A stretch of DNA of 64,000 bases, taken from NCBI GenBank assembly GCA_944325885.1, contig CALVBT010000006.1:1-64000 (forward strand). Direction: 5' to 3'. This document shows, one piece after another, positions 1-64,000 of the stretch. The notes under the pieces are model-generated. The model was given only the letters and a program-made list of their open reading frames with translations. It had not been told where the DNA came from and ran no database searches. Source of the DNA: Candidatus Gastranaerophilales bacterium. GTDB taxonomy: Bacteria > Cyanobacteriota > Vampirovibrionia > Gastranaerophilales > Gastranaerophilaceae. Position 1 is the stretch's first letter. Every line of letters begins with the position of its first letter. Both the position numbers and the translations under genes were made by a program.

Positions 1-132
1 AATTGAATTTTGTGTGGCGGATGCGACCGATAGAAAAAGTATATTAGAATTAAAAAGAAATCGAGCCTTTACGAAATGTAAAAGAACACATGGTTTGATT
101 ACTTGTTACAGATGGTTTGATTATTTTTGGAC

Positions 133-163
133 ACTTTGTGTTGGGGTAGAAACCCCAACCTAC
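133..163 (-). repeat. REP-like palindrome, possible 3' end of lipoprotein gene
   Basis: Hairpin with arms GTTGGGGT (140-147) and ACCCCAAC (152-159), followed on the plus side by CTACA. On the minus strand it reads TGTAGGTTGGGG...CCCCAAC, the same pattern as the palindromes at 2152 and 2290. It lies just past the stop of the lipoprotein gene and could act as its transcript end. The rest of 1-180 shows nothing recognisable. Confidence 0.55.
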
Positions 164-180
164 AACTTTTGTTTTTTGTA

Positions 181-1740
181 TTACAAAGCTGCCCCGACAC
201 TCGCAGGGATTACCCCCATGGCTGCCGCTCCGTCCAAAAAAGACGGGAACACTATTGCATCAAGAGCATAAGCACCTGCTGCAACTGTTACAACCACTAT
301 ACCGGCTTTTACTGCTGGCGGTAAATCTTCAATGGCTTCTCTTATTTCATTAAAAGAAGTTTCCGCCCTTACGCCCAGAGACGTATCTCCAATCACCATT
401 TCTCCAGGTTTTGGAAGTAATATTACACTGTTATCACCGAGTTTAAAATGCGCAGGCTTGCCGTTTTTGATATTTTCAAGCGCCTTTTCCATCATAGCGG
501 CCGATAATTCCTTTTTAATTTTGTCCCTTATGGCTTTGTCTTGTCTGTACCAATTTTCATCTTTCATATTCAAATCTTTATCAAAATATTTTACATCGTA
601 ATCAGACCCAAAGAAAGCCATGTTTGATGTACAGCAGGCATATCCGCCATTCTCTAAAGCACGAATTTTCAGCTCTTCAAAAGAAGAGTTTGAATCTAAT
701 TTTCTCTTATAATCCAGCCCGATTGTGTTTGTAAGTTTTATAGTATATTTCCCTTCAGGAAAACGATCGCCGGTATTATATTTAAAAATCAGACCATTGC
801 CGTCTTGCTTAGCATCAACTATTTCTATGCCTGGCGTTGTAGATGCAATTACGTTTTTAACCATATTAAGCTCTTTATCTGATAGAGGATTGTTAAACTT
901 TACAATTTTATCATCTGTATTTTCCGGTAATGATTTAAACGCATCAGACACACCTGTTGAACCAAAAGGTTGTTTATAGGGTGATACCGGTGAGTTTTGT
1001 TTGAAAGCTTCAAATTTACTTAATAATTTGCCATCCTTTGAAAAAGCGAGGGCTTCTACATTATCATCATTTTTATAAATAAGGTTGAAATTACCATTTC
1101 TTAATCTGTCAATTTTGAAACTATGACTGTCAAACAGGTCATACTTTCCACGATAACCGCCATTTTTATCAGCCTTCATCTTATATTTGCCATCAATAAC
1201 AAAGCCGTTAGACATAGCTTCTACCTGTTTAAACTTTCCGTCATTGATATACGGCAGAGCTTGAAAAATTGCTACCTGATAGGTACGGTTATTGCTAAAC
1301 GGAAAAATTTGAGAAATATCTACAGGAAATATTCCATTATCATTCAGCATATCTAAATTAGAGGAATTAATTGATGTAACACCGTTTTCAGAATTGATTT
1401 GGAGCTTAACATCTTTACCGGCAGACGCAGTGTCAGGGACAGAAATATCGGTCATGGGGACAGCCTGTAACATAGTCCTTTGCAAAGAATCAAGCTGCGC
1501 TAAAGATTTTTCAACGTTAGCCAACACGGAGTCAGGGGAGGACATATATTCCCCTGGATTTAACTGTAACAGGTTCTCTTGTAAAGATTCAACAACCTCC
1601 CGTGTTTTTTCAAATATATCTTGTTCGGGAGATTTCTGCATAGAACAAGAAGTTAGCCCTGCAGCAAGAGCAGCCGGAAAAATCAATTTTTTAGAGTACT
1701 TTTGCACTGTATTCATCATTTGTGTTGAAATTACTTTCAT
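181..1740 (-). CDS. Hypothetical lipoprotein, 519 aa
   Basis: No family is recognised. The N-terminus has a basic, then hydrophobic stretch ending in a lipobox-like LTSC (Cys32), so export and lipid anchoring are likely. The middle is soluble, Lys/Asn/Asp-rich, with repeated short beta-like segments (for example GKYKMKADKNGGYRGKYD, around residues 182-199). The last ~45 residues include a hydrophobic Ala/Val/Gly-rich stretch that could be a membrane segment, which is odd for a lipoprotein. The ATG at 1740 is preceded by AAAGG with a 9-base spacer; an ATG eight codons in is the alternative start. Nearest neighbours are repeats and a tRNA, so context gives no function. Confidence 0.7.
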   Translation of the reverse strand: MKVISTQMMNTVQKYSKKLIFPAALAAGLTSCSMQKSPEQDIFEKTREVVESLQENLLQLNPGEYMSSPDSVLANVEKSLAQLDSLQRTMLQAVPMTDISVPDTASAGKDVKLQINSENGVTSINSSNLDMLNDNGIFPVDISQIFPFSNNRTYQVAIFQALPYINDGKFKQVEAMSNGFVIDGKYKMKADKNGGYRGKYDLFDSHSFKIDRLRNGNFNLIYKNDDNVEALAFSKDGKLLSKFEAFKQNSPVSPYKQPFGSTGVSDAFKSLPENTDDKIVKFNNPLSDKELNMVKNVIASTTPGIEIVDAKQDGNGLIFKYNTGDRFPEGKYTIKLTNTIGLDYKRKLDSNSSFEELKIRALENGGYACCTSNMAFFGSDYDVKYFDKDLNMKDENWYRQDKAIRDKIKKELSAAMMEKALENIKNGKPAHFKLGDNSVILLPKPGEMVIGDTSLGVRAETSFNEIREAIEDLPPAVKAGIVVVTVAAGAYALDAIVFPSFLDGAAAMGVIPASVGAAL

Positions 1741-1948
1741 AAATAAGAACCTTTCTTTATAATATTGTGTTTGCTATAAGGCTCAAAAAATTTCCTTTTT
1801 GCTCATATTGTGAAGAAATGAAAAATAAATTTACAAATACCGTACAACAACCCGTTTAAAACACTTGTCTTCTAAGATTTTTGCCGTTTTTTTGATAATG
1901 TTTTTCCTAATCTCAATTTCAATAGGTAAGTTCGGGTCATAATATTTT

Positions 1949-1969
1949 GTCAGGCAATGCCTGACCTAC
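1949..1969. repeat. REP-like palindrome GTCAGGC-AAT-GCCTGAC
   Basis: Perfect 7-base arms around AAT, followed by CTAC. The same words recur at 2251-2278, in the opposite orientation relative to the GTAG tag. Confidence 0.6.
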
Positions 1970-2151
1970 TCGGCTACTACTTAAAAAATCGGCACTCTGC
2001 ATCCGTCAAACTACGGCTGTAATTTAACACACATAGCAAGATTAAATTAACTATGAGATGGAGATTTATTTAAATTATACGCAATACATAATAAAAAACT
2101 TATCTCTTAATATTTAATCATGTTTATGTTACCGTATTTCCAGAGGGAAGT

Positions 2152-2175
2152 TGTAGGTTGGGCTTATAGCCCAAC
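2152..2175. repeat. REP-like palindrome TGTAGGTTGGGCT...AGCCCAAC
   Basis: GTAG tag followed by an 8-base hairpin arm GTTGGGCT/AGCCCAAC. Same architecture as 133-163 and 2290-2315. Confidence 0.6.
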
Positions 2176-2250
2176 AATTAATTATTATTCTCGCTTTTAC
2201 TATGCAGACAAAATTTATTTTTATACATTTTTATGAACAGCAAAAGAGTC

Positions 2251-2278
2251 TGTAGGTCAGGCAATGCATGACTTACTC
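2251..2278. repeat. REP-like palindrome TGTAGGTCAGGCA...TGCATGAC
   Basis: GTAG tag plus a degenerate hairpin (GTCAGGC versus GCATGAC), a variant of the 1949 unit. Confidence 0.5.
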
Positions 2279-2289
2279 TTCGAATAGCT

Positions 2290-2315
2290 TGTAGGTTGGG
2301 CATACCTGCCCAACG
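2290..2315. repeat. REP-like palindrome TGTAGGTTGGGCA...TGCCCAAC
   Basis: GTAG tag plus GTTGGGCA / TGCCCAAC-like arms (GTTGGGC at 2295-2301, GCCCAAC at 2308-2314). Confidence 0.6.
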
Positions 2316-2422
2316 ATAAAACTGGACATTATTGGAAATTGGAATTTTCTTTGATTTTTGTTTAGTTTCAGCCTAATTTCAAAATATTCTTTGTAACTTT
2401 ATGTCCTAATAAAGTCCGTTTT

Positions 2423-2531
2423 CGTCCAGTTTGATTTTGGTATAACCAAACAACTTCCGACGGCTAATATTTAGTGTTGTTGGGCAAGTATGCCCAACTG
2501 ACAGTTTATTATTAGTGTAACAAACTGGACG
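2423..2531. repeat. 109-bp unit with inverted ends CGTCCAGTTTG/CAAACTGGACG
   Basis: Perfect 11-base inverted repeats at 2423-2433 and 2521-2531 enclose a central hairpin GTTGGGCA (2479-2486) / TGCCCAAC (2491-2498). A further AAACTGGAC lies at 2318-2326, so a second, nested unit is possible. There is no coding capacity; it looks like a miniature mobile element or its remnant. Confidence 0.5.
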
Positions 2532-2545
2532 TTAAAGTATAGCAT

Positions 2546-2567
2546 TAAAAAAGACCCTTGCGGGTCT
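2546..2567 (-). terminator. Rho-independent terminator (minus)
   Basis: Perfect hairpin AGACCC-TTGC-GGGTCT (2552-2567). On the minus strand it is followed by TTTTTTAATGC. It is a second terminator downstream of the tRNA. Confidence 0.6.
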
Positions 2568-2585
2568 AAATATTATTTCTATATT

Positions 2586-2617
2586 AAAAAACACCCGACC
2601 AAAGCCGGATGTTTTTT
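2586..2617 (-). terminator. Terminator of tRNA-Ser
   Basis: A6 tract, CACCCG...CGGATG-type stem with one mismatch, and T6 tract. It begins a few bases past the tRNA 3' end, reading minus, and could act in both directions. Confidence 0.7.
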
Positions 2618-2621
2618 AATT

Positions 2622-2711
2622 CGGAGAAGGAGGGATTCGAACCCTCGAGGCAGATTACTCCACCTAACACCTTAGCAGGGTGCCGCCTTCAGCCTACTCG
2701 GCCACTTCTCC
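2622..2711 (-). tRNA. tRNA-Ser(GCU)
   Basis: Acceptor stem GGAGAAG (2705-2711 on the complement) pairs with CTTCTCC (2623-2629), with discriminator G at 2622. It has TGGCCGAGTAGGCTGAAGG in the D-arm, a seven-base anticodon loop CTGCTAA with anticodon GCT, a long variable arm, and GGTTCGAATCC in the T-arm. The 90-base length and long variable arm fit a class II serine tRNA reading AGC/AGU. CCA is not encoded. Confidence 0.95.
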
Positions 2712-2726
2712 AGAGCGGATAAAACC

Positions 2727-2755
2727 ATATTATCAAAAAAATCCTTTTTTTACAA
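2727..2755 (-). promoter_or_regulatory. Promoter of tRNA-Ser
   Basis: On the minus strand, TTGTAA (2750-2755), a 17-base spacer, then TAATAT (2727-2732), about 15 bases before the tRNA 5' end. Confidence 0.5.
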
Positions 2756-2855
2756 ATATTTTATCTATAATCTTTTTTATTAATTCTTGTGTCCAATATG
2801 AAACTTTTCAAGTTATTGTATGTTATATTTAGAAAAAACTTAAGGGAGAAAAGTT

Positions 2856-3260
2856 ATGAAAAATTGGATTATTGCACTTGCTATTCTTATTATACCGATG
2901 GTTACATATTTTGTTCTGGACAAAACACAGGCCTCAAAAGCTGCTTTTGAAGCACAGGCTACACAAAATATGTCCAAGCCTGTTGTGATGAAATTTTCTT
3001 CACCAATGTGTCTGGACTGCAAAAAACTCGAGGGTGTAATTTCGGAAGTTATGCCAAAATACGCTGATAAAATTACTTATCAAAAAATTAATGCCCAGTC
3101 CAATGATAGTGCCAGTGCATCTTTAATCAAAAAATATAATGTTACTCTTGTGCCGACAATGGTTTTTGTAAAAAAAGACGGCACTGTTTATAAAAGGACA
3201 GAAGGCTATATGCCAAAAAGCGAACTCGAAAAAATTATTAAAGGGTTAATTAATGGATAA
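2856..3260 (+). CDS. Membrane-anchored thioredoxin-like protein
   Basis: 134 aa. Residues 1-22 form one membrane segment with no obvious cleavage site, so the thioredoxin fold should sit outside the inner membrane. The redox motif is C52-L-D-C55 and the conserved cis-proline is P100 (VP-T). CLDC replaces the usual CGPC, so the redox potential may differ. AAGGGAG lies ~9 bases before the ATG. The stop overlaps the start of the CcdA-like gene (ATGGATAA), so the two are translationally coupled. The likely role is to receive electrons from that transporter and reduce envelope disulfides, or to serve cytochrome maturation; no cytochrome c genes are nearby. Confidence 0.85.
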   Translation: MKNWIIALAILIIPMVTYFVLDKTQASKAAFEAQATQNMSKPVVMKFSSPMCLDCKKLEGVISEVMPKYADKITYQKINAQSNDSASASLIKKYNVTLVPTMVFVKKDGTVYKRTEGYMPKSELEKIIKGLING

Positions 3261-3960
3261 TCTTGTTACATTTTTCCAAACACATGTAAAAGACGAATTT
3301 TCTTTGCTTATACTGGCTTTGTGTTTTCTGGGCGGGGTCGTTGCTTCACTGTCGCCGTGCGGTATAGGCATGCTGCCTGTTGTTGTAAGTTATATAGGCA
3401 GTTCGTCAGAAAAACGCACATCGAAAAATATTATACAGATTGTGTTTTTTATCCTCGGGTTGTCTGTCTGTTTGACAGCGATAGGGATTGTTTGTGCGCT
3501 TACGGGGCAGATTTTTGATGCGTCAAAGCGTGTTTACTTTGTGCTTGCGCTTACATCTCTTATATTGATTTTCGGGTTGAATCTTGTCGGACTGCTTGAG
3601 ATAAATTTTCCCGTGCTGGTGAAAAAATTTCCGCAGAGTGAAAAACACAATTTTATTACCTATCCGTTGATTCTTGGTATGGTGTTTGCACTTGCTGCTT
3701 CTCCGTGTTCCACTCCCATACTTGCGGGGATTATGGCTGCTGCTTCCATGAGCGCAAACATTTTTTATGCTGCATTGATGCTGTTTTTGTTCTCTTTGGG
3801 ACAGGGGATGATTATCCTTGTGGCTGGATTGTTTACATCTGTTTTGAAGAACCTGTCTTCTTTTGCAAAATATACTGACCTTTTGACAAAACTTAGCGGT
3901 ATCATTCTGATACTATTCGCTCTGTTTTTGTATTATAAGGTTTTTGAACAATTTATTTAA
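3253..3960 (+). CDS. CcdA/DsbD-type transmembrane thiol-electron transporter
   Basis: 235 aa, about six hydrophobic helices, the usual size for CcdA-type proteins. The two signature proline-cysteine pairs are present: P-C36 in SLSPCGIGMLP and P-C152 in AASPCSTPILAG, each near the start of a three-helix repeat. Family knowledge: these cysteines pass reducing equivalents from cytoplasmic thioredoxin across the membrane. It overlaps the preceding thioredoxin gene by eight bases, which supports a two-protein relay. No DsbD periplasmic domains are present, so CcdA-like is a better name than DsbD. Confidence 0.88.
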   Translation: MDNLVTFFQTHVKDEFSLLILALCFLGGVVASLSPCGIGMLPVVVSYIGSSSEKRTSKNIIQIVFFILGLSVCLTAIGIVCALTGQIFDASKRVYFVLALTSLILIFGLNLVGLLEINFPVLVKKFPQSEKHNFITYPLILGMVFALAASPCSTPILAGIMAAASMSANIFYAALMLFLFSLGQGMIILVAGLFTSVLKNLSSFAKYTDLLTKLSGIILILFALFLYYKVFEQFI

Positions 3961-3997
3961 AACCTTACGGCTTTTATGGGCGGTTTCGCTTATGTTT

Positions 3998-4108
3998 GAG
4001 GAGGTGACCCCTTGAACTTGTAAAGGCGCAGCGGACTTGTTTATACAGTCGGACTTTATTATTGCACCTGTTCAGAAATTGGTCGGAGTCGGTTGACTAT
4101 ATGAAATA
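3998..4108 (+). repeat. 110-base dispersed module, copy 1
   Basis: Shares GTGACCCC, CGGACTTGTTTA, GGACTT, ATTGCAC, GTTC and the closing GGAGTC(A/G)GTTGACTATATG with 34409-34520, in the same order and spacing. It is non-coding. The closing motif occurs alone at three other gene ends. Confidence 0.6.
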
Positions 4109-4118
4109 TACAAAAAAA

Positions 4119-4149
4119 AGCTATAAACTTTTCCTTAAGGTTTATAGCT
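4119..4149 (-). terminator. Strong hairpin with minus-strand U tract
   Basis: Perfect 10-base arms AGCTATAAAC (4119-4128) and GTTTATAGCT (4140-4149). On the minus strand the stem is followed by T8. No minus-strand gene lies upstream of it, so it may end a small RNA. Confidence 0.5.
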
Positions 4150-4253
4150 ATTAGATTAGGGATATGCGTATCGTCGTCTTTATTTAAGGAGTATAGTGTT
4201 ATTCTACACATACTTTAGTTGTAGAAAATCATACATTATTATGAATAATTCGT

Positions 4254-4297
4254 AACATGTTCATCTTTTTATGCGACATGTTCATGACTTTTTTTTT
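4254..4297 (+). terminator. Hairpin with plus-strand T9 tract
   Basis: Arms AACATGT (4254-4260) and ACATGTT (4276-4282), then CATGAC and nine T (4289-4297). A second hairpin, TTCTACA/TGTAGAA, is at 4202-4226. It could end a plus-strand small RNA or read-through from the ccdA-like gene. Confidence 0.35.
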
Positions 4298-4450
4298 GCA
4301 ATCATTAAATATAAGGCACGTTACCGGCATGGTGCAGAGCATGGTCAGAGTATTTTTACCCCAAACGAAGGATTTTTGAACAAAATATTCAATTAAAGCT
4401 TTGATATGCCGATAGCGATGTTAGGGCAAAATTATCAAGGGTGTTAAAAT

Positions 4451-5911
4451 TTGTATAACAGTATTTATCCGGTACAAATAAAACCATACGTGCCGCCGCA
4501 GAACAAAAAAGCGGTGCAGGACAAAGAGGATGAAGAATCCTCTCAATCGTCTGACTTAAACAGGGACAAACGATCTTCAAAATCCGGTGCAACAAACCCT
4601 TATTCTGCAGCGGATGCTAACGGAAAAGCCCCGAACAGGTTTGAAAGACAGGAGTTTCCAAACGGTCAAAAAACTACTATCGATTACTCCAAGTCGCAGG
4701 TCAATATTGCCCAGATTTTAACGGATTTTAAAAACACTGCTATAGCTATCGGCTCCCCGCCAAACATTATCCAGGAGGTCGAAAGCTATCTTTCTATTGC
4801 AGAAAACGAGTCTTTAAAAAACGAACCCAACAAAAAAAGAATACAGTCTAATCTAAAAAATGCCTCAAATATCCTCGACGAATTTATTTCAAAGACTTTG
4901 AATAAAAATTCAAAAGTCGTGGAAAACTGGATAGATGCGCTGTTTTTGCAGCAGGTAAACTACAAATCAGACCCGACGACTATCAATGAGGATTTCCTTG
5001 TCAAATTGCCCGACAAAGAAACAGGAGATATGAAGCCTATCTCCAAAAATCTTATGCAGCCGGAACAGGAAACCACACAGTCCGAACAGCAAACAGCCGT
5101 ACAAGAAGAACAGCAGACACAGGAAGCTGTTCAACACAAAAATGTCTATATTCCGCAGGATGAAAATGTTAGAAAAGCCTTTTTGCAGGGGAAAAAATAT
5201 GCCTCAATAAACCAGTCTGATAAAGCTATAGAAGCCTTTAACAATGCGCTTTCTCAAGCACAAGCAACAGATGATAAAAACGCTCAGGGCATGATTTGTT
5301 TTGAACTCGGCAAAATTTACGATAAAACAGACAACCTTGAACAGGCGCTCAATTTTTATAACCAAGCCCGACTAAACACAGCGGACAACAATCTGAAGGC
5401 CCGTGCTTATTATTCTATGGCACAGATTTATGACGATGTTGTGTATTTTGAGCCTGCCATGAACCACTATTTTGCGGCCATATCTTTTGCCGGAGAGGCA
5501 GACAATTTGAAAGCCCAGACCAAGGCTCTTTCTGATATTGCGGATATGTACGCCGAAAGATACGATGTGAATAACACCCGCAGCTATTACGGTATAGCAA
5601 AAAATATTGCCAGAGAAACAGGCAGTAACAAAACCATGGGGTCTGTATGGTCAAGGTCTGCTGATTCCATGGCCATGCTCAATGAAAATATAAGCGCATT
5701 GCAGGATTACAAAGAGTCTTCGCAGTTTTACGAAAGTACGGATTCTCCCTTGAAAATGGCAAGAAACTTTGAAAAGGCTTCTTCTGTAATGCTCAAACTC
5801 GGAAACAGCAAAAAAGCCCGTTCACTCCTTGAAAAAGCCCAGAATTTTGCCCTCAAAGCCGATGATATTGCTTATGCAAACAAATTGGACGCACAACTTA
5901 ATGTAATTTAG
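4451..5911 (+). CDS. TPR-repeat protein, 486 aa
   Basis: Start TTG at 4451, with AAGGG nine bases upstream; no in-frame ATG gives a better start. Residues 1-230 are low-complexity, Gln/Glu/Lys-rich and Pro-rich, with a QEEQQTQEA-type tract near 220. From about 240 to 480 there are at least five 34-40-residue helical repeats with TPR-like spacing (AFLQGKKYASINQSDKAIEAF, then repeats holding ARAYYSMAQIYDD and ALSDIADMYAERYD). No signal peptide or membrane segment, so a cytoplasmic scaffold is likely. The opening MYNSIYPVQIKPYVPP resembles the short aromatic/Pro leader of several other unknown proteins in the window. Partners unknown. Confidence 0.8.
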   Translation: MYNSIYPVQIKPYVPPQNKKAVQDKEDEESSQSSDLNRDKRSSKSGATNPYSAADANGKAPNRFERQEFPNGQKTTIDYSKSQVNIAQILTDFKNTAIAIGSPPNIIQEVESYLSIAENESLKNEPNKKRIQSNLKNASNILDEFISKTLNKNSKVVENWIDALFLQQVNYKSDPTTINEDFLVKLPDKETGDMKPISKNLMQPEQETTQSEQQTAVQEEQQTQEAVQHKNVYIPQDENVRKAFLQGKKYASINQSDKAIEAFNNALSQAQATDDKNAQGMICFELGKIYDKTDNLEQALNFYNQARLNTADNNLKARAYYSMAQIYDDVVYFEPAMNHYFAAISFAGEADNLKAQTKALSDIADMYAERYDVNNTRSYYGIAKNIARETGSNKTMGSVWSRSADSMAMLNENISALQDYKESSQFYESTDSPLKMARNFEKASSVMLKLGNSKKARSLLEKAQNFALKADDIAYANKLDAQLNVI

Positions 5912-5962
5912 ACATTTTTGTATTATTTATTGTGAAGGAAGGAATAAGAGAAAGAAAATATA

Positions 5963-6850
5963 ATGAAAGATTATAAATCAGGTTTTGTAGCAATAGTAGG
6001 CCGTCCGAATGTAGGCAAGTCCACACTTTTAAATAAAATTCTCGGCCAGAAAATAGCAATAGCTACGGACAAAGCACAAACAACCAGAAAAAGAATCAAA
6101 GGCATCTATACAAATGAGCAGGGCCAGATTGTTTTTATAGACACCCCCGGTGTGCATAAACCGCTGGACAAACTCGGAGAGTTTTTGATGGAGGAGGCAA
6201 AATACTCTATTCCTGATGCGGATTTGGTGCTGTTTCTTGTAGATGTGTCAGAGCCTGCCGGTGCCGGCGACAAATGGATTGTCGAAAATCTTTTAAAGGA
6301 TTGCAAAATCCCTGTTATCATCGTTTTGAATAAGGTCGACAAACTGAAAGACCCGATAAAAAAAGAACAAAACCTTTTGACCTACAAACTGCTTTTTGAT
6401 AAAAATATGCCCACAGCAAAAATTTCTGCACAAACCGGCAGAAACCTTGATACACTTATTTCTACAATAATAAGAAAACTGCCTGACGGCGACCCGATTT
6501 ATCCTGAGGATGAACTGACCGATGAAACAATGCGTTCTATTGCTCAGGAAATCATCAGAGAAAAGATTCTAATCAATACAAAAGACGAAATCCCCCACAG
6601 CGTTGCCGTGATAATCGAGAGATATGAAGAATCAGATGAAATTGATAGAATTTTTGCCGTAATACATGTGGAACATGAAAGCCAGAAGGGTATAATGATA
6701 GGCAAAAAAGGCTCTATGTTAAAGACTATCGGCACTCAGGCCAGACAGGAACTGGAAAAAATGCTGGAGAAAAAGGTTTATCTGGAGCTTAATGTAAAAG
6801 TTTCAAAAGATTGGCGAAAGAAAACCCCTGACCTTGAAAACTGGGTATAG
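5963..6850 (+). CDS. era: GTPase Era
   Basis: 295 aa, the normal length. It has G1 GRPNVGKS (13-20), G3 DTPG (60-63), G4 NKVD (123-126), G5-like SAQTG, and a C-terminal KH domain with GIMIGKKGSMLKTIG near residue 240-255. Era binds the 3' end of 16S rRNA and helps 30S assembly. The start ATG has a purine-rich leader (GAAGGAAGGAATAAGAG). It stands alone rather than with rnc or ybeY. Confidence 0.97.
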   Translation: MKDYKSGFVAIVGRPNVGKSTLLNKILGQKIAIATDKAQTTRKRIKGIYTNEQGQIVFIDTPGVHKPLDKLGEFLMEEAKYSIPDADLVLFLVDVSEPAGAGDKWIVENLLKDCKIPVIIVLNKVDKLKDPIKKEQNLLTYKLLFDKNMPTAKISAQTGRNLDTLISTIIRKLPDGDPIYPEDELTDETMRSIAQEIIREKILINTKDEIPHSVAVIIERYEESDEIDRIFAVIHVEHESQKGIMIGKKGSMLKTIGTQARQELEKMLEKKVYLELNVKVSKDWRKKTPDLENWV

Positions 6851-6875
6851 GCTTAAAACAGTATTAAATAACGGG

Positions 6876-6903
6876 AAAAGGACGGTTTTTGAGCCGTCCT
6901 TTC
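6876..6903 (+). terminator. Terminator after era
   Basis: AGGACGG (6879-6885) pairs with CCGTCCT (6894-6900), followed by TTT. It lies between convergent genes and may serve both. Confidence 0.65.
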
Positions 6904-6943
6904 AAGTGTTAATTGTGTAAGTAATGTTAGTTAGAAAAGTGTT

Positions 6944-7438
6944 TTATGCAGCCCCGCCTGCAGCACCGGCTGCTCCATCTGCAGCGCCTGCGGCACCTTC
7001 AGCTGCACCGGCAGCTCCTTGTGCGCCGCCTGCTGCACCTTCAACGCCTTGCGCACCTTCTTTTGGTTTGCCTTTAAAAAGTTTTAATATAGGTGCAACG
7101 ACTTTTTCGTTAATAAAATCGCCTACAACAGCTACTGCTTTTTTGCCGTAGTATGTTGCTTGTTCTTTAAATTTTGCACCTTCTTCTAACGGTTTTGTTT
7201 TATCAAAGTTTTTGAATGCACCCACTTTGCCTCTGAGTATTGCTGCACCGCCTGCGAGAACGACTATTGCAGCAAGAGTTTTTGCAAACCAGTGGCTTTT
7301 CTTTTTCGGGGCAGGGCCGTATTGAGGACCCATCGGGCTGCTTGCTGCGGGCTGCGGCTGTTGTGCAACAGTAAAAGCAGGAGCTTTAGAGATTGTTGAT
7401 TGTGACATTGGTGTAATTGTTGAGAAATTTACTGACAT
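6944..7438 (-). CDS. MSVN-leader membrane protein with Ala/Gly tail
   Basis: 164 aa. Starts MSVNFSTITP, then a Pro/Gln/Ala-rich stretch, a basic KKKSHWFAK anchor, one membrane segment around residues 50-68, a Lys-rich amphipathic part, and a C-terminal ~35 residues made of GAA/EGAA/DGAA units. No family recognised. AAGGAG lies nine bases before the ATG. The leader resembles those of the genes ending at 28635, 34162, 41817 and starting at 50965. The tail is a tandem repeat at the DNA level and could vary in length between strains. Confidence 0.75.
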   Translation of the reverse strand: MSVNFSTITPMSQSTISKAPAFTVAQQPQPAASSPMGPQYGPAPKKKSHWFAKTLAAIVVLAGGAAILRGKVGAFKNFDKTKPLEEGAKFKEQATYYGKKAVAVVGDFINEKVVAPILKLFKGKPKEGAQGVEGAAGGAQGAAGAAEGAAGAADGAAGAAGGAA

Positions 7439-7645
7439 ATAAAAACACTCCTTTTATTAACACTTCTGAGCATACAAAACATATAAAGATAATTTATTGC
7501 CAATTTGGATAGTAATGCAGATAAATATGAAACATTTTGTAACATTGTAGCACTTTTTTTTATATTTTGGAATATTTTTTTTAAAAGTGTAATCATAGTT
7601 AATAGAGGCAAATTTACACTAAATATAAATGAAGGGTTAGTATAG

Positions 7646-10600
7646 ATGGATAAATTCGTAAATATAGAAAAAAATATAATAGAAAGCGCAAAAATAGTTT
7701 CTTGCAAAATTGATGATGCAGAATTGAGAAAAAGAGCCTATGCTCTTAATATAGCAGCCAATACCGTAGCAGAGTATCTCAATGCATCAGGTGTCCATAC
7801 GGATTCCAAATTGAGTCTTTTTAGAGTGCCTTCGTTTGCAAAAAATCTTGAGCTTGCCGATATTTACGTAAACGGTGCAAGATTTGATGTGAGAATTTCT
7901 TTTGACGGAAAAACTTTTTGCATTCCAAAAATCCATGAAAAATACGATGCACAGCCTTTTGCATATATTGTAATCAGCATTGATAAATCTTTAAAAACAG
8001 CAGAAATCTTAGGTTATGCACCTGTTAAAGATTTGAATTTGTCCAAAAATAATGCACAGTACTACTGTTTTGAAAATTCAGTATTAAAACCAATGGACGG
8101 TTTTAAGGAATATGCTCTCGGGCTTTCCGTAAAAATCCCGCCTTATTCATCTCTCGACCACGAAAAAATCAAAGACCTTTGCGCAGGATTTATAGACGAC
8201 CAGATTTCCGAAAGCGAAAAAATCTATTTTATAAAACACGTAATCTCCTGCCCTGTTTGCAGAGAGGCTTTTTGTGACATGAACGATTTTGATACAATCG
8301 TTTCTCAGTTGAAAAATTATAACGAACTTTTGAACGACAGCACTTTGAGCGTACTTTCAGGCAACAAAAAAGAGTTTGACGAAGCTTATATCGCAAATCT
8401 CGGCGTTGTGGAAAACGCAGTGGAAAATACTGCAGAACCGGCAGAGGAAAACGTTGAGGAAAGTGTGATTGAAGATGTAGTCGAAAATGTTGCTGAAACT
8501 GCTGCCACAACTGCTGCTGCAGCATTAGACGCTTCTATTGACGCTGCTGTATTGAAAGGTGTTATGAACGCTGCAGAAATGGCAGATACCTTGACAAATA
8601 CAGAGGAACCTGCTTCTGATGACAGCGAAGAAACTTCTGAACAGGAATTTTTAATGCAGGAAGATAACGAACAGCAAGATGCTTCCGAAGATGATGAAGA
8701 AACAGAAAACAATCTGCTGGAAGATGAGTCAGAGAATGCTGACCTGCCTGCTCTTGATATTGACGGGGCAGAAGACGAATTGCTCGTAGAAACTGACGGG
8801 GCTGACTTTTTGATGGAAGAAACAGCTCCAGAGTCTGAACCGGCAGAAGATATACAGGAGACCGAATCTCTGGAATTGGCAGAAGATTCTGCGCCGGAGC
8901 TTGAGCTTGAACAAAATGATTCTCTATTGCAGGAAAATGACTCCGAAAACGAAGAGCAAGAAGACCTGCAAGAGGAACAGCAAGAAGTACTGCAAGGGGA
9001 ACCGGCAGAGGAAGAAGCTCTTGAGCTTGCTCAGGACAATGATATTGATGCTTTGGAAACAGAAGAACCCTCACCGCTGCCGGAGCTGGATGGTGAAGAT
9101 TTGCTTCTTGCAGAAGATACAACGGAATCCGAAGCGTTGCAGGAACAAGAAAATGTGTCTTTAGAAGAAATTCAAGAATCCGCTCAAGAAACAGCAGAGC
9201 CGGAAATATCAGAAATGCCCGAACTGCTGGAAACTGACGGCAATGAAGAAGATTTGCTGCTGCAGGAGGATACAGCCGAGCCGGAAGAATTGGAAGAAAT
9301 AAAAGAAACAATGGATTTAGAAGAAGTTACAGAAACGCCTGAACTTCTAGAAGAAGAACCGCAAACTGAGGCTTCCGCTGAAGTGGAAGAACCTTTGCCG
9401 CTTTCTTCTGATGTGGATATAGCACTCGACGGTGACGATGATATGCTTCCGCCGGTTGATTTGGAAGATTTGGAACTTCTGGACGAAACAGCAGAACCCG
9501 AAGAACTGACAGAAGTTTCGGAACCTGAATTGGAATTGCAGCCAGCAGAGGAGGCCGAAGAATCTGGCTTAGAAGAATCTTCCATAGATTCTGATTTGAT
9601 TTCTCAAGAAGGCGATATTGATCTTAATATTGATGAAACAACTTCTGAAACAGGCTTTGAATCCGGATTTGACATTGGCTCTTCTGATATTGATATAAAT
9701 ACTCCGGATGCAGGCGATGACAGCTGGGTAAATGCTCAGGAAGATACCGAAGATACAACAACTGCTCAGTATTTTACTTTTGCAAGACCGGCTTCTGTTG
9801 ACGGGACTATAGATTCTTCGGAAGTAAGCGAACAGCCGCAGGCTATAGAGGATGATGATCCGTACAAACTTGATTCTGATGAGGAAGAAACAGGCTCTTA
9901 TCAGGAACCTGTAGAGTTAAAATATGATGATGAGGATGAAGATACGGAATCTGCAGAACCGATTCAAGCTGAACAAGACTCCGAATATCTTATCCAAAAA
10001 GATGAAGCTGAAATGGAGCAGGAAGTTCAAAATGAAGAAATCCAGAATCTTATGGATGATGACCTTTTTGCCCTGCTTTCCGATGACGACTCCGATTCTG
10101 TGCAGGCAGCTCATACTGTAGAGGCTGAAACTCCGGAAGAGGAAAACGCTTCTGCCCCTGCAGAAGGACAGACAGAGTCTGACGAAACAATAGAATCTTT
10201 GTTCGACAATCAAGATGGTGAACAATCACCAGACGGCGAGGAAAACGTTTTTGAACTTGCAGAAGAACCTGTCAGCCCTGCAAAAGCAGGAATTATTAAA
10301 AAGGCTGCAATTTCAGCAGGTGTGGTAGTGCTTCTTGCTGCAGCGGGTGCGGGTGCATGGTTTATGAACCATCAAAAAGCCGCAAATTCCGGTGACAATA
10401 TGGATTTAGCAAATCAGGGCGACCCTGTATTCGACTTCCAGAATCAGGGCAGCGAGCAGCCGGATACAGAGTCAGGTGCAGTTTCGCAGGATATAAACAA
10501 ATCAATGGCAAATTCCTTCTCTGACAAACCTGCTGCAATTACAATCACAAAAATTTCATGGCAGGTGAGCGAAAAACTTGCACAGGAGGCTTCTGTTAAG

Positions 10601-10876
10601 GAATATTTACAAACTGCAGGTAAAAATATTCAGATGAATTTACAAAATGATCTGGCAAATGCAGCAGATGTTCCGTTCAATACAAGCGTAAAAATCTCTG
10701 TAACACTGGCTCCTGACAACACCCTCAAAGGTATGCAGGTATTGGAATCCAGCGGTTCTGACAAAATCGATGAATCTATGTTAAGAAGTATTAAAAACAC
10801 TTTGAAATATGTAAGTGTGCCTAAATTAAAGGATTACAAGTCTGATTATTTCTTAACTTTAATTATAAATTTTTAA
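7646..10876 (+). CDS. DUF1822-like / zinc anti-sigma-like / TonB-like envelope protein, 1076 aa
   Basis: Residues 1-170 resemble the cyanobacterial DUF1822 family (NTVAEYLNASGV; PFAYIVISIDKSLKTAEILG). Residues 179-205 carry a zinc anti-sigma pattern, C179...H198-x3-C202-x2-C205, around FIDDQISESEKIYFIKH. Residues ~260-870 are extremely acidic and repetitive, with recurring LLxEDTAEPEEL units and no other fold. One membrane segment lies near 885-907, preceded by KK. The last ~110 residues end in a TonB C-terminal-like strand-helix-strand pattern (DESMLRSIKNTLKYV...YFLTLIINF). Predicted topology is N-terminus inside, C-terminus outside. The next gene is a sigma-like factor 54 bases downstream, so an anti-sigma role is inferred. 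GAAGGG lies ~10 bases before the ATG. Confidence 0.75.
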   Translation: MDKFVNIEKNIIESAKIVSCKIDDAELRKRAYALNIAANTVAEYLNASGVHTDSKLSLFRVPSFAKNLELADIYVNGARFDVRISFDGKTFCIPKIHEKYDAQPFAYIVISIDKSLKTAEILGYAPVKDLNLSKNNAQYYCFENSVLKPMDGFKEYALGLSVKIPPYSSLDHEKIKDLCAGFIDDQISESEKIYFIKHVISCPVCREAFCDMNDFDTIVSQLKNYNELLNDSTLSVLSGNKKEFDEAYIANLGVVENAVENTAEPAEENVEESVIEDVVENVAETAATTAAAALDASIDAAVLKGVMNAAEMADTLTNTEEPASDDSEETSEQEFLMQEDNEQQDASEDDEETENNLLEDESENADLPALDIDGAEDELLVETDGADFLMEETAPESEPAEDIQETESLELAEDSAPELELEQNDSLLQENDSENEEQEDLQEEQQEVLQGEPAEEEALELAQDNDIDALETEEPSPLPELDGEDLLLAEDTTESEALQEQENVSLEEIQESAQETAEPEISEMPELLETDGNEEDLLLQEDTAEPEELEEIKETMDLEEVTETPELLEEEPQTEASAEVEEPLPLSSDVDIALDGDDDMLPPVDLEDLELLDETAEPEELTEVSEPELELQPAEEAEESGLEESSIDSDLISQEGDIDLNIDETTSETGFESGFDIGSSDIDINTPDAGDDSWVNAQEDTEDTTTAQYFTFARPASVDGTIDSSEVSEQPQAIEDDDPYKLDSDEEETGSYQEPVELKYDDEDEDTESAEPIQAEQDSEYLIQKDEAEMEQEVQNEEIQNLMDDDLFALLSDDDSDSVQAAHTVEAETPEEENASAPAEGQTESDETIESLFDNQDGEQSPDGEENVFELAEEPVSPAKAGIIKKAAISAGVVVLLAAAGAGAWFMNHQKAANSGDNMDLANQGDPVFDFQNQGSEQPDTESGAVSQDINKSMANSFSDKPAAITITKISWQVSEKLAQEASVKEYLQTAGKNIQMNLQNDLANAADVPFNTSVKISVTLAPDNTLKGMQVLESSGSDKIDESMLRSIKNTLKYVSVPKLKDYKSDYFLTLIINF

Positions 10877-10930
10877 TTATATGATATGATATAATCAAGA
10901 TATTTAAAGTTTATAAAATGGATTGCGAAA

Positions 10931-11518
10931 TTGGATACTATACAAGCACAAAGAGAGCTTATAGAGAAGTTAGTAAAATCAAATAATAAATTCAGAGGCA
11001 ACGAAGATTTGCTTGAGGATTTTTGTTCAGAAACATACGAACGCTCGCATTCTTTGTTTGACAGTGTAGAAATAAAGGATATCGAGGGCTATGTTGCCAA
11101 AGTAGTGAATACGGCTATTTTGAATGTTCTTAAATCAAACGGCAGAGTCAGAAGAAGAGAGAATAAATATGTAAGTACAAAGGAAATTCTTATCAACCCG
11201 ATGCCCGTAAAAGCTGCTGTTGAACAGGAAACTGCTCCTGCTGCTGCCGGTGCTGTTGATTCTTTTGTATATGAAATTGAAGATCCAAAAGCTTCTTTTG
11301 AAGAAAAAATCGTAAGAAAAGATTTGCTGCAAAAGATTGTTGATATTGTTCTTGTTGCACAAAAAAACAATCCGACAAAAGAATATTTAAAAATCTTCTT
11401 TTTAAGATATGTCAAAGAGCTGAAACAAAAAGAAATTGCGCAGGAAACAAATCTTTCACAGAGCGAAGTAAGCAAAAGACTTGTTGAGATTTCTCAAATA
11501 GTTAAGACGCATTTCTAA
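10931..11518 (+). CDS. Sigma-70/ECF-like RNA polymerase sigma factor
   Basis: 195 aa. Start TTG at 10931 (an ATG 13 bases upstream is out of frame); the ribosome site is weak. The N-terminal ~75 residues fit sigma region 2 (EDLLEDFCSETYERS, YVAKVVNTAILNVLK), a low-complexity linker follows, and residues ~140-195 form a region 4 helix-turn-helix (FFLRYVKELKQKEIAQ, then TNLSQSEVSKRL). Size fits an alternative sigma factor. It follows the zinc anti-sigma-like gene by 54 bases, the classic partner arrangement though in reversed order. A phage-type or general regulator with the same fold is less likely. Confidence 0.72.
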   Translation: MDTIQAQRELIEKLVKSNNKFRGNEDLLEDFCSETYERSHSLFDSVEIKDIEGYVAKVVNTAILNVLKSNGRVRRRENKYVSTKEILINPMPVKAAVEQETAPAAAGAVDSFVYEIEDPKASFEEKIVRKDLLQKIVDIVLVAQKNNPTKEYLKIFFLRYVKELKQKEIAQETNLSQSEVSKRLVEISQIVKTHF

Positions 11519-11588
11519 TCTTTACGCCTGATTTCTTTCCGCAACGTTTATACTATAATATGCTTGATTAAGTTAAGCGGTTATTATT

Positions 11589-14500
11589 ATGCGTTGTATA
11601 AAATGCAAAAAAGAAATAGACGACAATCTTTTGAGATGTAATTTTTGCAATACAAAAGTGCAGACGCCTTGTCCTGTCTGCGGCAGCATAAACCCTATAA
11701 CCGCCCAGTATTGTGCGCATTGCGGATTGCAGCTGCTAAAATACTGCCCGCATTGCAAATGCGTGAACCTTCCGGGGGCTGAAAAGTGCCGAAAATGCGG
11801 CGAGCCTTTTGATATGCAAAACGGCGAAATTTCTATTGCCGACCTTGAAAAACAGCTCAATGAAGATTCTCCGGAAACACCGCTTAAACAGGAAGATGAA
11901 GATAATAAAACCGCTGAACCCGCTCAAGAACCCGATGTAAGTCCCGTTAAAGAACAAGAGCCGATTGCTAAGCAGGAATTTGATGATATTCCTGTTGTTG
12001 ATATTGAACCGTTGGAACCCGTGCAGGCAGAAGAAATAGAGGATTTGCTTTTGGAATCTGATTCCGAAGAGGATTTTCAGCTTCAAGAACTGCAGGAAGA
12101 TGAGCTTCTGGACTTTTCAGACGGGGAAAATATTGATGAAGTTAAAGATACACAAGTTTCTCTTCAAAAACAGGAGCCTGTTTCGGACATGCTGACAGAA
12201 GAGCCGGAACCTGTCCAAAATATTCAGCCGGAAGGAGCTATGACATCTGCTTTGGATAGTTCGGATAATGACCTGCTCTCTTTGTGCGATTTGAGCGATG
12301 CAGCTGAAGAAACTATCACAGAGGAGTTGAAAAAAGCTGATATTAAACCTGACCCTATTATAAACGCTGATGCGGCACAAAATTACGTTGCACAAACAAT
12401 AAAAACCGCCCAACAAGAAGCAACCGCTATTAATCATATTGAAGACGCACAAAAAGAAATTCCGCACGAACAGGAACTTGCCCCCGAGAAGGAACAAGTG
12501 CCTGAGCCGGCTCTGAAACAGGAGCCTCCTGTTGAACAGCCGCAGCAAACAGCAGAACCCGCTGCACAGATACAGCAGCAAAGAGAGCAGCAAACACAGC
12601 AATCACAGCAGCAGGAGCAGCAGAGCGTTTCTGCTCGGGCAGAGGAAAGTTTTGAGCAGTTTGATGTGGATATAAAATCTTACAACCAGATGAAATGTAA
12701 GAATCTGATAGTGAATGCAATAAGAAAACCCGAAAAACTTATAATAGGGCTGAGTGCGCCCGAAGGTTACGGAAAATCTACTGTTTTAAAATATCTTTTC
12801 GGGGATTTGATGCACGAAAACTACGGCTGGCTGTGGGGTGAGTGCAGTGCAAACTCTCAGATAAGTCCTTTTGGCATTTTTCAGGAAATGATTTTGACAT
12901 TTTTTAATATGCCGAACTTTTCTAACATGTCGCAGGATTTTGTAAAACAGGCAAAACACATGCTCTCACAGACTTTTCCTTTCTTTTCACAGGAAGAGAT
13001 TTTTAACCTGTTTAACTTTTTGTATCCGTCTTTGACCTCAAATTACGAAGACATACTCGTGAACAAGGATTCTACCTTTGCACTTTTGGAAAAACTTATA
13101 CTCGAGCTTTCTAAAAAGGTAAAATTAATAATTGTCATAGATGATTTTGATATGATAGACGGTGCGTCTTATGCGTTCCTTTCATATTTTGTCGAGCAGG
13201 GTCATCTCGGAGAAAATATAAAGCTGATAATCTCATACAAAGACAACAGGATTACGCAGGGGTATTTTTATTCGGAAAAAATAGCGCAGAACCAGTACGA
13301 AGATATCAGACTTTCGAAACTGACAAAATCTGATGCGGACAACCTTGTGAAACTCTTTTTGAACGGTGTAAATCCGCTGCCTCAAGAGGTTTTTGAAAGG
13401 ATTTTCGAATATTCTGAGGGCAACAGTGCTTATATAGAACAAATAATGGTGCTGTTGAATGATTTTAAAGCCTTTAAGCAGGAGAACGGCACAATAACCT
13501 ACAAAACCACTCCTGTAGAGTCAAAAATGCCCAAAAATCTGTACGAAATTCTTTCTGTCAGAATCAATTATCTGCAAAAGAAATTTCCGCTCTGTTTCAG
13601 GACTTTATGCACAGCTTCAATAATGAGCAACAAATTTAATGTTAAACTGCTAGAAATTGTGATGAAGCTAAAACCGGAAGAGTTCCAAAACGTTATGCAG
13701 CTTTTGACCTCTTTTGTTTATGTTGCGCAGTTTAACAACAACATTTTTGAGTTTAAAAATACTCTGCTGTGGAAATTTGTTTATGAAAAGGCAAAACAAA
13801 ACAAAGATTTTGTAATGCTGAATGAAAAAATCTTTGATGTAATAAATTCGTTTACCCTCTCGAGCAATGCTCTCAAGGCACTGATTGCACAAAATTTGAA
13901 CCAGAAACTGCTGGCTTTGAATATTTGGACGGAAAATACAAAACTCTGCGCATATTTGGGCGATGAGCATCTTTGGACGCTTTCTCAAAAGCAGTGTCTG
14001 AAAATCGTACAGGAGATTCACCCTGACAATGATGAAATCATAGCCAACAATATTCAGGAGCGTCTGGGCAAAATGCTCTATTTGACCCGACCGTCAGAGG
14101 CTATTCCGCTTTTGTCAGCTGCAATCAGCAATGCTCTAAAAGTCGGCAACAGACCGAAGATAATCGAACTCTCCGGATATCTTTCAAAGAGCTGTTCTCT
14201 TACAGGCAACTATAACGGGGTAATTGAGGCTGTTGATGTGGTGCTGAAAATCATTGACACCCCGCAGAACAAACTCGAGAGCGCACTCATAAAATACAAA
14301 AAGCTAAAAGCAATGTTTTGCATCGGCAATGCAGAAGAGATTTACAATCTTGCAAGCAACGAAATTATTCCTGTTGTTGAGCAGGCACTGTCCAACCTTA
14401 TCCCCAACAACGGAATCTCTATGGACATTATTTACGAAACATGGCTGGAGTGTAACCTGATAGTTGTTATGGCACTTGTTTCGCAGGGGAACAACAAGAG

Positions 14501-15389
14501 CTTTGCCGTGCTAAAAGTTATTGATGAAATTATTGCAAAAAATAATGTGGACAACAAAAATTATCTGCAGCGTGTAGACCTTGCAAAAGCACTGGCATAC
14601 AGTGTTCAGGGCGATATTAAAAAGAGTGATGACATTTTGATTTCGCTTTCTCAAAAAACCAGCAAGGAAATTGTCGAGCCTGATGTAATTTCGCTGTGGA
14701 ATTTTACAAATATTTTGAACAAGCTCTACAAGCAGGAATGGCAGAATATAAAAGAGGATTTGTACTCTGTTGTGACTTTTGCAAACAACTACAATGACGT
14801 GCTTGTGAAAAATCTTTTGAAGGTATTTTTAGGCAAAATTTTGCAGGAAGAAGGCAATCTCTCAAAAGCACTGGAGATTTATAACGAGCAGGTGACAATT
14901 TTTGCCAGAGAAAAAATAGCCATAGGCGCATTGTTGTGCTGGTATTATATTGCAAAACTTACCCTTGTGACAGAAGGTACGGACAAGGCTCTTGATATTG
15001 CACAAAAGGCTCTTGAGGTGGCTAAGAATCCAAAAATTTCAAATTACTATTTTATGGTGCTGTACAAAAAACTCATTGCAGAAATCTTCTTGATAAAAGG
15101 AGATACGGAAGCTGCAAAAATGTATATAGAAAAAGCTCTGATGATAGTAAAACAGTACGATATGAAACTGTTAAAAATATCTTTGTACCAGCTTTATGCA
15201 AAGTATCTTGAGGAAATGCTCAATAAAAAACCTCAAAACAAAGCCAACTATGCCCAGAATGCTGTTGCTACATACAAAAAAGCACTCTCTTTGATAGAAC
15301 ATCAGGATATCCCAGCAATAAAAGAAGAGATAAACAAAAATTATGCCTCTTTTAGGGCATTTTGCCAGCTGAACAATATAAAAATATAA
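11589..15389 (+). CDS. Zinc-ribbon P-loop protein with acidic linker and helical repeats, 1266 aa
   Basis: Residues 1-75 hold consecutive zinc-ribbon CxxC knuckles (CIKC, CNFC, CPVC, CAHC, CPHC, CRKC). Residues ~85-355 are acidic and Gln-rich with EDLLLESDSEEDF-type motifs like those of the gene at 7646. An AAA/STAND-like ATPase follows, with Walker A GYGKST (393-398) and Walker B LIIVIDDFD near 512-520. The last ~500 residues are helical with TPR-like repeats (SKALEIYNEQV, ALDIAQKALEVAKN). This resembles large STAND-type signal NTPases: ligand or partner binding drives nucleotide-dependent assembly. No catalytic effector domain is visible. It follows the sigma-like gene by 70 bases; shared regulation is possible. 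Confidence 0.75.
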   Translation: MRCIKCKKEIDDNLLRCNFCNTKVQTPCPVCGSINPITAQYCAHCGLQLLKYCPHCKCVNLPGAEKCRKCGEPFDMQNGEISIADLEKQLNEDSPETPLKQEDEDNKTAEPAQEPDVSPVKEQEPIAKQEFDDIPVVDIEPLEPVQAEEIEDLLLESDSEEDFQLQELQEDELLDFSDGENIDEVKDTQVSLQKQEPVSDMLTEEPEPVQNIQPEGAMTSALDSSDNDLLSLCDLSDAAEETITEELKKADIKPDPIINADAAQNYVAQTIKTAQQEATAINHIEDAQKEIPHEQELAPEKEQVPEPALKQEPPVEQPQQTAEPAAQIQQQREQQTQQSQQQEQQSVSARAEESFEQFDVDIKSYNQMKCKNLIVNAIRKPEKLIIGLSAPEGYGKSTVLKYLFGDLMHENYGWLWGECSANSQISPFGIFQEMILTFFNMPNFSNMSQDFVKQAKHMLSQTFPFFSQEEIFNLFNFLYPSLTSNYEDILVNKDSTFALLEKLILELSKKVKLIIVIDDFDMIDGASYAFLSYFVEQGHLGENIKLIISYKDNRITQGYFYSEKIAQNQYEDIRLSKLTKSDADNLVKLFLNGVNPLPQEVFERIFEYSEGNSAYIEQIMVLLNDFKAFKQENGTITYKTTPVESKMPKNLYEILSVRINYLQKKFPLCFRTLCTASIMSNKFNVKLLEIVMKLKPEEFQNVMQLLTSFVYVAQFNNNIFEFKNTLLWKFVYEKAKQNKDFVMLNEKIFDVINSFTLSSNALKALIAQNLNQKLLALNIWTENTKLCAYLGDEHLWTLSQKQCLKIVQEIHPDNDEIIANNIQERLGKMLYLTRPSEAIPLLSAAISNALKVGNRPKIIELSGYLSKSCSLTGNYNGVIEAVDVVLKIIDTPQNKLESALIKYKKLKAMFCIGNAEEIYNLASNEIIPVVEQALSNLIPNNGISMDIIYETWLECNLIVVMALVSQGNNKSFAVLKVIDEIIAKNNVDNKNYLQRVDLAKALAYSVQGDIKKSDDILISLSQKTSKEIVEPDVISLWNFTNILNKLYKQEWQNIKEDLYSVVTFANNYNDVLVKNLLKVFLGKILQEEGNLSKALEIYNEQVTIFAREKIAIGALLCWYYIAKLTLVTEGTDKALDIAQKALEVAKNPKISNYYFMVLYKKLIAEIFLIKGDTEAAKMYIEKALMIVKQYDMKLLKISLYQLYAKYLEEMLNKKPQNKANYAQNAVATYKKALSLIEHQDIPAIKEEINKNYASFRAFCQLNNIKI

Positions 15390-15393
15390 TAGA

Positions 15394-16194
15394 CTACATT
15401 TCTTTTATCACTGCGGTCAAAAGCTTTTTGAACCCGTCTTTTACACGTTTTGCTGTTTCGACAACTTCCTTGTGAGAAAGTCTGGAAGGATGCACCCCTG
15501 CAGCAGAGTTTGTTATGCAGCTGATACCAAGCACCTTCATTCCGCAATAGTTTGCCACAAGAGCCTCAGGCACGGTAGACATGCCGACGGCATCAGCACC
15601 CATAATGCGGAGCATATTTATTTCTGCGGGTGTTTCGTAGCTCGGGCCGCTCATTGCCGCATAGACGCCGTTTCTGATTGTGAGGTTCAATTCCTTGCCT
15701 TTTTCAAGAGCGAGTTTTGACAGTTGATGATTATAAACTTCGCTCATATCAGGGAATCTGTCGCCCAGTGTGGAGTCGTTTTCTCCTATGAGAGGGTTTA
15801 CGCCCATGAGGTTTATGTGGTCGGAAATCACCATTAAATCACCGGCATTGTACGATTTGTTTACACTGCCCGCTGCATTTGTGATGACAAGGATTTTTAC
15901 TCCCAATTTTTTCATCACTTTTACAGGATAAACTATGCGGCTTATGTGATAGCCTTCGTAGTAATGGTAACGACCCTGCATTATTACTGCTTTTTTGCCC
16001 AGAACTTCTGCAAAGACAAGCTGGCCTTTGTGTCCGGCTACTGTTGAAGTTTCAAACCCCGGAATGTCAGAGTATTTTATTCTGACACCTTCCAGATTGT
16101 CTGCAAAATCACCAAGCCCCGAACCGAGTATGATACCTATTTCGGGTTGAAAGTCTTTAATCTGTTTTTGGATAAATTCAATAGTTTCTTTCAT
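15394..16194 (-). CDS. Purine nucleoside phosphorylase
   Basis: 266 aa. Trimeric-type PNP motifs: ILGSGLGDFAD near the N-terminus (phosphate site), GHKGQLVFAEV, MQGRYHYYEGY, VITNAAGSVN, GPSYETPAEI and GADAVGMSTVPE. It cleaves inosine/guanosine with phosphate to base and ribose-1-phosphate. It ends five bases from the stop of the convergent zinc-ribbon gene. It starts four bases after the ketoacid oxidoreductase gamma gene, so it is likely co-transcribed with it. The CNT transporter at 36429 could feed it nucleosides. Confidence 0.93.
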   Translation of the reverse strand: MKETIEFIQKQIKDFQPEIGIILGSGLGDFADNLEGVRIKYSDIPGFETSTVAGHKGQLVFAEVLGKKAVIMQGRYHYYEGYHISRIVYPVKVMKKLGVKILVITNAAGSVNKSYNAGDLMVISDHINLMGVNPLIGENDSTLGDRFPDMSEVYNHQLSKLALEKGKELNLTIRNGVYAAMSGPSYETPAEINMLRIMGADAVGMSTVPEALVANYCGMKVLGISCITNSAAGVHPSRLSHKEVVETAKRVKDGFKKLLTAVIKEM

Positions 16195-16198
16195 AATT

Positions 16199-16768
16199 TT
16201 ATACAGTCACGAGCTGATTTTTTATTATATTAGCCCCAAATTCTACACATTCAAGGTTGTTTGGCAAAAGAGCCGCTTTTTTTGCAGAAACGGTTTTTGC
16301 CATTTCTTTCATTACTTCTTTTATTGATTCCAGTTTTAGGATACCAGTTTTTTCGATAAATGCACCCAGTGCCATAACATTGACAAATGCAGGCTGAGTA
16401 AGCTTTTGTGCCAGTTCATTCAGAGGAATGTTTATGTATTTTATATCAGTTCTTTTTGGTTTGTGGTGCGACAGAGAGGAGTTTATTATCATAAATCCGC
16501 CCGGTTTTACCTTGTTTTCAAACTTTTCTTGAGAAGCGTCATTGAGCGCAATCACAGCGTCGGCCTTGTCAATAATAGGAGAAGGCACATCGTGGTCAGA
16601 AATGTTAACAGCACAATTTACAGCACCGCCTCTCATTTCTGCGCCGTATGAGGGGAACCAGGTTGTGTGTTTGCCTTCCAGTACTGCAGTGTGGCACAGC
16701 AAAATACCGGCAAACAATGCTCCCTGTCCGCCAAATCCTGAAATAATTACGCTTAGTTCGCCTTCCAT
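16199..16768 (-). CDS. 2-oxoacid:ferredoxin oxidoreductase, gamma subunit
   Basis: 189 aa, normal for the gamma subunit. Motifs SGFGGQGALFAG and WFPSYGAEMRGGA are the family signature. It is the last of four subunit genes and its start overlaps the beta stop by one base. It oxidises a 2-oxoacid with CoA to acyl-CoA, CO2 and reduced ferredoxin. The substrate (2-oxoglutarate, branched-chain or other) cannot be fixed from sequence. Confidence 0.92.
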   Translation of the reverse strand: MEGELSVIISGFGGQGALFAGILLCHTAVLEGKHTTWFPSYGAEMRGGAVNCAVNISDHDVPSPIIDKADAVIALNDASQEKFENKVKPGGFMIINSSLSHHKPKRTDIKYINIPLNELAQKLTQPAFVNVMALGAFIEKTGILKLESIKEVMKEMAKTVSAKKAALLPNNLECVEFGANIIKNQLVTV

Positions 16769-17526
16769 TATAGATTCTCCTTAGCTGTAATATCTTTGAA
16801 CACGCCCAGCGTATGAACGGTTTCTATTACATTTGATATGTGTTCTACAGATTCAACAGGTGTCATGTGCCAGTTTGTGGGGCAGGCTGCAAGCACTTCT
16901 ACAAATGAGTAGCCCAGACCCTTTATCTGCATTTCAAAAGCTTTTTTTATGGCTTCTTTTGCCTGTCTGATGTGTTTTGTGTCAGTTATTGCCACTCTGG
17001 CTGCAAAAGCTGTTCCGTCGCATTTGGAAACTATTTCTGCAGCGTGCAGAGGATAACCGGTAAGTTCTGGTTTTCTGCCCATAGGGGTGGTTGTTGTGAC
17101 CTGACCGACAAGAGTCGTTGCACTGGCCTGTCCGCCTGTCATACCAAAATTTGTATTGTTAATCATTATGGTGGTGATATGTTCGCCACGGCAGGCCGTG
17201 TGGATAGTTTCGTTAAAGCCTATTGTTGCAGCATCGCCGTCACCTTGATATGTGAATACAAATTTGTCCGGCTTGCATCTTTTTATGCCTGTTGCAACAC
17301 AGGGTGAACGTCCGTGAGATGCACCGGCAACATCAAGGTTAAAGAATTTTTCTAAGAATATTGAACATCCTACAGAAGAAATTGCTATTGTATCTTTTTG
17401 CAGGTTGAATTCGTCAATCAGTTCTGCAATTATTCTCAAAATCACGCCGTGTCCGCATCCGGGGCAGAAGGTAAAATGTCCGTCTTTTAATAGTGATTCG
17501 GGTCTTTTGTATACAAGTGTTTCCAT
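16768..17526 (-). CDS. 2-oxoacid:ferredoxin oxidoreductase, beta (TPP) subunit
   Basis: 252 aa. CPGCGHG near residue 22 and the thiamine diphosphate motif GDGDAATIGFNE...NNTNFGMTGGQ are intact. This is the active-site subunit that decarboxylates the ketoacid. The start lies three bases past the alpha stop. The Cys pattern is that of the 4-subunit Kor/Vor type rather than a fused pyruvate enzyme. Confidence 0.93.
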   Translation of the reverse strand: METLVYKRPESLLKDGHFTFCPGCGHGVILRIIAELIDEFNLQKDTIAISSVGCSIFLEKFFNLDVAGASHGRSPCVATGIKRCKPDKFVFTYQGDGDAATIGFNETIHTACRGEHITTIMINNTNFGMTGGQASATTLVGQVTTTTPMGRKPELTGYPLHAAEIVSKCDGTAFAARVAITDTKHIRQAKEAIKKAFEMQIKGLGYSFVEVLAACPTNWHMTPVESVEHISNVIETVHTLGVFKDITAKENL

Positions 17527-17528
17527 AT

Positions 17529-18617
17529 TTATCTGACCCCTGCTTTCGATTCTTCTGTGTTGTCCAGTTTTTTGTACAATTCTTCTATTTTGGCCATAAT
17601 CATATCAGGTGTGAGCAATCCGCCTGCCGTTCTTCCGTAGAATTCTACAGGACAAGCTCCAAACACTGCGGAACGCACATCCAGCAGCATTTGACCTTTG
17701 TTAAGTTCCAAATCCAAAATCATATCAGCGTTTTGTGCAACCTGATGCAGTGCTTTGTCAGGGAACGGGAAAAGCGTAATCGGTCTGAACAGTCCGACTT
17801 TCATACCCATCTTTCTTGCTCTGTTTACGGCTGCTTTTGCTACTCTGCCGACAGAACCAAAGGCTGTCAGTACGAGTTTTGCATCTTTCAGCATATAATC
17901 TTCGTACATTGTTTCGTTCTTTGCGACAAGAGCGTATTTTTCAAAGATTCTGTTTGTGAGTTCTTCCATTGCGCCTTCAGGCATGTGAAGAGAAACAATG
18001 TTTCTTGCAGGGCGGTTGTTTGCACCTGACAATGCCCATTCGCTAACGTCAGGGTCTTTGTACGGATATTCGCCAAATTCTGCCGGCTCCATCATCTGTC
18101 CAAGTATTCCGTCAGCCAGAAGCATAACTGGGTTTCTGTATGTCAAAGCCAGATGAAATGCCTTGTAAGTAAGGTCAATGGCTTCTTGTACGGTGGAAGG
18201 AGAAAGCACAATGAGTTTGTAATCCCCGTTGCCGCCGCCTTTGAGTGCCTGAAAATAATCTGCCTGAGCGGGTGCAATGTTCCCGAGTCCCGGCCCGCCT
18301 CTCATTACACTGACAATTACGCCCGGAACTTCCGCACAGCACATTGCAGAAAATGCTTCCTGCATAAGTGCAATTCCGCAGGAAGACGAAGAAGTCATTG
18401 CTTTTGTTCCTGTAGTGCCAGCGCCTATCACCATATTGATAGAAGCCAGTTCGCTCTCTGCTGTAATAAAGGTTCTGCCGAGTTTTGGCAGATGTTTGCC
18501 CATGTATTCGCCGATTTCGCTCTGCGGAGTAATCGGATAGCCGAAATAGCACTGACAACCTGCGTTGATAGCAGCCTGTGCAATTGCTTCATTCCCTTTT
18601 ACCAACACTTTTGCCAC
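17529..18617 (-). CDS. 2-oxoacid:ferredoxin oxidoreductase, alpha subunit
   Basis: About 362 aa from a GTG start at 18617 whose first base is the last base of the ferredoxin stop codon. A longer reading from 18665 exists but would overlap the ferredoxin by 49 bases and adds a Cys-rich stretch unlike the family. The N-terminus KGNEAIAQAAINAGC and GYPITPQSEIGEYM are typical of the VorB/KorA type. MRGGPGLGN and the C-terminal transketolase-like part (AFGSVGRVAKAAV) are present. It forms the core with beta. Confidence 0.92.
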   Translation of the reverse strand: MAKVLVKGNEAIAQAAINAGCQCYFGYPITPQSEIGEYMGKHLPKLGRTFITAESELASINMVIGAGTTGTKAMTSSSSCGIALMQEAFSAMCCAEVPGVIVSVMRGGPGLGNIAPAQADYFQALKGGGNGDYKLIVLSPSTVQEAIDLTYKAFHLALTYRNPVMLLADGILGQMMEPAEFGEYPYKDPDVSEWALSGANNRPARNIVSLHMPEGAMEELTNRIFEKYALVAKNETMYEDYMLKDAKLVLTAFGSVGRVAKAAVNRARKMGMKVGLFRPITLFPFPDKALHQVAQNADMILDLELNKGQMLLDVRSAVFGACPVEFYGRTAGGLLTPDMIMAKIEELYKKLDNTEESKAGVR

Positions 18618-18826
18618 TATCTGTACACCTCTTTTATTGCAACATCCGGACAGTTCATAGCACACATTGCGCAGCCTATGCAGGCGTTTTGCGGGTCATT
18701 AAACTCTGCCGGAAAATCTCCGTGTAAATTAGGTTCCGTACTTTTTTTGAGCAGTCCTTTCGGGCATGCTTTTATGCACAGATAACACCCTTTACACACA
18801 TCTCTATCTATTACAATCCTGCCCAT
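18617..18826 (-). CDS. 2x[4Fe-4S] ferredoxin subunit of the ketoacid oxidoreductase
   Basis: 69 aa. Two complete cluster motifs: CKGCYLCIKACP (residues ~11-22) and CIGCAMCAMNCP (~49-60). It is the first gene of the four-gene unit, in the order delta-alpha-beta-gamma as in korDABC. It passes electrons from the TPP centre to soluble ferredoxin. The ribosome site is weak. Confidence 0.93.
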   Translation of the reverse strand: MGRIVIDRDVCKGCYLCIKACPKGLLKKSTEPNLHGDFPAEFNDPQNACIGCAMCAMNCPDVAIKEVYR

Positions 18827-19013
18827 AATTTCTAAAATTCATTAAATTTTGTCATTAATTCTGATTGATACCCAACCACAACTTAACTTGTTTTTCTTCT
18901 GTTTACAATAATAATTGTATCACGCAGAAGCTAAAAAACAAGCTTTTTCATATAGTTTATGCATTCACTGCCTCAGACATATTTGTGTATAATTGACAGT
19001 AAATTTTGCAAAT

Positions 19014-19060
19014 AAAGAGACCGACCGCTAAAATTTTACAATAAGGCCGGCCTCTTTTTG
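19014..19060 (-). terminator. Terminator of the GH57 gene
   Basis: AAAGAG-ACCGACC (19014-19026) pairs with GGCCGGCCTCTTT (19045-19057) with two mismatches. T tracts lie on both sides, so it may also stop plus-strand transcripts. Confidence 0.6.
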
Positions 19061-19063
19061 TTA

Positions 19064-21643
19064 TTAATTCTTTTTAGCGTCTTTGATTTCTTTCATTGCT
19101 GCTGTCAAGGGCGACATAGCTTTGTCAAAGGTTTCTTTGTAAAAATCTGTGTTTATGTTCAATTTGTTGCCGAGTTCCAGCAATAAAAGCACAAATTTTC
19201 TGTCATAATCGTCTTTGAGGTCGTCTATGTTTTCTACCACATCTTTTAAGATTTCTTGAATCTTGTTAAAGTATGTGTTCTGAGATTCTGATGTATCAAT
19301 TCTCAGCTCCAGTGCTTCAACGTATTTGAACAGATTCAAGACAGCTTCTATCGTGTGGATTTCCGGATTTTTTGCGAGTGCGTACATTGCATCCGTAATT
19401 TTTTCCGTAAATACATTGTTAGCAAGCTTTTTGTCGAGCGTAACACCGAGCATTTTTGCTTCGTTGTTGATGTCGATTGCCTCTTGCATTTCGTGGTCAT
19501 TGACTGTTTTTGAAAATCCTTCAAACTGCTTGTTGAATTCAATGCCCAGAACATATCTTGCTGCAATTTTAAACTCATCAGGCGGATTCAAGCCGAGATT
19601 TTTGAAATGGAAAATAGAGGCTTTTCCGTCTTCGTAGATATCTTTGTAAAGGCCTGAGAATTTGTTTGTTTTGCCCTGAATCATGATATTGAGGATTTTT
19701 CTTCTTTCTTCGATAAAGATATCCTTGAGCGTATAGTATTCCGAGCCGAAGTTCTTATCAAGGCTGCGGATAATCTCTGTCAGCGGATAATTTATAAAGG
19801 TTTCTGTCAGGTTCTTTCTTATATCATCGCTTTCTTCTGCGGAAGCAAATTCTTTGATTGCGCAGTGGAAATCTCCGCCGGAGTATTTTAACAGTGCAAA
19901 AATCATGTCGTATTTTTCGAGCGTGATTTGGGATCTTACTTCCACACGACCGAGATAAAGGCTGTTTTTGCCTTTTGATACCATTTTGTAGCTCAAACGT
20001 TTGAGGTCATAGCAGTAGAATGTTGCCTCGTCTTCAATTTCTTCGTAAAGAGAAGAAATTGCCCACAGGCTGACAATCTGTTTTATTGTTACGACAGAAG
20101 GTTTTACAAATTTTCTGTAAATATCAGCACCGGAGCCGAACTCTTTAATGTTGCTCTGAGCATTTGCCAGAATGTTGACGAATTCTGTTTCGTAATCCTG
20201 TTCGGTAAAGCTTTTTGCAAGCTGCATAGCTCGTGCTGCATACTTCATAATCTGGGTTGTTTCAATACCCGAAATGTCGGCAAAGAACCAGCCGCAGCTT
20301 GTGTACATAAGCATTGCCTGTCTTTGCATTTCCAACAGTTTCATTGCTGCGACTTTGTCATCATCGTCGCATTCGGGTTTCAGATTGTTTTTAAGGAAGG
20401 TACGTATAGAGAGTTCGCTTCTGTTGAGTATTACATTTATGTAATCGTTACGTACATCCCACACATTTCTTGTAAAGAATTTTTTGCCGTATTTTTCATA
20501 AAGGACAACAAGGTTGTCTCTCAAGTAATCGAGAGCTTCTCTAAGCGGTTTTCTCCATCTCTGGTTCCAGCTGGGTTGTCCGCCTGTGGAGCATCCGCAA
20601 TCTTCTTTCCAGCGGCCTACGCCGTGGAAACAGCTCCAGGAAGATGCCTGTTTTATGTCTACTTCGTCATTGACGCCGTATTTTTCCAGATATTCCGCAT
20701 AATTTGTTATGGTAAAGCCTTCCTGCTCGGCTTTTACTCTCAGCACATAAGCCAGTGCCATATCGCCAAATTTTGTATGGTGGCCGTAGCTTTCGCCGTC
20801 AGTACCGATATGGATGAGCTGCGGATAGTTTCTGTCCGAGGAGATACCTTCTTTTAGACGGTTAACAAATTTGTTTCCGTCTTGCAGAATATTGTCAAAA
20901 GCTACGGATTTTGAGATAGCTCCGTCATAGAAGAACAAATCAACGAATTTTTTCGGATTGTCTTTGATAAAGTATCTGTAAGGTTTTGCAGGGTCAATAT
21001 TTCCCCAGCCTGCGTCTGTCCATTCTTTGTCGCCCAGTTTTCTGTATTTTAGTGCCTGATATGGGGACAGGATAGTGAATTTTATTCCGTTGTCTGCCAG
21101 AACCTCGAGGGTTTCGTCATCGACAGCTGTTTCTGCCAGCCACATACCTTCCGGCATTCTGCCAAAGCGGTATTCAAAATCTCTTATACCCCATTTTACC
21201 TGAGTTTCTTTATCTCTGCGGTTTGCCAGAGGCATAATCATGTGGTTGTAGACCTGTGCAATGGCGTTTCCGTGGCCGGAAAATTTGACACGGCTGACAA
21301 CATCGGCTCTTATTATTCTTTCGTAAGTTTTTGGTGCATGGGTTTCCATCCACGACAGCAGTGTCGGGCCAAAGTTGTAGCTCATCAGAGAGTAGTTGTT
21401 TACAATATCCAGCACTTTGTTTTTGTCATCCACGATTCTCGAGGCAGAATTCGGGTTGTAGCATTCGAGATTTACCCTTTCGTTCCAGTCGTGGAAAGGC
21501 AGTGCGCTGTCTTGCTGTTCGATTGCTTCGAGCCAGGGGTTTTCTCTTGGCGGCTGGTAAAAATGTCCGTGTATTGTAAGGTATTTTTTATCTTTATCTT
21601 TATCTTTGTCTTTTGTTTGTGCTGTTTTGTTTGTTGGTCCCAT
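19064..21643 (-). CDS. Glycoside hydrolase family 57 protein with DUF3536-type C-terminus
   Basis: 859 aa. After a lysine-rich opening (KDKDKDKDKK), residues 21-40 hold TIHGHFYQPPRENPW, the GH57 N-terminal signature with H25-x-H27. Further GH57-type parts are FSGHGNAIAQVYNH, EGMWLAETAVDDETL (candidate nucleophile Glu region) and HIGTDGESYGHHTKFGD. The long alpha-helical remainder matches the DUF3536 layout. Family members act on alpha-1,4/1,6 glucans; a glycogen-active cytoplasmic enzyme is inferred, and there is no signal peptide. GGAG lies ten bases before the ATG. An AAAGAT hexamer repeat encodes the KD run. Confidence 0.85.
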   Translation of the reverse strand: MGPTNKTAQTKDKDKDKDKKYLTIHGHFYQPPRENPWLEAIEQQDSALPFHDWNERVNLECYNPNSASRIVDDKNKVLDIVNNYSLMSYNFGPTLLSWMETHAPKTYERIIRADVVSRVKFSGHGNAIAQVYNHMIMPLANRRDKETQVKWGIRDFEYRFGRMPEGMWLAETAVDDETLEVLADNGIKFTILSPYQALKYRKLGDKEWTDAGWGNIDPAKPYRYFIKDNPKKFVDLFFYDGAISKSVAFDNILQDGNKFVNRLKEGISSDRNYPQLIHIGTDGESYGHHTKFGDMALAYVLRVKAEQEGFTITNYAEYLEKYGVNDEVDIKQASSWSCFHGVGRWKEDCGCSTGGQPSWNQRWRKPLREALDYLRDNLVVLYEKYGKKFFTRNVWDVRNDYINVILNRSELSIRTFLKNNLKPECDDDDKVAAMKLLEMQRQAMLMYTSCGWFFADISGIETTQIMKYAARAMQLAKSFTEQDYETEFVNILANAQSNIKEFGSGADIYRKFVKPSVVTIKQIVSLWAISSLYEEIEDEATFYCYDLKRLSYKMVSKGKNSLYLGRVEVRSQITLEKYDMIFALLKYSGGDFHCAIKEFASAEESDDIRKNLTETFINYPLTEIIRSLDKNFGSEYYTLKDIFIEERRKILNIMIQGKTNKFSGLYKDIYEDGKASIFHFKNLGLNPPDEFKIAARYVLGIEFNKQFEGFSKTVNDHEMQEAIDINNEAKMLGVTLDKKLANNVFTEKITDAMYALAKNPEIHTIEAVLNLFKYVEALELRIDTSESQNTYFNKIQEILKDVVENIDDLKDDYDRKFVLLLLELGNKLNINTDFYKETFDKAMSPLTAAMKEIKDAKKN

Positions 21644-21735
21644 AATTAATAACTCCGCAACTTCTTAAAACCAGTAGTGAATAACATTATATAGACATTT
21701 TTATTTAAATTTCAAATTCTCCAAAAGCTTTTTGT

Positions 21736-22284
21736 TTATGCTTTTTTCTTATTGTTTTTATTCTTTTTTTGTACAACAACTAGTTTGTCAGTATCCATCC
21801 ATGTGTCTGTCAAAGCGTTAGAGAACACTTTGCCGTAAACTTCTATGATATCGCCGGAATCAAGGTCAATAAATTTTTCCGCATCAGTACGTTTGATAAA
21901 AATTTTCATCTCGGAAAGCGGTATTGTGTGGTCGGTGACATCATCTCTTTTGATTAAGAAAGATATGTATTTTTGAGAATCTCTAAATGCCGGTTTGTAA
22001 TCAAGTCCGAGGGTAGAGAATTTGTCAAAAGTGGCTTTGAATTTTATTTTTTGATTCAAATATTTGTCAGGGTTCGCTACAACAGCGAGAGGTGTTACAC
22101 AAATGTAACTCCCTGCATTTGCCGGCTGGGCAGAAACATTTGCTGCAGGAGCTTTTGTTGCTGCTGCGAGATTGAGGTTCACTTCTTTTGCTGCAGGAGC
22201 CTTGTCAGCAAAGGCTATCATGCTGCCTGTCATAACAAATACTGCAAAAAGTGACAAAATTATTTTATTTTTTATGTTTTTCAT
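21736..22284 (-). CDS. Secreted/periplasmic protein of unknown function, 182 aa
   Basis: Signal peptide with a likely cleavage after AFA (residue 26). An Ala/Pro-rich linker is followed by a compact beta-rich domain (YLNQKIKFKATFDKFS; SGDIIEVYGKVFSN) reminiscent of an OB-fold, then a basic KKNKNNKKK tail. No family assigned. AAGG lies eight bases before the ATG. It sits alone between the GH57 and membrane glycosyltransferase genes. Confidence 0.7.
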   Translation of the reverse strand: MKNIKNKIILSLFAVFVMTGSMIAFADKAPAAKEVNLNLAAATKAPAANVSAQPANAGSYICVTPLAVVANPDKYLNQKIKFKATFDKFSTLGLDYKPAFRDSQKYISFLIKRDDVTDHTIPLSEMKIFIKRTDAEKFIDLDSGDIIEVYGKVFSNALTDTWMDTDKLVVVQKKNKNNKKKA

Positions 22285-22349
22285 ATTTTTACCTTATCTT
22301 TTGTTTTGGACAATTTAATTTTAGCATATAACAGAAATTTAGTAAGTAA

Positions 22350-23675
22350 TTAGTTCATACTGTCCGGTTTACCTATTCTTAAATTTACGGCAAACAGGAA
22401 CAAAAATACCGGCAGCAGCTGGAGTATAATTCTGTCTATGGAGTTGTCCACGAGCCATTTTATGTCGTGGGGTGAGAGCAGATAAATAAGAAAATATCCG
22501 ATACTGCACAGTACAAAAACAACTGCTGACAGAACAAACGGTGTTTTGTTCTTTTCTTTGATTTTAAAGCCCTTTATGCACAAAAGCAAAAGCGAAATGA
22601 GTATTGTGAAATTCAGCAGAAACATTGACACAAAGGATTTTAGAATCACTGCATATCTGTGAAAATCAAACATAAAATGATAGGTTTTCAGTATAAATAT
22701 GCCCGCAATCAGGTCGTTTGGATTGTGCGCAAATTTTTTGAAGAAAATGATTGCTGCAGCGGGGATGAGGGCTGTTATGCCTGCAAGACAGGCTTTTTTG
22801 TATTTTTTTGCAGCTAAAAGCCAGCATAAAATCACAAACCCGTATGCTGCAAGAAACATCATACCTTCATTTTTTGTCCACGCACTGAGTGCAGCGAACA
22901 AAATGGAGAGTATTATATAAGAAAATTTTTCTTTTCTGAAATACAAAAACAAAGAAACAATACACGCTAGATACATATAGCACAGCGGTATATCCGCACA
23001 TTGAGAGGCACCGTTTACGAGGAATATGTTCAAAATCATGAACGCCGAGCCTACAACCAGTGCAATTTTTTTGCTTTTAAAATATTCCAGTGCCTGAAAC
23101 AGCAGATAAACAACACCAAAGGTAAAAAACAGCCCGATAGTGAGGTTTATCACGAGGTTCGGCTCGCCTGCATAGTTCCACAATCTGGCAGTTGATGCGG
23201 GCAAAAGCAGCGGATAGTCATTGTGCGACATAAAATGCGGAAGCTCAAAGACATTCTGCCACAGCGGATTGTTCAAAAACAAAAATTCTGTTTTTGTGTT
23301 CCATATTCTAAATCCGTCCCAGCTGCCCATCGGATTGTAGATAAAATATTTTAGATAAATCAAAAGAGCGTACAAATTCAAAAGATAAAACCAGCCGGAC
23401 AGCCTTTGGAATTTGTGTTTGCTGAAATTGGGCTTTTCTTCGTTGTAATAGATAAGTGCGAGTATTATCAGTGCAATGATTTCAAACAACCTGAAATCGC
23501 TGAAATCATTAATGTTCAAATACAGATATAAAAAGTAAAAAATAGAAGTTATACCAAACCCTAACGGTATGGAAAACAATATTCTAAAGCGAAGCTCCAT
23601 TTCTCTTTCGATTATGGAAACCGCAAAATATCCTGTGAGTATTGTTATTACCAAACCCAGAAGAAAGCCAATCAT
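22350..23675 (-). CDS. Multi-pass GT-C-like membrane protein (ArnT/PMT-like)
   Basis: 441 aa with about 11 membrane helices. An extramembrane segment NPMGSWDGFRIWNTKTEF near residue 112 resembles the first-loop acidic motif of lipid-linked-sugar GT-C glycosyltransferases, and HNDYPLLLP follows as often seen there. Likely role: transfer of a sugar from a polyprenyl carrier outside the membrane. The start overlaps the preceding gene by four bases and has GGAG at seven bases. It could instead be a polymerase or flippase; the substrate is unknown. Confidence 0.6.
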   Translation of the reverse strand: MIGFLLGLVITILTGYFAVSIIEREMELRFRILFSIPLGFGITSIFYFLYLYLNINDFSDFRLFEIIALIILALIYYNEEKPNFSKHKFQRLSGWFYLLNLYALLIYLKYFIYNPMGSWDGFRIWNTKTEFLFLNNPLWQNVFELPHFMSHNDYPLLLPASTARLWNYAGEPNLVINLTIGLFFTFGVVYLLFQALEYFKSKKIALVVGSAFMILNIFLVNGASQCADIPLCYMYLACIVSLFLYFRKEKFSYIILSILFAALSAWTKNEGMMFLAAYGFVILCWLLAAKKYKKACLAGITALIPAAAIIFFKKFAHNPNDLIAGIFILKTYHFMFDFHRYAVILKSFVSMFLLNFTILISLLLLCIKGFKIKEKNKTPFVLSAVVFVLCSIGYFLIYLLSPHDIKWLVDNSIDRIILQLLPVFLFLFAVNLRIGKPDSMN

Positions 23676-24130
23676 TTATTTTCTCCATTATTGATTTTTT
23701 TATATATATAAATTTTGTCGTTAACCTTTTTGTATACATCAAACCCCTGAGGTTTTATGATTTTTTTGTCGTACACACCTATGACAAATTCTTTTTCAAT
23801 ATCGTTTTTCAAAACCACCGGCACTATTGCATACTGTGCTGCATAAAAGTCCAGTATTGAGTCTGTCAAATTAAAGACATTGGACTGAGGAGTATCCGAG
23901 ATAAATCCTATTTTGTCGCTGTCGTTAAATTCTTTGTCCGATTTTACGGCATTTTTTATTGCAACAACTTTTGAATATATGGTGTTTTGTCCTTTGTAGT
24001 CCACAAAAGCCAGTGTGTATGGAATTTGGAAAATCAAAAAGAAGTGTTTTAAATTCCAGAGGATAATCAGTATAAAAATAACCCTGAAAATAAATCTGTC
24101 AGGGATTTTATGCAATTTGTAAAGTATCAT
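23672..24130 (-). CDS. Single-pass membrane protein of unknown function, 152 aa
   Basis: Residues ~14-36 form one membrane helix (RVIFILIILWNLKHFFLIF), with the remainder outside and rich in Asp/Lys/Tyr. It overlaps both neighbours by four bases (coaE upstream, GT-C-like downstream), so it likely works with the glycosyltransferase-like protein. No family recognised. Confidence 0.65.
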   Translation of the reverse strand: MILYKLHKIPDRFIFRVIFILIILWNLKHFFLIFQIPYTLAFVDYKGQNTIYSKVVAIKNAVKSDKEFNDSDKIGFISDTPQSNVFNLTDSILDFYAAQYAIVPVVLKNDIEKEFVIGVYDKKIIKPQGFDVYKKVNDKIYIYKKINNGENK

Positions 24131-24717
24131 AGCCAGAGCCTTTCGAGGGTCTTTTCTATTTGAGTTTCGAGTTCTATAAGATTGTTGTTATTTTCGATAA
24201 TAAAGTCGGCGAGGTTTCTTTTTTCTTCTTGCGAAACCTGTGCATTTATACGTTCAATAGCGTGTTCCAGAGGATAGCCTCTTCTTGTCATGAGCCTTTG
24301 GAGTCTTATTTTTTTGTCTGCACAGACCAGTATTGTGCGGTCGAACATGTTTTGCATGTTTTCTTCAAACAAAAGCGGAACAGAAGCAACAACAATTTCT
24401 TCGTCTTCGTTTTTTTCAAAGAATTCTTTTATTCTCTGTTCAACAAGCGGGTGCAGAATGTCCTCGAGTTTTTCCATTTTTTCGGGGTCGGCAAAGACAA
24501 TCAGCCCGATTTTGTGGCGGCCGAGTCTTCCGTCCTCGAGGAAGATATCCTGTCCTTCGAACAGTTTTTTTACTTTTTCTATTACTTCTTCATTTTCATC
24601 CATCAAGCGGTGGCAAATCCAATCGGCATCTATTACGGGGATGCCTTTTTTTTCAAGATAACTCTGTACTATTGATTTGCCCGAGGCAATGTTTCCTGTG
24701 AGACCTATTTTTATCAT
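24127..24717 (-). CDS. coaE: Dephospho-CoA kinase
   Basis: 196 aa. P-loop GNIASGKS (8-15), DADWICH (substrate site), LHPLVE, VASVPLLFE and RLMTRRG (lid) match CoaE throughout. It phosphorylates dephospho-CoA in the last CoA step. It is the first gene of a three-gene overlapping unit. Only a weak ribosome site (AGCTGGCAAG) precedes the ATG. Confidence 0.95.
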   Translation of the reverse strand: MIKIGLTGNIASGKSIVQSYLEKKGIPVIDADWICHRLMDENEEVIEKVKKLFEGQDIFLEDGRLGRHKIGLIVFADPEKMEKLEDILHPLVEQRIKEFFEKNEDEEIVVASVPLLFEENMQNMFDRTILVCADKKIRLQRLMTRRGYPLEHAIERINAQVSQEEKRNLADFIIENNNNLIELETQIEKTLERLWL

Positions 24718-24762
24718 ACTTGCCAGCTTTCTTTTATTAATTTATTTTTGGTTTAAAACACT

Positions 24763-24789
24763 GCAGCCCTGAATCAGTTGCAGGGTCGC
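24763..24789 (-). terminator. Hairpin between cysS and coaE
   Basis: GCAGCCCTG (24763-24771) pairs with CAGGGTCGC (24781-24789), with one mismatch and one G-T pair. On the minus strand the tail is GTGTTTT, so it is a moderate terminator for cysS. Confidence 0.45.
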
Positions 24790-24796
24790 AACATTT

Positions 24797-26233
24797 TTAT
24801 TTCAGTTCAAAAACCGTTCCTTCTTTAGAATCTTTGAGTACAATATTTATTTTGTCCAGAGAGTTTCTGATACTGTCAGCCACAGCCCAGTCTTTTGCCG
24901 CACGGGCTTCGTTTCTGACTTTTATTATTGAGTCCATTATCTCTTTTGCGGGTGCATTTTTGTCTTTTATAAATTCAAACTCATCAATGATTTCCGAGAG
25001 TTTTTCTTTCAGCTGATTTTCATCGAGCTGTGTTTTTTCAAAGTCAAAGCCGAGGACCCGTGACAGTTTAATCAGGACAGAGGCATATTTTGCGGCTTCT
25101 TCTTTGTTGCCTTCATCTTTGGCTTTGTTGGCTTTTGAAGCTGTTTCAAAAAGCACTGCCAGAGCTTTTGATGTGTTCAAATCTTCATTCATAGCCTGTT
25201 TGAATTCTTCTATTTCGTCGGCTTCAACATTTTCGTTTATTGCATTTTTGCCGACCCATACGAGAACGTTTGAGGCTGCGTTTTTGAGTCTTTTTGCGCC
25301 TGCCTGAGCGGCGTCCAGTGCTTCGTCATTGAATTCTACAGGCATTCTGTAGTTGTTTGTAAGTATAAAGAATCTGATTGTATTTGCATCATATTTTTCC
25401 AAAAGGCCGTCTATTGTAATAAAATTGCCCAGTGATTTTGACATTTTTTCTTTGTTAATTGTCACAAAACCGTTGTGGAGCCAGTATTTTACAAATCTGC
25501 AGCCGTTGGCGCATTCTGATTGTGCAATTTCGTTTTCGTGGTGGGGGAAGATAAGGTCTGCACCGCCTGCGTGGATATCGATTTCGTCAGCGAGGTGGCG
25601 TTTGCTCATTGCGGAGCATTCGATGTGCCAGCCCGGACGGCCTATGCCCCAAGGGCTTTTGTAGCCGAATTTTTCGTCTTTTTTCCACAGTGCAAAATCC
25701 AGCGGGTCTTCTTTTATGTCAGAAGCTTCTACCCTTGCGCCGGACTCGAGGTCATCAATCGGCTGTTTGCTCAAATAGCCGTATTTGGGGAATTTTTTTA
25801 CTCTAAAATACACATCCCCGTTGGCCTCGTAGGCATAGCCCTTTTCTATAAGGGTTTTGACCATTTTTATCATATCGCCGAGAGTCTTTGTCGCAAAAGG
25901 TTCTACGTCAGGTTTCAGGTTGTTTAGTTTTTTCATTGATTCTGAAAAAATATCGTAATATTTTTTTGCGATTTCGTCCGGTGTACAGTTTTCTTTTACG
26001 GATTTGTTCAGGATTTTGTCATCGACATCGGTGACGTTACGGCAGTATTTTACGTTGTAGCCCAAAAATTTCAGATATCTGTAAAGCACATCCCAAGTGA
26101 TGTAGCAGCGGGCATGGCCCAGATGCGGATTGTCATATACCGTGGGGCCGCAAACATACATATTTACGTGGTTTCCGTTTATCGGGACGAACTCTTCTTC
26201 TTTGAGTGAATAAGTATTAAATAATTTCAACAT
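24797..26233 (-). CDS. cysS: Cysteinyl-tRNA synthetase
   Basis: 478 aa from the ATG at 26233 (MLKLFNTYS), which has AGG nine bases upstream and matches the family N-terminus. A longer reading to 26266 adds an unlikely MIIVQTIRLVF. C28 and PHLGH (36-40, the HIGH motif), GWHIECSAM, HHENEIAQSE (zinc ligands) and KEKMSKSLGN (KMSKS) are intact. It charges tRNA-Cys. No T-box or other leader structure was found upstream. Confidence 0.96.
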   Translation of the reverse strand: MLKLFNTYSLKEEEFVPINGNHVNMYVCGPTVYDNPHLGHARCYITWDVLYRYLKFLGYNVKYCRNVTDVDDKILNKSVKENCTPDEIAKKYYDIFSESMKKLNNLKPDVEPFATKTLGDMIKMVKTLIEKGYAYEANGDVYFRVKKFPKYGYLSKQPIDDLESGARVEASDIKEDPLDFALWKKDEKFGYKSPWGIGRPGWHIECSAMSKRHLADEIDIHAGGADLIFPHHENEIAQSECANGCRFVKYWLHNGFVTINKEKMSKSLGNFITIDGLLEKYDANTIRFFILTNNYRMPVEFNDEALDAAQAGAKRLKNAASNVLVWVGKNAINENVEADEIEEFKQAMNEDLNTSKALAVLFETASKANKAKDEGNKEEAAKYASVLIKLSRVLGFDFEKTQLDENQLKEKLSEIIDEFEFIKDKNAPAKEIMDSIIKVRNEARAAKDWAVADSIRNSLDKINIVLKDSKEGTVFELK

Positions 26234-26889
26234 AAAAACTAACCTGATTGTCTGAACAATAATCATATATTACAACAAATCGGCGGTTCTTAAAAGTACC
26301 CTGTTGTTTTATTTGTTGTTTTTTTATTGTTGTTTTGATTGTTCATTTCTTTTCTTTTTTTGCGACGAAAAAGAAAAGAAACGAACCAAAGAAAAGAAAA
26401 ATGACGCTAATTAAAAACAGACTCTAATATATTTATCTTCAAAATTTTCTAAACGCTAACGCTAACGAAAATTTTGTTCGTAAATACAAAGAGTCTGTAA
26501 ACAAAGTCACAACGGCAGAGCCGTAAAACACTTTCGTGTGCAGCTTCGCTGCATACAGATAATTGTTAAAAAAAGACCTTTGCATAGTGAATTACAGAAT
26601 GTTGCATATACAACTGCAAACGAGGTATTGTCCGAGGCACGGGGAAATTACTTGAACCACAGATAATATTTGTACTTTAGCAATTTTGACGTGCCGAGTT
26701 GCCGAGACAGGTATATGCTACTTTCTGTATGAACGGAGCAGCAGGTCGATTTTTAATAATTATCTGTAGCAACTTTCAGGTTGAAAAATTAAATTTCACT
26801 GCAAAAAAGAAAGAAATGAACATATTAAACAATAATTAAAAAACAATAAATTAAATAAAATAAAACAAACCTTACATAATAAATATTAT
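26234..26889. other. Gene-free spacer holding a 0.5-kb repeat element
   Basis: The first 100 bases are cysS leader and T-rich DNA. From about 26335 to 26802 it is repeat copy A. The last 87 bases are AT-rich and hold no visible signal. Confidence 0.7.
26335..26802 (+). repeat. 0.5-kb repeat element, copy A
   Basis: Nearly identical by eye to 53536-54002 over ~465 bases. It starts with a long A/T-only hairpin around TTTTGCGACGAAAA (26342-26385) and ends with GTTGAAAAATTAAATTTCACTGC (26780-26802), the inverted-end sequence of the family. The left inverted end seen in copy C is missing here. No open reading frame of useful size is conserved between copies. Confidence 0.8.
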
Positions 26890-28635
26890 CTATGCTTTTA
26901 TTGAGGTTGTTGCACTAGGCGTGTCCTGCTTTTTCTGCAGTTTTGTCCAGGATTCAAAAGCGGTTTTTAGCTTTTGTTGTTCAACACGGTAGTTTTTGAC
27001 ATAAGAGTCTGTTTGTTCACCGATTATGTTGAGTACCCAGCCTGTAACAAGACCGAGAATAAGGTTCTTGGCTCCTGTCCAGCCTCTCAATGTACCGTAA
27101 TATGACATTCCGATACCGCCAATGATAGGCACACCGCCTGTGAGAGTTCTTGAGATACGTTCATCTCTGTCTTTTGAATTTGCAACAACTAATGCCGCAA
27201 GAGCTGCAGGGCCTAAGATTCCGACTACGTCAGTCGGAGCCGAACCTACACGGAGTTCTGCAAGTTTTTCATATACCTGATTTTCTGATGAAATTGCCCT
27301 GTTCATGTTTTTGTTCATTTTTTCCATGAACGCTTTGGCCTTTTTGTATTCTGCAGAGTTTCTGCCGTCTTTGTAGAGCAGTTTTATTTCTGTCAGAGCC
27401 TCCTGTGCAAGTCCTTTTTTGAAGGCATCAGGCTCTGTGAGTTCTTTCATTCTGGCAATTTTTTCTTCCAGTGCTTCTGCCGCCTCTTTGTTTTTTGTAT
27501 CTTTTTTGGCAATATCAGCAAGTTCATCGAGATTTTGTTTGATTTTTGCAAAGAGTTCGTTTCGTTTAACAAGTTCTGTTTCGCCGCTAAGGGCTTTGCT
27601 TTCGCTGAGTTTTGCGCCTATGTCTTTTACAAGCTCTACAGCCTTCTGGTTGGAAGAATCTATGCCCGCTTCCAAATCATAGAGTGCTTTTTTCATTGAA
27701 TAATTTACGTCTGTCATATCGTTGGAGATAGCGGCTTTTGCCTGTTTGACGTTTTTGAACAGAGCTTTTCTGTCTTTTTCTATAATATCTGTTGTTATAT
27801 AAGTTTTGTATTTGCGAAGATTGCCGAACAGCCCGCCTTTGCCGCCGTATAGTTTGTCATAAACTTCATCGTGCAAGCCTGCAAGGTCGTCCCAGGTTTG
27901 TTTAGAGCGTGCAATGTGTTTTTCTGCAGAAAATCCTGCCATATATTCCTGCATTATTTTTTCGGCTTTTTGTTCGAGAGATTTTGCTTTTGCAGGGTCT
28001 TTTTGAGCTTTTGCAAGTGATTTCAGGTAGTTGCAAAAATCAATGGTAGAGTATTCTGCGTTTTTGTAGGCATTGTTTTTGGTTTTCAAGGTTATTTTTT
28101 TGAAATAGTTTGTTATTCCGTCAGAAATTTTGCCCATACCGAGTTTTTTCATCCAATGGTATGTAAAACTGTCTTTTACGGCAGAAAAATTGGATGTTGC
28201 CTGAAGAGCGTCTGCCGAGTGCTGTATGGCTTTGTTTACGTTCAATTTTATTTTTTGCCAAGCGGTAAGGTTGTTCTCACCGTTTTTTGTGCCGGCATTG
28301 AGGTCATAGACAGCTTTTCTTGCTTTTGTAGAAATTTTTGATAATTTTTTTGCAAATCCGCCTGAAAAACCTTTTGACACAGCAGCAAACCCCAAAAGCC
28401 CGAGGATTATTGTCCCGCCTAAAGAAGCGGATATTATCCCGATGAGTTTTTTAGGGTTCATTTTTTCGGTTTCTTTTTTACTTTCCGGTTGTTCAACATC
28501 GCCGATTTGTACAGAGGCAATTGCTCCGCTGTTTATGGAAGACGGCTTTAGCGCAGGGGAAGAAATGGGATTGTAGACCCCTGTCTGCTGGGTGAATATT
28601 TTATACGGATTGTTATTTGGATAATTGACTGACAT
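26890..28635 (-). CDS. MSVN-leader membrane protein with coiled coil, 581 aa
   Basis: Starts MSVNYPNNNPYKIF, the short Asn/Pro/aromatic leader shared with other unknown genes here. A membrane segment lies at ~65-85 (LIGIISASLGGTIILGLLGFAAV). A long Lys/Glu-rich helical, probably coiled-coil middle (~95-440) follows, then hydrophobic stretches near 470-485 (VVGILGPAALAALVVA) and 505-545. No catalytic motif is seen. It is flanked by a repeat element and an SDR gene. A cell-surface or membrane-organising protein is a guess only. Confidence 0.7.
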   Translation of the reverse strand: MSVNYPNNNPYKIFTQQTGVYNPISSPALKPSSINSGAIASVQIGDVEQPESKKETEKMNPKKLIGIISASLGGTIILGLLGFAAVSKGFSGGFAKKLSKISTKARKAVYDLNAGTKNGENNLTAWQKIKLNVNKAIQHSADALQATSNFSAVKDSFTYHWMKKLGMGKISDGITNYFKKITLKTKNNAYKNAEYSTIDFCNYLKSLAKAQKDPAKAKSLEQKAEKIMQEYMAGFSAEKHIARSKQTWDDLAGLHDEVYDKLYGGKGGLFGNLRKYKTYITTDIIEKDRKALFKNVKQAKAAISNDMTDVNYSMKKALYDLEAGIDSSNQKAVELVKDIGAKLSESKALSGETELVKRNELFAKIKQNLDELADIAKKDTKNKEAAEALEEKIARMKELTEPDAFKKGLAQEALTEIKLLYKDGRNSAEYKKAKAFMEKMNKNMNRAISSENQVYEKLAELRVGSAPTDVVGILGPAALAALVVANSKDRDERISRTLTGGVPIIGGIGMSYYGTLRGWTGAKNLILGLVTGWVLNIIGEQTDSYVKNYRVEQQKLKTAFESWTKLQKKQDTPSATTSIKA

Positions 28636-28726
28636 AACCTTAAAAAAGATAATATTTGCCTACCTGTTTATATAAAAACATGTTTTTCAAAAAAGTTGCG
28701 CATTTTTCTCATTTTTAGTTACAAAT

Positions 28727-29578
28727 TTATAAATTTTTAATTCGTTTGGACAGGGCTGTTTTTATGCAGAAATTTGTAACCCCCTGCGGCAGCAATGACA
28801 CAAACCGTGCAAAATATGAATCTTTGCCCACATTGTAGGATTGTTTCGGTCTTTTTGCACACAGAGCCTTGTATACAGTGTCTGCAATGTCCTGCGGTTT
28901 TAGTCCCTTGTCTGTGTTTGACCTTGCATTTTTCATCAAAAATTCAAACTCTTTTTTGTATTTCTTTTTGCCTTCTTCGCAAAGGTGTTCGAGGTTCTGT
29001 TCGCAGAAATTAACAGACTTTTCCCATATCGGTGTGGCGACCACTCCGGGTTTTATGGAAATAATTTTTAAATTTTTGAGTTTTGCCTCTATCAAAAGGA
29101 AGTTGAAAAACATATCCAGTGATTTTTTGGAAACACAGTAAGGCGAAACAAAAGGAAATATCCCGTAACTCGCCATAGAGCTGATGTTTACAATCCTTGC
29201 ATCATCGGATTTTTTTAAAAAAGGCAAAAATTTCTGTGCGCATTGAATAGCACCAAAAACATTTACATCAAACTGCTTTTTCAAAAGGTCAACGGGAATG
29301 TATTCAACAGGCCCGCCAATGGCTATGCCTGCATTGTTTACCAGCGCAAAAAGAGTGTCTGTTGTTTTTGCTATTTCTTCTGCCGCACTGTTAAGGCTTT
29401 GTTCTTCTGTCACATCAAGAAATATGGCAGTGATGTTGTGGTTCAGGGCTTCGAGCGTGAGTTTGTCTTCTTCTTTTCTTACTCCTGCAAAGACTTTAAA
29501 GCCTTCTTTCGCAAGCTTTTTTGCTGTTTCTTTGCCAAGACCGGACGAGGCTCCTGTTATCAGTACATATTTTTCCAT
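28727..29578 (-). CDS. Short-chain dehydrogenase/reductase
   Basis: 283 aa. The NAD(P) motif TGASSGLGKE (residues ~8-17), NNAG, and the catalytic Ser...YCVSKKS (Tyr-x3-Lys) are intact. The C-terminal extension after residue 200 is typical of classical SDRs acting on lipids, retinoids or sterols, but substrate cannot be read from the sequence. The start ATG lacks a clear ribosome site and lies nine bases after the pseudopilin stop, so translation may be coupled. Confidence 0.88.
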   Translation of the reverse strand: MEKYVLITGASSGLGKETAKKLAKEGFKVFAGVRKEEDKLTLEALNHNITAIFLDVTEEQSLNSAAEEIAKTTDTLFALVNNAGIAIGGPVEYIPVDLLKKQFDVNVFGAIQCAQKFLPFLKKSDDARIVNISSMASYGIFPFVSPYCVSKKSLDMFFNFLLIEAKLKNLKIISIKPGVVATPIWEKSVNFCEQNLEHLCEEGKKKYKKEFEFLMKNARSNTDKGLKPQDIADTVYKALCAKRPKQSYNVGKDSYFARFVSLLPQGVTNFCIKTALSKRIKNL

Positions 29579-29587
29579 AAGGCGTTT

Positions 29588-30220
29588 TTAGAATTTACCC
29601 CCTCTTAAATAGTATTCTGAACAGCTCATGCCGTTGGAGTGGTTTGAACAGTCACGCTCCAGCTCTATGTTGTTGAGTTCTGCGCCAAAGGCTTCGATTC
29701 TGTTTTTGTAAAGGAATATGCCGAAAATATCACGCCCGATTCTGTTAGGTTTTTGTGTTCCGTTCATATCAAACAAAGCAGAAGCGCAGGGCGTTTTTTC
29801 CGTACATTCGCAATCCAGCCATTTGAAACCCACGATATTTCCGTTTTCCTGATAAGAGAAAAAACGTGTGAAAGCAATGGATTGCATAGGCACCTGCGCA
29901 CCGTTTTTGAATCTGTAATGATATGATTTCAGGCCTGCAGGGCTTTTGTCCAGATCTGCGTTCAAATAAGGGCTGATTATCATAAACAGCTCTTTTTCTT
30001 TTTCTTCAACACTGCTTTTGCAGATGGTGTCGATTTTTTCTGCATCGCTTACGTTAAATACCTCAAAGTTTGACTGCATCTCAGCATAGCTTTTTTTCCA
30101 GCCCGAGATGATTTTTGCCTCTTTTGAGTTGTTAAAAATAACCGGCAGGCATAATATAACAGTGGTCAAAAGCAAACATATTACGATTGCTATTTCTACC
30201 ATATTAAATGCTTTTTTCAC
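29588..30220 (-). CDS. Prepilin-like protein, 210 aa
   Basis: GTG start at 30220 with GAGGA eight bases upstream. The N-terminus MKKA-FNMVEIAIVI is a type IV prepilin signal: short basic leader, cleavage before Phe, Glu at mature position 5, then a hydrophobic helix. Ala replaces the usual Gly before the cut. The globular part has several Cys (CECTEKTPCAS, ERDCSNHSNGMSCSE). Likely a minor pilin or pseudopilin exported by a type II/IV system whose core genes are not in the window. Confidence 0.8.
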   Translation of the reverse strand: MKKAFNMVEIAIVICLLLTTVILCLPVIFNNSKEAKIISGWKKSYAEMQSNFEVFNVSDAEKIDTICKSSVEEKEKELFMIISPYLNADLDKSPAGLKSYHYRFKNGAQVPMQSIAFTRFFSYQENGNIVGFKWLDCECTEKTPCASALFDMNGTQKPNRIGRDIFGIFLYKNRIEAFGAELNNIELERDCSNHSNGMSCSEYYLRGGKF

Positions 30221-30237
30221 GTTTGCGTCCTCAATTT

Positions 30238-30287
30238 GCCCTGCCTGTTTGAACGGTTTTAGCTTGTTTTGTTCCGTAAGACAGGGC
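30238..30287 (-). terminator. Hairpin between PHP gene and pseudopilin gene
   Basis: GCCCTG (30238-30243) pairs with CAGGGC (30282-30287), with CGG/CCG inside. The minus-strand 3' tail lacks a T run, so it may be an attenuator or processing site rather than a full terminator. Confidence 0.35.
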
Positions 30288-30296
30288 GTTTTATTT

Positions 30297-31163
30297 TTAT
30301 CTTGCCAAATCCAGCTGTTTTTTTTCTTTCATAAGCATGTCATAAATCCATTCGGGGATGAAGTTTTTCCCGAGGATTATCTGACCGTTGTTCGGATTCG
30401 GTGCGTGGAAATCAGAACCGCCTGTGATAATCAGTCCGTTTTTCTCTGCAATGGAAGAATAGTATTCTACCATAGCGGGAGAGTGTTTGCGGTGATATGC
30501 CTCTACCCCTCTGAGTCCGTAATGCATGAATTCTTTTATCAGAGTTTCTGCATCTTCAACATCAAACGGGTGTGCAAAAACAGGGATTCCGCCCGCATCA
30601 TAAATAATCTCAATTGCTTCGTGTGGAGAGATTGTTTTTCTTTGTACATAAACTTCGGAATCGTTGTTTATATATTTATTATAGGCTTCCATCACGCTGC
30701 TTGTACCGCCTGCAAGCGTAATCGCCTTGGCAATATGAGGACGGCCGATACTTCCGCCTTCTGCCACAAGGCTTTTGAGTTTGTCAAAAGTCACGTGGAT
30801 GCCTTCTTTTTTGTTTAGAAGGTGCAAAATTTGTTCTGTTTGCTCTATACGGGCTTTTTGCTGTGATTTTAACATTGCCTGAAAATCGCTGTCGTCACGG
30901 TTCATAAAATATCCGAGGATATGGATTTCCACATCTTTATAAATCGTGTTGATTTCTACACCCGGCAGAATCTCAAGAGCTTTTGTGCCGGTATCTTTTG
31001 CGATTTTTTGAGCATAGTTCAGTGCTATCGGATAAGCCAGAACATTGTCGTGGTCTGTAATCGCAATAGCATTCAAACCTGCTTCAATAGCAGTATCCAC
31101 AATCTTTTCAGGCGAGAAAACCCCGTCCGAATAGGTTGTGTGAATGTGTAAATCGACTTTCAC
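30297..31163 (-). CDS. PHP-domain phosphoesterase
   Basis: 288 aa, GTG start at 31163 with AAAGGATAGAAAG upstream. The metal-binding PHP motifs are present: DLHIHTTYSDG (4-14), AITDHDN, PGVEINT, HPFDVE and GGSDFHAPN. Relatives include YciV/RNase AM, which trims 5' ends of RNA, and nucleotide phosphatases. It follows ymdB and rny in one orientation with 15 bases to ymdB, which fits an RNA-turnover role. Confidence 0.85.
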   Translation of the reverse strand: MKVDLHIHTTYSDGVFSPEKIVDTAIEAGLNAIAITDHDNVLAYPIALNYAQKIAKDTGTKALEILPGVEINTIYKDVEIHILGYFMNRDDSDFQAMLKSQQKARIEQTEQILHLLNKKEGIHVTFDKLKSLVAEGGSIGRPHIAKAITLAGGTSSVMEAYNKYINNDSEVYVQRKTISPHEAIEIIYDAGGIPVFAHPFDVEDAETLIKEFMHYGLRGVEAYHRKHSPAMVEYYSSIAEKNGLIITGGSDFHAPNPNNGQIILGKNFIPEWIYDMLMKEKKQLDLAR

Positions 31164-31178
31164 CTTTCTATCCTTTCT

Positions 31179-32024
31179 TCATAATGTTACCTCACTAATA
31201 TCTTTTTTAATTTGAATTCTTTTTATGCTTTGTGATTGCCCGGATACGGCGTCAAAGCTCATTTCTACAGCGTTGAGTTCTACAACGGAAGACTCTGCAA
31301 TATCAAAACGCTCGGGGATGCTGGTCATCAATCGTTTTAGCGAGCCTTCATATCCCATACCGATTACGGAATCATAAGCCCCGCAAAAGCCTGCATCTGT
31401 AATGTATGCAGTGTAATCGTTCAGGATTTTTTCGTCTGCTGTTTGTACATGTGTATGTGTGCCGATTACCGCACTGATTTTGTGTCCTGAGCAGAATTTG
31501 CCGAAACATATTTTTTCGGCACTTGCTTCTGCATGAAAATCCACTATAACAATCGGAGCTTCTTCTTTTATTTTTTCAATTTCATTTTGTACAATTTCCC
31601 ACGGAGAGTCGACGGGGTTCATAAAAGTACGTCCGAGAAAATTCATAACGGCAATTTTTGTATCGCAAACTTCAAAAATTCTGTAACCCGTTCCGTAGGT
31701 GCCTTTGGGGTAATTCCACGGGCGGATAAGTCTGTCAGAGTTGTTTATGTAAGAGTAAATATCTTTTTTGTCCCAGATGTGGTTGCCCGATGTAAAGCAG
31801 TCAATGCCCAATTGCGCAAGTTCATTGTGGTTTTTTTCCGTAAGGCCGAAACCGTGAGAGGCATTTTCTACATTGGCTATGATAAAGTCATAGGGCTTTT
31901 GTGCATTGTTGGTGTTTTCTGTGTTTTCGGCGCAGAGCAGTCCGCCCAAGAAATGCTTTACGGCATTACGCCCCGGGCGGCCCACAATATCACCTATAAA
32001 TAATACTTTTATTGTTTTGTTCAT
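31179..32024 (-). CDS. YmdB-type metallophosphoesterase
   Basis: 281 aa. Calcineurin-like metal motifs: FIGDIVGRPGR (N-terminus), VENASHGFGLTEK, TSGNHIWDKK, VDFHAEASAEK and GTHTHVQTADE. This matches the TIGR00282/YmdB family, which hydrolyses 2',3'- and 3',5'-cyclic nucleotides and affects biofilm and mRNA levels in Bacillus. It lies directly downstream of rny, an order conserved in many bacteria. Confidence 0.92.
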   Translation of the reverse strand: MNKTIKVLFIGDIVGRPGRNAVKHFLGGLLCAENTENTNNAQKPYDFIIANVENASHGFGLTEKNHNELAQLGIDCFTSGNHIWDKKDIYSYINNSDRLIRPWNYPKGTYGTGYRIFEVCDTKIAVMNFLGRTFMNPVDSPWEIVQNEIEKIKEEAPIVIVDFHAEASAEKICFGKFCSGHKISAVIGTHTHVQTADEKILNDYTAYITDAGFCGAYDSVIGMGYEGSLKRLMTSIPERFDIAESSVVELNAVEMSFDAVSGQSQSIKRIQIKKDISEVTL

Positions 32025-32077
32025 ATTATGCCTGCGTATACAGGTCGTAATCGAGTTTGTAGCTATTTTATGGAGTG

Positions 32078-33598
32078 TTATTTAGCTATTTCTGTTGTTC
32101 TGATTTCTCTAACAACAGTGACTCTGATTTGACCCGGATAATCGAGTTCTTCTTCAATACGCTTGGCAATATCTCTGGCGAGTTTTGCGCTGGCCAAATC
32201 ATCGAACATTTCGGGCTGGACAATAATCCTGACCTCTCTGCCCGCCTGTACAGCAAAAGACTGTTTTATGCCGTCATAGCTGGAGGCAATTTCTTCGATT
32301 TTTTTGAGTCTTTTGATGTAGATTTCAAGAGTATCACGTCTTGAACCGGGGCGTCCGGCTGATATAGCATCCGCAAGTTTTACCAGAACTGCTTCAATCG
32401 TATTTGCTGTAACATCGTCGTGGTGAGCTTCGATAGCGTGGATAACCTCTTCTCTTTCACCATAACGTCTGGCAAGCTCAACACCAAGCTCAATATGTGT
32501 TCCGTCTTGAGTCTGGTCAACGGCTTTGCCTATGTCGTGCAGGAGTCCGGCACGTTTTGCAACCTGAATATTGGCTCCGAGTTCTGCAGCCAGCATTCCT
32601 GCAATGTGTCCGACCTCGAGCGAGTGTTTCAAAACATTCTGGCCGTAGCTTGTTCTGTAATAGAGGCGGCCGAGAGTTTTGATTAGCTCTTTATGAAGGT
32701 TCAAAACGCCCATATCAACAGCAGCGTTTTCACCTTCTTTTTTGATTTTTTCTTCAATTTCTTCCTGTGCTTTTTCCACCATTTCTTCGATTCTTACAGG
32801 GTGGATACGGCCGTCGGAGATGAGTTTTTCCAGTGCAACTTTTGCAATTTCCCTTCTTACAGGGTCGAAGCTGGAGAGTACAACAGCCTCGGGTGTATCA
32901 TCGATAATGAGGTCTACGCCTGTCAGAGTTTCCAAAGTTCTGATGTTGCGGCCTTCACGTCCGATAATACGTCCTTTCATCTCGTCTGAGGGAAGGTTTA
33001 CAACAGAAACAGTCGACTCTACAACCTGATCAATTGCACATCTTTGCATTGTTGTAGAGAGGATATCCTGAGCCATTTCTTTTGCAGATTCTCTGATTTT
33101 AGCTTCGTTTTCTTTAATCAGCTGCATTTGTTCCTGCTGCAGGTCTTGTTTCAATTGTTCCATCAGCATGTGGCGTGCTTCTTCACGTGACATGCCTGCG
33201 ATTTTTTCTGTTTCTTCAATTTGTTTTGCGATTAAATCTGCCAGATAGTCTTCTTTTTCGAGCAGTTCATCCATTTTCTTTTGAGCGGCATATTCTTTGT
33301 CAGAGGCTTCTTGCAGTTTGTCCTCGAGCATATCTTCTTTTTTTGCGATTTTGTCTTCTGCTCTTTGCAAGTCCTGACGGCGTTCTCTTACTTCTTCGTC
33401 AAACTTTTCTCTTTCTGCGTGCAAAGCTTCTTTTGCCTGAATCATTGCTTCTTTTTTCAAAAGATTTTCTTTTTCGGTGCTTTCTTTTGAAAGTTTTTCA
33501 TAAAGTGCCTGAACAGTCTTTTTCTTTTGCCAGATTACAAAAGCGGTACCCGCAAAGGCAATCAGGGCAATTATCAAGACTGTAATTAATAAATACAT
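32078..33598 (-). CDS. rny: Ribonuclease Y
   Basis: 506 aa from the ATG at 33598 ([15 protein letters not shown]). A longer reading to 33673 adds a Cys/Arg-rich stretch not seen in the family and would bury the membrane anchor. It has an N-terminal membrane helix, a long coiled coil (~30-190), a KH domain with [13 protein letters not shown], and an HD domain with HDIGKAVD. It is a membrane endonuclease that starts mRNA decay. The leader has a moderate GAGG/AGGA site. Confidence 0.95.
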
Positions 33599-33793
33599 TG
33601 TTTCGATTGTCCTATACCTCGTATTTCTATATACACATAACCCAACATGCCTGCAGTTATGCAGAATCGGCACATTCGGGCTTAATTTTATTTGTGTTGT
33701 TTTGAATATGTATTAATTCATATAAAAATCATTAATTATATACTAAACTAAGATAATAGTATCATATATTGAAGGATTTTAAAAGCGTGAAAA

Positions 33794-34162
33794 TTAAACA
33801 GTTGTGTTATTAGTTTTGTCGGCTTGTTTTTTTCTCACTGCATTAATGATGGCATCCTGCATTGCGCCGAGGACGGTACCTGTTACGAGCAGGGTCACAA
33901 TGATATTTGAAACTTTTTTTATTGTTTTGAGTCGGCTAAGGCCTTTAAATTTTTCCTGTTTTATTGCTTTAAAAATGTCATATCCTGCAACGACCGCACC
34001 GGCAAACAGTCCTGATTTTATTCCAAGTGATGAGGACTGATAGGTGTTTCCGTTTTTTGTGGTTTTTTCTTTTTCGTGTTTTATTTTTGATTCAAAAGAG
34101 ATATTGTTTTTTTCGTTTCTATCGGATTTTATTGCGTTCATCGCAATTGCATTTATGCTCAT
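33794..34162 (-). CDS. MSIN-leader small membrane protein, 122 aa
   Basis: Starts MSINAIAMNAIKSDRNEKNN, followed by a polar stretch, then two hydrophobic segments (~50-66 GIKSGLFAGAVVAGYDIF; ~86-104 IIVTLLVTGTVLGAM) and a basic, Asn/Thr-rich end. No family recognised. AGG lies eight bases before the ATG. Another member of the MSV/MSI-leader set. Confidence 0.65.
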   Translation of the reverse strand: MSINAIAMNAIKSDRNEKNNISFESKIKHEKEKTTKNGNTYQSSSLGIKSGLFAGAVVAGYDIFKAIKQEKFKGLSRLKTIKKVSNIIVTLLVTGTVLGAMQDAIINAVRKKQADKTNNTTV

Positions 34163-34508
34163 GGTTTTTGCCTGCTGGTTGTAAATTACCCTTTCATGAA
34201 TTATCGGGCATGGAAAAAATTGCCCTGAAATTGTAAAATATTACAAAATTGTTACATTTTGGGGCAAATTTTGATGTGCCGGCAAGATATCAGCCGGAAA
34301 GAAATATCTAAAATCGACCATTGTGCAATGAATTACAGAAAGTTATATAAACTATTTACACCACCTGCACATTGGGGTTGAAAATGTCTGAGGCGGCTTC
34401 GTTTATATCTATGGAAGTGACCCCATGCGCTTGTTGCCTGTGCCGGACTTGTTTAACAAAATGGACTTGCCAATTGCACAGGTTCTACAAGTAGTCGGAG
34501 TCAGTTGA
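34163..34508. other. Gene-free spacer with 110-base module
   Basis: Holds a small hairpin CCGGC...GCCGG near 34279-34298, a stretch with GAATTACAGAAAGTT that echoes the 0.5-kb element, and the dispersed module at 34409-34520. No gene is seen. Confidence 0.6.
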
Positions 34509-34520
34509 CTATATGAAATA
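34409..34520 (+). repeat. 110-base dispersed module, copy 2
   Basis: Same word order as 3998-4108 (GTGACCCC, CGGACTTGTTTA, GGACTT, ATTGCAC, GTTCTAC), ending in GGAGTCAGTTGACTATATG. It overlaps the last four codons and stop of uvrC, so the repeat supplies the end of that gene. Confidence 0.6.
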
Positions 34521-36344
34521 ATTGTACACGGCTTTTGCGGCACGTTTGGGTATCTTTTCGCACAGCTGTTCATAAGACGCCTGCGAAATCTTCTTGATAT
34601 CTTTAAATTCTTTCATTAAAATTTCTTTGTTTTCCTTAGACAGCCCCTTTATCTCATCAAGGACGGACTCTGTAGCTTTTTTGCCTCTGAGTTTTCTGTG
34701 ATAAGTGATAGCGAACCTGTGAGCCTCATCTCTTATGCGCTGGAAAAAGTACAATGCAGGCGAATTTATCGGGAACACGACAGGCTGCGACTCGTGCGGT
34801 TTGAAGACTTCTTCCAGCCTTTTTGCCAGTGACACCACATCCGGATGAAAATCGTGTGCATCAAATATCTCCATAACAGAGGACAGCTGGCCTTTGCCGC
34901 CGTCTATGATTATCAAATCCGGCATGGGCAGGGTTTCTGACAGTTTGCCAAAGTATCTTCTTTCCACAACCTCTTGCAGCGATTGAAAGTCATCGGGTTT
35001 TGATTCTGTGGAGCGGACTTTGAACTTGCGGTATCTGGATTTTTTTGGCATACCGTTTTCGAACGTAACCATAGAGGCGACCGTATTTGTGCCTTGAATG
35101 TGCGAGATATCAAAGCATTCCGCAACGTAGGGGAATTTTGACAGCCCGAGTTTTTCTTGGATATAGCTGCCTACCTCGTTGTAATCTCTTTGTATTTCGT
35201 TTAGTTTTTCGAGTTTTACTTTTTCAAAATAGAATTTTGCATTTTTTTGAGCAAGGCTCAAAAGTTCTATGTTGCGTTTTGAGGCTGCATCGGTAATGTT
35301 TACTTTTTTGTGTGCAACAGAAGCAAGCCACTGTTCGTACAGCTCTATGTCTTCTTTTTCCAGAAGTTTTGGCAGTACAATTGTTGCGGGGATTTCTGTT
35401 TCTGACGCCATGGTGTAGTATTCTTTTAAAAACGTTGTCAGAACCTCGGTTTCGTTGGAGAGGTTGAGGTTTGAGAATTGGAAATCTTTTTTGTCCGTGA
35501 GTCTGCCCTGACGTATCTGCAAAAGCGAAACAACAAACAAATTGCCCTCGTTGTAAACAGAAACAATATCCTGATTTATGCTTGTGTTTTCAAACACAAC
35601 TTTTTGATGTTCCATTGTTTTTTGGACATCACGCCAGCTGTCACGGTATCTTGCAGCTTTTTCAAAATCCTCGTTTGCGGCATATTTTTCCATCTCTTTT
35701 TTGAGGGCGTCCACGAGTTCTTTTTGTTTCCCTGTTAAAAACAGTTCTACGTTTTTCAGGATTTTTTTGTATTCTTCGGGGGTGATGAGCCTCTGGCAGG
35801 GAGCCATGCAGCGGCCTATGTGGTAATACAGGCATGGTCTGTCTTTGAATTTTGGAGTTTTGCACTGTTTTAGGGGGAAGAGTTTTTTTATCAAATCCAG
35901 AGTTGCATACATTGCACGGGAATCCGTGTACGGCCCGAAGTATTTGCCTTTAATTTTGTTTTTGTTGGCTTTTCTTGCAACGATTATGCGTGGGTATTCC
36001 TCTTCTGTGATAACAAAGTAGGGGAATTTTTTGTCGTCTTTTAAAAGCACATTGTATTTTGGTTTGTGTTTTTTTATAAGGTGGCTTTCAAGAATCAGAG
36101 CCTCGACTTCGCTGTCTGTGACGATAAAGTTTATTTTTGCGATTTGCGGCACCATTACACGGAGTTTGGGCGAGTCGTGGTGTTTGTTAAAATAGCTGTA
36201 TACTCGCTTTTTCAGGTTTTTTGCTTTGCCGACATAGATGATTTCGCCGTCTTTGTCATAATACTGGTATGACCCGCTGAGTTCCGGAATGATGGCGAGG
36301 GTTTCTTTTACTTCTTTTTGTAGGTTTGATTTTTGCGTTGCCAT
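34509..36344 (-). CDS. uvrC: Excinuclease ABC subunit C
   Basis: 611 aa. GIY-YIG nuclease (GSYQYYDKDG...IYVGKAKNLKKR) at ~19-50, the Cys cluster CLYYHIGRCMAPC, a UVR domain (EDFEKAARYRD), the RNase H-like C-terminal nuclease with ECFDISHIQGT and IIIDGGKGQL, and a C-terminal HhH region. It makes both incisions in nucleotide excision repair. There is no ribosome site; an extended -10 box lies six bases upstream of ATG, so the mRNA may be leaderless. The end of the gene runs into a dispersed repeat. Confidence 0.96.
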   Translation of the reverse strand: MATQKSNLQKEVKETLAIIPELSGSYQYYDKDGEIIYVGKAKNLKKRVYSYFNKHHDSPKLRVMVPQIAKINFIVTDSEVEALILESHLIKKHKPKYNVLLKDDKKFPYFVITEEEYPRIIVARKANKNKIKGKYFGPYTDSRAMYATLDLIKKLFPLKQCKTPKFKDRPCLYYHIGRCMAPCQRLITPEEYKKILKNVELFLTGKQKELVDALKKEMEKYAANEDFEKAARYRDSWRDVQKTMEHQKVVFENTSINQDIVSVYNEGNLFVVSLLQIRQGRLTDKKDFQFSNLNLSNETEVLTTFLKEYYTMASETEIPATIVLPKLLEKEDIELYEQWLASVAHKKVNITDAASKRNIELLSLAQKNAKFYFEKVKLEKLNEIQRDYNEVGSYIQEKLGLSKFPYVAECFDISHIQGTNTVASMVTFENGMPKKSRYRKFKVRSTESKPDDFQSLQEVVERRYFGKLSETLPMPDLIIIDGGKGQLSSVMEIFDAHDFHPDVVSLAKRLEEVFKPHESQPVVFPINSPALYFFQRIRDEAHRFAITYHRKLRGKKATESVLDEIKGLSKENKEILMKEFKDIKKISQASYEQLCEKIPKRAAKAVYNYFI

Positions 36345-36359
36345 AATATAATTATATCA
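36345..36359 (-). promoter_or_regulatory. Extended -10 promoter of uvrC, leaderless
   Basis: TGATATAAT on the minus strand (36351-36359) with six bases to the uvrC ATG, placing the transcript start at or next to the A of ATG. No good -35 box, as usual for extended -10 sites. Confidence 0.5.
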
Positions 36360-36375
36360 AACTATCTAAAATAAT

Positions 36376-36404
36376 TTGTAGTAAAAACCTTTTTAAAGTA
36401 AAAT
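36376..36404 (+). promoter_or_regulatory. Promoter of the CNT transporter gene
   Basis: TTGTAG (36376-36381), 17-base spacer, TAAAAT (36399-36404). AAAGGAA follows six bases before the ATG at 36429. Confidence 0.5.
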
Positions 36405-36428
36405 TAAATAAAAAATAAAGGAATAAGT

Positions 36429-37709
36429 ATGGATAGATTTGTTGGAATTATTGGTATAGCAGTTATTTTAGGCATTGCGTATGCGCTTTCTAATAACAGA
36501 AAGGCAATTTGTTTGAAAACAATAATTCCCGGATTCATCCTGCAGGTGCTTCTGGCAGTGTTTGTTTTAAAGACACCGCCAGGGAAGCAGATTTTCCACG
36601 CAATAGGCATGTTTATCCAAAAAATCCTTGATTTTTCAAACGAAGGCGGAAATTTTGTATTCGGTGTTTTGACCAACAGCCCCGTGAGAATGGAAGAACT
36701 CTTCGGCACGGGTGCAGGGTTTATATTCGCACTGAAATTGATTCCGACAATTATATTTATCCTAATTCTTGTGAATATCCTTTATTATTATGGAATAATG
36801 CAAAGGGTAGTTGAGTTTTGTGCAAAAATCATGTACAAACTTATGAACGTATCAGGGGCAGAGTCATTGTCTAATATAGCGTCTGCTTTTGTAGGGCAGG
36901 TAGAGGCCCAGATTATGATAAAACCGTATCTTGCCACTATGACAATGTCAGAGCTTTTGGCTTCTATGACAGGGTCCATGGCCTGTATAGCCGGCGGGGT
37001 AATGGCAATGTATGTCGGGATGGGCATTCCGGCTGAATATCTGCTGGCAGCGTCTATCATGGCGGCTCCGGGTGCGCTTGTTATTTCAAAGATAGTTTAC
37101 CCGGAAACAGAAGAATCCCAGACCAAAAATGAGGTCAAAGTGGAAATCAAAAAAACTCACGTAAACCTTATTGATTCGATTGCTCACGGGGCTTCTGACG
37201 GGATGAAGGTTTCCATAAATGTAATAGCAATGCTGATTGCGCTAACTGCGTTGATTTCTATGGTGGACTGGATACTGGCTCACATCGGGCTGTTTATGGC
37301 AAATGTTTTGCACATGAATCTGTCTTTTATCAACATTGATTTGGCACATCTTTCATTAAAAGAAATTTTGGGCAGCATATTTTCATTGTTTGCAATAGTT
37401 ATGGGTGTTCCGTTCAAAGAGGCTGCGGATGTGGGTGCGCTTATGGGTACAAAGCTTGTTTTCAACGAGTTTATTGCATATCTTGATTTGACTTCTTTGA
37501 AGTCTGTTTTGAGTGAAAAGAGCATAATTATTGCTTCGTTTGCTTTGTGCGGGTTTGCAAACCTCGGCTCTATTGCGATACAAATCGGCGGCATAGGTGA
37601 ACTCGCTCCGAACAGAAGAAAAGACCTTGCCAGACTCGGAGTCAAGGCACTAGTTTGCGGAACGCTTGCTTCTTATATGTCAGCATGCATTGCCGGAATA
37701 TTGATGTAG
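36429..37709 (+). CDS. Concentrative nucleoside transporter (CNT/NupC family)
   Basis: 426 aa with about ten membrane helices. Family signatures: TPPGKQIFHAIGMF, GAGFIFALKLIPTIIF, SAFVGQVEAQIMIKPYL, GVPFKEAADVGALMGTK, and the C-terminal ANLGSIAIQIGGIGELAPNRR. It imports nucleosides with Na+ or H+. It has its own promoter. The purine nucleoside phosphorylase at 15394 could use its cargo. Confidence 0.93.
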   Translation: MDRFVGIIGIAVILGIAYALSNNRKAICLKTIIPGFILQVLLAVFVLKTPPGKQIFHAIGMFIQKILDFSNEGGNFVFGVLTNSPVRMEELFGTGAGFIFALKLIPTIIFILILVNILYYYGIMQRVVEFCAKIMYKLMNVSGAESLSNIASAFVGQVEAQIMIKPYLATMTMSELLASMTGSMACIAGGVMAMYVGMGIPAEYLLAASIMAAPGALVISKIVYPETEESQTKNEVKVEIKKTHVNLIDSIAHGASDGMKVSINVIAMLIALTALISMVDWILAHIGLFMANVLHMNLSFINIDLAHLSLKEILGSIFSLFAIVMGVPFKEAADVGALMGTKLVFNEFIAYLDLTSLKSVLSEKSIIIASFALCGFANLGSIAIQIGGIGELAPNRRKDLARLGVKALVCGTLASYMSACIAGILM

Positions 37710-37742
37710 CGATTGTTAATTCTGTTGGTTGACGAGATGAAA

Positions 37743-38252
37743 CTACTGGTCGGACTCTTTGTCGTGTTTGAGCAGTTTTTCAAAGTCAGACGGCTTGATT
37801 GACTGGATAAAATCACGAAATTCCTGCGCTTCTTCTTCGTCTTTTGCTGCATCGCAAGAAACAGAACCGTTGGCAAGCACATTTGCAGTGACATAGATAG
37901 GGGCATCTACCCTTATGGCTATAGCAATTGCATCAGACGGACGGGCATCGATTTCCAGTTCTTTGCCTTCTTTGTCTTTAACGTAAATTATTGCGTAATA
38001 AGTTTCTTTTTCAACATCATTTATTTCTATACGGTCAATGGAGCCTTCCATTTTTTCAATAATTTGTACAACCAAATCGTGAGTCATAGGGCGGCTGACC
38101 GCAATATTTTCTATTTTTCTTATGATTGCACTGGCCTCGGCCGAACCTATCCAGATAGGCAGAGCCTTTCTGTTTTCTAAGTCGTGCAAAACAACAATCG
38201 GCGAGCCGGTTCTTGTATCCAGTGCTATTCCCATTACTTTCATTTCTATCAT
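37743..38252 (-). CDS. Bifunctional nuclease (BFN/DUF151) family protein
   Basis: 169 aa. The BFN domain fills most of it: LPIWIGSAEASAI and IDARPSDAIAIAIRVDAPIYV are the signatures. Known relatives have DNase/RNase activity in plants, though many bacterial members are untested. The C-terminal ~40 residues are acidic. It is transcribed from a strong promoter six bases before the ATG, with no ribosome site. Confidence 0.9.
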   Translation of the reverse strand: MIEMKVMGIALDTRTGSPIVVLHDLENRKALPIWIGSAEASAIIRKIENIAVSRPMTHDLVVQIIEKMEGSIDRIEINDVEKETYYAIIYVKDKEGKELEIDARPSDAIAIAIRVDAPIYVTANVLANGSVSCDAAKDEEEAQEFRDFIQSIKPSDFEKLLKHDKESDQ

Positions 38253-38258
38253 ATTTTT

Positions 38259-38310
38259 ATTATAGATTAAAAATTAAAATTAGACAAAGCCAATCGCCTC
38301 ATGATACATT
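38259..38310. promoter_or_regulatory. Divergent overlapping promoters of bfn and aroQ
   Basis: Minus: TTGTCT (38282-38287), 17-base spacer, TATAAT (38259-38264), six bases to the bfn ATG. Plus: TAGACA (38281-38286), 18-base spacer, extended TGATACATT (-10 at 38305-38310), six bases to the aroQ ATG. The two -35 boxes are the same DNA on opposite strands, so polymerase can serve only one gene at a time. Both mRNAs should be leaderless. Confidence 0.65.
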
Positions 38311-38316
38311 AATTGT

Positions 38317-38763
38317 ATGAAAATTTTAGTGATAAACGGGCCAAATTTAAATTTGCTGGGTACAAGAGAGCCGGAGATTTACGGAACATTGACTCTTGAA
38401 AAAATAAATGAAAACCTTGCTGCATACGCAAAAGAGCTGGGCGTGGAAATAGAAACGTTCCAGAGCAATATTGAAGGCGAGATTGTGGACAAAATCCAGC
38501 AGGCAAAATTGGATGGTGAGGGTTGCTGCGGTATTGTAATCAATCCTGCTGCTTACACTCACACGAGCGTGGCTATCCGTGATGCCATCAGTGCAGTGAG
38601 CCTGCCTGCTGTTGAGGTGCATATTTCTAACATCCACAACAGAGAAGAGTTCAGGAAAAATTCTTTGATTGCGCCTGTGTGTATAGGGCAGATTGCGGGG
38701 TTCGGGCAGGACAGCTACAAACTTGCGCTAGAGGGGCTTGTAAATTATATAAAAAATGCCTGA
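38317..38763 (+). CDS. aroQ: Type II 3-dehydroquinate dehydratase
   Basis: 148 aa, full length. [18 protein letters not shown] (catalytic Tyr region), [32 protein letters not shown] and [14 protein letters not shown] are the complete family signature. It dehydrates 3-dehydroquinate in the shikimate pathway. It is preceded directly by a promoter and has no ribosome site. Confidence 0.97.
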
Positions 38764-39179
38764 GATGCCTTGTTTGCAGTGAAATTTAATTTAGAAACCT
38801 TTTACGAAGCTTTGTACAACAACTTATCAAAACATCTGCAGGGCGAGTGTGTCTGAGGGCTGGGGAACAGCCCGAGTTGCGAGACTTGAGTTTTGATTAG
38901 TTGATGTAGAAGCGTAGTATCAGGTTGAAAAATTAAATTTCACTGTAAAAATTAAGCAGCAGAACGGCTTTTAATAATTATTTGAGAGAATAAAACATAA
39001 CTCATCTAACCGTATGTTGAAATGGTTGCTGTCTATGTGATATAAAAATTATGTAGATTCGTTAACATTAGGGTTGAAAAAATGATATCTTTGTTGCTAC
39101 AATATTAACAATAGTAACAAACTAGTTGACCATTAATATCATCACCCCTTAAAAAACAAAATTTGGATTGTATCTGACA
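38764..39179. other. Gene-free spacer with a 171-bp inverted-end element
   Basis: Contains the element at 38776-38946; the remaining 230 bases are AT-rich with no clear gene or promoter. The sequence after the element (CAGAACGGCTTTTAATAATTATTTG) resembles that after repeat copies B and C. Confidence 0.6.
38776..38946. repeat. 171-bp MITE-like element
   Basis: Ends are GCAGTGAAATTTAATTT (38776-38792) and AAATTAAATTTCACTGT (38930-38946), inverted copies with one mismatch at the outer base. An inner pair CAACTTATCAAAAC / GTTTTGATTAGTTG continues the symmetry, so a single strand could fold end to end. The ends match those of the 0.5-kb repeats. No coding capacity. Confidence 0.7.
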
Positions 39180-40082
39180 ATGAAATATCGAATTGGAATT
39201 AAATTTTTATTTACAGGCATCTCATTATTAATTTTAACTTTTTGTACAAATTTTACAGTACAGGCATCTGATTATCAGTATAAAGTTCTTGACCCGAAAT
39301 ATAACCCTCAGGCAGAAAAACTTTTGGAAGGTAAAATGCCGGAGGTTAAGGTCGTGGATTATGAACAGCAAAAGCCGTTTTTTGATTTTAAAATCTTTTT
39401 TGCGGTCCTTGCTCTCGTGCTGTTCCCGTCAGGGATTATGTATCTTGTGGTGAAAACATTTAAAGAAATCTCGGAAGATGTTCCGGGCAGAAGCTCTCAA
39501 GAACAGATTATCGGCAATATAAAAATAGAAAAAAGAGAAGAAAAAGAACCTGTTGAAAAAACGTTAAAGGCAGAACAAAAACAGGTAAATGTGAAACAAG
39601 AATCAGCTTCTGCAAAAAGCGTAAGCCCAAAGATTGAACAAAACCCGCAAAAAACTGTTGCAGTTAATAATGCAACTCCTGTTATTCAGCAAAATAAAAG
39701 CAGAAATATCGGGGCTGTGCAGCCTGCTGTTTCAAAGCAGTCACCGAGAAACAAAATTACTGATAATACCAATTTTTCGATAAACAAATATTTTTCGTCC
39801 ACTGTTACAAAAAAACAGAACCCTATGCTGTTGAATACATCTGTACTCGGAACAGACAAGGGGCTTTGTTTGGTTGAATACAATCAAAAATATTCTCTCA
39901 TCGGATATATCGGAAACGAAATATTTATGCTCAATCAGTTTGACAGCATAAATAGCAGCGAAATCCGCTCCCGTTTGTCTGATTCTAACGAGCTGCGTGA
40001 CAGATATATCGTTAGACTGGGCGATTACAAGGCTCTTGTCGAAGTAAGCGATACAAAAATGAATCTTTTGCTTGAGTTATAA
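39180..40082 (+). CDS. Membrane protein with FliO-like C-terminal domain
   Basis: 301 aa from ATG 39180; a TTG 12 bases earlier is possible, but GGA spacing favours the ATG. It has a signal-like N-terminus (~1-28, FLFTGISLLILTFCTNFTV), a second hydrophobic segment at ~66-90 (FFAVLALVLFPSGIMYLVV), a long Lys/Gln/Pro-poor linker, and a final ~80-residue domain beginning NTSVLGTDKGLCLVEYNQKY. That pattern resembles FliO (LG..K.L.LVEV...LIG). FliO helps insert FliP in the flagellar export gate. No fli genes flank it, so this is tentative. Confidence 0.5.
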   Translation: MKYRIGIKFLFTGISLLILTFCTNFTVQASDYQYKVLDPKYNPQAEKLLEGKMPEVKVVDYEQQKPFFDFKIFFAVLALVLFPSGIMYLVVKTFKEISEDVPGRSSQEQIIGNIKIEKREEKEPVEKTLKAEQKQVNVKQESASAKSVSPKIEQNPQKTVAVNNATPVIQQNKSRNIGAVQPAVSKQSPRNKITDNTNFSINKYFSSTVTKKQNPMLLNTSVLGTDKGLCLVEYNQKYSLIGYIGNEIFMLNQFDSINSSEIRSRLSDSNELRDRYIVRLGDYKALVEVSDTKMNLLLEL

Positions 40083-40089
40083 TTAAGTA

Positions 40090-41295
40090 ATGAAAAAAGT
40101 TTTGATTTTATTTTTTGTTGCGGTTATTTGTGCCGGTTTGTTTTTTTGCTCGAGGCAAAATCAAGACCGCAGAACAGTGATAAAATTTTCAAGCTGGGGG
40201 TCAAAAAGCGAAACAGCACTTTTGCTGCCGTTGATAGCACAGTTTGAGCGGGAGAATCCTGATATAAAAGTGGAATTTTTGCATATCCCGCAGAATTATT
40301 TTCAAAAACTGCATCTGTTGTTTGCATCGAACCTTGCTCCTGATGTGGTTTTTGTGAACAACCATTATGCGCTCAAATATATCAAAGCCGGATTGCTTGA
40401 GGATTTGACCCCGTATGTGAACAGGGCGGATTTTTTTGAAAAAGCTCTTGAGGGTTTTAGTTATGAAGGGAAAATTTATGCTGTGCCGAGAGATGTTTCT
40501 GTGCTGGTAGTTTTTTATAACAAAGACCTTTTTAGAAAGTATAGCATTCCCTTTCCTGAAGAGGGCTGGAGTTTTGAACAGTATTTGAAAACAGCACAAA
40601 AGTTTAAAGCAGCGGGAGTTTGGGGTACGAGTTTTGAGCAGGATGTTATTTTCTGGCTTCCGTATCTTTTTAGCAGCGGGGCTTCTGTGTTGAGCGAGGA
40701 TGGCAGGACCCTGCTTATAAACAATGCAGATGCCCTTGAAGCATTGCAGTTTTATGCTGATTTGGCAAACAGGTATGCTGTTGCGCCGAAAAAGTCTGAC
40801 AGTGCGAGTTTTACCATGGCACAGCTGTTTTTGCAGCAAAAATTGGCTATGCAGGTGTCGGGCAGATGGCTTGTGCCAAAATACAGGTCTGATGCAGAAT
40901 TCGACTGGGATATTGCGGAGTTTCCGTGCGGGAAAAAAGGGTCGGTTGTGAATATTGATGCTTCCGGTTATGCAATGTCCAAAAAATCAAAACATAAACA
41001 GGCTGCACTAAAATTTATAGAGTTTATCTCTTCAAAAGATTCTCTGGAAACACTTGCAAAAAGCGGACTTATCGTGCCGGCAAGGAAGGATATTGCATAT
41101 TCTGACGTGTTTTTGGATAAAAATGAAAAACCTGTGAATTCAACGGCTTTTTTGAACGCTGTTAAAACAGGCAGAGTTACACCTGTCAACGAGGATTACC
41201 AAAAGTTGACAGACAGCTTAAAAATTCTGCTCGAGCCGGTGTTTTTCGGCAAAACCACAGCAAAGCAGGCTCTCAAAAATTTACGCCTGAATTAG
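40090..41295 (+). CDS. Extracellular solute-binding lipoprotein (sugar ABC type)
   Basis: 401 aa. N-terminal hydrophobic stretch with Cys20 (LFFC) as lipid anchor; Phe before Cys is unusual, and C14 is an alternative. Family 1 solute-binding features: IKFSSWGSKSETALL, FERENPDIKVEFLHIP, APDVVFVNN, YAVPRDVSVLVVFYNKDLF and MQVSGRWLVP. It would hand a sugar or oligosaccharide to an ABC permease, but no permease or ATPase gene is nearby. It starts eight bases after the FliO-like gene. Confidence 0.88.
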   Translation: MKKVLILFFVAVICAGLFFCSRQNQDRRTVIKFSSWGSKSETALLLPLIAQFERENPDIKVEFLHIPQNYFQKLHLLFASNLAPDVVFVNNHYALKYIKAGLLEDLTPYVNRADFFEKALEGFSYEGKIYAVPRDVSVLVVFYNKDLFRKYSIPFPEEGWSFEQYLKTAQKFKAAGVWGTSFEQDVIFWLPYLFSSGASVLSEDGRTLLINNADALEALQFYADLANRYAVAPKKSDSASFTMAQLFLQQKLAMQVSGRWLVPKYRSDAEFDWDIAEFPCGKKGSVVNIDASGYAMSKKSKHKQAALKFIEFISSKDSLETLAKSGLIVPARKDIAYSDVFLDKNEKPVNSTAFLNAVKTGRVTPVNEDYQKLTDSLKILLEPVFFGKTTAKQALKNLRLN

Positions 41296-41321
41296 CCGGA
41301 GTCAGTTGACTATATGAAATA
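41296..41321 (+). repeat. GTCAGTTGAC-type gene-end motif, copy 3
   Basis: CCGGAGTCAGTTGACTATATG followed by AAATA fills the whole 27-base gap between two convergent stop codons. AGTCA-GT-TGACT is a perfect small palindrome within it. Confidence 0.65.
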
Positions 41322-41322
41322 T

Positions 41323-41817
41323 TTATATCGCACCGAGCATCATATATCTGTTGACAGAGGATGCAATGTAAGAAGACGAATAGCTGATACTGTCACGTTT
41401 TGAGGAGTTGTATTCTTCTTCGACCTGATCTTTGAGAGCCTGATAGTAGGCTTCTTCTTCGTCAGTGTAGGCCATGTAGATTTCGTAATCAAGACGATCT
41501 ATGGTTGTATCGTAGTCCTCATCGAGATTCCCTGTAATAGTGAGGTTCAGAGAGTTCATGATGTCATCAAATGGAATAGAATCACGGGTCTGAGAAGAAG
41601 ATTCTTCCTGTCTTTGCATCCACTCTTCTATGTACTGTGCTGTTTGCAGACGGATTTTATCCGTATCTTTATCCCCTGATGGTGAAAGTCCGTACAGAGC
41701 CAATTCTTGCATAATAGCTTGATATTCGTAGTCGATTTCCTCAGCTTTTTTCTTGTCTGTTACTGAGGAAGGGACATACATTGATAACATATATGAGGCT
41801 ATTGGACTTACTGACAT
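41323..41817 (-). CDS. MSVSP-leader protein, 164 aa
   Basis: Start ATG at 41817 (MSVSPIASYMLSMYVP) has GGTGAT seven bases upstream; a TTG six codons earlier is the other option. The protein is mostly acidic and helical, rich in Glu/Asp/Tyr (LDYEIYMAYTDEEEAYYQAL), ending SSSYIASSVNRYMMLGAI. No membrane segment or known domain. It shares its opening with the gene at 50965 (MSVSPVNNS). It sits immediately downstream of the candidate 6S RNA on the same strand. Confidence 0.65.
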   Translation of the reverse strand: MSVSPIASYMLSMYVPSSVTDKKKAEEIDYEYQAIMQELALYGLSPSGDKDTDKIRLQTAQYIEEWMQRQEESSSQTRDSIPFDDIMNSLNLTITGNLDEDYDTTIDRLDYEIYMAYTDEEEAYYQALKDQVEEEYNSSKRDSISYSSSYIASSVNRYMMLGAI

Positions 41818-41909
41818 ATTGACATCACCATTCAAATTTTACTTTCTATCATGATAATGCCCACTTTTTACAATTTTTAAACACTTTTTTAAAAAAAAAT
41901 TAAAAAATT

Positions 41910-42089
41910 TTAAAATAAAAACCCTATACAAGTACGATTTTGTTACCTGCGTGGCTCGCAGGTGGGTGAGTGCCTAGACTTTTCCGTTTCCTACTGGCGT
42001 ATAAAATACGGTAGGTATACTTCAAAGTTTTCGCGTCGCCTCTCCCGATAGTAAATAATGTAGGAACAAAATTAATACCTGTATAGAGT
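41910..42089 (-). ncRNA. Candidate 6S-like RNA
   Basis: Closing stem: CTATACA (41924-41930) with TGTATAG (42080-42086), and ATTTTGTT (41937-41944) with AACAAAAT (42065-42072). On the minus strand the 5' side of the central loop is unpaired and the 3' side carries a perfect hairpin ACCTGCG/CGCAGGT (41945-41963). The upper arm is GGGTGAG/CTCTCCC (41964-41970, 42040-42046), AGACTTT/AAAGTTT (41976-41982, 42024-42030) and CCTAC..CGTAT/ATACG-GTAGG (41990-42015). This long rod with a central bubble is the 6S RNA layout. The 3' end is GGGTTTTTATTTT. Sequence match to known 6S RNAs was not tested. Confidence 0.5.
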
Positions 42090-42095
42090 ATTAAT

Positions 42096-42124
42096 ATTTT
42101 ATACTTTTTTGTTATAATAAACAA
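42096..42124 (-). promoter_or_regulatory. Promoter of the 6S-like RNA
   Basis: On the minus strand TTGTTT (42119-42124), 17-base spacer, TAAAAT (42096-42101), giving a start near 42089, just before the closing stem. It overlaps the plus-strand TATAAT at 42113-42118. Confidence 0.5.
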
Positions 42125-42158
42125 GTGTTGCACATAAAAATCAGACAGGTGGTAAGGA

Positions 42159-42347
42159 ATGGATAAAATCACAATCAGATCGGACAGACAGGACGATTAC
42201 ACTTTTACTTATAGAGGAGAAGAGGTTGTCTTAAAAGCCGGTTCTATTTTGAGTATTGCAAACGGGCTGAACGATGTTGTTTTGCCGACTACGCAGATGA
42301 AAATAATGAACAACCTGATTGTTATAAAAGATTCTGTAAAAAAATAG
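42159..42347 (+). CDS. Small protein of unknown function, 62 aa
   Basis: AGGTGG and AAGGA precede the ATG. The sequence is soluble and mixed alpha/beta (ITIRSDRQDDYTFTYRGEE, VVLPTTQMKIMNNLIVI), with no Cys and no membrane segment. A strong terminator follows 14 bases after the stop, so it is a one-gene unit with its own signals, which supports it being real. Function unknown. Confidence 0.65.
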   Translation: MDKITIRSDRQDDYTFTYRGEEVVLKAGSILSIANGLNDVVLPTTQMKIMNNLIVIKDSVKK

Positions 42348-42360
42348 TTTTTTTAAAATA

Positions 42361-42400
42361 AAAAAGCCGCCTGTCTAGTGTTTGAACGGGCGGCTTTTTT
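42361..42400 (+). terminator. Terminator of the 62-aa gene
   Basis: AAAAAGCCGCC (42361-42371) pairs with GGCGGCTTTTTT (42389-42400); it can act in both directions. Confidence 0.85.
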
Positions 42401-42422
42401 GTTGTTCTTATTCTATAATCGA

Positions 42423-42447
42423 CCGGAGTCAGTTGATTATATGAAAT
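42423..42447 (+). repeat. GTCAGTTGAC-type gene-end motif, copy 4
   Basis: CCGGAGTCAGTTGATTATATG then AAATAT, one base changed from copy 3. It touches the stop codon of the EF-hand gene. Confidence 0.6.
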
Positions 42448-42448
42448 A

Positions 42449-43003
42449 TTATGAATTGTCTTTAGGATAAAGATTGTCAACGAGGCTGGAGGGTTCGCTG
42501 TCAGAGTCTTCACTTCCGTAGAATACGCTCATAGAGCTGGGCTTGAAGGATTGGTATTCTGTTTTTAATTTCTCTTCATCTGCCTTGAGGCTGAAAGCCT
42601 GAATCTCCGAGTTTGTTACTCTGCCGTCTTTGTTTGTGTCAATCTGGTTGAAGTATGTTAAAACATTGCTGAGCATTTCGCTGTTGCCCATTCCGCTGGA
42701 ACACAGCTGGCAAAGCTCCTGATAGGATAGTCCGCTTTGGGATAGTTTGTTTGTGAGGTTGCTCATATCATCTGCACTGATTTTGCCGTCACCGTCTTTG
42801 TCTATAGCAGCAAAATTTGAGGACAAAAACTGTGCAAAGGACATGTTGCCGCCCAACTGCGCTATAGTTGTGTTTGAGGGGTTTGTGATATCTTCTATTG
42901 TCAAACCGCCTTTACTTGAGCTGTTTTGTGCAAGGATTGAATAAGTGTTTGACAACCCGCTCAGGGCGTTTGCAAACAGAGCCTGACCATTCATTAATGA
43001 CAT
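42449..43003 (-). CDS. EF-hand calcium-binding protein, 184 aa
   Basis: Two canonical EF-hand loops: DKDGDGKISADD (~77-88) and DTNKDGRVTNSE (~127-138), each with Asp at 1, 3, 5 and an acidic residue at 12. The rest is Ser/Asn/Gln-rich with no signal peptide; the opening MSLMNGQALFANALSGLSN is amphipathic. Likely calcium binding. The C-terminus is Ser/Asp/Glu-rich and disordered. AAGGAGA lies before the ATG. It forms a same-strand pair with the MGLAASQAR protein upstream, but a terminator lies between. Confidence 0.85.
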   Translation of the reverse strand: MSLMNGQALFANALSGLSNTYSILAQNSSSKGGLTIEDITNPSNTTIAQLGGNMSFAQFLSSNFAAIDKDGDGKISADDMSNLTNKLSQSGLSYQELCQLCSSGMGNSEMLSNVLTYFNQIDTNKDGRVTNSEIQAFSLKADEEKLKTEYQSFKPSSMSVFYGSEDSDSEPSSLVDNLYPKDNS

Positions 43004-43141
43004 AATTATCTCCTTATTTTTTGATAGTGTACGGGGATTTTTACAATTATATACATCAGTTTAAGGTTTTTTGCGCAAAAGTAAACCGTTTAATTAAAGT
43101 ATTTATAAAAATATGGCTCTTTGGAGCCAAAATAAACAATA

Positions 43142-43178
43142 AAAAAACCGCCGGAGAAGTTGAATTTGGCGGTTTTTT
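43142..43178 (-). terminator. Terminator after the MGLAASQAR gene
   Basis: AAAAAACCGCC (43142-43152) pairs with GGCGGTTTTTT (43168-43178), nearly perfect, bidirectional. A second small hairpin GGCTC-TTTG-GAGCC is at 43115-43128. Confidence 0.85.
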
Positions 43179-43217
43179 AAAAAGGGTTTGCGAATAGTAG
43201 TAAGTTAAGTAAGTTTA

Positions 43218-43967
43218 TTAGCTGAATACTTTAAATGTTCTTTCAATGTTCTTTTCCATAACTTTTTTAACGGAATCGATTTCAGTATCACAAGCCTTTT
43301 GCTGAGTTTCAACCTGATTCAAGTCATTCTGTAAACGTTTTTCCTTAACTTGAATAGAAGCAGTCTTTCTTTCATATTCGGCTTCAGCTTCTCTGTCATT
43401 GTCTGTGTAATAAGACTGTGTAAAGCTGTTGTTACCGTTTAAATCAATGTCCTGTCCGTCAGCTGTATAAATCTTTAATGTGCCTCTGTTATAAGCTTCA
43501 AGAATTTGATATCCTGTAAGATTGTCAGATCTTCTGTCAGTTCTTGTAACTTCAACAGGTGTTGCATCGTATTTTTTCTTTTCTTCTTCAGAAAGAGTAT
43601 TGTATACGCTGTCAGGAATAGATGCTTCACCATTCAATCCTTTGTGTACCATTTCAGTATTGTTAGTGTAAGTAGAAGACCATTCGTAAAATCCGTTTTC
43701 AGGATCGTTGCCTTCTAATAACATTACTTTGTAACCTTGGTCTTTTAACCACTGTGCGCTAACTTGAACTGTAGCTTGGTCAGTAGAAAGAGCATCAATG
43801 TGATAAAGAGTCTGATCGCTAATCTTTGTAGAATATTCTCTAGCAACCTGCTCAGTCTGCATTGCAAGAATCATTTCAGAATTAGTAATCTGTTGCGCTC
43901 TGTACTCCAAATCAGATTTTCTAGCTGTTAAAAGTAACAATCTTGCTTGTGATGCTGCTAAACCCAT
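43218..43967 (-). CDS. MGLAASQAR-type protein, 249 aa
   Basis: The N-terminus MGLAASQARLLLLTARKSD followed by LEYRAQQITN is a recurrent opening of a poorly known family in flagellated and uncultured bacteria. The middle is soluble, with Asn/Thr/Tyr-rich loops. The C-terminal ~60 residues form a coiled coil ending KKVMEKNIERTFKVFS. The helix-globule-helix layout with helices at both ends recalls flagellar rod/hook-type proteins, but no such family motif is proved. Own terminator; a clean ribosome site (AAGGAGC) precedes the ATG. Confidence 0.7.
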   Translation of the reverse strand: MGLAASQARLLLLTARKSDLEYRAQQITNSEMILAMQTEQVAREYSTKISDQTLYHIDALSTDQATVQVSAQWLKDQGYKVMLLEGNDPENGFYEWSSTYTNNTEMVHKGLNGEASIPDSVYNTLSEEEKKKYDATPVEVTRTDRRSDNLTGYQILEAYNRGTLKIYTADGQDIDLNGNNSFTQSYYTDNDREAEAEYERKTASIQVKEKRLQNDLNQVETQQKACDTEIDSVKKVMEKNIERTFKVFS

Positions 43968-44139
43968 TTTGTTTGCTCCTTACTACTTAGTTTACTTACA
44001 TTACTTACATATATATAAAAACAAAATACAAAAGCTATATTCAATATATATCAATATTGTTACATTTCTTAATAAAACAATAAAAAGCCAGTATTTTCCG
44101 GATAAATCGCACCAACGATTCTTTTTTAACAAATAATAA

Positions 44140-44169
44140 AGAGGTATAAGATATTTGTCTTATACCTCT
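44140..44169 (-). terminator. Terminator of the SLC45-like gene
   Basis: AGAGGTATAAGA pairs with TCTTATACCTCT around TATTTG, a perfect 12-base stem, with a TTATTATT tail on the minus strand. Confidence 0.8.
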
Positions 44170-44198
44170 TATTTTAAAATTATAATAAACTTTGAAGC

Positions 44199-45593
44199 CT
44201 AAGCTTCTTGTTTTTCTTTGATGAGATATGTCATCACAACAGCGCAGAACAATACAATTGCCCCGATGAGGAAGGAGTATTCCCAGTGGTAGTTTAACCC
44301 CAGCGGTGTCTTGATTGCGCATTTTGAAATAAACCAGGCAACAACAGTACAAACAAGTATCTGCGGCCCTGCAATGAATATGTTAAATATACCCATAACA
44401 GCACCCTCTGAGCCTTTTTTGATGTATTCTGAGAGCATTGCAAAAGGCAGTGACAGTATGCTCGACCAGCCTATGCCTGCTGCACCCATCAAAATCATTA
44501 TGAGTTTTACGTTTGTCGTCATAGTCATCAAAAGATAGGAAATTGACATAATAAGAAGTGAAATTATATGCACCTTTTTGTTGCCGTATTTTGTAGACAA
44601 AATACCTATAGGAATCGAAACAAAAAAGCATACAAGGTTCAGCACTGCAAAACAAACAGACGAAAAGTTTGTTGCTTTTGCAGTAGACATTGCATAAGAC
44701 TCTTTTACAATATCACTTGCCGTAGTCAAATCAGGTACGCTAAAGACAGTGTGGATAGCAAACTGTGTAAAGAAAATAAACATACACATTACACCTACCC
44801 ATGTAAAAAACTGCATCATACAGATTTTAAAAACTTCCGGTGAGGAGTGGAGGAAGGTTTTGAAATCATCCATAAATGTACGTTTTTTTGTATTTTCTTC
44901 GGGTTCTTTTTTGACTTCTTCTGTTTTTTCTTTAAAAGTAATACAAGTCCAGGTCATACCGAGAGAAAATGCCAGTGCAGCCATGATAAACTGTGCTTCA
45001 ACTGACATCTGGTAGTTAAAAGCCCATTTTAAAAACGGAGCAGTACCTGCTGCAATAACAGAGCCGAGTCCGATAGCAAAGCTCAGATAAGAGTTTGCGA
45101 TAGCGTGCTGTTCAGGGACAATGTTGTCGGGAATCAATGCTCTGTACGGGCCTTGAGCAGCGTTTACACAGGCATCTATTACCCAAATCATGATTGCAGC
45201 TACTATCAATCCGCCAAACACAGGCACTGGTACATGCATTTTTGCTGCGAGAATATTGGCAATGCCTTCGGAATTAGGGAATGCCCACAGCGCAATAGCT
45301 GCCAGAATCGCACCCAGCATAAGGTAGGGTCTTCTTCTGCCGAATTTTGTTTGTGTATTGTCGCTCAATGCACCGATTACAGGCTGCACAACCATGCCTG
45401 TCACAGGCCCTGCAAGCCATATCAGCCCGAATAAAAACGGAGAAGCACCCAGCCCCTCTGTTACCGGCCCTGAGAGGATTATTCTCATCTGCCATGCAAA
45501 TTGAAGTCCGAAAAATCCCAGACAAAAATTTAAAAGCTGCAGGCTGCTTAGTTTTCTTAAACCATTGTTGCTGTTTGAAGCATTTTCTGTCAT
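44199..45593 (-). CDS. MFS sugar transporter, SLC45/sucrose-permease type
   Basis: 464 aa, 12 predicted membrane helices. LNFCLGFFGLQFAWQMR in helix 1, WLAGPVTGMVVQPVIGALSD and TKFGRRRPYLMLGA between helices 2 and 3 are the SLC45/plant-sucrose-carrier signature within MFS. Likely imports a disaccharide or other sugar with protons. GAGGG lies six bases before the ATG. It stands alone with its own terminator. Confidence 0.9.
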   Translation of the reverse strand: MTENASNSNNGLRKLSSLQLLNFCLGFFGLQFAWQMRIILSGPVTEGLGASPFLFGLIWLAGPVTGMVVQPVIGALSDNTQTKFGRRRPYLMLGAILAAIALWAFPNSEGIANILAAKMHVPVPVFGGLIVAAIMIWVIDACVNAAQGPYRALIPDNIVPEQHAIANSYLSFAIGLGSVIAAGTAPFLKWAFNYQMSVEAQFIMAALAFSLGMTWTCITFKEKTEEVKKEPEENTKKRTFMDDFKTFLHSSPEVFKICMMQFFTWVGVMCMFIFFTQFAIHTVFSVPDLTTASDIVKESYAMSTAKATNFSSVCFAVLNLVCFFVSIPIGILSTKYGNKKVHIISLLIMSISYLLMTMTTNVKLIMILMGAAGIGWSSILSLPFAMLSEYIKKGSEGAVMGIFNIFIAGPQILVCTVVAWFISKCAIKTPLGLNYHWEYSFLIGAIVLFCAVVMTYLIKEKQEA

Positions 45594-45743
45594 TATTCCC
45601 TCTATTCCGTCTTAAATATTTTGTAGATGCAATTATAATTATATTAAGAAATATAAATAAAATCAAAAACAAATATTTTTTCACTAATATATAAATGTGG
45701 ATTAATTAAATTTTACCACCATAAAAGCGGGAAAACACGAAAA

Positions 45744-46421
45744 ATGGAAAAGGAAAAAACACTTTTTGACGTAATAGGGCCTGTGATAATAGGGCCTTCG
45801 AGTTCTCATACTGCGGGTGCTGTCAGGATAGGGCTTCTGGCGGGCAAGATTTTCGGCCAGTGTCCGAAGCGTGTGTGTTTCAGGCTGTTTAACTCTTTTG
45901 CAAAAACAGGAAAAGGCCACGGTACGGATAAGGGGCTTCTTGGCGGAGTTATGGGGTTTGATGTTGATGATGAGCGTATCAAAAAATCCTTTGAAATAGC
46001 AAAAAAACTGAATCTCGATTATTCTTTTGAATATCTTGAAAACCACAACCGTCACCCGAACTCCGTGGATATTGTGATGCAAAAGACCGGTATGAAGGAT
46101 ATGCAGGTTTCCGGTGTTTCTCTTGGTGCAGGCGAGGTGGCTGTAACCAAGATTAACGGCTACAATTTTAATATAAACGGTGATTATGACACTCTTGTAT
46201 TGATTTACAAGGACAAACCGGGGATGGTCTACAGGGTCACTGCACTGTTGCAGAGCCACAATATAAACATTGCCTCAATGCACTGCGACCGCAACGCCAG
46301 AGGACAGGAGGCTTCTATGGGTATTTGTGTGGACGGTGCCGTGTCTGAGGACATAATTAAAGAGCTTGAAAAAATAGAAGAAGTTTATTTGATAAGAAAT
46401 GTTGAAGTGTTGAAAAAATGA
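45744..46421 (+). CDS. sdaAB: L-serine dehydratase, beta subunit
   Basis: 225 aa. GPVIIGPSSSHTAGAVRIG and the regulatory ACT domain (~148-220, KPGMVYRVTALLQSHNINI) match the beta chain of the two-subunit Fe-S enzyme. With the alpha chain it deaminates L-serine to pyruvate. The stop overlaps the alpha ATG by four bases (ATGA). Confidence 0.95.
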   Translation: MEKEKTLFDVIGPVIIGPSSSHTAGAVRIGLLAGKIFGQCPKRVCFRLFNSFAKTGKGHGTDKGLLGGVMGFDVDDERIKKSFEIAKKLNLDYSFEYLENHNRHPNSVDIVMQKTGMKDMQVSGVSLGAGEVAVTKINGYNFNINGDYDTLVLIYKDKPGMVYRVTALLQSHNINIASMHCDRNARGQEASMGICVDGAVSEDIIKELEKIEEVYLIRNVEVLKK

Positions 46422-47320
46422 CAAAATTAAGAGAATTTAAAGATATATATGAACTTGCAGCACAAAAGGGTAAAAAGCTGTACGAACTCTGTCAGGAATA
46501 TGAGGCGCAGAATTTGGAAATTTCCGTTGCACAGGTCAGAGAAAAGGTAAAAACCAATCTGGATGCTATGAAAGAGGCAATAAGAAACGGCCTTACATCA
46601 AAAGAAATGTCTATGAGCGGGTTGTGCGGTGATGACTGTGCAAAACTTTTGGAAAAGTACAAAAATGACGGCAGCAGGCTGTTTTCTAAGACTTATCAAA
46701 ATGTTCTTTTGTATGCACTGGCTACGGTAGAGCAGAATTTGAGGATGGGGAAAATTGTTGCCTGTCCTACCGCAGGCTCATGCGGGATAGTTCCTGCCGT
46801 GATTATTGCGGTTTCCGAGGCAAAAGAAACTGACGAAGAAGCCCAGATAAATGCGCTCATAACAGCGGGGTTAGTAGGGAAAATCGTTTCCAACAAACTT
46901 GCGCTGGCTGGTGCTGTTGCGGGCTGCCAGAGTGAGTGCGGGGTTGCTGCTGCTATGGCTGCGGCTGCGCTTGTGGAAATTTATGAGGGTGACAATGAGC
47001 AGATTCTCAATGCTGCGGCACTCTGTCTTAAAAATGTAATGGGGCTTGTGTGCGACCCTGTGGCGGGGCTTGTTGAGGTGCCGTGTGTGAAGAGGAATGC
47101 TTTTCTTGCTATTTATGCGGTTACAGGAGCAGAGCTTGCTATGGCGGGGATAAAATCCGTTATACCGATTGATGAGATAGTTGATGCTATGGTTCAGGTC
47201 GGGGAGATGATGTCGCCAAAATTGAAGGAAAGTGCAGAGGCCGGACTCGCTACAACAAAGACGGGGTTGCAAATCACAGAAGAACTCACCGCTAAATGGA
47301 ACAGGAACAGCGGGGAATAG
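46418..47320 (+). CDS. sdaAA: L-serine dehydratase, alpha (iron-sulfur) subunit
   Basis: 300 aa. ACPTAGSCGIVPAVI, AGCQSECGVAAAMAAAA and GLVCDPVAGLVEVPC contain the cluster-binding cysteines of the [4Fe-4S] serine dehydratase. Together with sdaAB it feeds pyruvate to fermentation and releases ammonia. The sequence after its stop runs into a GTAGGTTGG tag and repeat copy B. Confidence 0.96.
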   Translation: MTKLREFKDIYELAAQKGKKLYELCQEYEAQNLEISVAQVREKVKTNLDAMKEAIRNGLTSKEMSMSGLCGDDCAKLLEKYKNDGSRLFSKTYQNVLLYALATVEQNLRMGKIVACPTAGSCGIVPAVIIAVSEAKETDEEAQINALITAGLVGKIVSNKLALAGAVAGCQSECGVAAAMAAAALVEIYEGDNEQILNAAALCLKNVMGLVCDPVAGLVEVPCVKRNAFLAIYAVTGAELAMAGIKSVIPIDEIVDAMVQVGEMMSPKLKESAEAGLATTKTGLQITEELTAKWNRNSGE

Positions 47321-47975
47321 TTTTTTGTAGGTTGGCATATATACAGATAATTATTAAAAATCGACCTGCTGCGTCGTTCATACAGAAAGTAGCATATACC
47401 TGTCTCGGCAACTCGGCACGTCAAAATTGCTAAAGTACAAATATTATCTGTGGTTCAAGTAACTTCCCCGTGCCTCGGACAATACCTCGTTTGCAGTTGT
47501 ATATGCAACATTCGCACTATGCAAAGGTCTTTTTTTACAATTATCTGTATGCAGTGAAGCTGCACACGAATGTGTTTTACGGCTCTGCCGTTGTGACTTT
47601 GACTACAGACTCTTTGTATTTACGAACAAAATTTTCGTTAGCGTCAGCGTTTAGAAAATTTTGGAGATAAATATATTAGAGTCTGTTTTAATCAGCGTGT
47701 TTTTGCCTTCTTTTGCCGCTGAGTTGTGACGAAGCGTGCAAAATGGCTTCACGATTTAATCTTAAAACCTGTTTGTTTCAACAATTTATAGATAGTGAAC
47801 TTTTCTTTGGTTCGTTTCTTTTCTTTTTCGTCGCAAAAAAAGAAAAGAAATGAACAGATTAAAGAAAATAATCTTTTTTATTTGTTTATTGTTTTCATGT
47901 TGAAAAATTAGATTCACTGCATTAACTAAGAACTAAATATCAGGCCGACTTTTAATGGTTGTCTGTATGCAATGT
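47321..47975. other. Gene-free spacer holding inverted repeat copy B
   Basis: Almost all of it is repeat copy B. A plus-strand reading frame of 66 codons (47470-47670) lies within the repeat; it is not kept in copies A and C, so it is not called as a gene. Confidence 0.7.
47343..47920 (-). repeat. 0.5-kb repeat element, copy B, inverted and enlarged
   Basis: Reverse complement of copies A and C from ACAGATAATTATTAAAAATC (47343) to the inverted end CATGTTGAAAAATTAGATTCACTGC (47896-47920; shown here as its parts). About 105 extra bases (47699-47801) lie between AATCAGCGT and TTCTTTGGTTCG. The other inverted end is lost and replaced by a GTAGGTTGG tag next to sdaAA. Confidence 0.75.
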
Positions 47976-48980
47976 TTAGTTTTGCGGCAAAACGACTACA
48001 AATGTTGTAAATGCCTGACTGTCATCGCCTTTTGACTCTATGGTGATTTCGCCGCCGTGGGCTTTTACTATCCTGTTAGAAAGATACAGCCCCAGCCCTG
48101 TTCCTACTTTGCGGAATTTTTTTGCTGTTGTGTAATATTTGTCAAAAACGTATTTTAATTCCTGCGGTTTTATGGTTTTTCCGTAGTTTGTTATTTTTAT
48201 GTAGATGTTTTGGTCATCGTTGCACAGTGCAATGTCGACTTTTGACTGCGGAGAGCTAAAGGATATTGCGTTTAGAATCAGATTTTTCAACACCCTTTTG
48301 AGGTAAAATTCGTCCGCATTGATTCTATTGTAAAATTCACTCCAGTAGTTGAGAGAGATGCTGTCAGTATCGGCTATCGGGCGCATCTGGTCAATTGTTT
48401 CTTCGAGGGTGCGGTTTATGTCAATGTTTTCTTTGTGCAGTTCGATTTTTGTTTCGTTCAGTTTGTAGGTTTCGAGTATAATTTCCACAAGCTCGACAAG
48501 CTCTTTGTTTGAGTTTTTTAAATGAATGAGAGCCTCTTTCTGCCTGTCTGACAGCTCGCCGAATTTGTTGTCCAGAAGAAAATTGAGCATGTTTTTTTCG
48601 GCAAGAATAGGAACCTTGAGGTCGTGTGTGAGTGTTGCGACAAAGTCTTCTTTTAGTTGTTCAATTTCTTTCAGCGCATCTATTTTTTTGTTCAGGTCGT
48701 TTTGGTATTCCTTAATCATGTCCTCTCTGTCCACAATGGACTCAATCATGGAGTTTACACTGCGTGAAAGATTGGGGAATACCTGAAAAGCCTCGTCGTT
48801 TACTCTTTCGTAGAGGTTGCCGTATCTTACGGAGTTTATGGTTTTTATGATTCCTCTGAGGGTGTTTTTTTTCTTGCGCTGCAGGTTTTTCAGCTTTTTA
48901 TATTTCATTGAAAGAACAATCAATGAACCGGCAAGAAAAAGAATTGCAACTGTTAAAATTAATACTAATGAGCCAAGCAA
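47976..48980 (-). CDS. Sensor histidine kinase, orphan
   Basis: 334 aa. TTG start at 48980 gives an N-terminal membrane helix (~4-26); a later ATG would remove it. A HAMP/coiled-coil-like linker follows, then HisKA with the phosphorylated His in ATLTHDLKVPI, and the ATPase domain with NLILNAISFS and GTGLGLYLSNRIVKAHGG. No periplasmic sensor domain is evident. It follows flhB and fliA by 23 bases, so a link to motility control is possible. No response regulator lies in the window. Confidence 0.88.
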   Translation of the reverse strand: MLGSLVLILTVAILFLAGSLIVLSMKYKKLKNLQRKKKNTLRGIIKTINSVRYGNLYERVNDEAFQVFPNLSRSVNSMIESIVDREDMIKEYQNDLNKKIDALKEIEQLKEDFVATLTHDLKVPILAEKNMLNFLLDNKFGELSDRQKEALIHLKNSNKELVELVEIILETYKLNETKIELHKENIDINRTLEETIDQMRPIADTDSISLNYWSEFYNRINADEFYLKRVLKNLILNAISFSSPQSKVDIALCNDDQNIYIKITNYGKTIKPQELKYVFDKYYTTAKKFRKVGTGLGLYLSNRIVKAHGGEITIESKGDDSQAFTTFVVVLPQN

Positions 48981-49003
48981 CAGACTATTTTAAAAACCTA
49001 TTT

Positions 49004-49675
49004 TTAGTAACCGTAATGTTCATGCGCAACGAGGTATTCTCTGACGTGGTTCAAAGCGGACTGAACAATCCTCGTAATACGTGAAGAGGACAGCCCGACC
49101 TGTTCTGCAATTTCTTTAACCTGCATGTTTCTGTAGAATCTGTATTCCACAACGAGCCTGTCTTTTTGCGGAAGTGTGGCAATAGCTTCTCTAATAGCTT
49201 TGCCGAGTTCTGAGATTTCTGCTTTTTCGTCAGGCAGTGCGTGCGGGTCTTTGATAAAGTCGAACGGAGAATCGTTGTCCGACGAGGCTGCTGCAATAGA
49301 ATCAATCGAGAGGATTGTTTCGTAGATAGCTTCTCTTACTTTGCCCGGAGAAACATCCAAATCTCCTTCTGAGCCTGAACCTTCTGCATCTTCATCTGTT
49401 TTGTTATGTTTTAGAGTGTACCATTTGTAGCGGTTTCTCAGTTCGTTTCTTATAGCCCATCTGACAGCAGTGCCGATGTATGAGCTGTTGTATTTTTCCA
49501 GCTGCTCCGGTGTTTTGTTTTTTATCATTGCCTGTACGGCAATAATCCCGATGGACACAAGTTCTTCATAATCGACCATGTGTGACGGGATACGTCTGTG
49601 TTCAACCTTTGCAACCTTTTCAACGATTGAAATATATTCTTTAATTTTATTTTGAGAAACGTTATTTACCATCAT
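49004..49675 (-). CDS. fliA: Flagellar-type sigma factor (FliA/WhiG family)
   Basis: 223 aa. Region 2 (MVDYEELVSIGIIAVQAMI; IGTAVRWAIRNELRNRY) and region 4 (LPQKDRLVVEYRFYRN, then AEQVGLSSSRITRIV) fit the sigma-28 group. It directs RNA polymerase to flagellar and chemotaxis genes. The ATG overlaps the flhB stop by one base (TAATG). Region 3 appears short and the insert around 100-130 is acidic, so promoter preference may differ from enteric FliA. Confidence 0.78.
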   Translation of the reverse strand: MMVNNVSQNKIKEYISIVEKVAKVEHRRIPSHMVDYEELVSIGIIAVQAMIKNKTPEQLEKYNSSYIGTAVRWAIRNELRNRYKWYTLKHNKTDEDAEGSGSEGDLDVSPGKVREAIYETILSIDSIAAASSDNDSPFDFIKDPHALPDEKAEISELGKAIREAIATLPQKDRLVVEYRFYRNMQVKEIAEQVGLSSSRITRIVQSALNHVREYLVAHEHYGY

Positions 49676-50772
49676 TATTTTTTATCAGTTTTATTACTAA
49701 TTATATTACTAGGTTTTTGAGAATTTCGCAAATTATAAACAAACAATAAGATTTCTGCTACAGCTTTGTACAAATCGGGCGGAATTTCTCTGTTTACATC
49801 TACCATCCTGAAAAGCGCACGTGCAACGGGAGCGTTTTCAACAACAGGCACACCGTGTTCTCTGGCAATGTCTATGATTTTTTTTGCAAAAAGCTCGGTA
49901 CCTTTGGCCACGAGTTTTGGCGATTCCATTTCTTCCTGATCATATTTTAGCGCACAGGCAATGTGGGTCGGGTTTGTTACGACAAAGTCAGCATCCGGAA
50001 CGGCATCCATCATCCCCTGCTGCATCATCTGTTGTCGTCTTTGACGAAGAGCCGCTTTTACATTCGGGTCGCCTTCCGTGTTTTTGTATTCGTCTTTTAC
50101 TTCTTTAAAAGACATTTTTTGGTCTTGCAAAAACTTCCATCTTGTCATTCCGTAATCTGCTGCGGCAATGATTAAAAACGCAATGCTGGCTTTTATGACA
50201 AAGTCCATAATCAAAACGCCGAACTCCTGCATGATAGCAAAATGGTTGTCCGTTGCGGCAAGTCCGAGTATTACTTCAAAGTGGTTTTTGTAAACGACCC
50301 AGCCTATATAGCCGAGGATAGCTACTTTGATAATGTTTTTGACAAGCTCAAAGAGCGTTTTTATTGACATAAGGTTTTTGAAATACTTTGTGGGGTTGAG
50401 TTTGTCGAGTTTCGGCGCAAGAGGTGTGGTCGTAAACAACGGCCCTACCTGAATAAAATCGCCTATTATTGCGATAAACATAGCCAGCGCAAGTATCGGT
50501 GCGATGATTAGCACTGTCGGCACCAGCGTAATAAACAAAAGGTAAGGCAGTCCGATATTTTCCAGATGCTGGTTGGGTATTTGTTCGTAACACAGGACAA
50601 AGAGCCTTGATATCTGGTCAAAGATGAAGGGTGCGAGTTTTGCTATGGCAAAAAACATTACTATCATAGCAATTGCCATGGAAAAGTCTTTTGACTTTAC
50701 TACCTGTCCTTCTTTCCTCGCTTTTTCAAGTTTTTGCTGCGAGGCCTCAAATTGCTTGTCTTCATCACCCAT
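49675..50772 (-). CDS. flhB: Flagellar export switch protein FlhB
   Basis: 365 aa. Four membrane helices in residues ~30-215, then the cytoplasmic domain with the autocleavage site NPTH at 267-270 and DPNVKAALRQRRQQMMQQ before it. Family function: part of the type III export gate, switching substrate from rod/hook to filament. The N-terminal ASQQKLEKARKEGQV is typical. It heads a flhB-fliA-kinase unit; other export genes are absent from the window. Confidence 0.95.
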   Translation of the reverse strand: MGDEDKQFEASQQKLEKARKEGQVVKSKDFSMAIAMIVMFFAIAKLAPFIFDQISRLFVLCYEQIPNQHLENIGLPYLLFITLVPTVLIIAPILALAMFIAIIGDFIQVGPLFTTTPLAPKLDKLNPTKYFKNLMSIKTLFELVKNIIKVAILGYIGWVVYKNHFEVILGLAATDNHFAIMQEFGVLIMDFVIKASIAFLIIAAADYGMTRWKFLQDQKMSFKEVKDEYKNTEGDPNVKAALRQRRQQMMQQGMMDAVPDADFVVTNPTHIACALKYDQEEMESPKLVAKGTELFAKKIIDIAREHGVPVVENAPVARALFRMVDVNREIPPDLYKAVAEILLFVYNLRNSQKPSNIISNKTDKK

Positions 50773-50964
50773 CTTGCGGGGTCCTTAATTTTTTTGTCTA
50801 ACCTTACTCAACTAATTTCATATATTATCATGAAATTTCGGGAATTGTTACAAAGTTTACAATTTTTTGCTTATTCATGCAAAAATGGAGCTTAAGTTGT
50901 TTTATAAAGATAGTGAAGGAAGACTGCCTGAAAAGGCGGTATTAAATTAGGTAGAAGTAAACAA

Positions 50965-51339
50965 ATGTCTGTATCTCCGGTAAATAACAGTATAAACCCA
51001 GTATATCAGCCGCCTCAATACGGCGTGATATCAGCGTCTTCGCTGGGCGGGGGCAATGATTTAAAGGCGGGGCATTTTGTCATAAACCCTTATCCGGTAA
51101 AGCCGTATTCTTTTTATGACGAGATAAAGGTGGACAAAAACTTCTACAACGAACTTTTAAACCCTCATTACAAACCCCGAACAACAAACTCTGTCGAACG
51201 CAAAAGCAAGGCAAAAAGAGTGTTCAAAACTCTTCTGACCTGGGGCGTTATAATAGCCGGCGGTGTGCTTGCTTACAAAAACGCAGGTAGGATAAAGGAC
51301 TTTTTTACAGGTATTTATAATAAAATTTTAAAAAAATAA
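50965..51339 (+). CDS. MSVSP-leader small membrane protein, 124 aa
   Basis: Starts MSVSPVNNSINPVYQPPQYG, then a polar Pro/Tyr-rich half, a basic RKSKAKRV, one membrane segment (~88-107, LLTWGVIIAGGVLAYKN) and a Lys-rich tail. No family. Probably co-transcribed with the next gene 22 bases downstream. Its opening matches that of the gene at 41323-41817. Confidence 0.65.
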   Translation: MSVSPVNNSINPVYQPPQYGVISASSLGGGNDLKAGHFVINPYPVKPYSFYDEIKVDKNFYNELLNPHYKPRTTNSVERKSKAKRVFKTLLTWGVIIAGGVLAYKNAGRIKDFFTGIYNKILKK

Positions 51340-51361
51340 TTTCACTGTATAATAAAGAACA

Positions 51362-52159
51362 ATGGAAGATAATAACAAAAATTTTAATAACGAAAAAAAC
51401 ACAAATCCGCAAAGCAAAGCGCAGAATCCGGATGTGAATACATCTGCTTCGCCTGAGCAAAAGCCGGATTTTTTTCAATTGACAAAACAGCAGCTTTCCG
51501 TAAACGTTGAAAAATATGACAAAGCTCTGAAACCTTCTATGTCTTTGTTCAATATGCAGACTTATAACCCTCAAAAAACTGCTCAACAGCCTGCTGTAAT
51601 GCCCAAAAGACTCAATTCCACAGACTCTGCAATGTTAGAGGAAAAGGCCTATATCGCTTTGGATGACCCTGAACTTAGGCTCGAAAAAAGAATAGAAAAC
51701 TATGAAAATTCTATCAAAACATTGAATGAAAAACTCGAGGTGGCAGAAACTATCAACGATGAAAAATCAAGACAGGAGCTTTTGTCACAAAAAAAATTGA
51801 TGGAAAAAAATCTGGAGAACTTGCAGCTGCAGTATAAAGAGCAGAATTTTGACACAAAATTGACTTCGGTCATAGCCAGAGCTATGCGTCTTCCCAGAGA
51901 AATAAGAGTCAGTTTGCAAAAAGCAATAATAAATTTTGTCAGACATTCGGAATTTATAAGAAAATATACACCTATAGTGCGTGCGCTGACTATCAGAGAT
52001 ACTCTCGGCAGGCTGAATAAAATTAACAAATCCGTTGATGAGCTTGTTAAAATGAAAGTGCCTCTGGGTGAGCAGGATGCAAAATATGAAGCTCTTGTGA
52101 CACATTTGCAGCGTGCCGGTGCTTTGCATTCACAGATTTTAAGAGAATTAAAAGGCTAA
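51362..52159 (+). CDS. Coiled-coil protein of unknown function, 265 aa
   Basis: The first ~100 residues are Asn/Gln/Pro-rich and disordered. A coiled coil (~105-165, KRIENYENSIKTLNEKLEV) is followed by a basic helical C-terminal domain (RAMRLPREIRVSLQKAI; RDTLGRLNKINKSVDELV). There is no signal peptide or membrane helix. It lies between the MSVSP-leader gene and the peptidase, 20 bases before the latter. No family recognised. Confidence 0.65.
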   Translation: MEDNNKNFNNEKNTNPQSKAQNPDVNTSASPEQKPDFFQLTKQQLSVNVEKYDKALKPSMSLFNMQTYNPQKTAQQPAVMPKRLNSTDSAMLEEKAYIALDDPELRLEKRIENYENSIKTLNEKLEVAETINDEKSRQELLSQKKLMEKNLENLQLQYKEQNFDTKLTSVIARAMRLPREIRVSLQKAIINFVRHSEFIRKYTPIVRALTIRDTLGRLNKINKSVDELVKMKVPLGEQDAKYEALVTHLQRAGALHSQILRELKG

Positions 52160-52179
52160 TTATATCAAAGGAGTTTTTT

Positions 52180-53439
52180 ATGGAGAAAAATATCGAGGAT
52201 TTGAGAAAAGATAATAAACTTTTAGATTTGTTTTGCACACTGGCGCAGATTCCGTCCCCGTCAGGTGAAGAGGATAACGTTTCTGCAAAAATTGTGGAAA
52301 TACTTACAGCCGCAGGCATAAACGCAAAAGAAGACCATTTTAAAAACGTTGTCGCCAAAATACCTGCTACGGATACCGGCAAAAAGCCGATTGCGCTATC
52401 TGCACACATGGATGTTGTGGGAGATGCTTCTGCCGTGAATTTGAGGGTTTCTCAAGACGGAAAATTTATAGAAACAGACAAAAAAAGACCGCTGGGCGCA
52501 GATGACAAAGTGGGCGTGTCAGCAGCAATGTATCTGGCTTTGTATCTTGTTGAACATCCGGAAATCAAACACGGCGGACTCGAACTTGTATTTACAAAAG
52601 ACGAAGAGCAGAACATGACCGGTATTCATAACATAAAGTTTGACGAGATTGATTCTGAGTATGTGCTTGTGCTGGATGCGGACAAACTCGGTCAGATACA
52701 GATTGCGGGCGCAAGTTACACAAACGGAACACTTATTGTAAACTCCTTTAAGGGCGGGCATTCCGGCATTGATATCGGGGATACAACAAGAGTCAATGCA
52801 GTAAAGCTCATAGGCGAGCTTATTGCAAAAATCCCTCAAGGTGAATACAAAAGAGATGAATACGGCACTGTTACCTCTATCAACATCGGCTCTGTCATCG
52901 GCGGCGGGGTTGAGCCTGTTATACAAAAAATTGCGCAAAAAGGTATTGTCGAAGACAGCTATATTGAATATGTTGCAAACAACAGTCTTACAAACATCAT
53001 CAACACAAAAGCCATGGCAAAATATTCTATCAGAAGCTCTGAAGAAGATAACGAAAACCAGCTTATTGACGATATCAAAAAGATTGTTGAAGAGTTTAAC
53101 AAAAAATATGAAGGTCTTGCGCTGGCAGAGTTTATTGCAAAAACAAAGATGAAGGCTTTTGAAAAATCAGGCGATGAAACTATCCAGAAGATTTGTGTAA
53201 AAGCGTGTGAAAAAATCGGCATAAAAGGCGAAGTATCCTCATTCCATGCCGGAGCAGAAACTCACATCTACGCACACGAAAAAAACAGGGCCGGCAATGT
53301 TTTCAAACCGTATTTGCTCGGTCTGGCAGATATTTATAACATGCATTCGAGCGATGAGATGGTGGATATTGAATCGTTTTTGAAGGGTTATGAATTTTTG
53401 AAGGAAAGCTTTTTGATTTATAACAGCGACTGCGAGTAG
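52180..53439 (+). CDS. M20-family peptidase (peptidase T-like)
   Basis: 419 aa. Metal-binding motifs: SAHMDVVGD, GADDKVGVSAA (bridging Asp), TKDEEQ (catalytic Glu pair), VLDADKLGQI and FHAGAETHIY (C-terminal His). This is the PepT-like M20 layout with an inserted dimer domain (~180-290). Removes amino acids from tri- or dipeptides in the cytoplasm. AAGGAG lies seven bases before the ATG. Confidence 0.9.
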   Translation: MEKNIEDLRKDNKLLDLFCTLAQIPSPSGEEDNVSAKIVEILTAAGINAKEDHFKNVVAKIPATDTGKKPIALSAHMDVVGDASAVNLRVSQDGKFIETDKKRPLGADDKVGVSAAMYLALYLVEHPEIKHGGLELVFTKDEEQNMTGIHNIKFDEIDSEYVLVLDADKLGQIQIAGASYTNGTLIVNSFKGGHSGIDIGDTTRVNAVKLIGELIAKIPQGEYKRDEYGTVTSINIGSVIGGGVEPVIQKIAQKGIVEDSYIEYVANNSLTNIINTKAMAKYSIRSSEEDNENQLIDDIKKIVEEFNKKYEGLALAEFIAKTKMKAFEKSGDETIQKICVKACEKIGIKGEVSSFHAGAETHIYAHEKNRAGNVFKPYLLGLADIYNMHSSDEMVDIESFLKGYEFLKESFLIYNSDCE

Positions 53440-54148
53440 CGGGGGGTATATTTGCTTTTTGTATGCAGATGTTTAGGCAGAGAAATTTAATTTTTCAACA
53501 TGAAAACAATAAACAAATAAAAAAGATTATTTTCTTTGATTGTTCATTTCTTTTCTTTTTTTGCGACGAAAAAGAAAAGAAACGAACCAAAGAAAAGAAA
53601 AAGGACGCTGATTAAAACAGACTCTAATATATTTATCTCCAAAATTTTCTAAACGCTTACGCTAACGAAAATTTTGTTCGTAAATACAAAGAGTCTGTAA
53701 CCATAGTCACAACGGCAGAGCCGTAAAACACTTTCGTGTGCAGCTTCGCTGCATACAGATAATTGTTAAAAAAAGACCTTTGCATAGTGAATTACAGAAT
53801 GTTGCATATACAACTGCAAACGAGGTATTGTCCGAGGCACGGGGAAATTACTTGAACCACAAATAATATTTGTACTTTAGCAATTTTGACGTGCCGAGTT
53901 GCCGAGACAGGTATATGCTACTTTCTGTATGAACGACGCAGCAGGTCGATTTTTAATAATTATCTGTAGCAACTTTCAGGTTTCAAAATCAAATTTCACT
54001 GCAAAAAACAAAAACTAAAAACGAAACATCAGCTCAACTTTTAACAATTATCTGTATATGAAATAATTTTGCCCTGAACGAGTATTTTTAGTAAAATTGT
54101 AAAATAAGAATAAAAAGTTTGGAAAATACTGAAAATACGGGGTAAATT
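53440..54148. other. Gene-free spacer holding repeat copy C
   Basis: Repeat copy C fills 53477-54002. The following ~60 bases (CATCAGCTCAACTTTTAACA) resemble those after copy B. The last ~80 bases are leader to the next gene; GGGG lies ~8 bases before its GTG. Confidence 0.7.
53477..54002 (+). repeat. 0.5-kb repeat element, copy C, most complete
   Basis: 526 bases bounded by inverted ends: GCAGAGAAATTTAATTTTTC (53477-53496) and GAAA-type complement ending AAATTTCACTGC (53991-54002). Within are the long A/T hairpin around TTGCGACGAAAA (53542-53585), ACGGCAGAGCCGT (53711-53723), GCAGCTTCGCTGC (53741-53753) and other small palindromes. Shared with copies A and B. Non-coding. Confidence 0.8.
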
Positions 54149-55243
54149 GTGCATAACTTGACACTAAAAGCTACTGCAGTGGGGAGCCTTCCGCACAAAA
54201 ACGCACAGGATGCAATAAAACTGATTTTTGATGAGTTTAAAGAAATCCCCTTCTGGCCTCAGCTTGCGGGCGTGGACAGAAGAGAGGATATGACCTCACA
54301 GTATGTGCAGGGCATACCGGGGATTGTGTATGACGAAAAAAACTGTAAATATATCTATGACTCCGCTTCTGACGAGTTTTTTGAGCAGCTTGAGGAGTTC
54401 TTTATGGACTACGAGGCTATAGTCAACGAAAAAGACTATACAAACCTCGATAAATACGCTATTACAGCCCCTTATAGCAGTGCAATCCCTCTGTTTTTGG
54501 ACAGACTTAAAACTGGAGATTGTAAATACGCCAAATGCCATATAATAGGGCCGTTTACCTGGGGAACAAGCCTCTGTGACAGCGAGGGCGTGTGCGCTTT
54601 TTATGACGAAACTTATAGAGAAGTCCTGATAAAGGGCCTGACCCTAAAGGCTATCTGGCAGATTGAACAGGTCAAAAAGGCAAACCCTGATATCGCAACA
54701 ATTATGTTTATGGACGAGCCTGTGATGTCACAGTACGGAACCTCTGCTTTTATTACGGTAAAAAGAGAGGATGTCGTGGCAGCTCTTGGCGAAATCTCGG
54801 ATATAATAAAATCTTGCGGTGCATTGAGCGCAGTGCATTGCTGCGGAAAATCCCAGTGGTCTTTGCTGGTTGATGCAGGGGTAAATATTATCAACTTTGA
54901 TGCGTTTTCTTTTGGTAACAGCCTCGGGGCTTATGCTGCCGATATGGAAAGATTTCTCAAAAAGCCTGAGGGCGGCTATATTGCGTGGGGCATTGTGCCG
55001 ACGTTGGATAAAGAAGCTTTGAAAAATACAAACCTCGAGGAGCTTGAACAAAAATTTGAGGCGGCTGTAGACGATTTGGTAAAAAAATCCAGAGGAAAAA
55101 TAGACAGAGAGCTGGTTATAAAACAGAGCTTTTTTACACCTTCCTGTGGGGCGGGCGGGCTGTCTATGGAGCTGGCGCAAAAGGCTATGGCGCTTGTTAA
55201 CCGGTTGTCTGACAGATTAAAACAAAAATACGGGGTATCTTAA
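54149..55243 (+). CDS. MetE/uroporphyrinogen decarboxylase-like methyltransferase
   Basis: 364 aa, GTG start with GGGG ~8 bases upstream. A TIM-barrel protein of the UROD/MetE-like superfamily: ATAVGSLPHKNAQDA at the start, FMDEPVMSQYG, ALSAVHCCGKSQWSLL (His-Cys-Cys, candidate zinc ligands) and GIVPTLDKE, with a late FFTPSCGAGGL matching the MetE-type zinc Cys. Likely transfers a methyl group, perhaps with corrinoid or methyltetrahydrofolate. Coupled to the CooC-like gene by a one-base stop/start overlap and followed by folD. The exact substrate is unknown. Confidence 0.8.
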   Translation: MHNLTLKATAVGSLPHKNAQDAIKLIFDEFKEIPFWPQLAGVDRREDMTSQYVQGIPGIVYDEKNCKYIYDSASDEFFEQLEEFFMDYEAIVNEKDYTNLDKYAITAPYSSAIPLFLDRLKTGDCKYAKCHIIGPFTWGTSLCDSEGVCAFYDETYREVLIKGLTLKAIWQIEQVKKANPDIATIMFMDEPVMSQYGTSAFITVKREDVVAALGEISDIIKSCGALSAVHCCGKSQWSLLVDAGVNIINFDAFSFGNSLGAYAADMERFLKKPEGGYIAWGIVPTLDKEALKNTNLEELEQKFEAAVDDLVKKSRGKIDRELVIKQSFFTPSCGAGGLSMELAQKAMALVNRLSDRLKQKYGVS

Positions 55244-55995
55244 TGACATTATCAATTGCTATCACGGGAAAAAGCGGAAGCGGAAAAACAACTATAACAA
55301 AAAACTTTGTCAAAGTCTTGAAAGAAACATATCCGGATAAGAGTATCTTGCTTTTTGACAATGATTTGTCCACAGAGCTGGCACACAGCTATGGTATGGA
55401 CGTAAGAAACACAATCTACGGTATCAGAAGCGGAAAACACGAGTATAAAACCGGTATCCCGAGCCGTATGACAAAACAGGAGTATATCGAGTGGGCTTTA
55501 GAGGATATTCTGGTCGAAGTGGAAGAAAACGTCGACCTGATAGTGTCATGGCTTGTGCCGTCAAAAGACTGCCGCTGCCCTATCACGGGCCAGATTGCAG
55601 ATGCTGTGGCAAAGCTCATAAACCAGTATGATGTAGTGATTTTCGATTGCGAGTTTGACCTGAAGTATCTGCATCAGCTTGTTGATATACCGATGGACGT
55701 GACTCTCATTGTCGCCAATCCTACTGAAGAATCTATTTTTCTTGCCCAGAGGATAGAAGAGTTTTCCGCAAAATACGCTGCCGGTGGGCAGATGGCTTTA
55801 ATCTTGAATAATGTCGATAATGCTCAATATAGTCAGGTGCAGGATTATCTGAGCAAATACAGCCTTGAGGTGCTTGGGATAATTCCTCAAGATAGAGGAC
55901 TTTTTGAACATTCTATTGATAAAAATTCAAAAATAGTGGAAGATGCTATCAGGGGATTGTTCTTCAGACTCAATCTTCCACAGGTTAGAAATTAG
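55243..55995 (+). CDS. CooC/MinD-like P-loop ATPase
   Basis: 250 aa. P-loop GKSGSGKTT (~9-17), with switch-like DNDLSTELA and VVIFDCEFDLKYLHQL, and LILNNVDN as the base-specificity motif. CooC relatives insert nickel into carbon monoxide dehydrogenase or prepare corrinoid proteins; a Cys pair CRCPITGQ could bind metal. Here the partner may be the MetE-like enzyme just upstream. It could also be a generic MinD-type protein, as no CO dehydrogenase genes are present. Confidence 0.78.
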   Translation: MTLSIAITGKSGSGKTTITKNFVKVLKETYPDKSILLFDNDLSTELAHSYGMDVRNTIYGIRSGKHEYKTGIPSRMTKQEYIEWALEDILVEVEENVDLIVSWLVPSKDCRCPITGQIADAVAKLINQYDVVIFDCEFDLKYLHQLVDIPMDVTLIVANPTEESIFLAQRIEEFSAKYAAGGQMALILNNVDNAQYSQVQDYLSKYSLEVLGIIPQDRGLFEHSIDKNSKIVEDAIRGLFFRLNLPQVRN

Positions 55996-56021
55996 GTAAA
56001 AGTATAGCGGCGAAAAGCATA

Positions 56022-56876
56022 ATGGCAAATCTGATAGAGGGAAAAATAGTTTCTAAAAAAATATATGAAAATCTTTCTGACGAAATTTTGTTTCTGGAAA
56101 AGAAACCCAGCCTTGCTGTGATAATCGTGGGCGATGACCCAGCAAGTAAAATTTATGTAAACCTTAAAAAGAAAAAAGCGCAGGAGCTGGGCATAAAATC
56201 CATGGTGGTAGAAATGCCGCAGGATACATCAGAGCAGGCACTTCTGGAAAAAATAGATGAATTGAATAAGGCCCCTGATATCAACGCAATCCTCGTGCAG
56301 CTGCCTTTGCCAAAACAGATTCATACAAGAAAAGTTATCGAAAAAATAAATCCGCTAAAAGACGTGGATTGTTTCCATCCGTATAATACAGGGCAGATTG
56401 CCTCGGGAAACAAACCTTATGTGTATCCTTGCACCCCGATGGGGATAGTCAGACTGCTGGAGTATTATGATATAAAAATAGAGGGCAAACACGCTGTTGT
56501 TATAGGCCGTTCAAATATCGTGGGCAGACCGCTTGCGCAGATGCTTTTGAACAGGGACGCTACTGTCACTATATGCCACAGCAGAACACACAACCTTGCT
56601 GAAATTACTTCGCAGGCGGATATTTTGATTAGTGCTGTGGGAAAACGAAACCTTGTTACAAAAGATATGGTAAAACAGGGTGCTGTTGTTATAGATGTCG
56701 GAATGAACAGAACAGAAGAAGGAAAATTGTGCGGGGATGTTGATTTCTGGCAGGTGGAACAAAAAGCATCCTTTATTACGCCTGTGCCGGGCGGAGTGGG
56801 GCCTATGACTATTTGTTCTTTGATGAAAAACACTTTTGATTTGTACAATTTGCAGGAAAAATTGCAAAATAAATAA
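56022..56876 (+). CDS. folD: Methylenetetrahydrofolate dehydrogenase/cyclohydrolase
   Basis: 284 aa. VGDDPASKIYVNLKKKKAQELG (substrate Tyr/Lys region, given in part), QLPLPKQI, PLKDVDCFHPYNTGQI, PCTPMGIVRLLEYY, VIGRSNIVGRPLAQMLL and the C-terminal PVPGGVGPMTI are complete. It interconverts methylene-, methenyl- and formyl-tetrahydrofolate. Placed after the MetE-like and CooC-like genes, so a one-carbon operon is likely. The ribosome site is weak. Confidence 0.96.
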   Translation: MANLIEGKIVSKKIYENLSDEILFLEKKPSLAVIIVGDDPASKIYVNLKKKKAQELGIKSMVVEMPQDTSEQALLEKIDELNKAPDINAILVQLPLPKQIHTRKVIEKINPLKDVDCFHPYNTGQIASGNKPYVYPCTPMGIVRLLEYYDIKIEGKHAVVIGRSNIVGRPLAQMLLNRDATVTICHSRTHNLAEITSQADILISAVGKRNLVTKDMVKQGAVVIDVGMNRTEEGKLCGDVDFWQVEQKASFITPVPGGVGPMTICSLMKNTFDLYNLQEKLQNK

Positions 56877-56897
56877 AGTAAAGATATGGAGTGAAAA

Positions 56898-58088
56898 ATG
56901 GAAAATCAAGCACAATCAGTGCAGAAAAATGCAAAAAAATCACAGCAGTTTGTTGATTATTTTAACCAAAATATTGTACCCCGTGCGCAAGAGCTTGAAT
57001 CAACAAGAGAAAAATTTGTGAATATTGTAAAAATATGGAGTATTATTGTAGCCGGTATTACGCTTGTACTCGCAATAGCTGTTATTCCGCCTAAAATAAC
57101 TTCAGTGGAAGCTTTATACGCCCCGCTTCTTGTGATTGCTATTGGCTGTATTGTTGGCTACACTCCTGTTGAATTTATAAGAAGAGTATTCTCTTATAAT
57201 TCAAAGAAAAAAATCTTACCTTCATTATTGAGCTTCTGGGGTAAATTTTCATATATTCCGCCGGTTAATTTTTATGTTGCAATATACTCCGCAATAAAAA
57301 ACAAAACAGGCGTGGCAGGTTTTATTCAAGAGATTACAAAAGACAAGACCTCAAATATTTCCATAAATCATGCTATTCTTAAAAGATTGTTAGACTACAA
57401 TGATGTGCGATACGATGATAAAATTGTCGGTACATTTAATGATATTAAAGTAGAACTTTGCGAATTGGAAACAGCTATTGTCAGAAGAGATTCTAAAAAA
57501 GGCACAAGTCGACAAACAACCTTTAAAGGAGTCATTTTTAGTGCTGTTATGAACAAAAAATTTAAAGGTATGACCGCAATTTCCAACACCCATTTGGATA
57601 CAAATATGCTCGACCATCCGAGAATCGGGTTTGATAATTTTAATGCAACTGATATTTTGAATATCGGAAAACAGCTTATCCAAACCGCTTATGACAAAAA
57701 ACAGCTCATTCAAAAAAATAATGAGCTTGAAAAAGAAGAACAGGAAATCAAAGAACTTCCAAGAAGCAAGGAAGTCCGCCTTGAAGACCCTGTGTTCAGA
57801 CAACATTTCAAGGTCTATTCCACAGACCAGATAGAGGCCAGATATATCCTGACTACAGCTTTTATGAACAGAATCTTAAAACTGGGTGAGGCTTACAAAT
57901 GGAAAATAAAGGCTATTTTTATTAACAACAATATTTATATCCTGATTGATGTTAGAAAAAACTGGTTTGAGATGCCGTTTTTCAAATCCTCTATTGATAT
58001 AAATAATTACAAAGAGTTTCTCAATGATTTTACAAAACTGCTTGCAATAACAGAGATTCTGAAACTCAACCAGAACATAGGTATGTAG
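56898..58088 (+). CDS. DUF3137-family membrane protein, 396 aa
   Basis: Two membrane helices near residues 43-63 (IVKIWSIIVAGITLVLAIAVI) and 72-92. The long cytoplasmic part contains F-x-G-V-I-F (TTFKGVIFSAVMNKKF) and DPVFRQHFKVYSTDQIEARYIL, which resemble the DUF3137 domain. Function of the family is not known. GGAGTG lies six bases before the ATG. It is not clearly part of the folD unit (21-base gap, same strand). Confidence 0.75.
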   Translation: MENQAQSVQKNAKKSQQFVDYFNQNIVPRAQELESTREKFVNIVKIWSIIVAGITLVLAIAVIPPKITSVEALYAPLLVIAIGCIVGYTPVEFIRRVFSYNSKKKILPSLLSFWGKFSYIPPVNFYVAIYSAIKNKTGVAGFIQEITKDKTSNISINHAILKRLLDYNDVRYDDKIVGTFNDIKVELCELETAIVRRDSKKGTSRQTTFKGVIFSAVMNKKFKGMTAISNTHLDTNMLDHPRIGFDNFNATDILNIGKQLIQTAYDKKQLIQKNNELEKEEQEIKELPRSKEVRLEDPVFRQHFKVYSTDQIEARYILTTAFMNRILKLGEAYKWKIKAIFINNNIYILIDVRKNWFEMPFFKSSIDINNYKEFLNDFTKLLAITEILKLNQNIGM

Positions 58089-58098
58089 GTATTTAGCT

Positions 58099-58120
58099 GG
58101 TCAGTTGACTATATAAAAAT
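58099..58120 (+). repeat. GTCAGTTGAC-type gene-end motif, copy 5
   Basis: GGTCAGTTGACTATAT then AAAAAT lies 11 bases after the DUF3137 stop. A shorter, diverged copy. Confidence 0.5.
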
Positions 58121-58183
58121 ATTGCAGGAAGGGAGAAATTATAATATAATTTTGGGTAGATTAAAGATTTTAGGTGTGAATAA

Positions 58184-58531
58184 ATGGCAAAACATAACGA
58201 TACAATTCCAATAGAAGTATGCATTTTGACGGTAGACCACGACATCAAGGGTACTGTACACGTTTCAAAATACACAAACACAAACCGTGAACTGACAGAC
58301 CTTTTGAACGATAAGGAAAGAAGATTTCTGGCAGTAACAAACGTTGAGATTTACCCTCGCAACTCAAACCAGCCGCCAAGACGCTACAACTTTTTAGAAA
58401 TCCACATGGACTATGTTTTGATGGTTCACCCTTCTTCACAGGTTGTGTTCAAGGAATCTTCAAAAGCACAGGAAGATATCGCAAGATTTAGAGAATTGAG
58501 AAATAAACTGAGCCAGACAAAGCCGTTCTAG
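58184..58531 (+). CDS. Small conserved-looking protein, 115 aa
   Basis: Beta-rich: IPIEVCILTVDHDIKGTVHV, then RELTDLLNDKERRFLAVTNV and LEIHMDYVLMVHPSSQVVF, ending in a basic helix. The pattern (short strand, GT.., L.D.LN......FL.V.) is reminiscent of small bacterial DUF6812-type proteins, but this is uncertain. AGGTG lies seven bases before the ATG. The glycosyltransferase gene follows 24 bases later. Confidence 0.6.
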   Translation: MAKHNDTIPIEVCILTVDHDIKGTVHVSKYTNTNRELTDLLNDKERRFLAVTNVEIYPRNSNQPPRRYNFLEIHMDYVLMVHPSSQVVFKESSKAQEDIARFRELRNKLSQTKPF

Positions 58532-58555
58532 GCAAGGCTCTTTGACTGTCTGAAA

Positions 58556-59539
58556 ATGAAAGAACCAAAAAAAATATTAATGGTGAATTTTGGCGGAATA
58601 GGGGATGAAATCCTGTTTTTGCCTGCAATTTCGTCAATAAAAAAAGAATTTCCAAACGCAAAAATAACTCTGGCACTGGAGCCTAGGAGCAAATCAATAA
58701 AGGATTTGACCGGCCTTATAGACAGTGTTTTGTGCGTGGATATAAAAGGCAAACACAAATATCTCGAGCTTTTAAAGTTTGTGTTCAAGGCTCGTTGCGA
58801 CCGTTATGATATGGTGTTTTCTTCAGGCGGAAACAAACTCATCTCGCTGCTTTTGTTTTTGACAGGGATTACCTACCGCTATGGCTATGATACAGGGGCT
58901 TTGAGCAGAGTGTTTTTGACAAAGGCTGTAAAACTGAAAAAAAATCAGTATGCCTCTTTTATGTATCACGAACTTGTGACACCTGTTACGGACAAAAAAA
59001 CACTGTACCCAGAAATTGATGCGGGAGAGGTGGAAAAAGAACCGAATTCCGTACTTGTACACCCGGGGGTAAGCAAGATGAGTGTGTCTAAAAATATGAT
59101 AAAAACCTGGACACCCGAGGTGTGGGCAGAGCTTGTAAAAAAAGTGCTGGAAAAAGGCAAAAAGGTTTATCTTATTGGTGGGCCGGATGACAAAGATTGT
59201 ATCGAAAAAATGGTGGACATAATCGGCGATGTCCCGAATTTTCAGAACCTTTACGGCACAACAAAAAATATCATGGACCTTGCACGCTTGACCAAAAAAG
59301 CAGAGGTCTTGATATGTTCTGATTCTGCACCGATGCATATCGGAGTGGGCGTCGGCACTAGGACACTTGCGCTTTTTGGCCCTACTGATGAAAAAAAGCT
59401 TATACCGGATGATGAAAAATATATTGCGATAAAAAATAACGCAGATTGCCGTCCATGCCTGTGGGACAAAAGACAAACCACCTGCGAAGAGCTAAAATGC
59501 TTGAAAATAAACCTCGATGAGGTTGTCGAATTGCTCTAG
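58556..59539 (+). CDS. Glycosyltransferase family 9 (heptosyltransferase-like)
   Basis: 327 aa. MVNFGGIGDEILFLPAISS at the N-terminus, VHPGVSKMSVSKN, YLIGGPDDKDCIEKM and CSDSAPMHIGVGVGTRTLALFGPTDEKK follow the GT9 order. It adds a heptose or other sugar to an envelope glycolipid, suggesting a lipopolysaccharide-like outer layer. There is no clear ribosome site; it is probably translated in coupling with the gene before. Confidence 0.9.
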   Translation: MKEPKKILMVNFGGIGDEILFLPAISSIKKEFPNAKITLALEPRSKSIKDLTGLIDSVLCVDIKGKHKYLELLKFVFKARCDRYDMVFSSGGNKLISLLLFLTGITYRYGYDTGALSRVFLTKAVKLKKNQYASFMYHELVTPVTDKKTLYPEIDAGEVEKEPNSVLVHPGVSKMSVSKNMIKTWTPEVWAELVKKVLEKGKKVYLIGGPDDKDCIEKMVDIIGDVPNFQNLYGTTKNIMDLARLTKKAEVLICSDSAPMHIGVGVGTRTLALFGPTDEKKLIPDDEKYIAIKNNADCRPCLWDKRQTTCEELKCLKINLDEVVELL

Positions 59540-59541
59540 GT

Positions 59542-60213
59542 TTAGTTTTTGTCGTCTTGGCCGCTTCCTTCGTCAGGTTTTTTAGGTTTGTCCTTGTAGT
59601 TCTGGAGTTTGCCTTCTCTTAGAACATAGGCAGCACAGCCGTATGTTGTGATACATTTGCTCTCATCATAATAGCCTGATGGCAGCACCCCTTTGTCTTT
59701 TACAAGTACAAACAAGAAAACGTCCTCACCCCATTTGTTTCTGGGTTTTGGGCCGTTTATGTCAACGTAGAACATACCTTTTGCATTTGTTATATCATCA
59801 GGCGAAATTCCGTAGCTTTCTTTTGAACCGAGGCCGCTGTTGATTTTAATGGAAATACCGTCAGCAAGCAGAATCCCGCTGACACCGTAGTTGGTATCTT
59901 TGGTGTTGTTTGGATAGAGCCTGTTGCCTTCTGTAAAACAGCCTTTCCCCGGAGGACATTCCTGTGCTATGTTGAAATACGGTTTGTAAATTTCATTGAG
60001 TTTTGAGCTGTCCCATGTTTTTATCGGGCCATTGTCCTGCTCAGCTCGTTCTGTTGCCTGTGTCAAAATAGAATATGCTTTTTTTACCTGTGCAACTTTT
60101 TCTCGTTCTTCTGCAGTTTGTCTTAAAGACGGCAGTGTCATTGCCGCAATTACACCGATAATCATTAGTGTCACAACAATTTCTGCTAAAGAAAACCCTC
60201 TTTCTTTTCTCAT
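59542..60213 (-). CDS. Type IV/II prepilin-like protein, 223 aa
   Basis: Leader MRKERG followed by FSLAEIVVTLMIIGVIAAM: Gly-Phe cut site and Glu5 of the mature form, a textbook prepilin signal. The globular part has two Cys in ECPPGKGCF and two near the end (ESKCITTYGCAA), and a disordered Lys/Pro/Asp tail. Exported by a pilus or pseudopilus machine encoded elsewhere. Third gene of the HD-GYP-trmFO unit, one base after trmFO. Confidence 0.88.
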   Translation of the reverse strand: MRKERGFSLAEIVVTLMIIGVIAAMTLPSLRQTAEEREKVAQVKKAYSILTQATERAEQDNGPIKTWDSSKLNEIYKPYFNIAQECPPGKGCFTEGNRLYPNNTKDTNYGVSGILLADGISIKINSGLGSKESYGISPDDITNAKGMFYVDINGPKPRNKWGEDVFLFVLVKDKGVLPSGYYDESKCITTYGCAAYVLREGKLQNYKDKPKKPDEGSGQDDKN

Positions 60214-60214
60214 A

Positions 60215-61546
60215 TCAAACCCTTTCAGTTAATTTTTGTACACACTCTATGGCACGTTCTGAGAGCATTTGTGCTTTTAGTTTTTTGTTTTTTCTTGTCT
60301 TTTTGTCAAAGTCCATTTGTTCTACAATGCCCCAGTTTGAATTTATCGGTTGAAAATGTTTTGCTTCAGTTTCGCAGATGTAGTGAGTCAACGCCCCGAG
60401 CATAGTAGATTTTGGCAGCGTGAGGAGTTCTTCTTGCGCAAGGTATTTTGCCATGTTTATCCCTGCTAACATGCCTGTGGCAATGGATTCTGTGTAACCC
60501 TCAGTGCCTGTTAATTGCCCTGCAAAGAACAGGTCGGGTCTTTTTCTAGTCTGCAGCGTCGGATTTAGTATGTGAGGGCTGTTTATGAAGGTGTTTCTGT
60601 GCATTACACCGTAGCGCAGGATGTTTGCGTTTTCCAGCCCCGGAATGGAGTGCAAAAGCTCTTTTTGTGCAGGCCATTTGAGGTTTGTCTGGAATCCGAC
60701 GAGATTGTACATAGTTGCATCTTTGTTGTCCTGACGCAGCTGTACAACAGCGTAGTTTTCTGTTCCCGTGCGTTTGTCGACCAGCCCGACAGGCTTCATC
60801 GGCCCGTATCTGAGGGTATCTATGCCACGTGAGGCAAGGACTTCTACCGGCAGGCAGGATTCAAAAAACTTCGCACCCTTGCCTGTTTTTTCAAAGTCTT
60901 TGAGTTCTATCCTCGGTGCATTTGTCAGAATGTTGTAAAAGTTTTCGTACTGCTCTTTGTTCAAAGGGCAGTTTATGTATGAGGCTTCGCCCTTGTCGTA
61001 TCTGCTTGCGTAAAAGGCTATGTCAAAGTTTATGGAGTCTTTTTCCACAATCGGAGCAATTGCATCAAAAAAGTGCAGGTGGTCTTCACCGCAAAAGACG
61101 CGGATATCTTCTGCGAGCGGGTCAGAGGTGAGCGGCCCGGAGGCAACAATCACGGGTGTGTCTGTGGGGATTGTTGTCAGTTCTTCTCTGATAAGGTTTA
61201 TTCTGCCTGTTGAAGCAAGGAGTTCTTCCACTTTTTGTGAAAACAGAGTTCTGTCTATGGCAAGAGCGTTGCCTGCAGGGACTTTTGCTTCGTAGGCGGT
61301 TTTTATGAGGAAGGAGCCTAAAAGTTCCATCTCTTTTTTCAAAAGACCGCTTGCGTTTGTTACATCAAAAGACCCCAGACTGTTGCTGCACACAAATTCA
61401 GCCGGTTTGTCCGTTGCGTGTGCGCCTGTGGTTTTTTGGGGGCGCATTTCGTAAAGGTTTACGTTTATTCCTCTTTTTGCCAGCTGCAACGCTGCCTCAC
61501 AACCGGCCAGCCCTGCTCCTATTACTGTGACGCTGTTTTTCTCCAT
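60215..61546 (-). CDS. trmFO: Folate-dependent tRNA (uracil-54-C5)-methyltransferase
   Basis: 443 aa. FAD motif VIGAGLAGCEAALQLA (~5-20), YEMRPQKTTGAHAT, ICNS-like VCSNSLGS, NCPLNKEQYE and LFFAGQLTGTEGYTES are the TrmFO signature. It makes m5U54 in tRNA using methylenetetrahydrofolate, so it draws on the same pool as folD. The ATG overlaps the HD-GYP stop by one base. Confidence 0.96.
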   Translation of the reverse strand: MEKNSVTVIGAGLAGCEAALQLAKRGINVNLYEMRPQKTTGAHATDKPAEFVCSNSLGSFDVTNASGLLKKEMELLGSFLIKTAYEAKVPAGNALAIDRTLFSQKVEELLASTGRINLIREELTTIPTDTPVIVASGPLTSDPLAEDIRVFCGEDHLHFFDAIAPIVEKDSINFDIAFYASRYDKGEASYINCPLNKEQYENFYNILTNAPRIELKDFEKTGKGAKFFESCLPVEVLASRGIDTLRYGPMKPVGLVDKRTGTENYAVVQLRQDNKDATMYNLVGFQTNLKWPAQKELLHSIPGLENANILRYGVMHRNTFINSPHILNPTLQTRKRPDLFFAGQLTGTEGYTESIATGMLAGINMAKYLAQEELLTLPKSTMLGALTHYICETEAKHFQPINSNWGIVEQMDFDKKTRKNKKLKAQMLSERAIECVQKLTERV

Positions 61547-62559
61547 TACTGCACCATGTCGTCGTATGACTCGAGGTCATTGTAGTTGAACATATTCACA
61601 AACTGGTACAAAAGTTCGGGGAAGAATTTTTTTGTTCCTACCTCAAGCATAATCCTGAGTGCTTCTTTTGTGTTTTTGACCTTGTGAGGTGTTCTGTTAG
61701 AGGTCAAATCGTCAAAAAAGCTGCAAAGACCCACTACACGGGTGAGGCTGCTTATTTGTTCACCCGAGAGTTTGAACGGATATCCTGAGCCGTCGTTGTT
61801 TTCGTGGTGTTCCAGTGCCACAAGGCAGATATCCTCGGGTAGATGCATTTCGTATTTCAGGATTTTGTAGCCCATTTGTGTATGGGTTTGAAAAATTTTG
61901 TTGTCCTGCTGCGAGAGGTTTGTTTTTTCAAGAATTTCTTTGGGAAGCCTTGTCATCCCTATATCGTGGAGCAGGGCTGCCTGTGCCAGTTTTTCGATTA
62001 CATCTTCGTCATATTCGAGTTTGTAACCCATTGTCGAAGCCAGAATAGCCGTGTTGAGTGCGTGGCAGTCATAGTAGTTGCCCAGCAGTTTGAGCTGTGA
62101 GCAGAATTTTACCTCCGGGATAATAGCCTGAACGTCATCTAGGATTTTGTCTTTGATTTCGTCCACCATTTGCACGGCGTCTTTATTGGCATTCTCCCTG
62201 ATAGCAAACATTGTAGTTGCGTAGTAGGATTTCATATCCACCTGAGATTGGGCTTTGAATTTGGACTTTCTGTTTACTGTTTTGTCAAAGACGATTTCTT
62301 TTGGTTTTTGCGGTTCGAGAGTTTCTTTGATTTGTTCTGCTTCGGTGTCAAAAGAGTACGGTGATTGCGGTGTGCGTTTTTCTTCCCTTTCGGATTTTTT
62401 GGGCATTGCTTTGTACAAAACTTCGTACTGGCTGATTTGTAAAAGTTTGCCCGAGGTCAAAATTTCACCTGCATTGACGAGCTTTTCGCCCTCTTCATTG
62501 TACAGGTCGAACGGGAGCATTTTAAACTTTACTAATTCTTCAACCGCTATTCTTTCCAT
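61546..62559 (-). CDS. HD-GYP domain protein (putative cyclic-di-GMP phosphodiesterase)
   Basis: 337 aa. The N-terminal ~110 residues are a regulatory region. The HD-GYP domain has HDIGMTRLPKEILEK (metal HD), the QTHTQMGYKIL His, and ALEHHENNDGSGYPF (HHE, GYP). Likely breaks down cyclic-di-GMP, so links to motility or pili. Heads the unit with trmFO and the prepilin gene, whose co-expression hints at pilus control. There is no membrane segment. Confidence 0.92.
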   Translation of the reverse strand: MERIAVEELVKFKMLPFDLYNEEGEKLVNAGEILTSGKLLQISQYEVLYKAMPKKSEREEKRTPQSPYSFDTEAEQIKETLEPQKPKEIVFDKTVNRKSKFKAQSQVDMKSYYATTMFAIRENANKDAVQMVDEIKDKILDDVQAIIPEVKFCSQLKLLGNYYDCHALNTAILASTMGYKLEYDEDVIEKLAQAALLHDIGMTRLPKEILEKTNLSQQDNKIFQTHTQMGYKILKYEMHLPEDICLVALEHHENNDGSGYPFKLSGEQISSLTRVVGLCSFFDDLTSNRTPHKVKNTKEALRIMLEVGTKKFFPELLYQFVNMFNYNDLESYDDMVQ

Positions 62560-62593
62560 TACGTCATACCACCGAATATATCTTCACAATTAC

Positions 62594-62621
62594 ATTATAG
62601 GCTATTTTAGGTGATTTGCAA
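62594..62621 (-). promoter_or_regulatory. Promoter of the HD-GYP-trmFO-prepilin unit
   Basis: On the minus strand TTGCAA (62616-62621), 16-base spacer, TATAAT (62594-62599), 35 bases before the ATG. Confidence 0.55.
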
Positions 62622-62652
62622 ACAATCCGTTTGAATGAGATTTAAAATATTT

Positions 62653-62685
62653 GTAGCCACATGGCTACGCAAATACTGCTATAAT
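62653..62685 (+). promoter_or_regulatory. Promoter with operator-like palindrome
   Basis: Extended -10 TGCTATAAT (62677-62685) upstream of the hydrolase gene. A perfect palindrome GTAGCCA-CA-TGGCTAC (62653-62668) covers the expected -35 region. It could be a repressor site. Confidence 0.45.
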
Positions 62686-62715
62686 GAAATTGGAAATCAA
62701 AAAAAGGACAACATC

Positions 62716-63396
62716 ATGGCAACAAAACTTCAATACATATCACACAGCGCATTCTATATAAAAACAGGAGATTTCGGGATACTTGTCGACCCGTTTATCT
62801 CTGGCAATCCAAAGGCGGAATTTGACGTTAAAAAAGAAAAAATTACTGACATCTTTGTAACACACGGCCACGCTGACCATCTAGGCGATGCAATACCTGT
62901 GTCCAGAGGCACACAGGCTGTTATCACAGCTATTTTTGAGCTTGCAAACTACTGTATGGAAAAAGGTGCTTTTGCCAAAGGCGTAAACTTTGGCGGAAAA
63001 ATCGAGTATCCGTGGGGCAGTGCGGTATTTTTGCCGGCTTTTCACAGCAGTTCTACTCCGGATGGCAGATATGCAGGCATGCCGGCATCTATCTTGTTTG
63101 ATATAAACGGAACAAAAATCTATCACGCAGGCGATACCTGCCTGAATTCGGAGATGAAGGTTTGTGCAGAGGTGTACAAGCCTGATATTGCGCTTTTGCC
63201 TGTGGGGTCTTTTTATACAATGGATGCTGATTCTGCAGTGACAGCTGCAAAATGGCTGGGTGTAAAAAAGGTTGTGCCTATGCATTACAACACTTTTGAT
63301 GCAATAAGCACGGATATTGACTTTTTTGCAAAAAAACTTGAACAAAACAACATTGAGCCGATTATACTAAAACCCTCAGAAAGCATAGAGTTATAA
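62716..63396 (+). CDS. Metallo-beta-lactamase-fold hydrolase (UPF0173/YtkL-like)
   Basis: 226 aa from the ATG at 62716 (MATKLQYISHSAFYI), which has AAAGGA eight bases upstream. A longer reading to 62635 runs back through the promoter and is rejected. Motifs: THGHADHLGD (metal-binding HxHxDH), PAFHSSSTPDGRYAG, IYHAGDTCLN and PMHYNTFD. This is the UPF0173 layout; the substrate is unknown for most members. Confidence 0.92.
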   Translation: MATKLQYISHSAFYIKTGDFGILVDPFISGNPKAEFDVKKEKITDIFVTHGHADHLGDAIPVSRGTQAVITAIFELANYCMEKGAFAKGVNFGGKIEYPWGSAVFLPAFHSSSTPDGRYAGMPASILFDINGTKIYHAGDTCLNSEMKVCAEVYKPDIALLPVGSFYTMDADSAVTAAKWLGVKKVVPMHYNTFDAISTDIDFFAKKLEQNNIEPIILKPSESIEL

Positions 63397-63398
63397 AC

Positions 63399-64000
63399 AT
63401 GAAGACAGAAAACAAAGACAAAGTTTCCATAATGATAGTTCCGACGGGAATCGGAGCCTCAATCGGCGGATATGCGGGCGACGCCAGCCGTTATGCACAA
63501 AAAATAGCGAAGCATATCCCTCTTATTGTAAACCCTAATATCGTCAATGCGGCTGTGTTTTCGGGGATTAGCGAGAATATGTTTTATGTGGAAGGATGGG
63601 CGATTGAGCAGTTTATGAAAGGCAATATCTCACTTTTGCCCTCACAAAATAACAAAATCGGCGTAATCTTTGACAGCGCAATCCCTCAGAATGTTTTGAA
63701 CATTCATTTGAATACGATTAATGCGATAAAAACCGTCTATGACATTGATATTATCGGACACGAAATTACAAAAGAGCCTGCAGGGGTTGAGTTTTTCACT
63801 ATGGAATCAGGAATTTCCGCAGGAAGGTTGAACAATCCGGAAACTCTGGTTGATGCAGGGAAAAAACTTTTGGACAGAGGCGCACAGGCACTGGCTGTTG
63901 TCTGTTTTTTTGAAGAACCACCAGAGGATGATTACGAAAAAGGTGACGGCGTCGATATAGTGGGCGGTGTCGAGGCCATTATTTCTCATTATTTGACGGA
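63399..64000 (+). CDS. DUF3326-family protein, truncated by window end
   Basis: ATG at 63399, three bases after the hydrolase stop; at least 200 codons remain open to the end. VPTGIGASIGGYAGDASRYA, then VNPNIVNAAVFSGI and GVDIVGGVEAIISHYL match DUF3326, a family known mainly from cyanobacteria and plastid-bearing relatives. Function unknown. The ribosome site is poor, so translation is probably coupled to the hydrolase. The missing 3' end cannot be judged. Confidence 0.85.
   Translation, partial: MKTENKDKVSIMIVPTGIGASIGGYAGDASRYAQKIAKHIPLIVNPNIVNAAVFSGISENMFYVEGWAIEQFMKGNISLLPSQNNKIGVIFDSAIPQNVLNIHLNTINAIKTVYDIDIIGHEITKEPAGVEFFTMESGISAGRLNNPETLVDAGKKLLDRGAQALAVVCFFEEPPEDDYEKGDGVDIVGGVEAIISHYLT

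Follow-up and report, generated by a model that had tools for sequence, protein, structure and literature searches.

A predicted membrane anti-sigma protein with a TolA/TonB-type outer domain, paired with an ECF-type sigma factor in Candidatus Gastranaerophilales

Background

Class I zinc anti-sigma factors, such as RsiW (with SigW), RslA (with SigL), ChrR and RsrA, share with the protein described here an H-x25-H-x3-C-x2-C site, a match in profile and fold spanning ~60 residues and an adjacent sigma gene, and RsiW also has the single membrane helix found in the 1076-aa protein. Unlike these factors, the protein analyzed here has a DUF1822-like domain N-terminal to the anti-sigma domain, is extended after it by a very long acidic tract, and has an outer part of TolA/TonB type. 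The energy transducers TonB and TolA have the same C-terminal domain fold and one N-in helix, but differ from this protein, in which the S-x3-H motif is missing, the cytoplasmic part is large, the operon lacks ExbB/ExbD, and TonB receptors are mostly absent. In the FecI-FecR-FecA system, a membrane anti-sigma factor and an ECF sigma factor are combined with a TonB-related function, as at the present locus. FecR, however, has no TonB-type end, whereas in the present case a TolA/TonB-type domain is built into the anti-sigma chain itself, and no plug receptor was found in the genome.

Cyanobacterial DUF1822 proteins have been noted to adjoin ECF sigma genes (PMC8195603). These proteins are homologous to residues 4-148 of the protein from Gastranaerophilales, and in 21 of 29 cases, they have a sigma-70 family neighbor, as here. 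They differ, however, in being stand-alone proteins, and the 24 that were aligned are ~310-500 aa long, have a distinct second half and lack the HxxxCxxC anti-sigma site, the acidic tract and the TolA/TonB end, all of which are present in the Gastranaerophilales protein. In the open-access literature, we found no paper on a Gastranaerophilales sigma factor and no description of an anti-sigma/TonB-domain fusion, an absence that is weak evidence given that scope.

Gene layout and conservation of the sigma pair

The window, that is, the whole 64,000-nucleotide stretch of DNA that was analyzed, comes from Candidatus Gastranaerophilales, a gut relative of cyanobacteria; the order is common in the gut and has no well-studied members. 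The locus consists of the following elements.

6944..7438, - strand: divergent small protein, 164 aa, one hydrophobic stretch (BLAST matches in its own genus and one related genus)
7569..7594, + strand: promoter-like motif GGAAT-N15-GTAATC ahead of the operon (same motif and spacing in relatives)
7646..10876, + strand: membrane anti-sigma-like multi-domain protein, 1076 aa (ORF and profile matches)
10931..11518, + strand: ECF-type sigma factor, 195 aa, TTG start (TIGR02937, Sigma70_r4 and Sigma70_r4_2 above cut-off)
11589..15389, + strand: third gene, 1266 aa, with a double zinc ribbon, an acidic tract, a STAND-like AAA ATPase and TPR repeats (DZR above cut-off; AAA_16 and TPR matches)

The 1076-aa ORF and the sigma ORF were confirmed at these positions, with a gap of 54 bp between them. 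The module is one of the near-universal genes of the order, and the N-terminal 231 aa of the larger protein are present in 187 of the 192 genomes. The third gene follows in the same order, with gaps of 0-80 bp, in most loci of family f1, where it probably belongs to the same operon; outside this family, it is not adjacent to the anti-sigma/sigma pair. No relative of the module was found in a scan of viral contigs. Many genomes of the family encode, divergently from the module, a small protein comparable to the one upstream; in other genera, such ORFs begin with M..SVS.V.F.G and contain a KKK-hydrophobic segment.

The neighboring gene, originally described as sigma-like, encodes a protein with both the sigma2 and sigma4 regions of ECF-type sigma factors and a TIGR02937 score of 49.4 bits (cut-off 42.9); a single-sequence search of this protein against solved structures yielded nothing at E 0.01 and was uninformative. 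Of 56 informative loci picked for diversity, 49 have a sigma or sigma-like gene as the following gene; these span several families of the order and include 11 with a degenerate sigma-like partner; a split sigma-like gene (locus L198), perhaps an assembly error, was left out. Four genomes without an adjacent sigma gene encode an intact sigma ortholog elsewhere, and some genomes (g22) retain the protein but show weak sigma matches only. The proposed pairing of the protein with a sigma factor is thus backed by synteny, by the promoter-like motif ahead of the operon and by the anti-sigma profile match. The original prediction named two findings that would count against it, a predicted structure lacking the anti-sigma or TonB fold and a sigma gene not conserved in relatives. 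Neither came true: both folds are predicted in the profile and structure analyses, and the sigma gene is retained in relatives.

Domain architecture of the 1076-aa protein

The order of domains claimed from the sequence, from the N-terminus to the C-terminus, is borne out by profile matches and predicted folds.

7646..8131, + strand: residues 1-162, DUF1822-like domain, predicted PD-(D/E)XK nuclease-like fold (DUF1822 profile; AlphaFold2 pLDDT 91.3; structural matches to Hjc and others)
8141..8341, + strand: residues 166-232, class I anti-sigma domain (RsiW profile and structure match; ligand co-variation)
8369..10285, + strand: residues 242-880, low-complexity acidic cytoplasmic tract (composition)
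10298..10366, + strand: single transmembrane helix, about residues 885-907 (hydropathy and flank charges in 30 homologs)
10538..10873, + strand: residues 965-1076, TolA/TonB-type C-terminal domain, expected to be periplasmic (TonB_2; predicted model)

In the profile comparison with solved structures, the anti-sigma domain matches RsiW, the anti-sigma-W factor, best (E 8.6e-5, residues 172-222), followed by weaker matches to DdvA and RslA, and the structural match over residues 171-232 is likewise to RsiW (Z 7.0; 59 residues at 3.3 A) and, with Z 5.9, to RslA. As a positive control, the same profile picks an anti-sigma-like protein that is encoded at another site of the genome, beside an unambiguous ECF sigma gene. 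The zf-HC2 score of this copy, 15.7 bits, is under the threshold of 22.2, and the model matches 18 of 30 orthologs (best E 3.2e-6). The domain displays the Hx3Cx2C signature of class I anti-sigma domains (ASDI / zf-HC2) together with a further upstream ligand. Of the zinc motif as first proposed (C179, H198, C202, C205), the last three residues hold, whereas C179, which is found in just 10 of the 42 orthologs with HxxxCxxC, is rejected as the fourth ligand on the basis of co-variation across 57 sequences. Its place is taken by H172, present in 40 of these 42 orthologs and in 0 of the 15 sequences without HxxxCxxC (Fisher 6e-12, a nominal value since the sequences are related); hence, judging by this co-variation, the zinc ligands are most likely H172, H198, C202 and C205. 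The ligands are missing in 15 of the 57 sequences while the sigma gene remains, which counts against the anti-sigma reading, although class I anti-sigma domains without zinc are common (PMC7406223).

For the N-terminal domain, the DUF1822 (PF08852) score falls just under the cut-off (24.5 vs 25 bits; E 1.1e-5 in one genome), but many orthologs clear it comfortably, with a maximum of 47.8 bits, and the profile-profile match to cyanobacterial DUF1822, which covers residues 4-148 only, has an E of 8e-11. If the protein acts as proposed below, DUF1822 would gain a role as a partner domain of an anti-sigma module. In the structure search, nearly all top matches of this domain are Hjc and other PD-(D/E)XK chains, although the best Z is only 8.5; the candidate active-site positions are D72 (55/57) and D81 (52/57), with R83 (51/57) where lysine is expected. 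We read these Holliday-junction-resolvase-like matches of the predicted model as a resemblance of fold alone and make no nuclease claim.

The ~600-residue acidic linker noted originally corresponds to the ~640 residues of the tract at 242-880, with a net charge of -223, 36% Asp and Glu, 1% Lys and Arg, and no Cys; it is probably disordered. The protein has one hydrophobic stretch, in agreement with the single membrane helix originally called, and because the N-side flank of this helix is the more positive one in most of the 30 homologs, we infer an N-in topology. At the outer end, TonB_2 scores 24 bits (cut-off 22) over residues 994-1076 and was found in 24 of 30 orthologs. The predicted model is well over pLDDT 85 in this part and resembles TolA (Z 9.4) and TonB (Z 8.1), and W972, S1036, G1037 and D1042 are invariant. 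A trans-membrane layout with an outer end of TolA/TonB fold is thereby supported; of the TonB-like periplasmic end, the fold is predicted, whereas the periplasmic location is an expectation. The same genome encodes an Omp85 protein and TonB-ExbB-ExbD, which are signs of a diderm envelope, and diderm envelope genes are known in Melainabacteria (PMC4040986).

Promoter-like motif

The consensus GGAAT-N15-GTNATC, with the same spacing, was detected in 27 of the 49 loci where a sigma gene adjoins, in 0 of the 7 loci without one, and in 4 of 485 control upstream regions; it is missing from the loci of family f3 and genus g14 despite the adjacent gene. Given this distribution, the sigma factor probably recognizes the motif. 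An exact copy occurs once, and only once, per genome in 12 of 13 congeners, which points to autoregulation of the operon; with two mismatches allowed, the matches in six congeners resembled background. A compact, testable sigma/promoter pair would result.

Proposed mechanism and alternatives

There is good support for reading the pair as a membrane-anchored sigma/anti-sigma system. The domain architecture, the conserved pairing, the predicted folds and the conserved promoter-like motif were all obtained by computation, and we consider it likely that the protein is a membrane-anchored, zinc-type class I anti-sigma factor for the downstream ECF-type sigma factor, with a periplasmic TolA/TonB-like sensor, in an autoregulated operon. 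Since the layout is conserved throughout the order, the protein probably reports the state of the cell envelope to gene expression. For sigma binding, periplasmic sensing and release, we infer the following course. The cytoplasmic N-terminal part, with the DUF1822-like and anti-sigma domains, would hold the sigma factor, and the long acidic tether and the helix would lead to the TolA/TonB-like domain, which most likely serves passively, as a receptor for some component of the envelope or a point of contact with it. If the outer domain changed, either the change itself or subsequent proteolysis would weaken the grip on the sigma factor, which, once freed, would use the GGAAT-N15-GTNATC promoter to transcribe its own operon. 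With such a module, membrane anti-sigma factors would gain a new type of outer end.

Alternatively, the input could be cytoplasmic, sensed by the DUF1822/nuclease-fold domain or by the STAND-like ATPase that the third gene encodes, with the helix and the TolA/TonB-like end serving only as an anchor. The stand-alone cyanobacterial DUF1822 proteins, which adjoin sigma genes while lacking HxxxCxxC, are compatible with this scheme, as are the invariance of P94, Y107 and G123 in 57 sequences and the presence of the zinc-ribbon/STAND/TPR gene in the same probable operon. We nevertheless regard cytoplasmic input as rather unlikely: the TolA/TonB-like end, with its invariant residues, is conserved as widely as the inner part, and the third gene adjoins the pair only in family f1.

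The original prediction also had the outer end pulling, as in an energized TonB/TolA-type transducer, in which ExbB/ExbD would drive the helix and the pull of an outer-membrane partner would free the sigma factor. The fold of the C-terminus fits such a scheme, and the components exist in the genome, with one ExbB and two ExbD encoded elsewhere and the MotA/ExbB family present in 60 of 60 genomes searched. However, the S-x3-H motif, the ExbB contact of TonB, was found in the helix of 0 of 30 homologs, whereas the dedicated TonB, encoded in a separate canonical TonB-ExbB-ExbD-ExbD cluster, carries SAILH. No ExbB/ExbD (TolQ/TolR) genes are present in the operon, and the TonB-receptor plug was not found in this genome and was found in only 7 of the 40 genomes searched. 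Furthermore, five genomes, from genera g12 and g19, encode the inner half and the outer half as two distinct ORFs, so a continuous chain is not essential there. Pulling is accordingly disfavored, and we consider an energized transducer highly improbable.

It is equally improbable that the protein is a scaffold or positive partner of a sigma-like protein rather than an inhibitor. In its favor, the partner in genus g14 carries an acidic insert of 245-515 residues and is not recognized by the curated sigma models, and the motif is missing there, so a pair of this kind can be maintained even when its sigma factor is not an ordinary one. Outside g14, however, the partner is a standard ECF-type sigma factor, and the inner domain is similar to anti-sigma domains that inhibit.

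In g14, the acidic tract is thus located inside the sigma-like partner. Tentatively, beside the TolA/TonB-type envelope sensor, the tract might itself be functional and free to reside in one partner or the other, with most genera placing it in the anti-sigma protein and g14 placing it in the sigma-like protein; it might act, for instance, as an electrostatic gate or a nucleic-acid mimic barring the sigma factor from RNA polymerase or DNA. By moving the tract from one partner to the other and by splitting the protein, evolution has in effect run experiments that could reveal the role of such tracts in sigma control. Across the relatives, the length of the tract ranges from 46 to 937 residues.

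Domain architecture and the zinc site

Computational evidence supports well the identification of a membrane-anchored ECF sigma/anti-sigma pair with an outer domain of the TolA/TonB type. The locus contains the following features:

7569-7594, promoter-like motif GGAAT-N15-GTAATC, upstream of the window protein gene
7646-10876, + strand, window protein ORF (1076 codons)
10931-11518, + strand, sigma-type ORF (195 codons), 54 bp past the window protein ORF
11589-15389, + strand, third ORF (1266 codons), 70 bp past the sigma ORF: double zinc ribbon, acidic tract, STAND-like ATPase and TPR

In the window protein, Pfam TonB_2 matched residues 994-1076 over the cut-off, and zf-HC2 matched residues 174-206 below threshold. 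The sigma ORF scored over the cut-off for sigma region 4 (Pfam) and sigma70-ECF (NCBIfam), as did the third ORF, a probable member of the same operon, for the double zinc ribbon (Pfam), with further matches to AAA_16 and TPR. The DUF1822-like domain of the original prediction fell slightly under the cut-off in the window protein itself (24.5 bits vs 25, E 1.1e-5) and was matched in 16 of 30 orthologues, among which TonB_2 was found in 24 and zf-HC2 in 18.

Residues 1-241 were modeled with a mean pLDDT of 91.3 (AlphaFold2), and residues 171-232 of the model resemble RsiW (Z 7.0) and RslA (Z 5.9). Independently of structure, an alignment profile matched RsiW (E 8.6e-5) and, more weakly, DdvA and RslA; in a positive control, this profile also recovered a zf-HC2 protein from another part of the genome, where it adjoins a clear ECF sigma gene. 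The C-terminal domain resembles TolA (Z 9.4) and TonB (Z 8.1); an anti-sigma fold and a TonB-like fold are both predicted. Residues 1-162 resemble Holliday junction resolvases, restriction enzymes and other PD-(D/E)XK chains; because the best Z score, 8.5, is middling, a PD-(D/E)XK-like fold is only suggested by the model. D72 and D81 are almost invariant, and Arg occupies the position where the PD-(D/E)XK Lys is expected.

Among 57 aligned N-terminal regions, 42 keep H198, C202 and C205, three residues of the originally proposed zinc motif. The fourth, C179, is present in only 10 of these 42 and was rejected as a ligand, whereas H172 is found in 40 of the 42 and in none of the remaining 15; thus, the ligand set is most likely H172, H198, C202 and C205 (H-H-C-C), judging from this co-conservation. 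The site is wholly lost in 15 of the 57 regions, which fits the known mixture of zinc-binding and zinc-free forms among class I anti-sigma domains (PMC7406223).

Spread and pairing with the sigma factor

Named genomes that hold close relatives of the window belong to Candidatus Gastranaerophilales. The N-terminal 231 residues were matched in 187 of the 192 genomes of the order, nearly always in a single copy, the ORFs spanning 319-1389 codons. Genomes without a match may include diverged copies, given that a further copy, accompanied by sigma and zinc-ribbon genes of its own, was found in a genome of genus g16 (locus L224).

The pairing with the neighboring sigma gene recurs in relatives: of 56 informative loci (picked for diversity, not at random), 49 have a sigma or sigma-like gene next in line on the same strand, which in 11 of them takes the degenerate g14 form. 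Four genomes (G129, G133, G089, G087) carry the sigma orthologue at another site; G161 shows a weak region-4 match only; in G015, the sigma is present and its partner was not detected; two g22 genomes have a window protein homologue and only weak sigma matches; and in G105 and G110, neither protein was detectable. In cyanobacteria, the ORF neighboring stand-alone DUF1822 proteins belongs to the sigma-70 family in 21 of 29 cases, a neighborhood already noted (PMC8195603). In a sister lineage (family f38), DUF1822-like proteins are ~410 aa long, and the fetched loci have neither sigma nor TonB parts. These loci (L215-L222) share a conserved neighborhood with a ~480-aa gene, and several encode zinc-ribbon proteins.

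In genus g14, 11 genomes carry a long acidic insert (245-515 residues of acidic windows; L051 6667-8217, L195-L204) between the sigma2-like and sigma4-like parts of the sigma-like partner, and their anti-sigma-like protein has a shorter acidic tract. Because these partners were not recognized by curated Pfam/NCBIfam sigma models and the promoter-like motif is missing from the g14 loci, the system may have been repurposed in this genus. At L198 (5950-7363), the sigma-like gene appears as two overlapping ORFs, which may reflect either a sigma that is genuinely split or faulty assembly.

A predicted autoregulatory promoter

The pattern GGAA[TC]-N15-[GT]NNNTC was counted within 230 bp upstream. 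Of the 49 loci where a sigma gene adjoins, 27 have it, vs 0 of the 7 where none does (p 0.011, nominal because the motif was noticed in the same sequences and then counted, and the genomes are related); among 485 other upstream regions, it occurs in 4. It is also present at L054 and L055, ~440 bp upstream and outside the count. With a stricter pattern, 12 of the 13 genomes of the window's genus each contain one exact match, and the 13th contains a copy with one mismatch; for 6 of the 12, coordinates confirm a position just upstream of the window protein gene. This is the trace that an ECF sigma would be expected to leave if autoregulated through the predicted GGAAT-N15-GTNATC promoter.

At ~7520-7560, a block strongly conserved in the genus holds an imperfect palindrome, TGAAACATTTTGTTACA, beside TGTTATAAT read on the minus strand; it possibly serves the divergent gene as operator and promoter. 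The latter (6944-7438, minus strand) encodes a small protein with one hydrophobic stretch, and similar small genes lie beside the module in many genomes.

The outer domain

In homologues, a membrane helix directly precedes the C-terminal domain, and its N-terminal flank is mostly the more positive, so an N-in orientation is likely from the sequence. W972, S1036, G1037 and D1042 are invariant in the C-terminal region. The distance from the anti-sigma domain to the helix ranges from 46 to 937 residues across relatives, and the intervening sequence is generally acidic (D+E 36%, K+R 1% in the window protein).

The proposal that the outer end pulls fares poorly. The genome encodes a dedicated TonB (401 aa, with SAILH in the helix) beside ExbB and two ExbD, in a canonical TonB-ExbB-ExbD-ExbD cluster near an Omp85 protein (L119 4715-7570); the S-x3-H motif is found in 0 of 30 window protein homologues; and the TonB-receptor plug domain, present in 7 of the 40 genomes searched, was not found in the window's genome or in 33 of the 40 overall. 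Taken together, these observations make passive contact the more likely role of the outer domain. The canonical cluster exists even though TonB-receptor plugs were not found in the same genome. In four g12 genomes and one g19 genome (L032-L035, L212), the counterpart of the window protein is split into an inner ORF (DUF1822/anti-sigma) and an outer ORF (linker, helix and TonB).

Follow-up and report, generated by a model that had tools for sequence, protein, structure and literature searches.

A 6S RNA gene missed at the Rfam cut-off in Gastranaerophilales, non-photosynthetic gut relatives of the cyanobacteria

The minus strand of a 64,000-nucleotide stretch of DNA from a Candidatus Gastranaerophilales bacterium (contig CALVBT010000006.1; ‘the window’ in what follows) carries an under-annotated, otherwise ordinary 6S RNA, in a non-photosynthetic gut relative of the cyanobacteria. 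6S RNA is a widespread small RNA that mimics an open promoter and restrains RNA polymerase when nutrients are exhausted; it is a global regulator of transcription. Its Rfam family, RF00013, is known as SsrS, with the names SsaA, 6Sa and Yfr7 in cyanobacteria. The locus holds a conserved, structured, single-copy minus-strand RNA that is homologous to 6S RNA and is preceded by promoter sequence conserved in the genus. We infer that it is transcribed, that the RNA binds RNA polymerase, and that product RNA (pRNA) is made from it. 6S RNA itself is already known, and the value of the finding lies mainly in the fact that default annotation misses most of the order. The RNAs recovered there come from non-photosynthetic organisms and can be set against their cyanobacterial counterparts. 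Our literature search, to which this statement is confined, returned no paper pairing 6S RNA with Melainabacteria, Gastranaerophil- or Vampirovibrio.

The RF00013 search that the preliminary description of this DNA had proposed gave a full-length match. Within the 215-base stretch 41910–42124, the model aligns from position 1 to 187 of 187 with 41915–42094, scoring 40.5 bits (E 4.5e-7). This is less than the family's gathering score of 46.4, a threshold set by curators rather than a biological feature, and a default scan therefore misses the gene: at Rfam's default cut-offs only a tRNA is reported from the entire window. Across the organism's own genome (2.17 Mb), RF00013 matches this locus (E 7.8e-7) and, up to E 10, no other. 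The claim that no standard RNA family could be recognised thus holds at the Rfam cut-off and fails at the E-value threshold. ‘A diverged 6S or a new RNA’, the choice then offered, can be narrowed to the former: the RNA is diverged, being under the cut-off here and in most of the order, and a new RNA is not needed. Six further Rfam families were considered and rejected, with scores far under their own cut-offs and E-values of 1.1 or worse.

RF00013 detects homologous RNA in 151 of the 192 genomes sampled from the order, nearly always once per genome. The match is above the cut-off in 36; the other 156 have none at that level, and it is in these that the Rfam default misses the regulator. A covariance model built locally from 35 sequences of the order (R1) corrects this false absence. 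It scores the window locus at 159.2 bits, over the same 41915–42094, and finds the RNA in 186 of the 192 genomes, representing 44 of 45 genera, a count that is partly circular, as up to 35 of the genomes counted had supplied sequences to the model. With the RNA as query, BLAST gave hits in 26 of 40 relatives; of the 22 that belong to the same genus, 21 had it. The exception, G017, is rated 99% complete and is also one of the six genomes of the order in which R1 finds nothing. The gene often lies at contig ends (e.g. L020, L028, G113:C10:1-180 and G094:C11:17-198), and in G007 two different contigs have a match at their ends; some genomes that have no match, such as G017, may merely lack that piece of the assembly. 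In five genera (g16, g31, g36, g39 and g43) R1 matches are much weaker, with E-values from 1e-26 down to 1e-3, and RF00013 matches nothing in the listed genomes of g31 and g36. These five hold the order's most diverged 6S RNAs.

At the level of the class, RF00013 finds the RNA in 57 of 97 genomes, in four of them above the cut-off. R1 was also applied to six genomes reached via named loci, and gave a strong match in two, a weak one in two and none in two. The strong matches are in a Galligastranaerophilus MAG (E 9.7e-28), at a place where RF00013 fails, and in ‘Candidatus Melainabacteria’ nzgw192 (E 4.8e-10), a genome outside the R1 set in which both models choose the same place. The weak ones (E 0.4 and 0.8) are in two other Melainabacteria genomes, neither of which RF00013 matches. 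R1 misses the 6S RNAs of Picosynechococcus PCC 7117 and Geomonas oryzae, both of which RF00013 finds, so it is RF00013 that links these RNAs to those of other phyla and of photosynthetic cyanobacteria.

The stretch 41910–42124, read as minus-strand RNA, folds at −58.5 kcal/mol, and none of 200 dinucleotide shuffles is as stable (mean −38.6, sd 4.2; z −4.74). Folding energy cannot settle the strand, because 41913–42089 folds about equally well either way (−53.2 kcal/mol for the minus strand and −55.1 for the plus). Base-pair covariation was assessed in an alignment, A3, of 35 sequences from a pool of 53 (the window, L003–L024 and L029–L058); the 18 rows omitted are near-duplicates or close relatives, L020 lying also at a contig edge, and the fragments L025–L028 were not used. 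RNAalifold predicts 47 pairs from A3. The preliminary description had held that stems with no compensatory changes across relatives would tell against the RNA; in 27 of the 47 pairs both sides change while staying paired. Of all alignment cells, 93.9% can pair, compared with a mean of 79.3 in shuffled alignments, and the covariation score is 0.482 compared with 0.215; none of 500 shuffles is as high in either. The weakest measure is the count of pairs changed on both sides, which averages 22.9 in the shuffles and is equalled or exceeded in one of 500. Sliding the partners by 1–3 columns leaves 38–48% of cells paired, with scores of 0.07–0.13. Gathering by BLAST alone, without RF00013 (alignment A1, 23 sequences), gives 53 pairs, 11 of them changed on both sides. 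The strand is settled by counting: among 1643 cells, 1543 pair as minus-strand RNA, 188 of them as G-U, and 1370 as plus-strand RNA. The minus strand is the RNA, because the G-U pairs fit that strand only. Together with the full-length RF00013 match and the above-cut-off homologues in the order, these results bear out the 6S reading first put forward.

Every element of the plan originally proposed for an RNA of ~170 bases—closing stem, central bubble with one hairpin on its 3′ side, and a long upper arm—is present in the fold (Table 1), and the same plan is described for 6S RNA in PMC8876501. The closing stem comprises 15 pairs; in the corresponding A3 helices, 1 and 2, 9 of 14 pairs change on both sides. 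The A-U-rich helix next to the bubble has eight pairs and is comparable to P2, or the downstream duplex, of known 6S RNAs. In A3 (helix 3) its cells are 100% paired; five of its seven pairs are invariant, and the other two change on both sides. The 5′ side of the bubble is open, with a mean unpaired probability of 0.97. Changes on both sides occur in three of the six pairs of the 3′ bubble hairpin and in 13 of the 20 pairs of the apical arm. The likeness to the Rfam family thus takes in the full length of the model, the closing stem, the open bubble, the GGG/CACCC junction and the apical arm. The locus departs from the family in its closing stem, which is shorter than the consensus (gaps of 9 and 7 bases against the model), in its A-U-rich bubble-adjacent helix, and in its score.

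Table 1. Coordinates of the 6S RNA, its promoter and parts, and the neighbouring divergent gene
Feature	Position	Strand	Basis or remark
−35 element TTGTTT, 6S promoter	42119..42124	−	sequence
−10 element TAAAAT, 6S promoter	42096..42101	−	sequence
6S RNA (ssrS/ssaA type), ~177 nt	41913..42089	−	RF00013 and R1 matches; ends inferred
Closing stem, 5′ strand	42075..42089	−	fold; pairs with 41921–41935
Bubble-adjacent helix, 5′ strand AUUUUGUU	42065..42072	−	pairs with AACAAAAU at 41937–41944
Central bubble, open 5′ side, starting with conserved CCUACA	42047..42064	−	conserved A3 block
Apical arm, bubble-adjacent GGG/CCC to terminal loop	41964..42046	−	fold; A3 helices 4–8
3′-bubble-side hairpin (ACCUGCG...CGCAGGU)	41945..41963	−	fold; A3 helix 9
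Closing stem, 3′ strand, then T tract	41921..41935	−	fold, sequence
Divergent −10 TATAAT, inside 6S promoter spacer	42113..42118	+	10/12 matches, TG before −10
62-aa ORF, family unassigned, divergent from 6S	42159–42347	+	promoter overlaps 6S promoter

The minus-strand promoter sequence was found exactly where it had been claimed, with both hexamers and a spacer of 17 bases between them. It is kept within the genus: in the window and in 20 of 20 same-genus loci inspected, the −35 element is TTGTTT or TTGTTA and the −10 element TAAAAT or TAGAAT. Beyond the genus the −35 element is not conserved; by eye, many loci have a −10-like element, TATAAT or AATAAT, at the equivalent position. The RNA is taken to begin 7 nt past the −10 element and to end within the T tract. 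Most loci inspected by eye have a T-rich run 3′ of the closing stem, and the tract is probably where transcription ends.

We are highly confident that the locus is this genome's one 6S RNA gene; binding, repression and release would then proceed much as in known 6S RNAs. The housekeeping-type promoter would produce a minus-strand RNA of ~177 nt, and this would fold into a rod whose open central bubble mimics a melted promoter. By analogy with known 6S RNAs, the rod would bind RNA polymerase in complex with the primary sigma factor, lowering transcription from housekeeping promoters as nutrients run short; upon recovery, the 6S RNA would be released as the polymerase copied a short product RNA from it. 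A binding partner exists, since the genome has four genes with a Sigma70_r1_2 domain (on G000:C1, C3, C4 and C7), presumably one primary sigma factor and three others. The likely template for the product RNA is the conserved CCUACA block together with the neighbouring strand AUUUUGUU. CCUACA is assigned as the start of the template by its position; the product would begin near GUAGGAACAAAA, by analogy with G, U or A as its first base, templated by 42060–42058. In Bacillus subtilis 6S-1 RNA, according to PMC8876501, the 3′ bubble side is already structured in the free RNA, and a collapse helix arises upon synthesis of the product RNA. The locus RNA is likewise predicted to have structure on the 3′ bubble side in its free form; unlike 6S-1, it gives no collapse helix in the minimum-energy fold when 9 or 14 presumed template bases are blocked. 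A speculative extension, which we hold to be less likely than not, is that the Gastranaerophilales RNAs are a distinct subtype of 6S RNA defined by a near-frozen UUUUGWUCCUWCA—possibly the product-RNA template plus the bubble-side helix—and a permanent 3′ bubble hairpin, with Bacillus-like release tuned by the A-U-rich helix. The role of the RNA may lie in recovery rather than in simple repression. PMC5721685 reports that SigA recruitment is slower in Synechocystis lacking 6S RNA, during recovery from nitrogen starvation; its authors suggest that 6S function is diverse among phyla.

Ms1, an RNA described from Actinobacteria, is structurally related to 6S RNA (PMC9130861) and binds core RNA polymerase that lacks the primary sigma factor (PMC4191392); shape alone cannot separate the two RNAs. 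A lineage-specific RNA of the Ms1 kind, 6S-like in outline and binding core rather than primary-sigma holoenzyme, would suit the score below the RF00013 cut-off. Against it stand the full-length match to RF00013 and the homologues in the order that exceed the cut-off. We found no sequence link between the locus RNA and Ms1, no Ms1 family came up when all of Rfam was scanned to E 10, in so far as Rfam includes one, and the host is no actinobacterium. We consider such an RNA very improbable.

The equal stability of the plus strand (−55.1 kcal/mol) would also be expected if the structure belonged to the plus strand, as leader or attenuator to the divergent 62-aa gene, or were a terminator acting in both directions. 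That reading is more improbable still and was rejected: the plus-strand promoter (42091–42118) transcribes rightward, away from the structure, the strand count with its G-U pairs contradicts it, and the 62-aa ORF is found only in the genus, the RNA throughout the order. Least credible of all, to the point of being negligible, is a coding function. An 82-aa frame is open on the minus strand at 41924–42172, but it has no Pfam match, and the gap between conserved motifs, 30–35 bases in 23 sequences, takes all three remainders of division by 3 (split 8, 8 and 7), so the reading frame would break. This, too, was rejected, and 6S RNA is the reading retained.

Among 53 loci searched, the 62-aa ORF accompanies the RNA in 20 from the same genus and in L082 (probably the same record as L008), at 87–100% identity, and in none outside the genus. 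The divergent TATAAT within the 6S promoter spacer is a probable part of that ORF's promoter, as judged from the sequence, and the two genes share a promoter stretch whose strong conservation within the genus may serve both. The eight best named matches of the neighbouring aroQ protein are all in Candidatus Gastranaerophilales MAGs (63–81% identity). One of them, L082, has the same RNA ~2.9 kb from aroQ, and is the only one of 26 other loci searched to show this synteny. Nearby, at 42449–43003 on the minus strand, is a gene for a 184-aa EF-hand protein (Pfam EF-hand families, E 1.2e-12).
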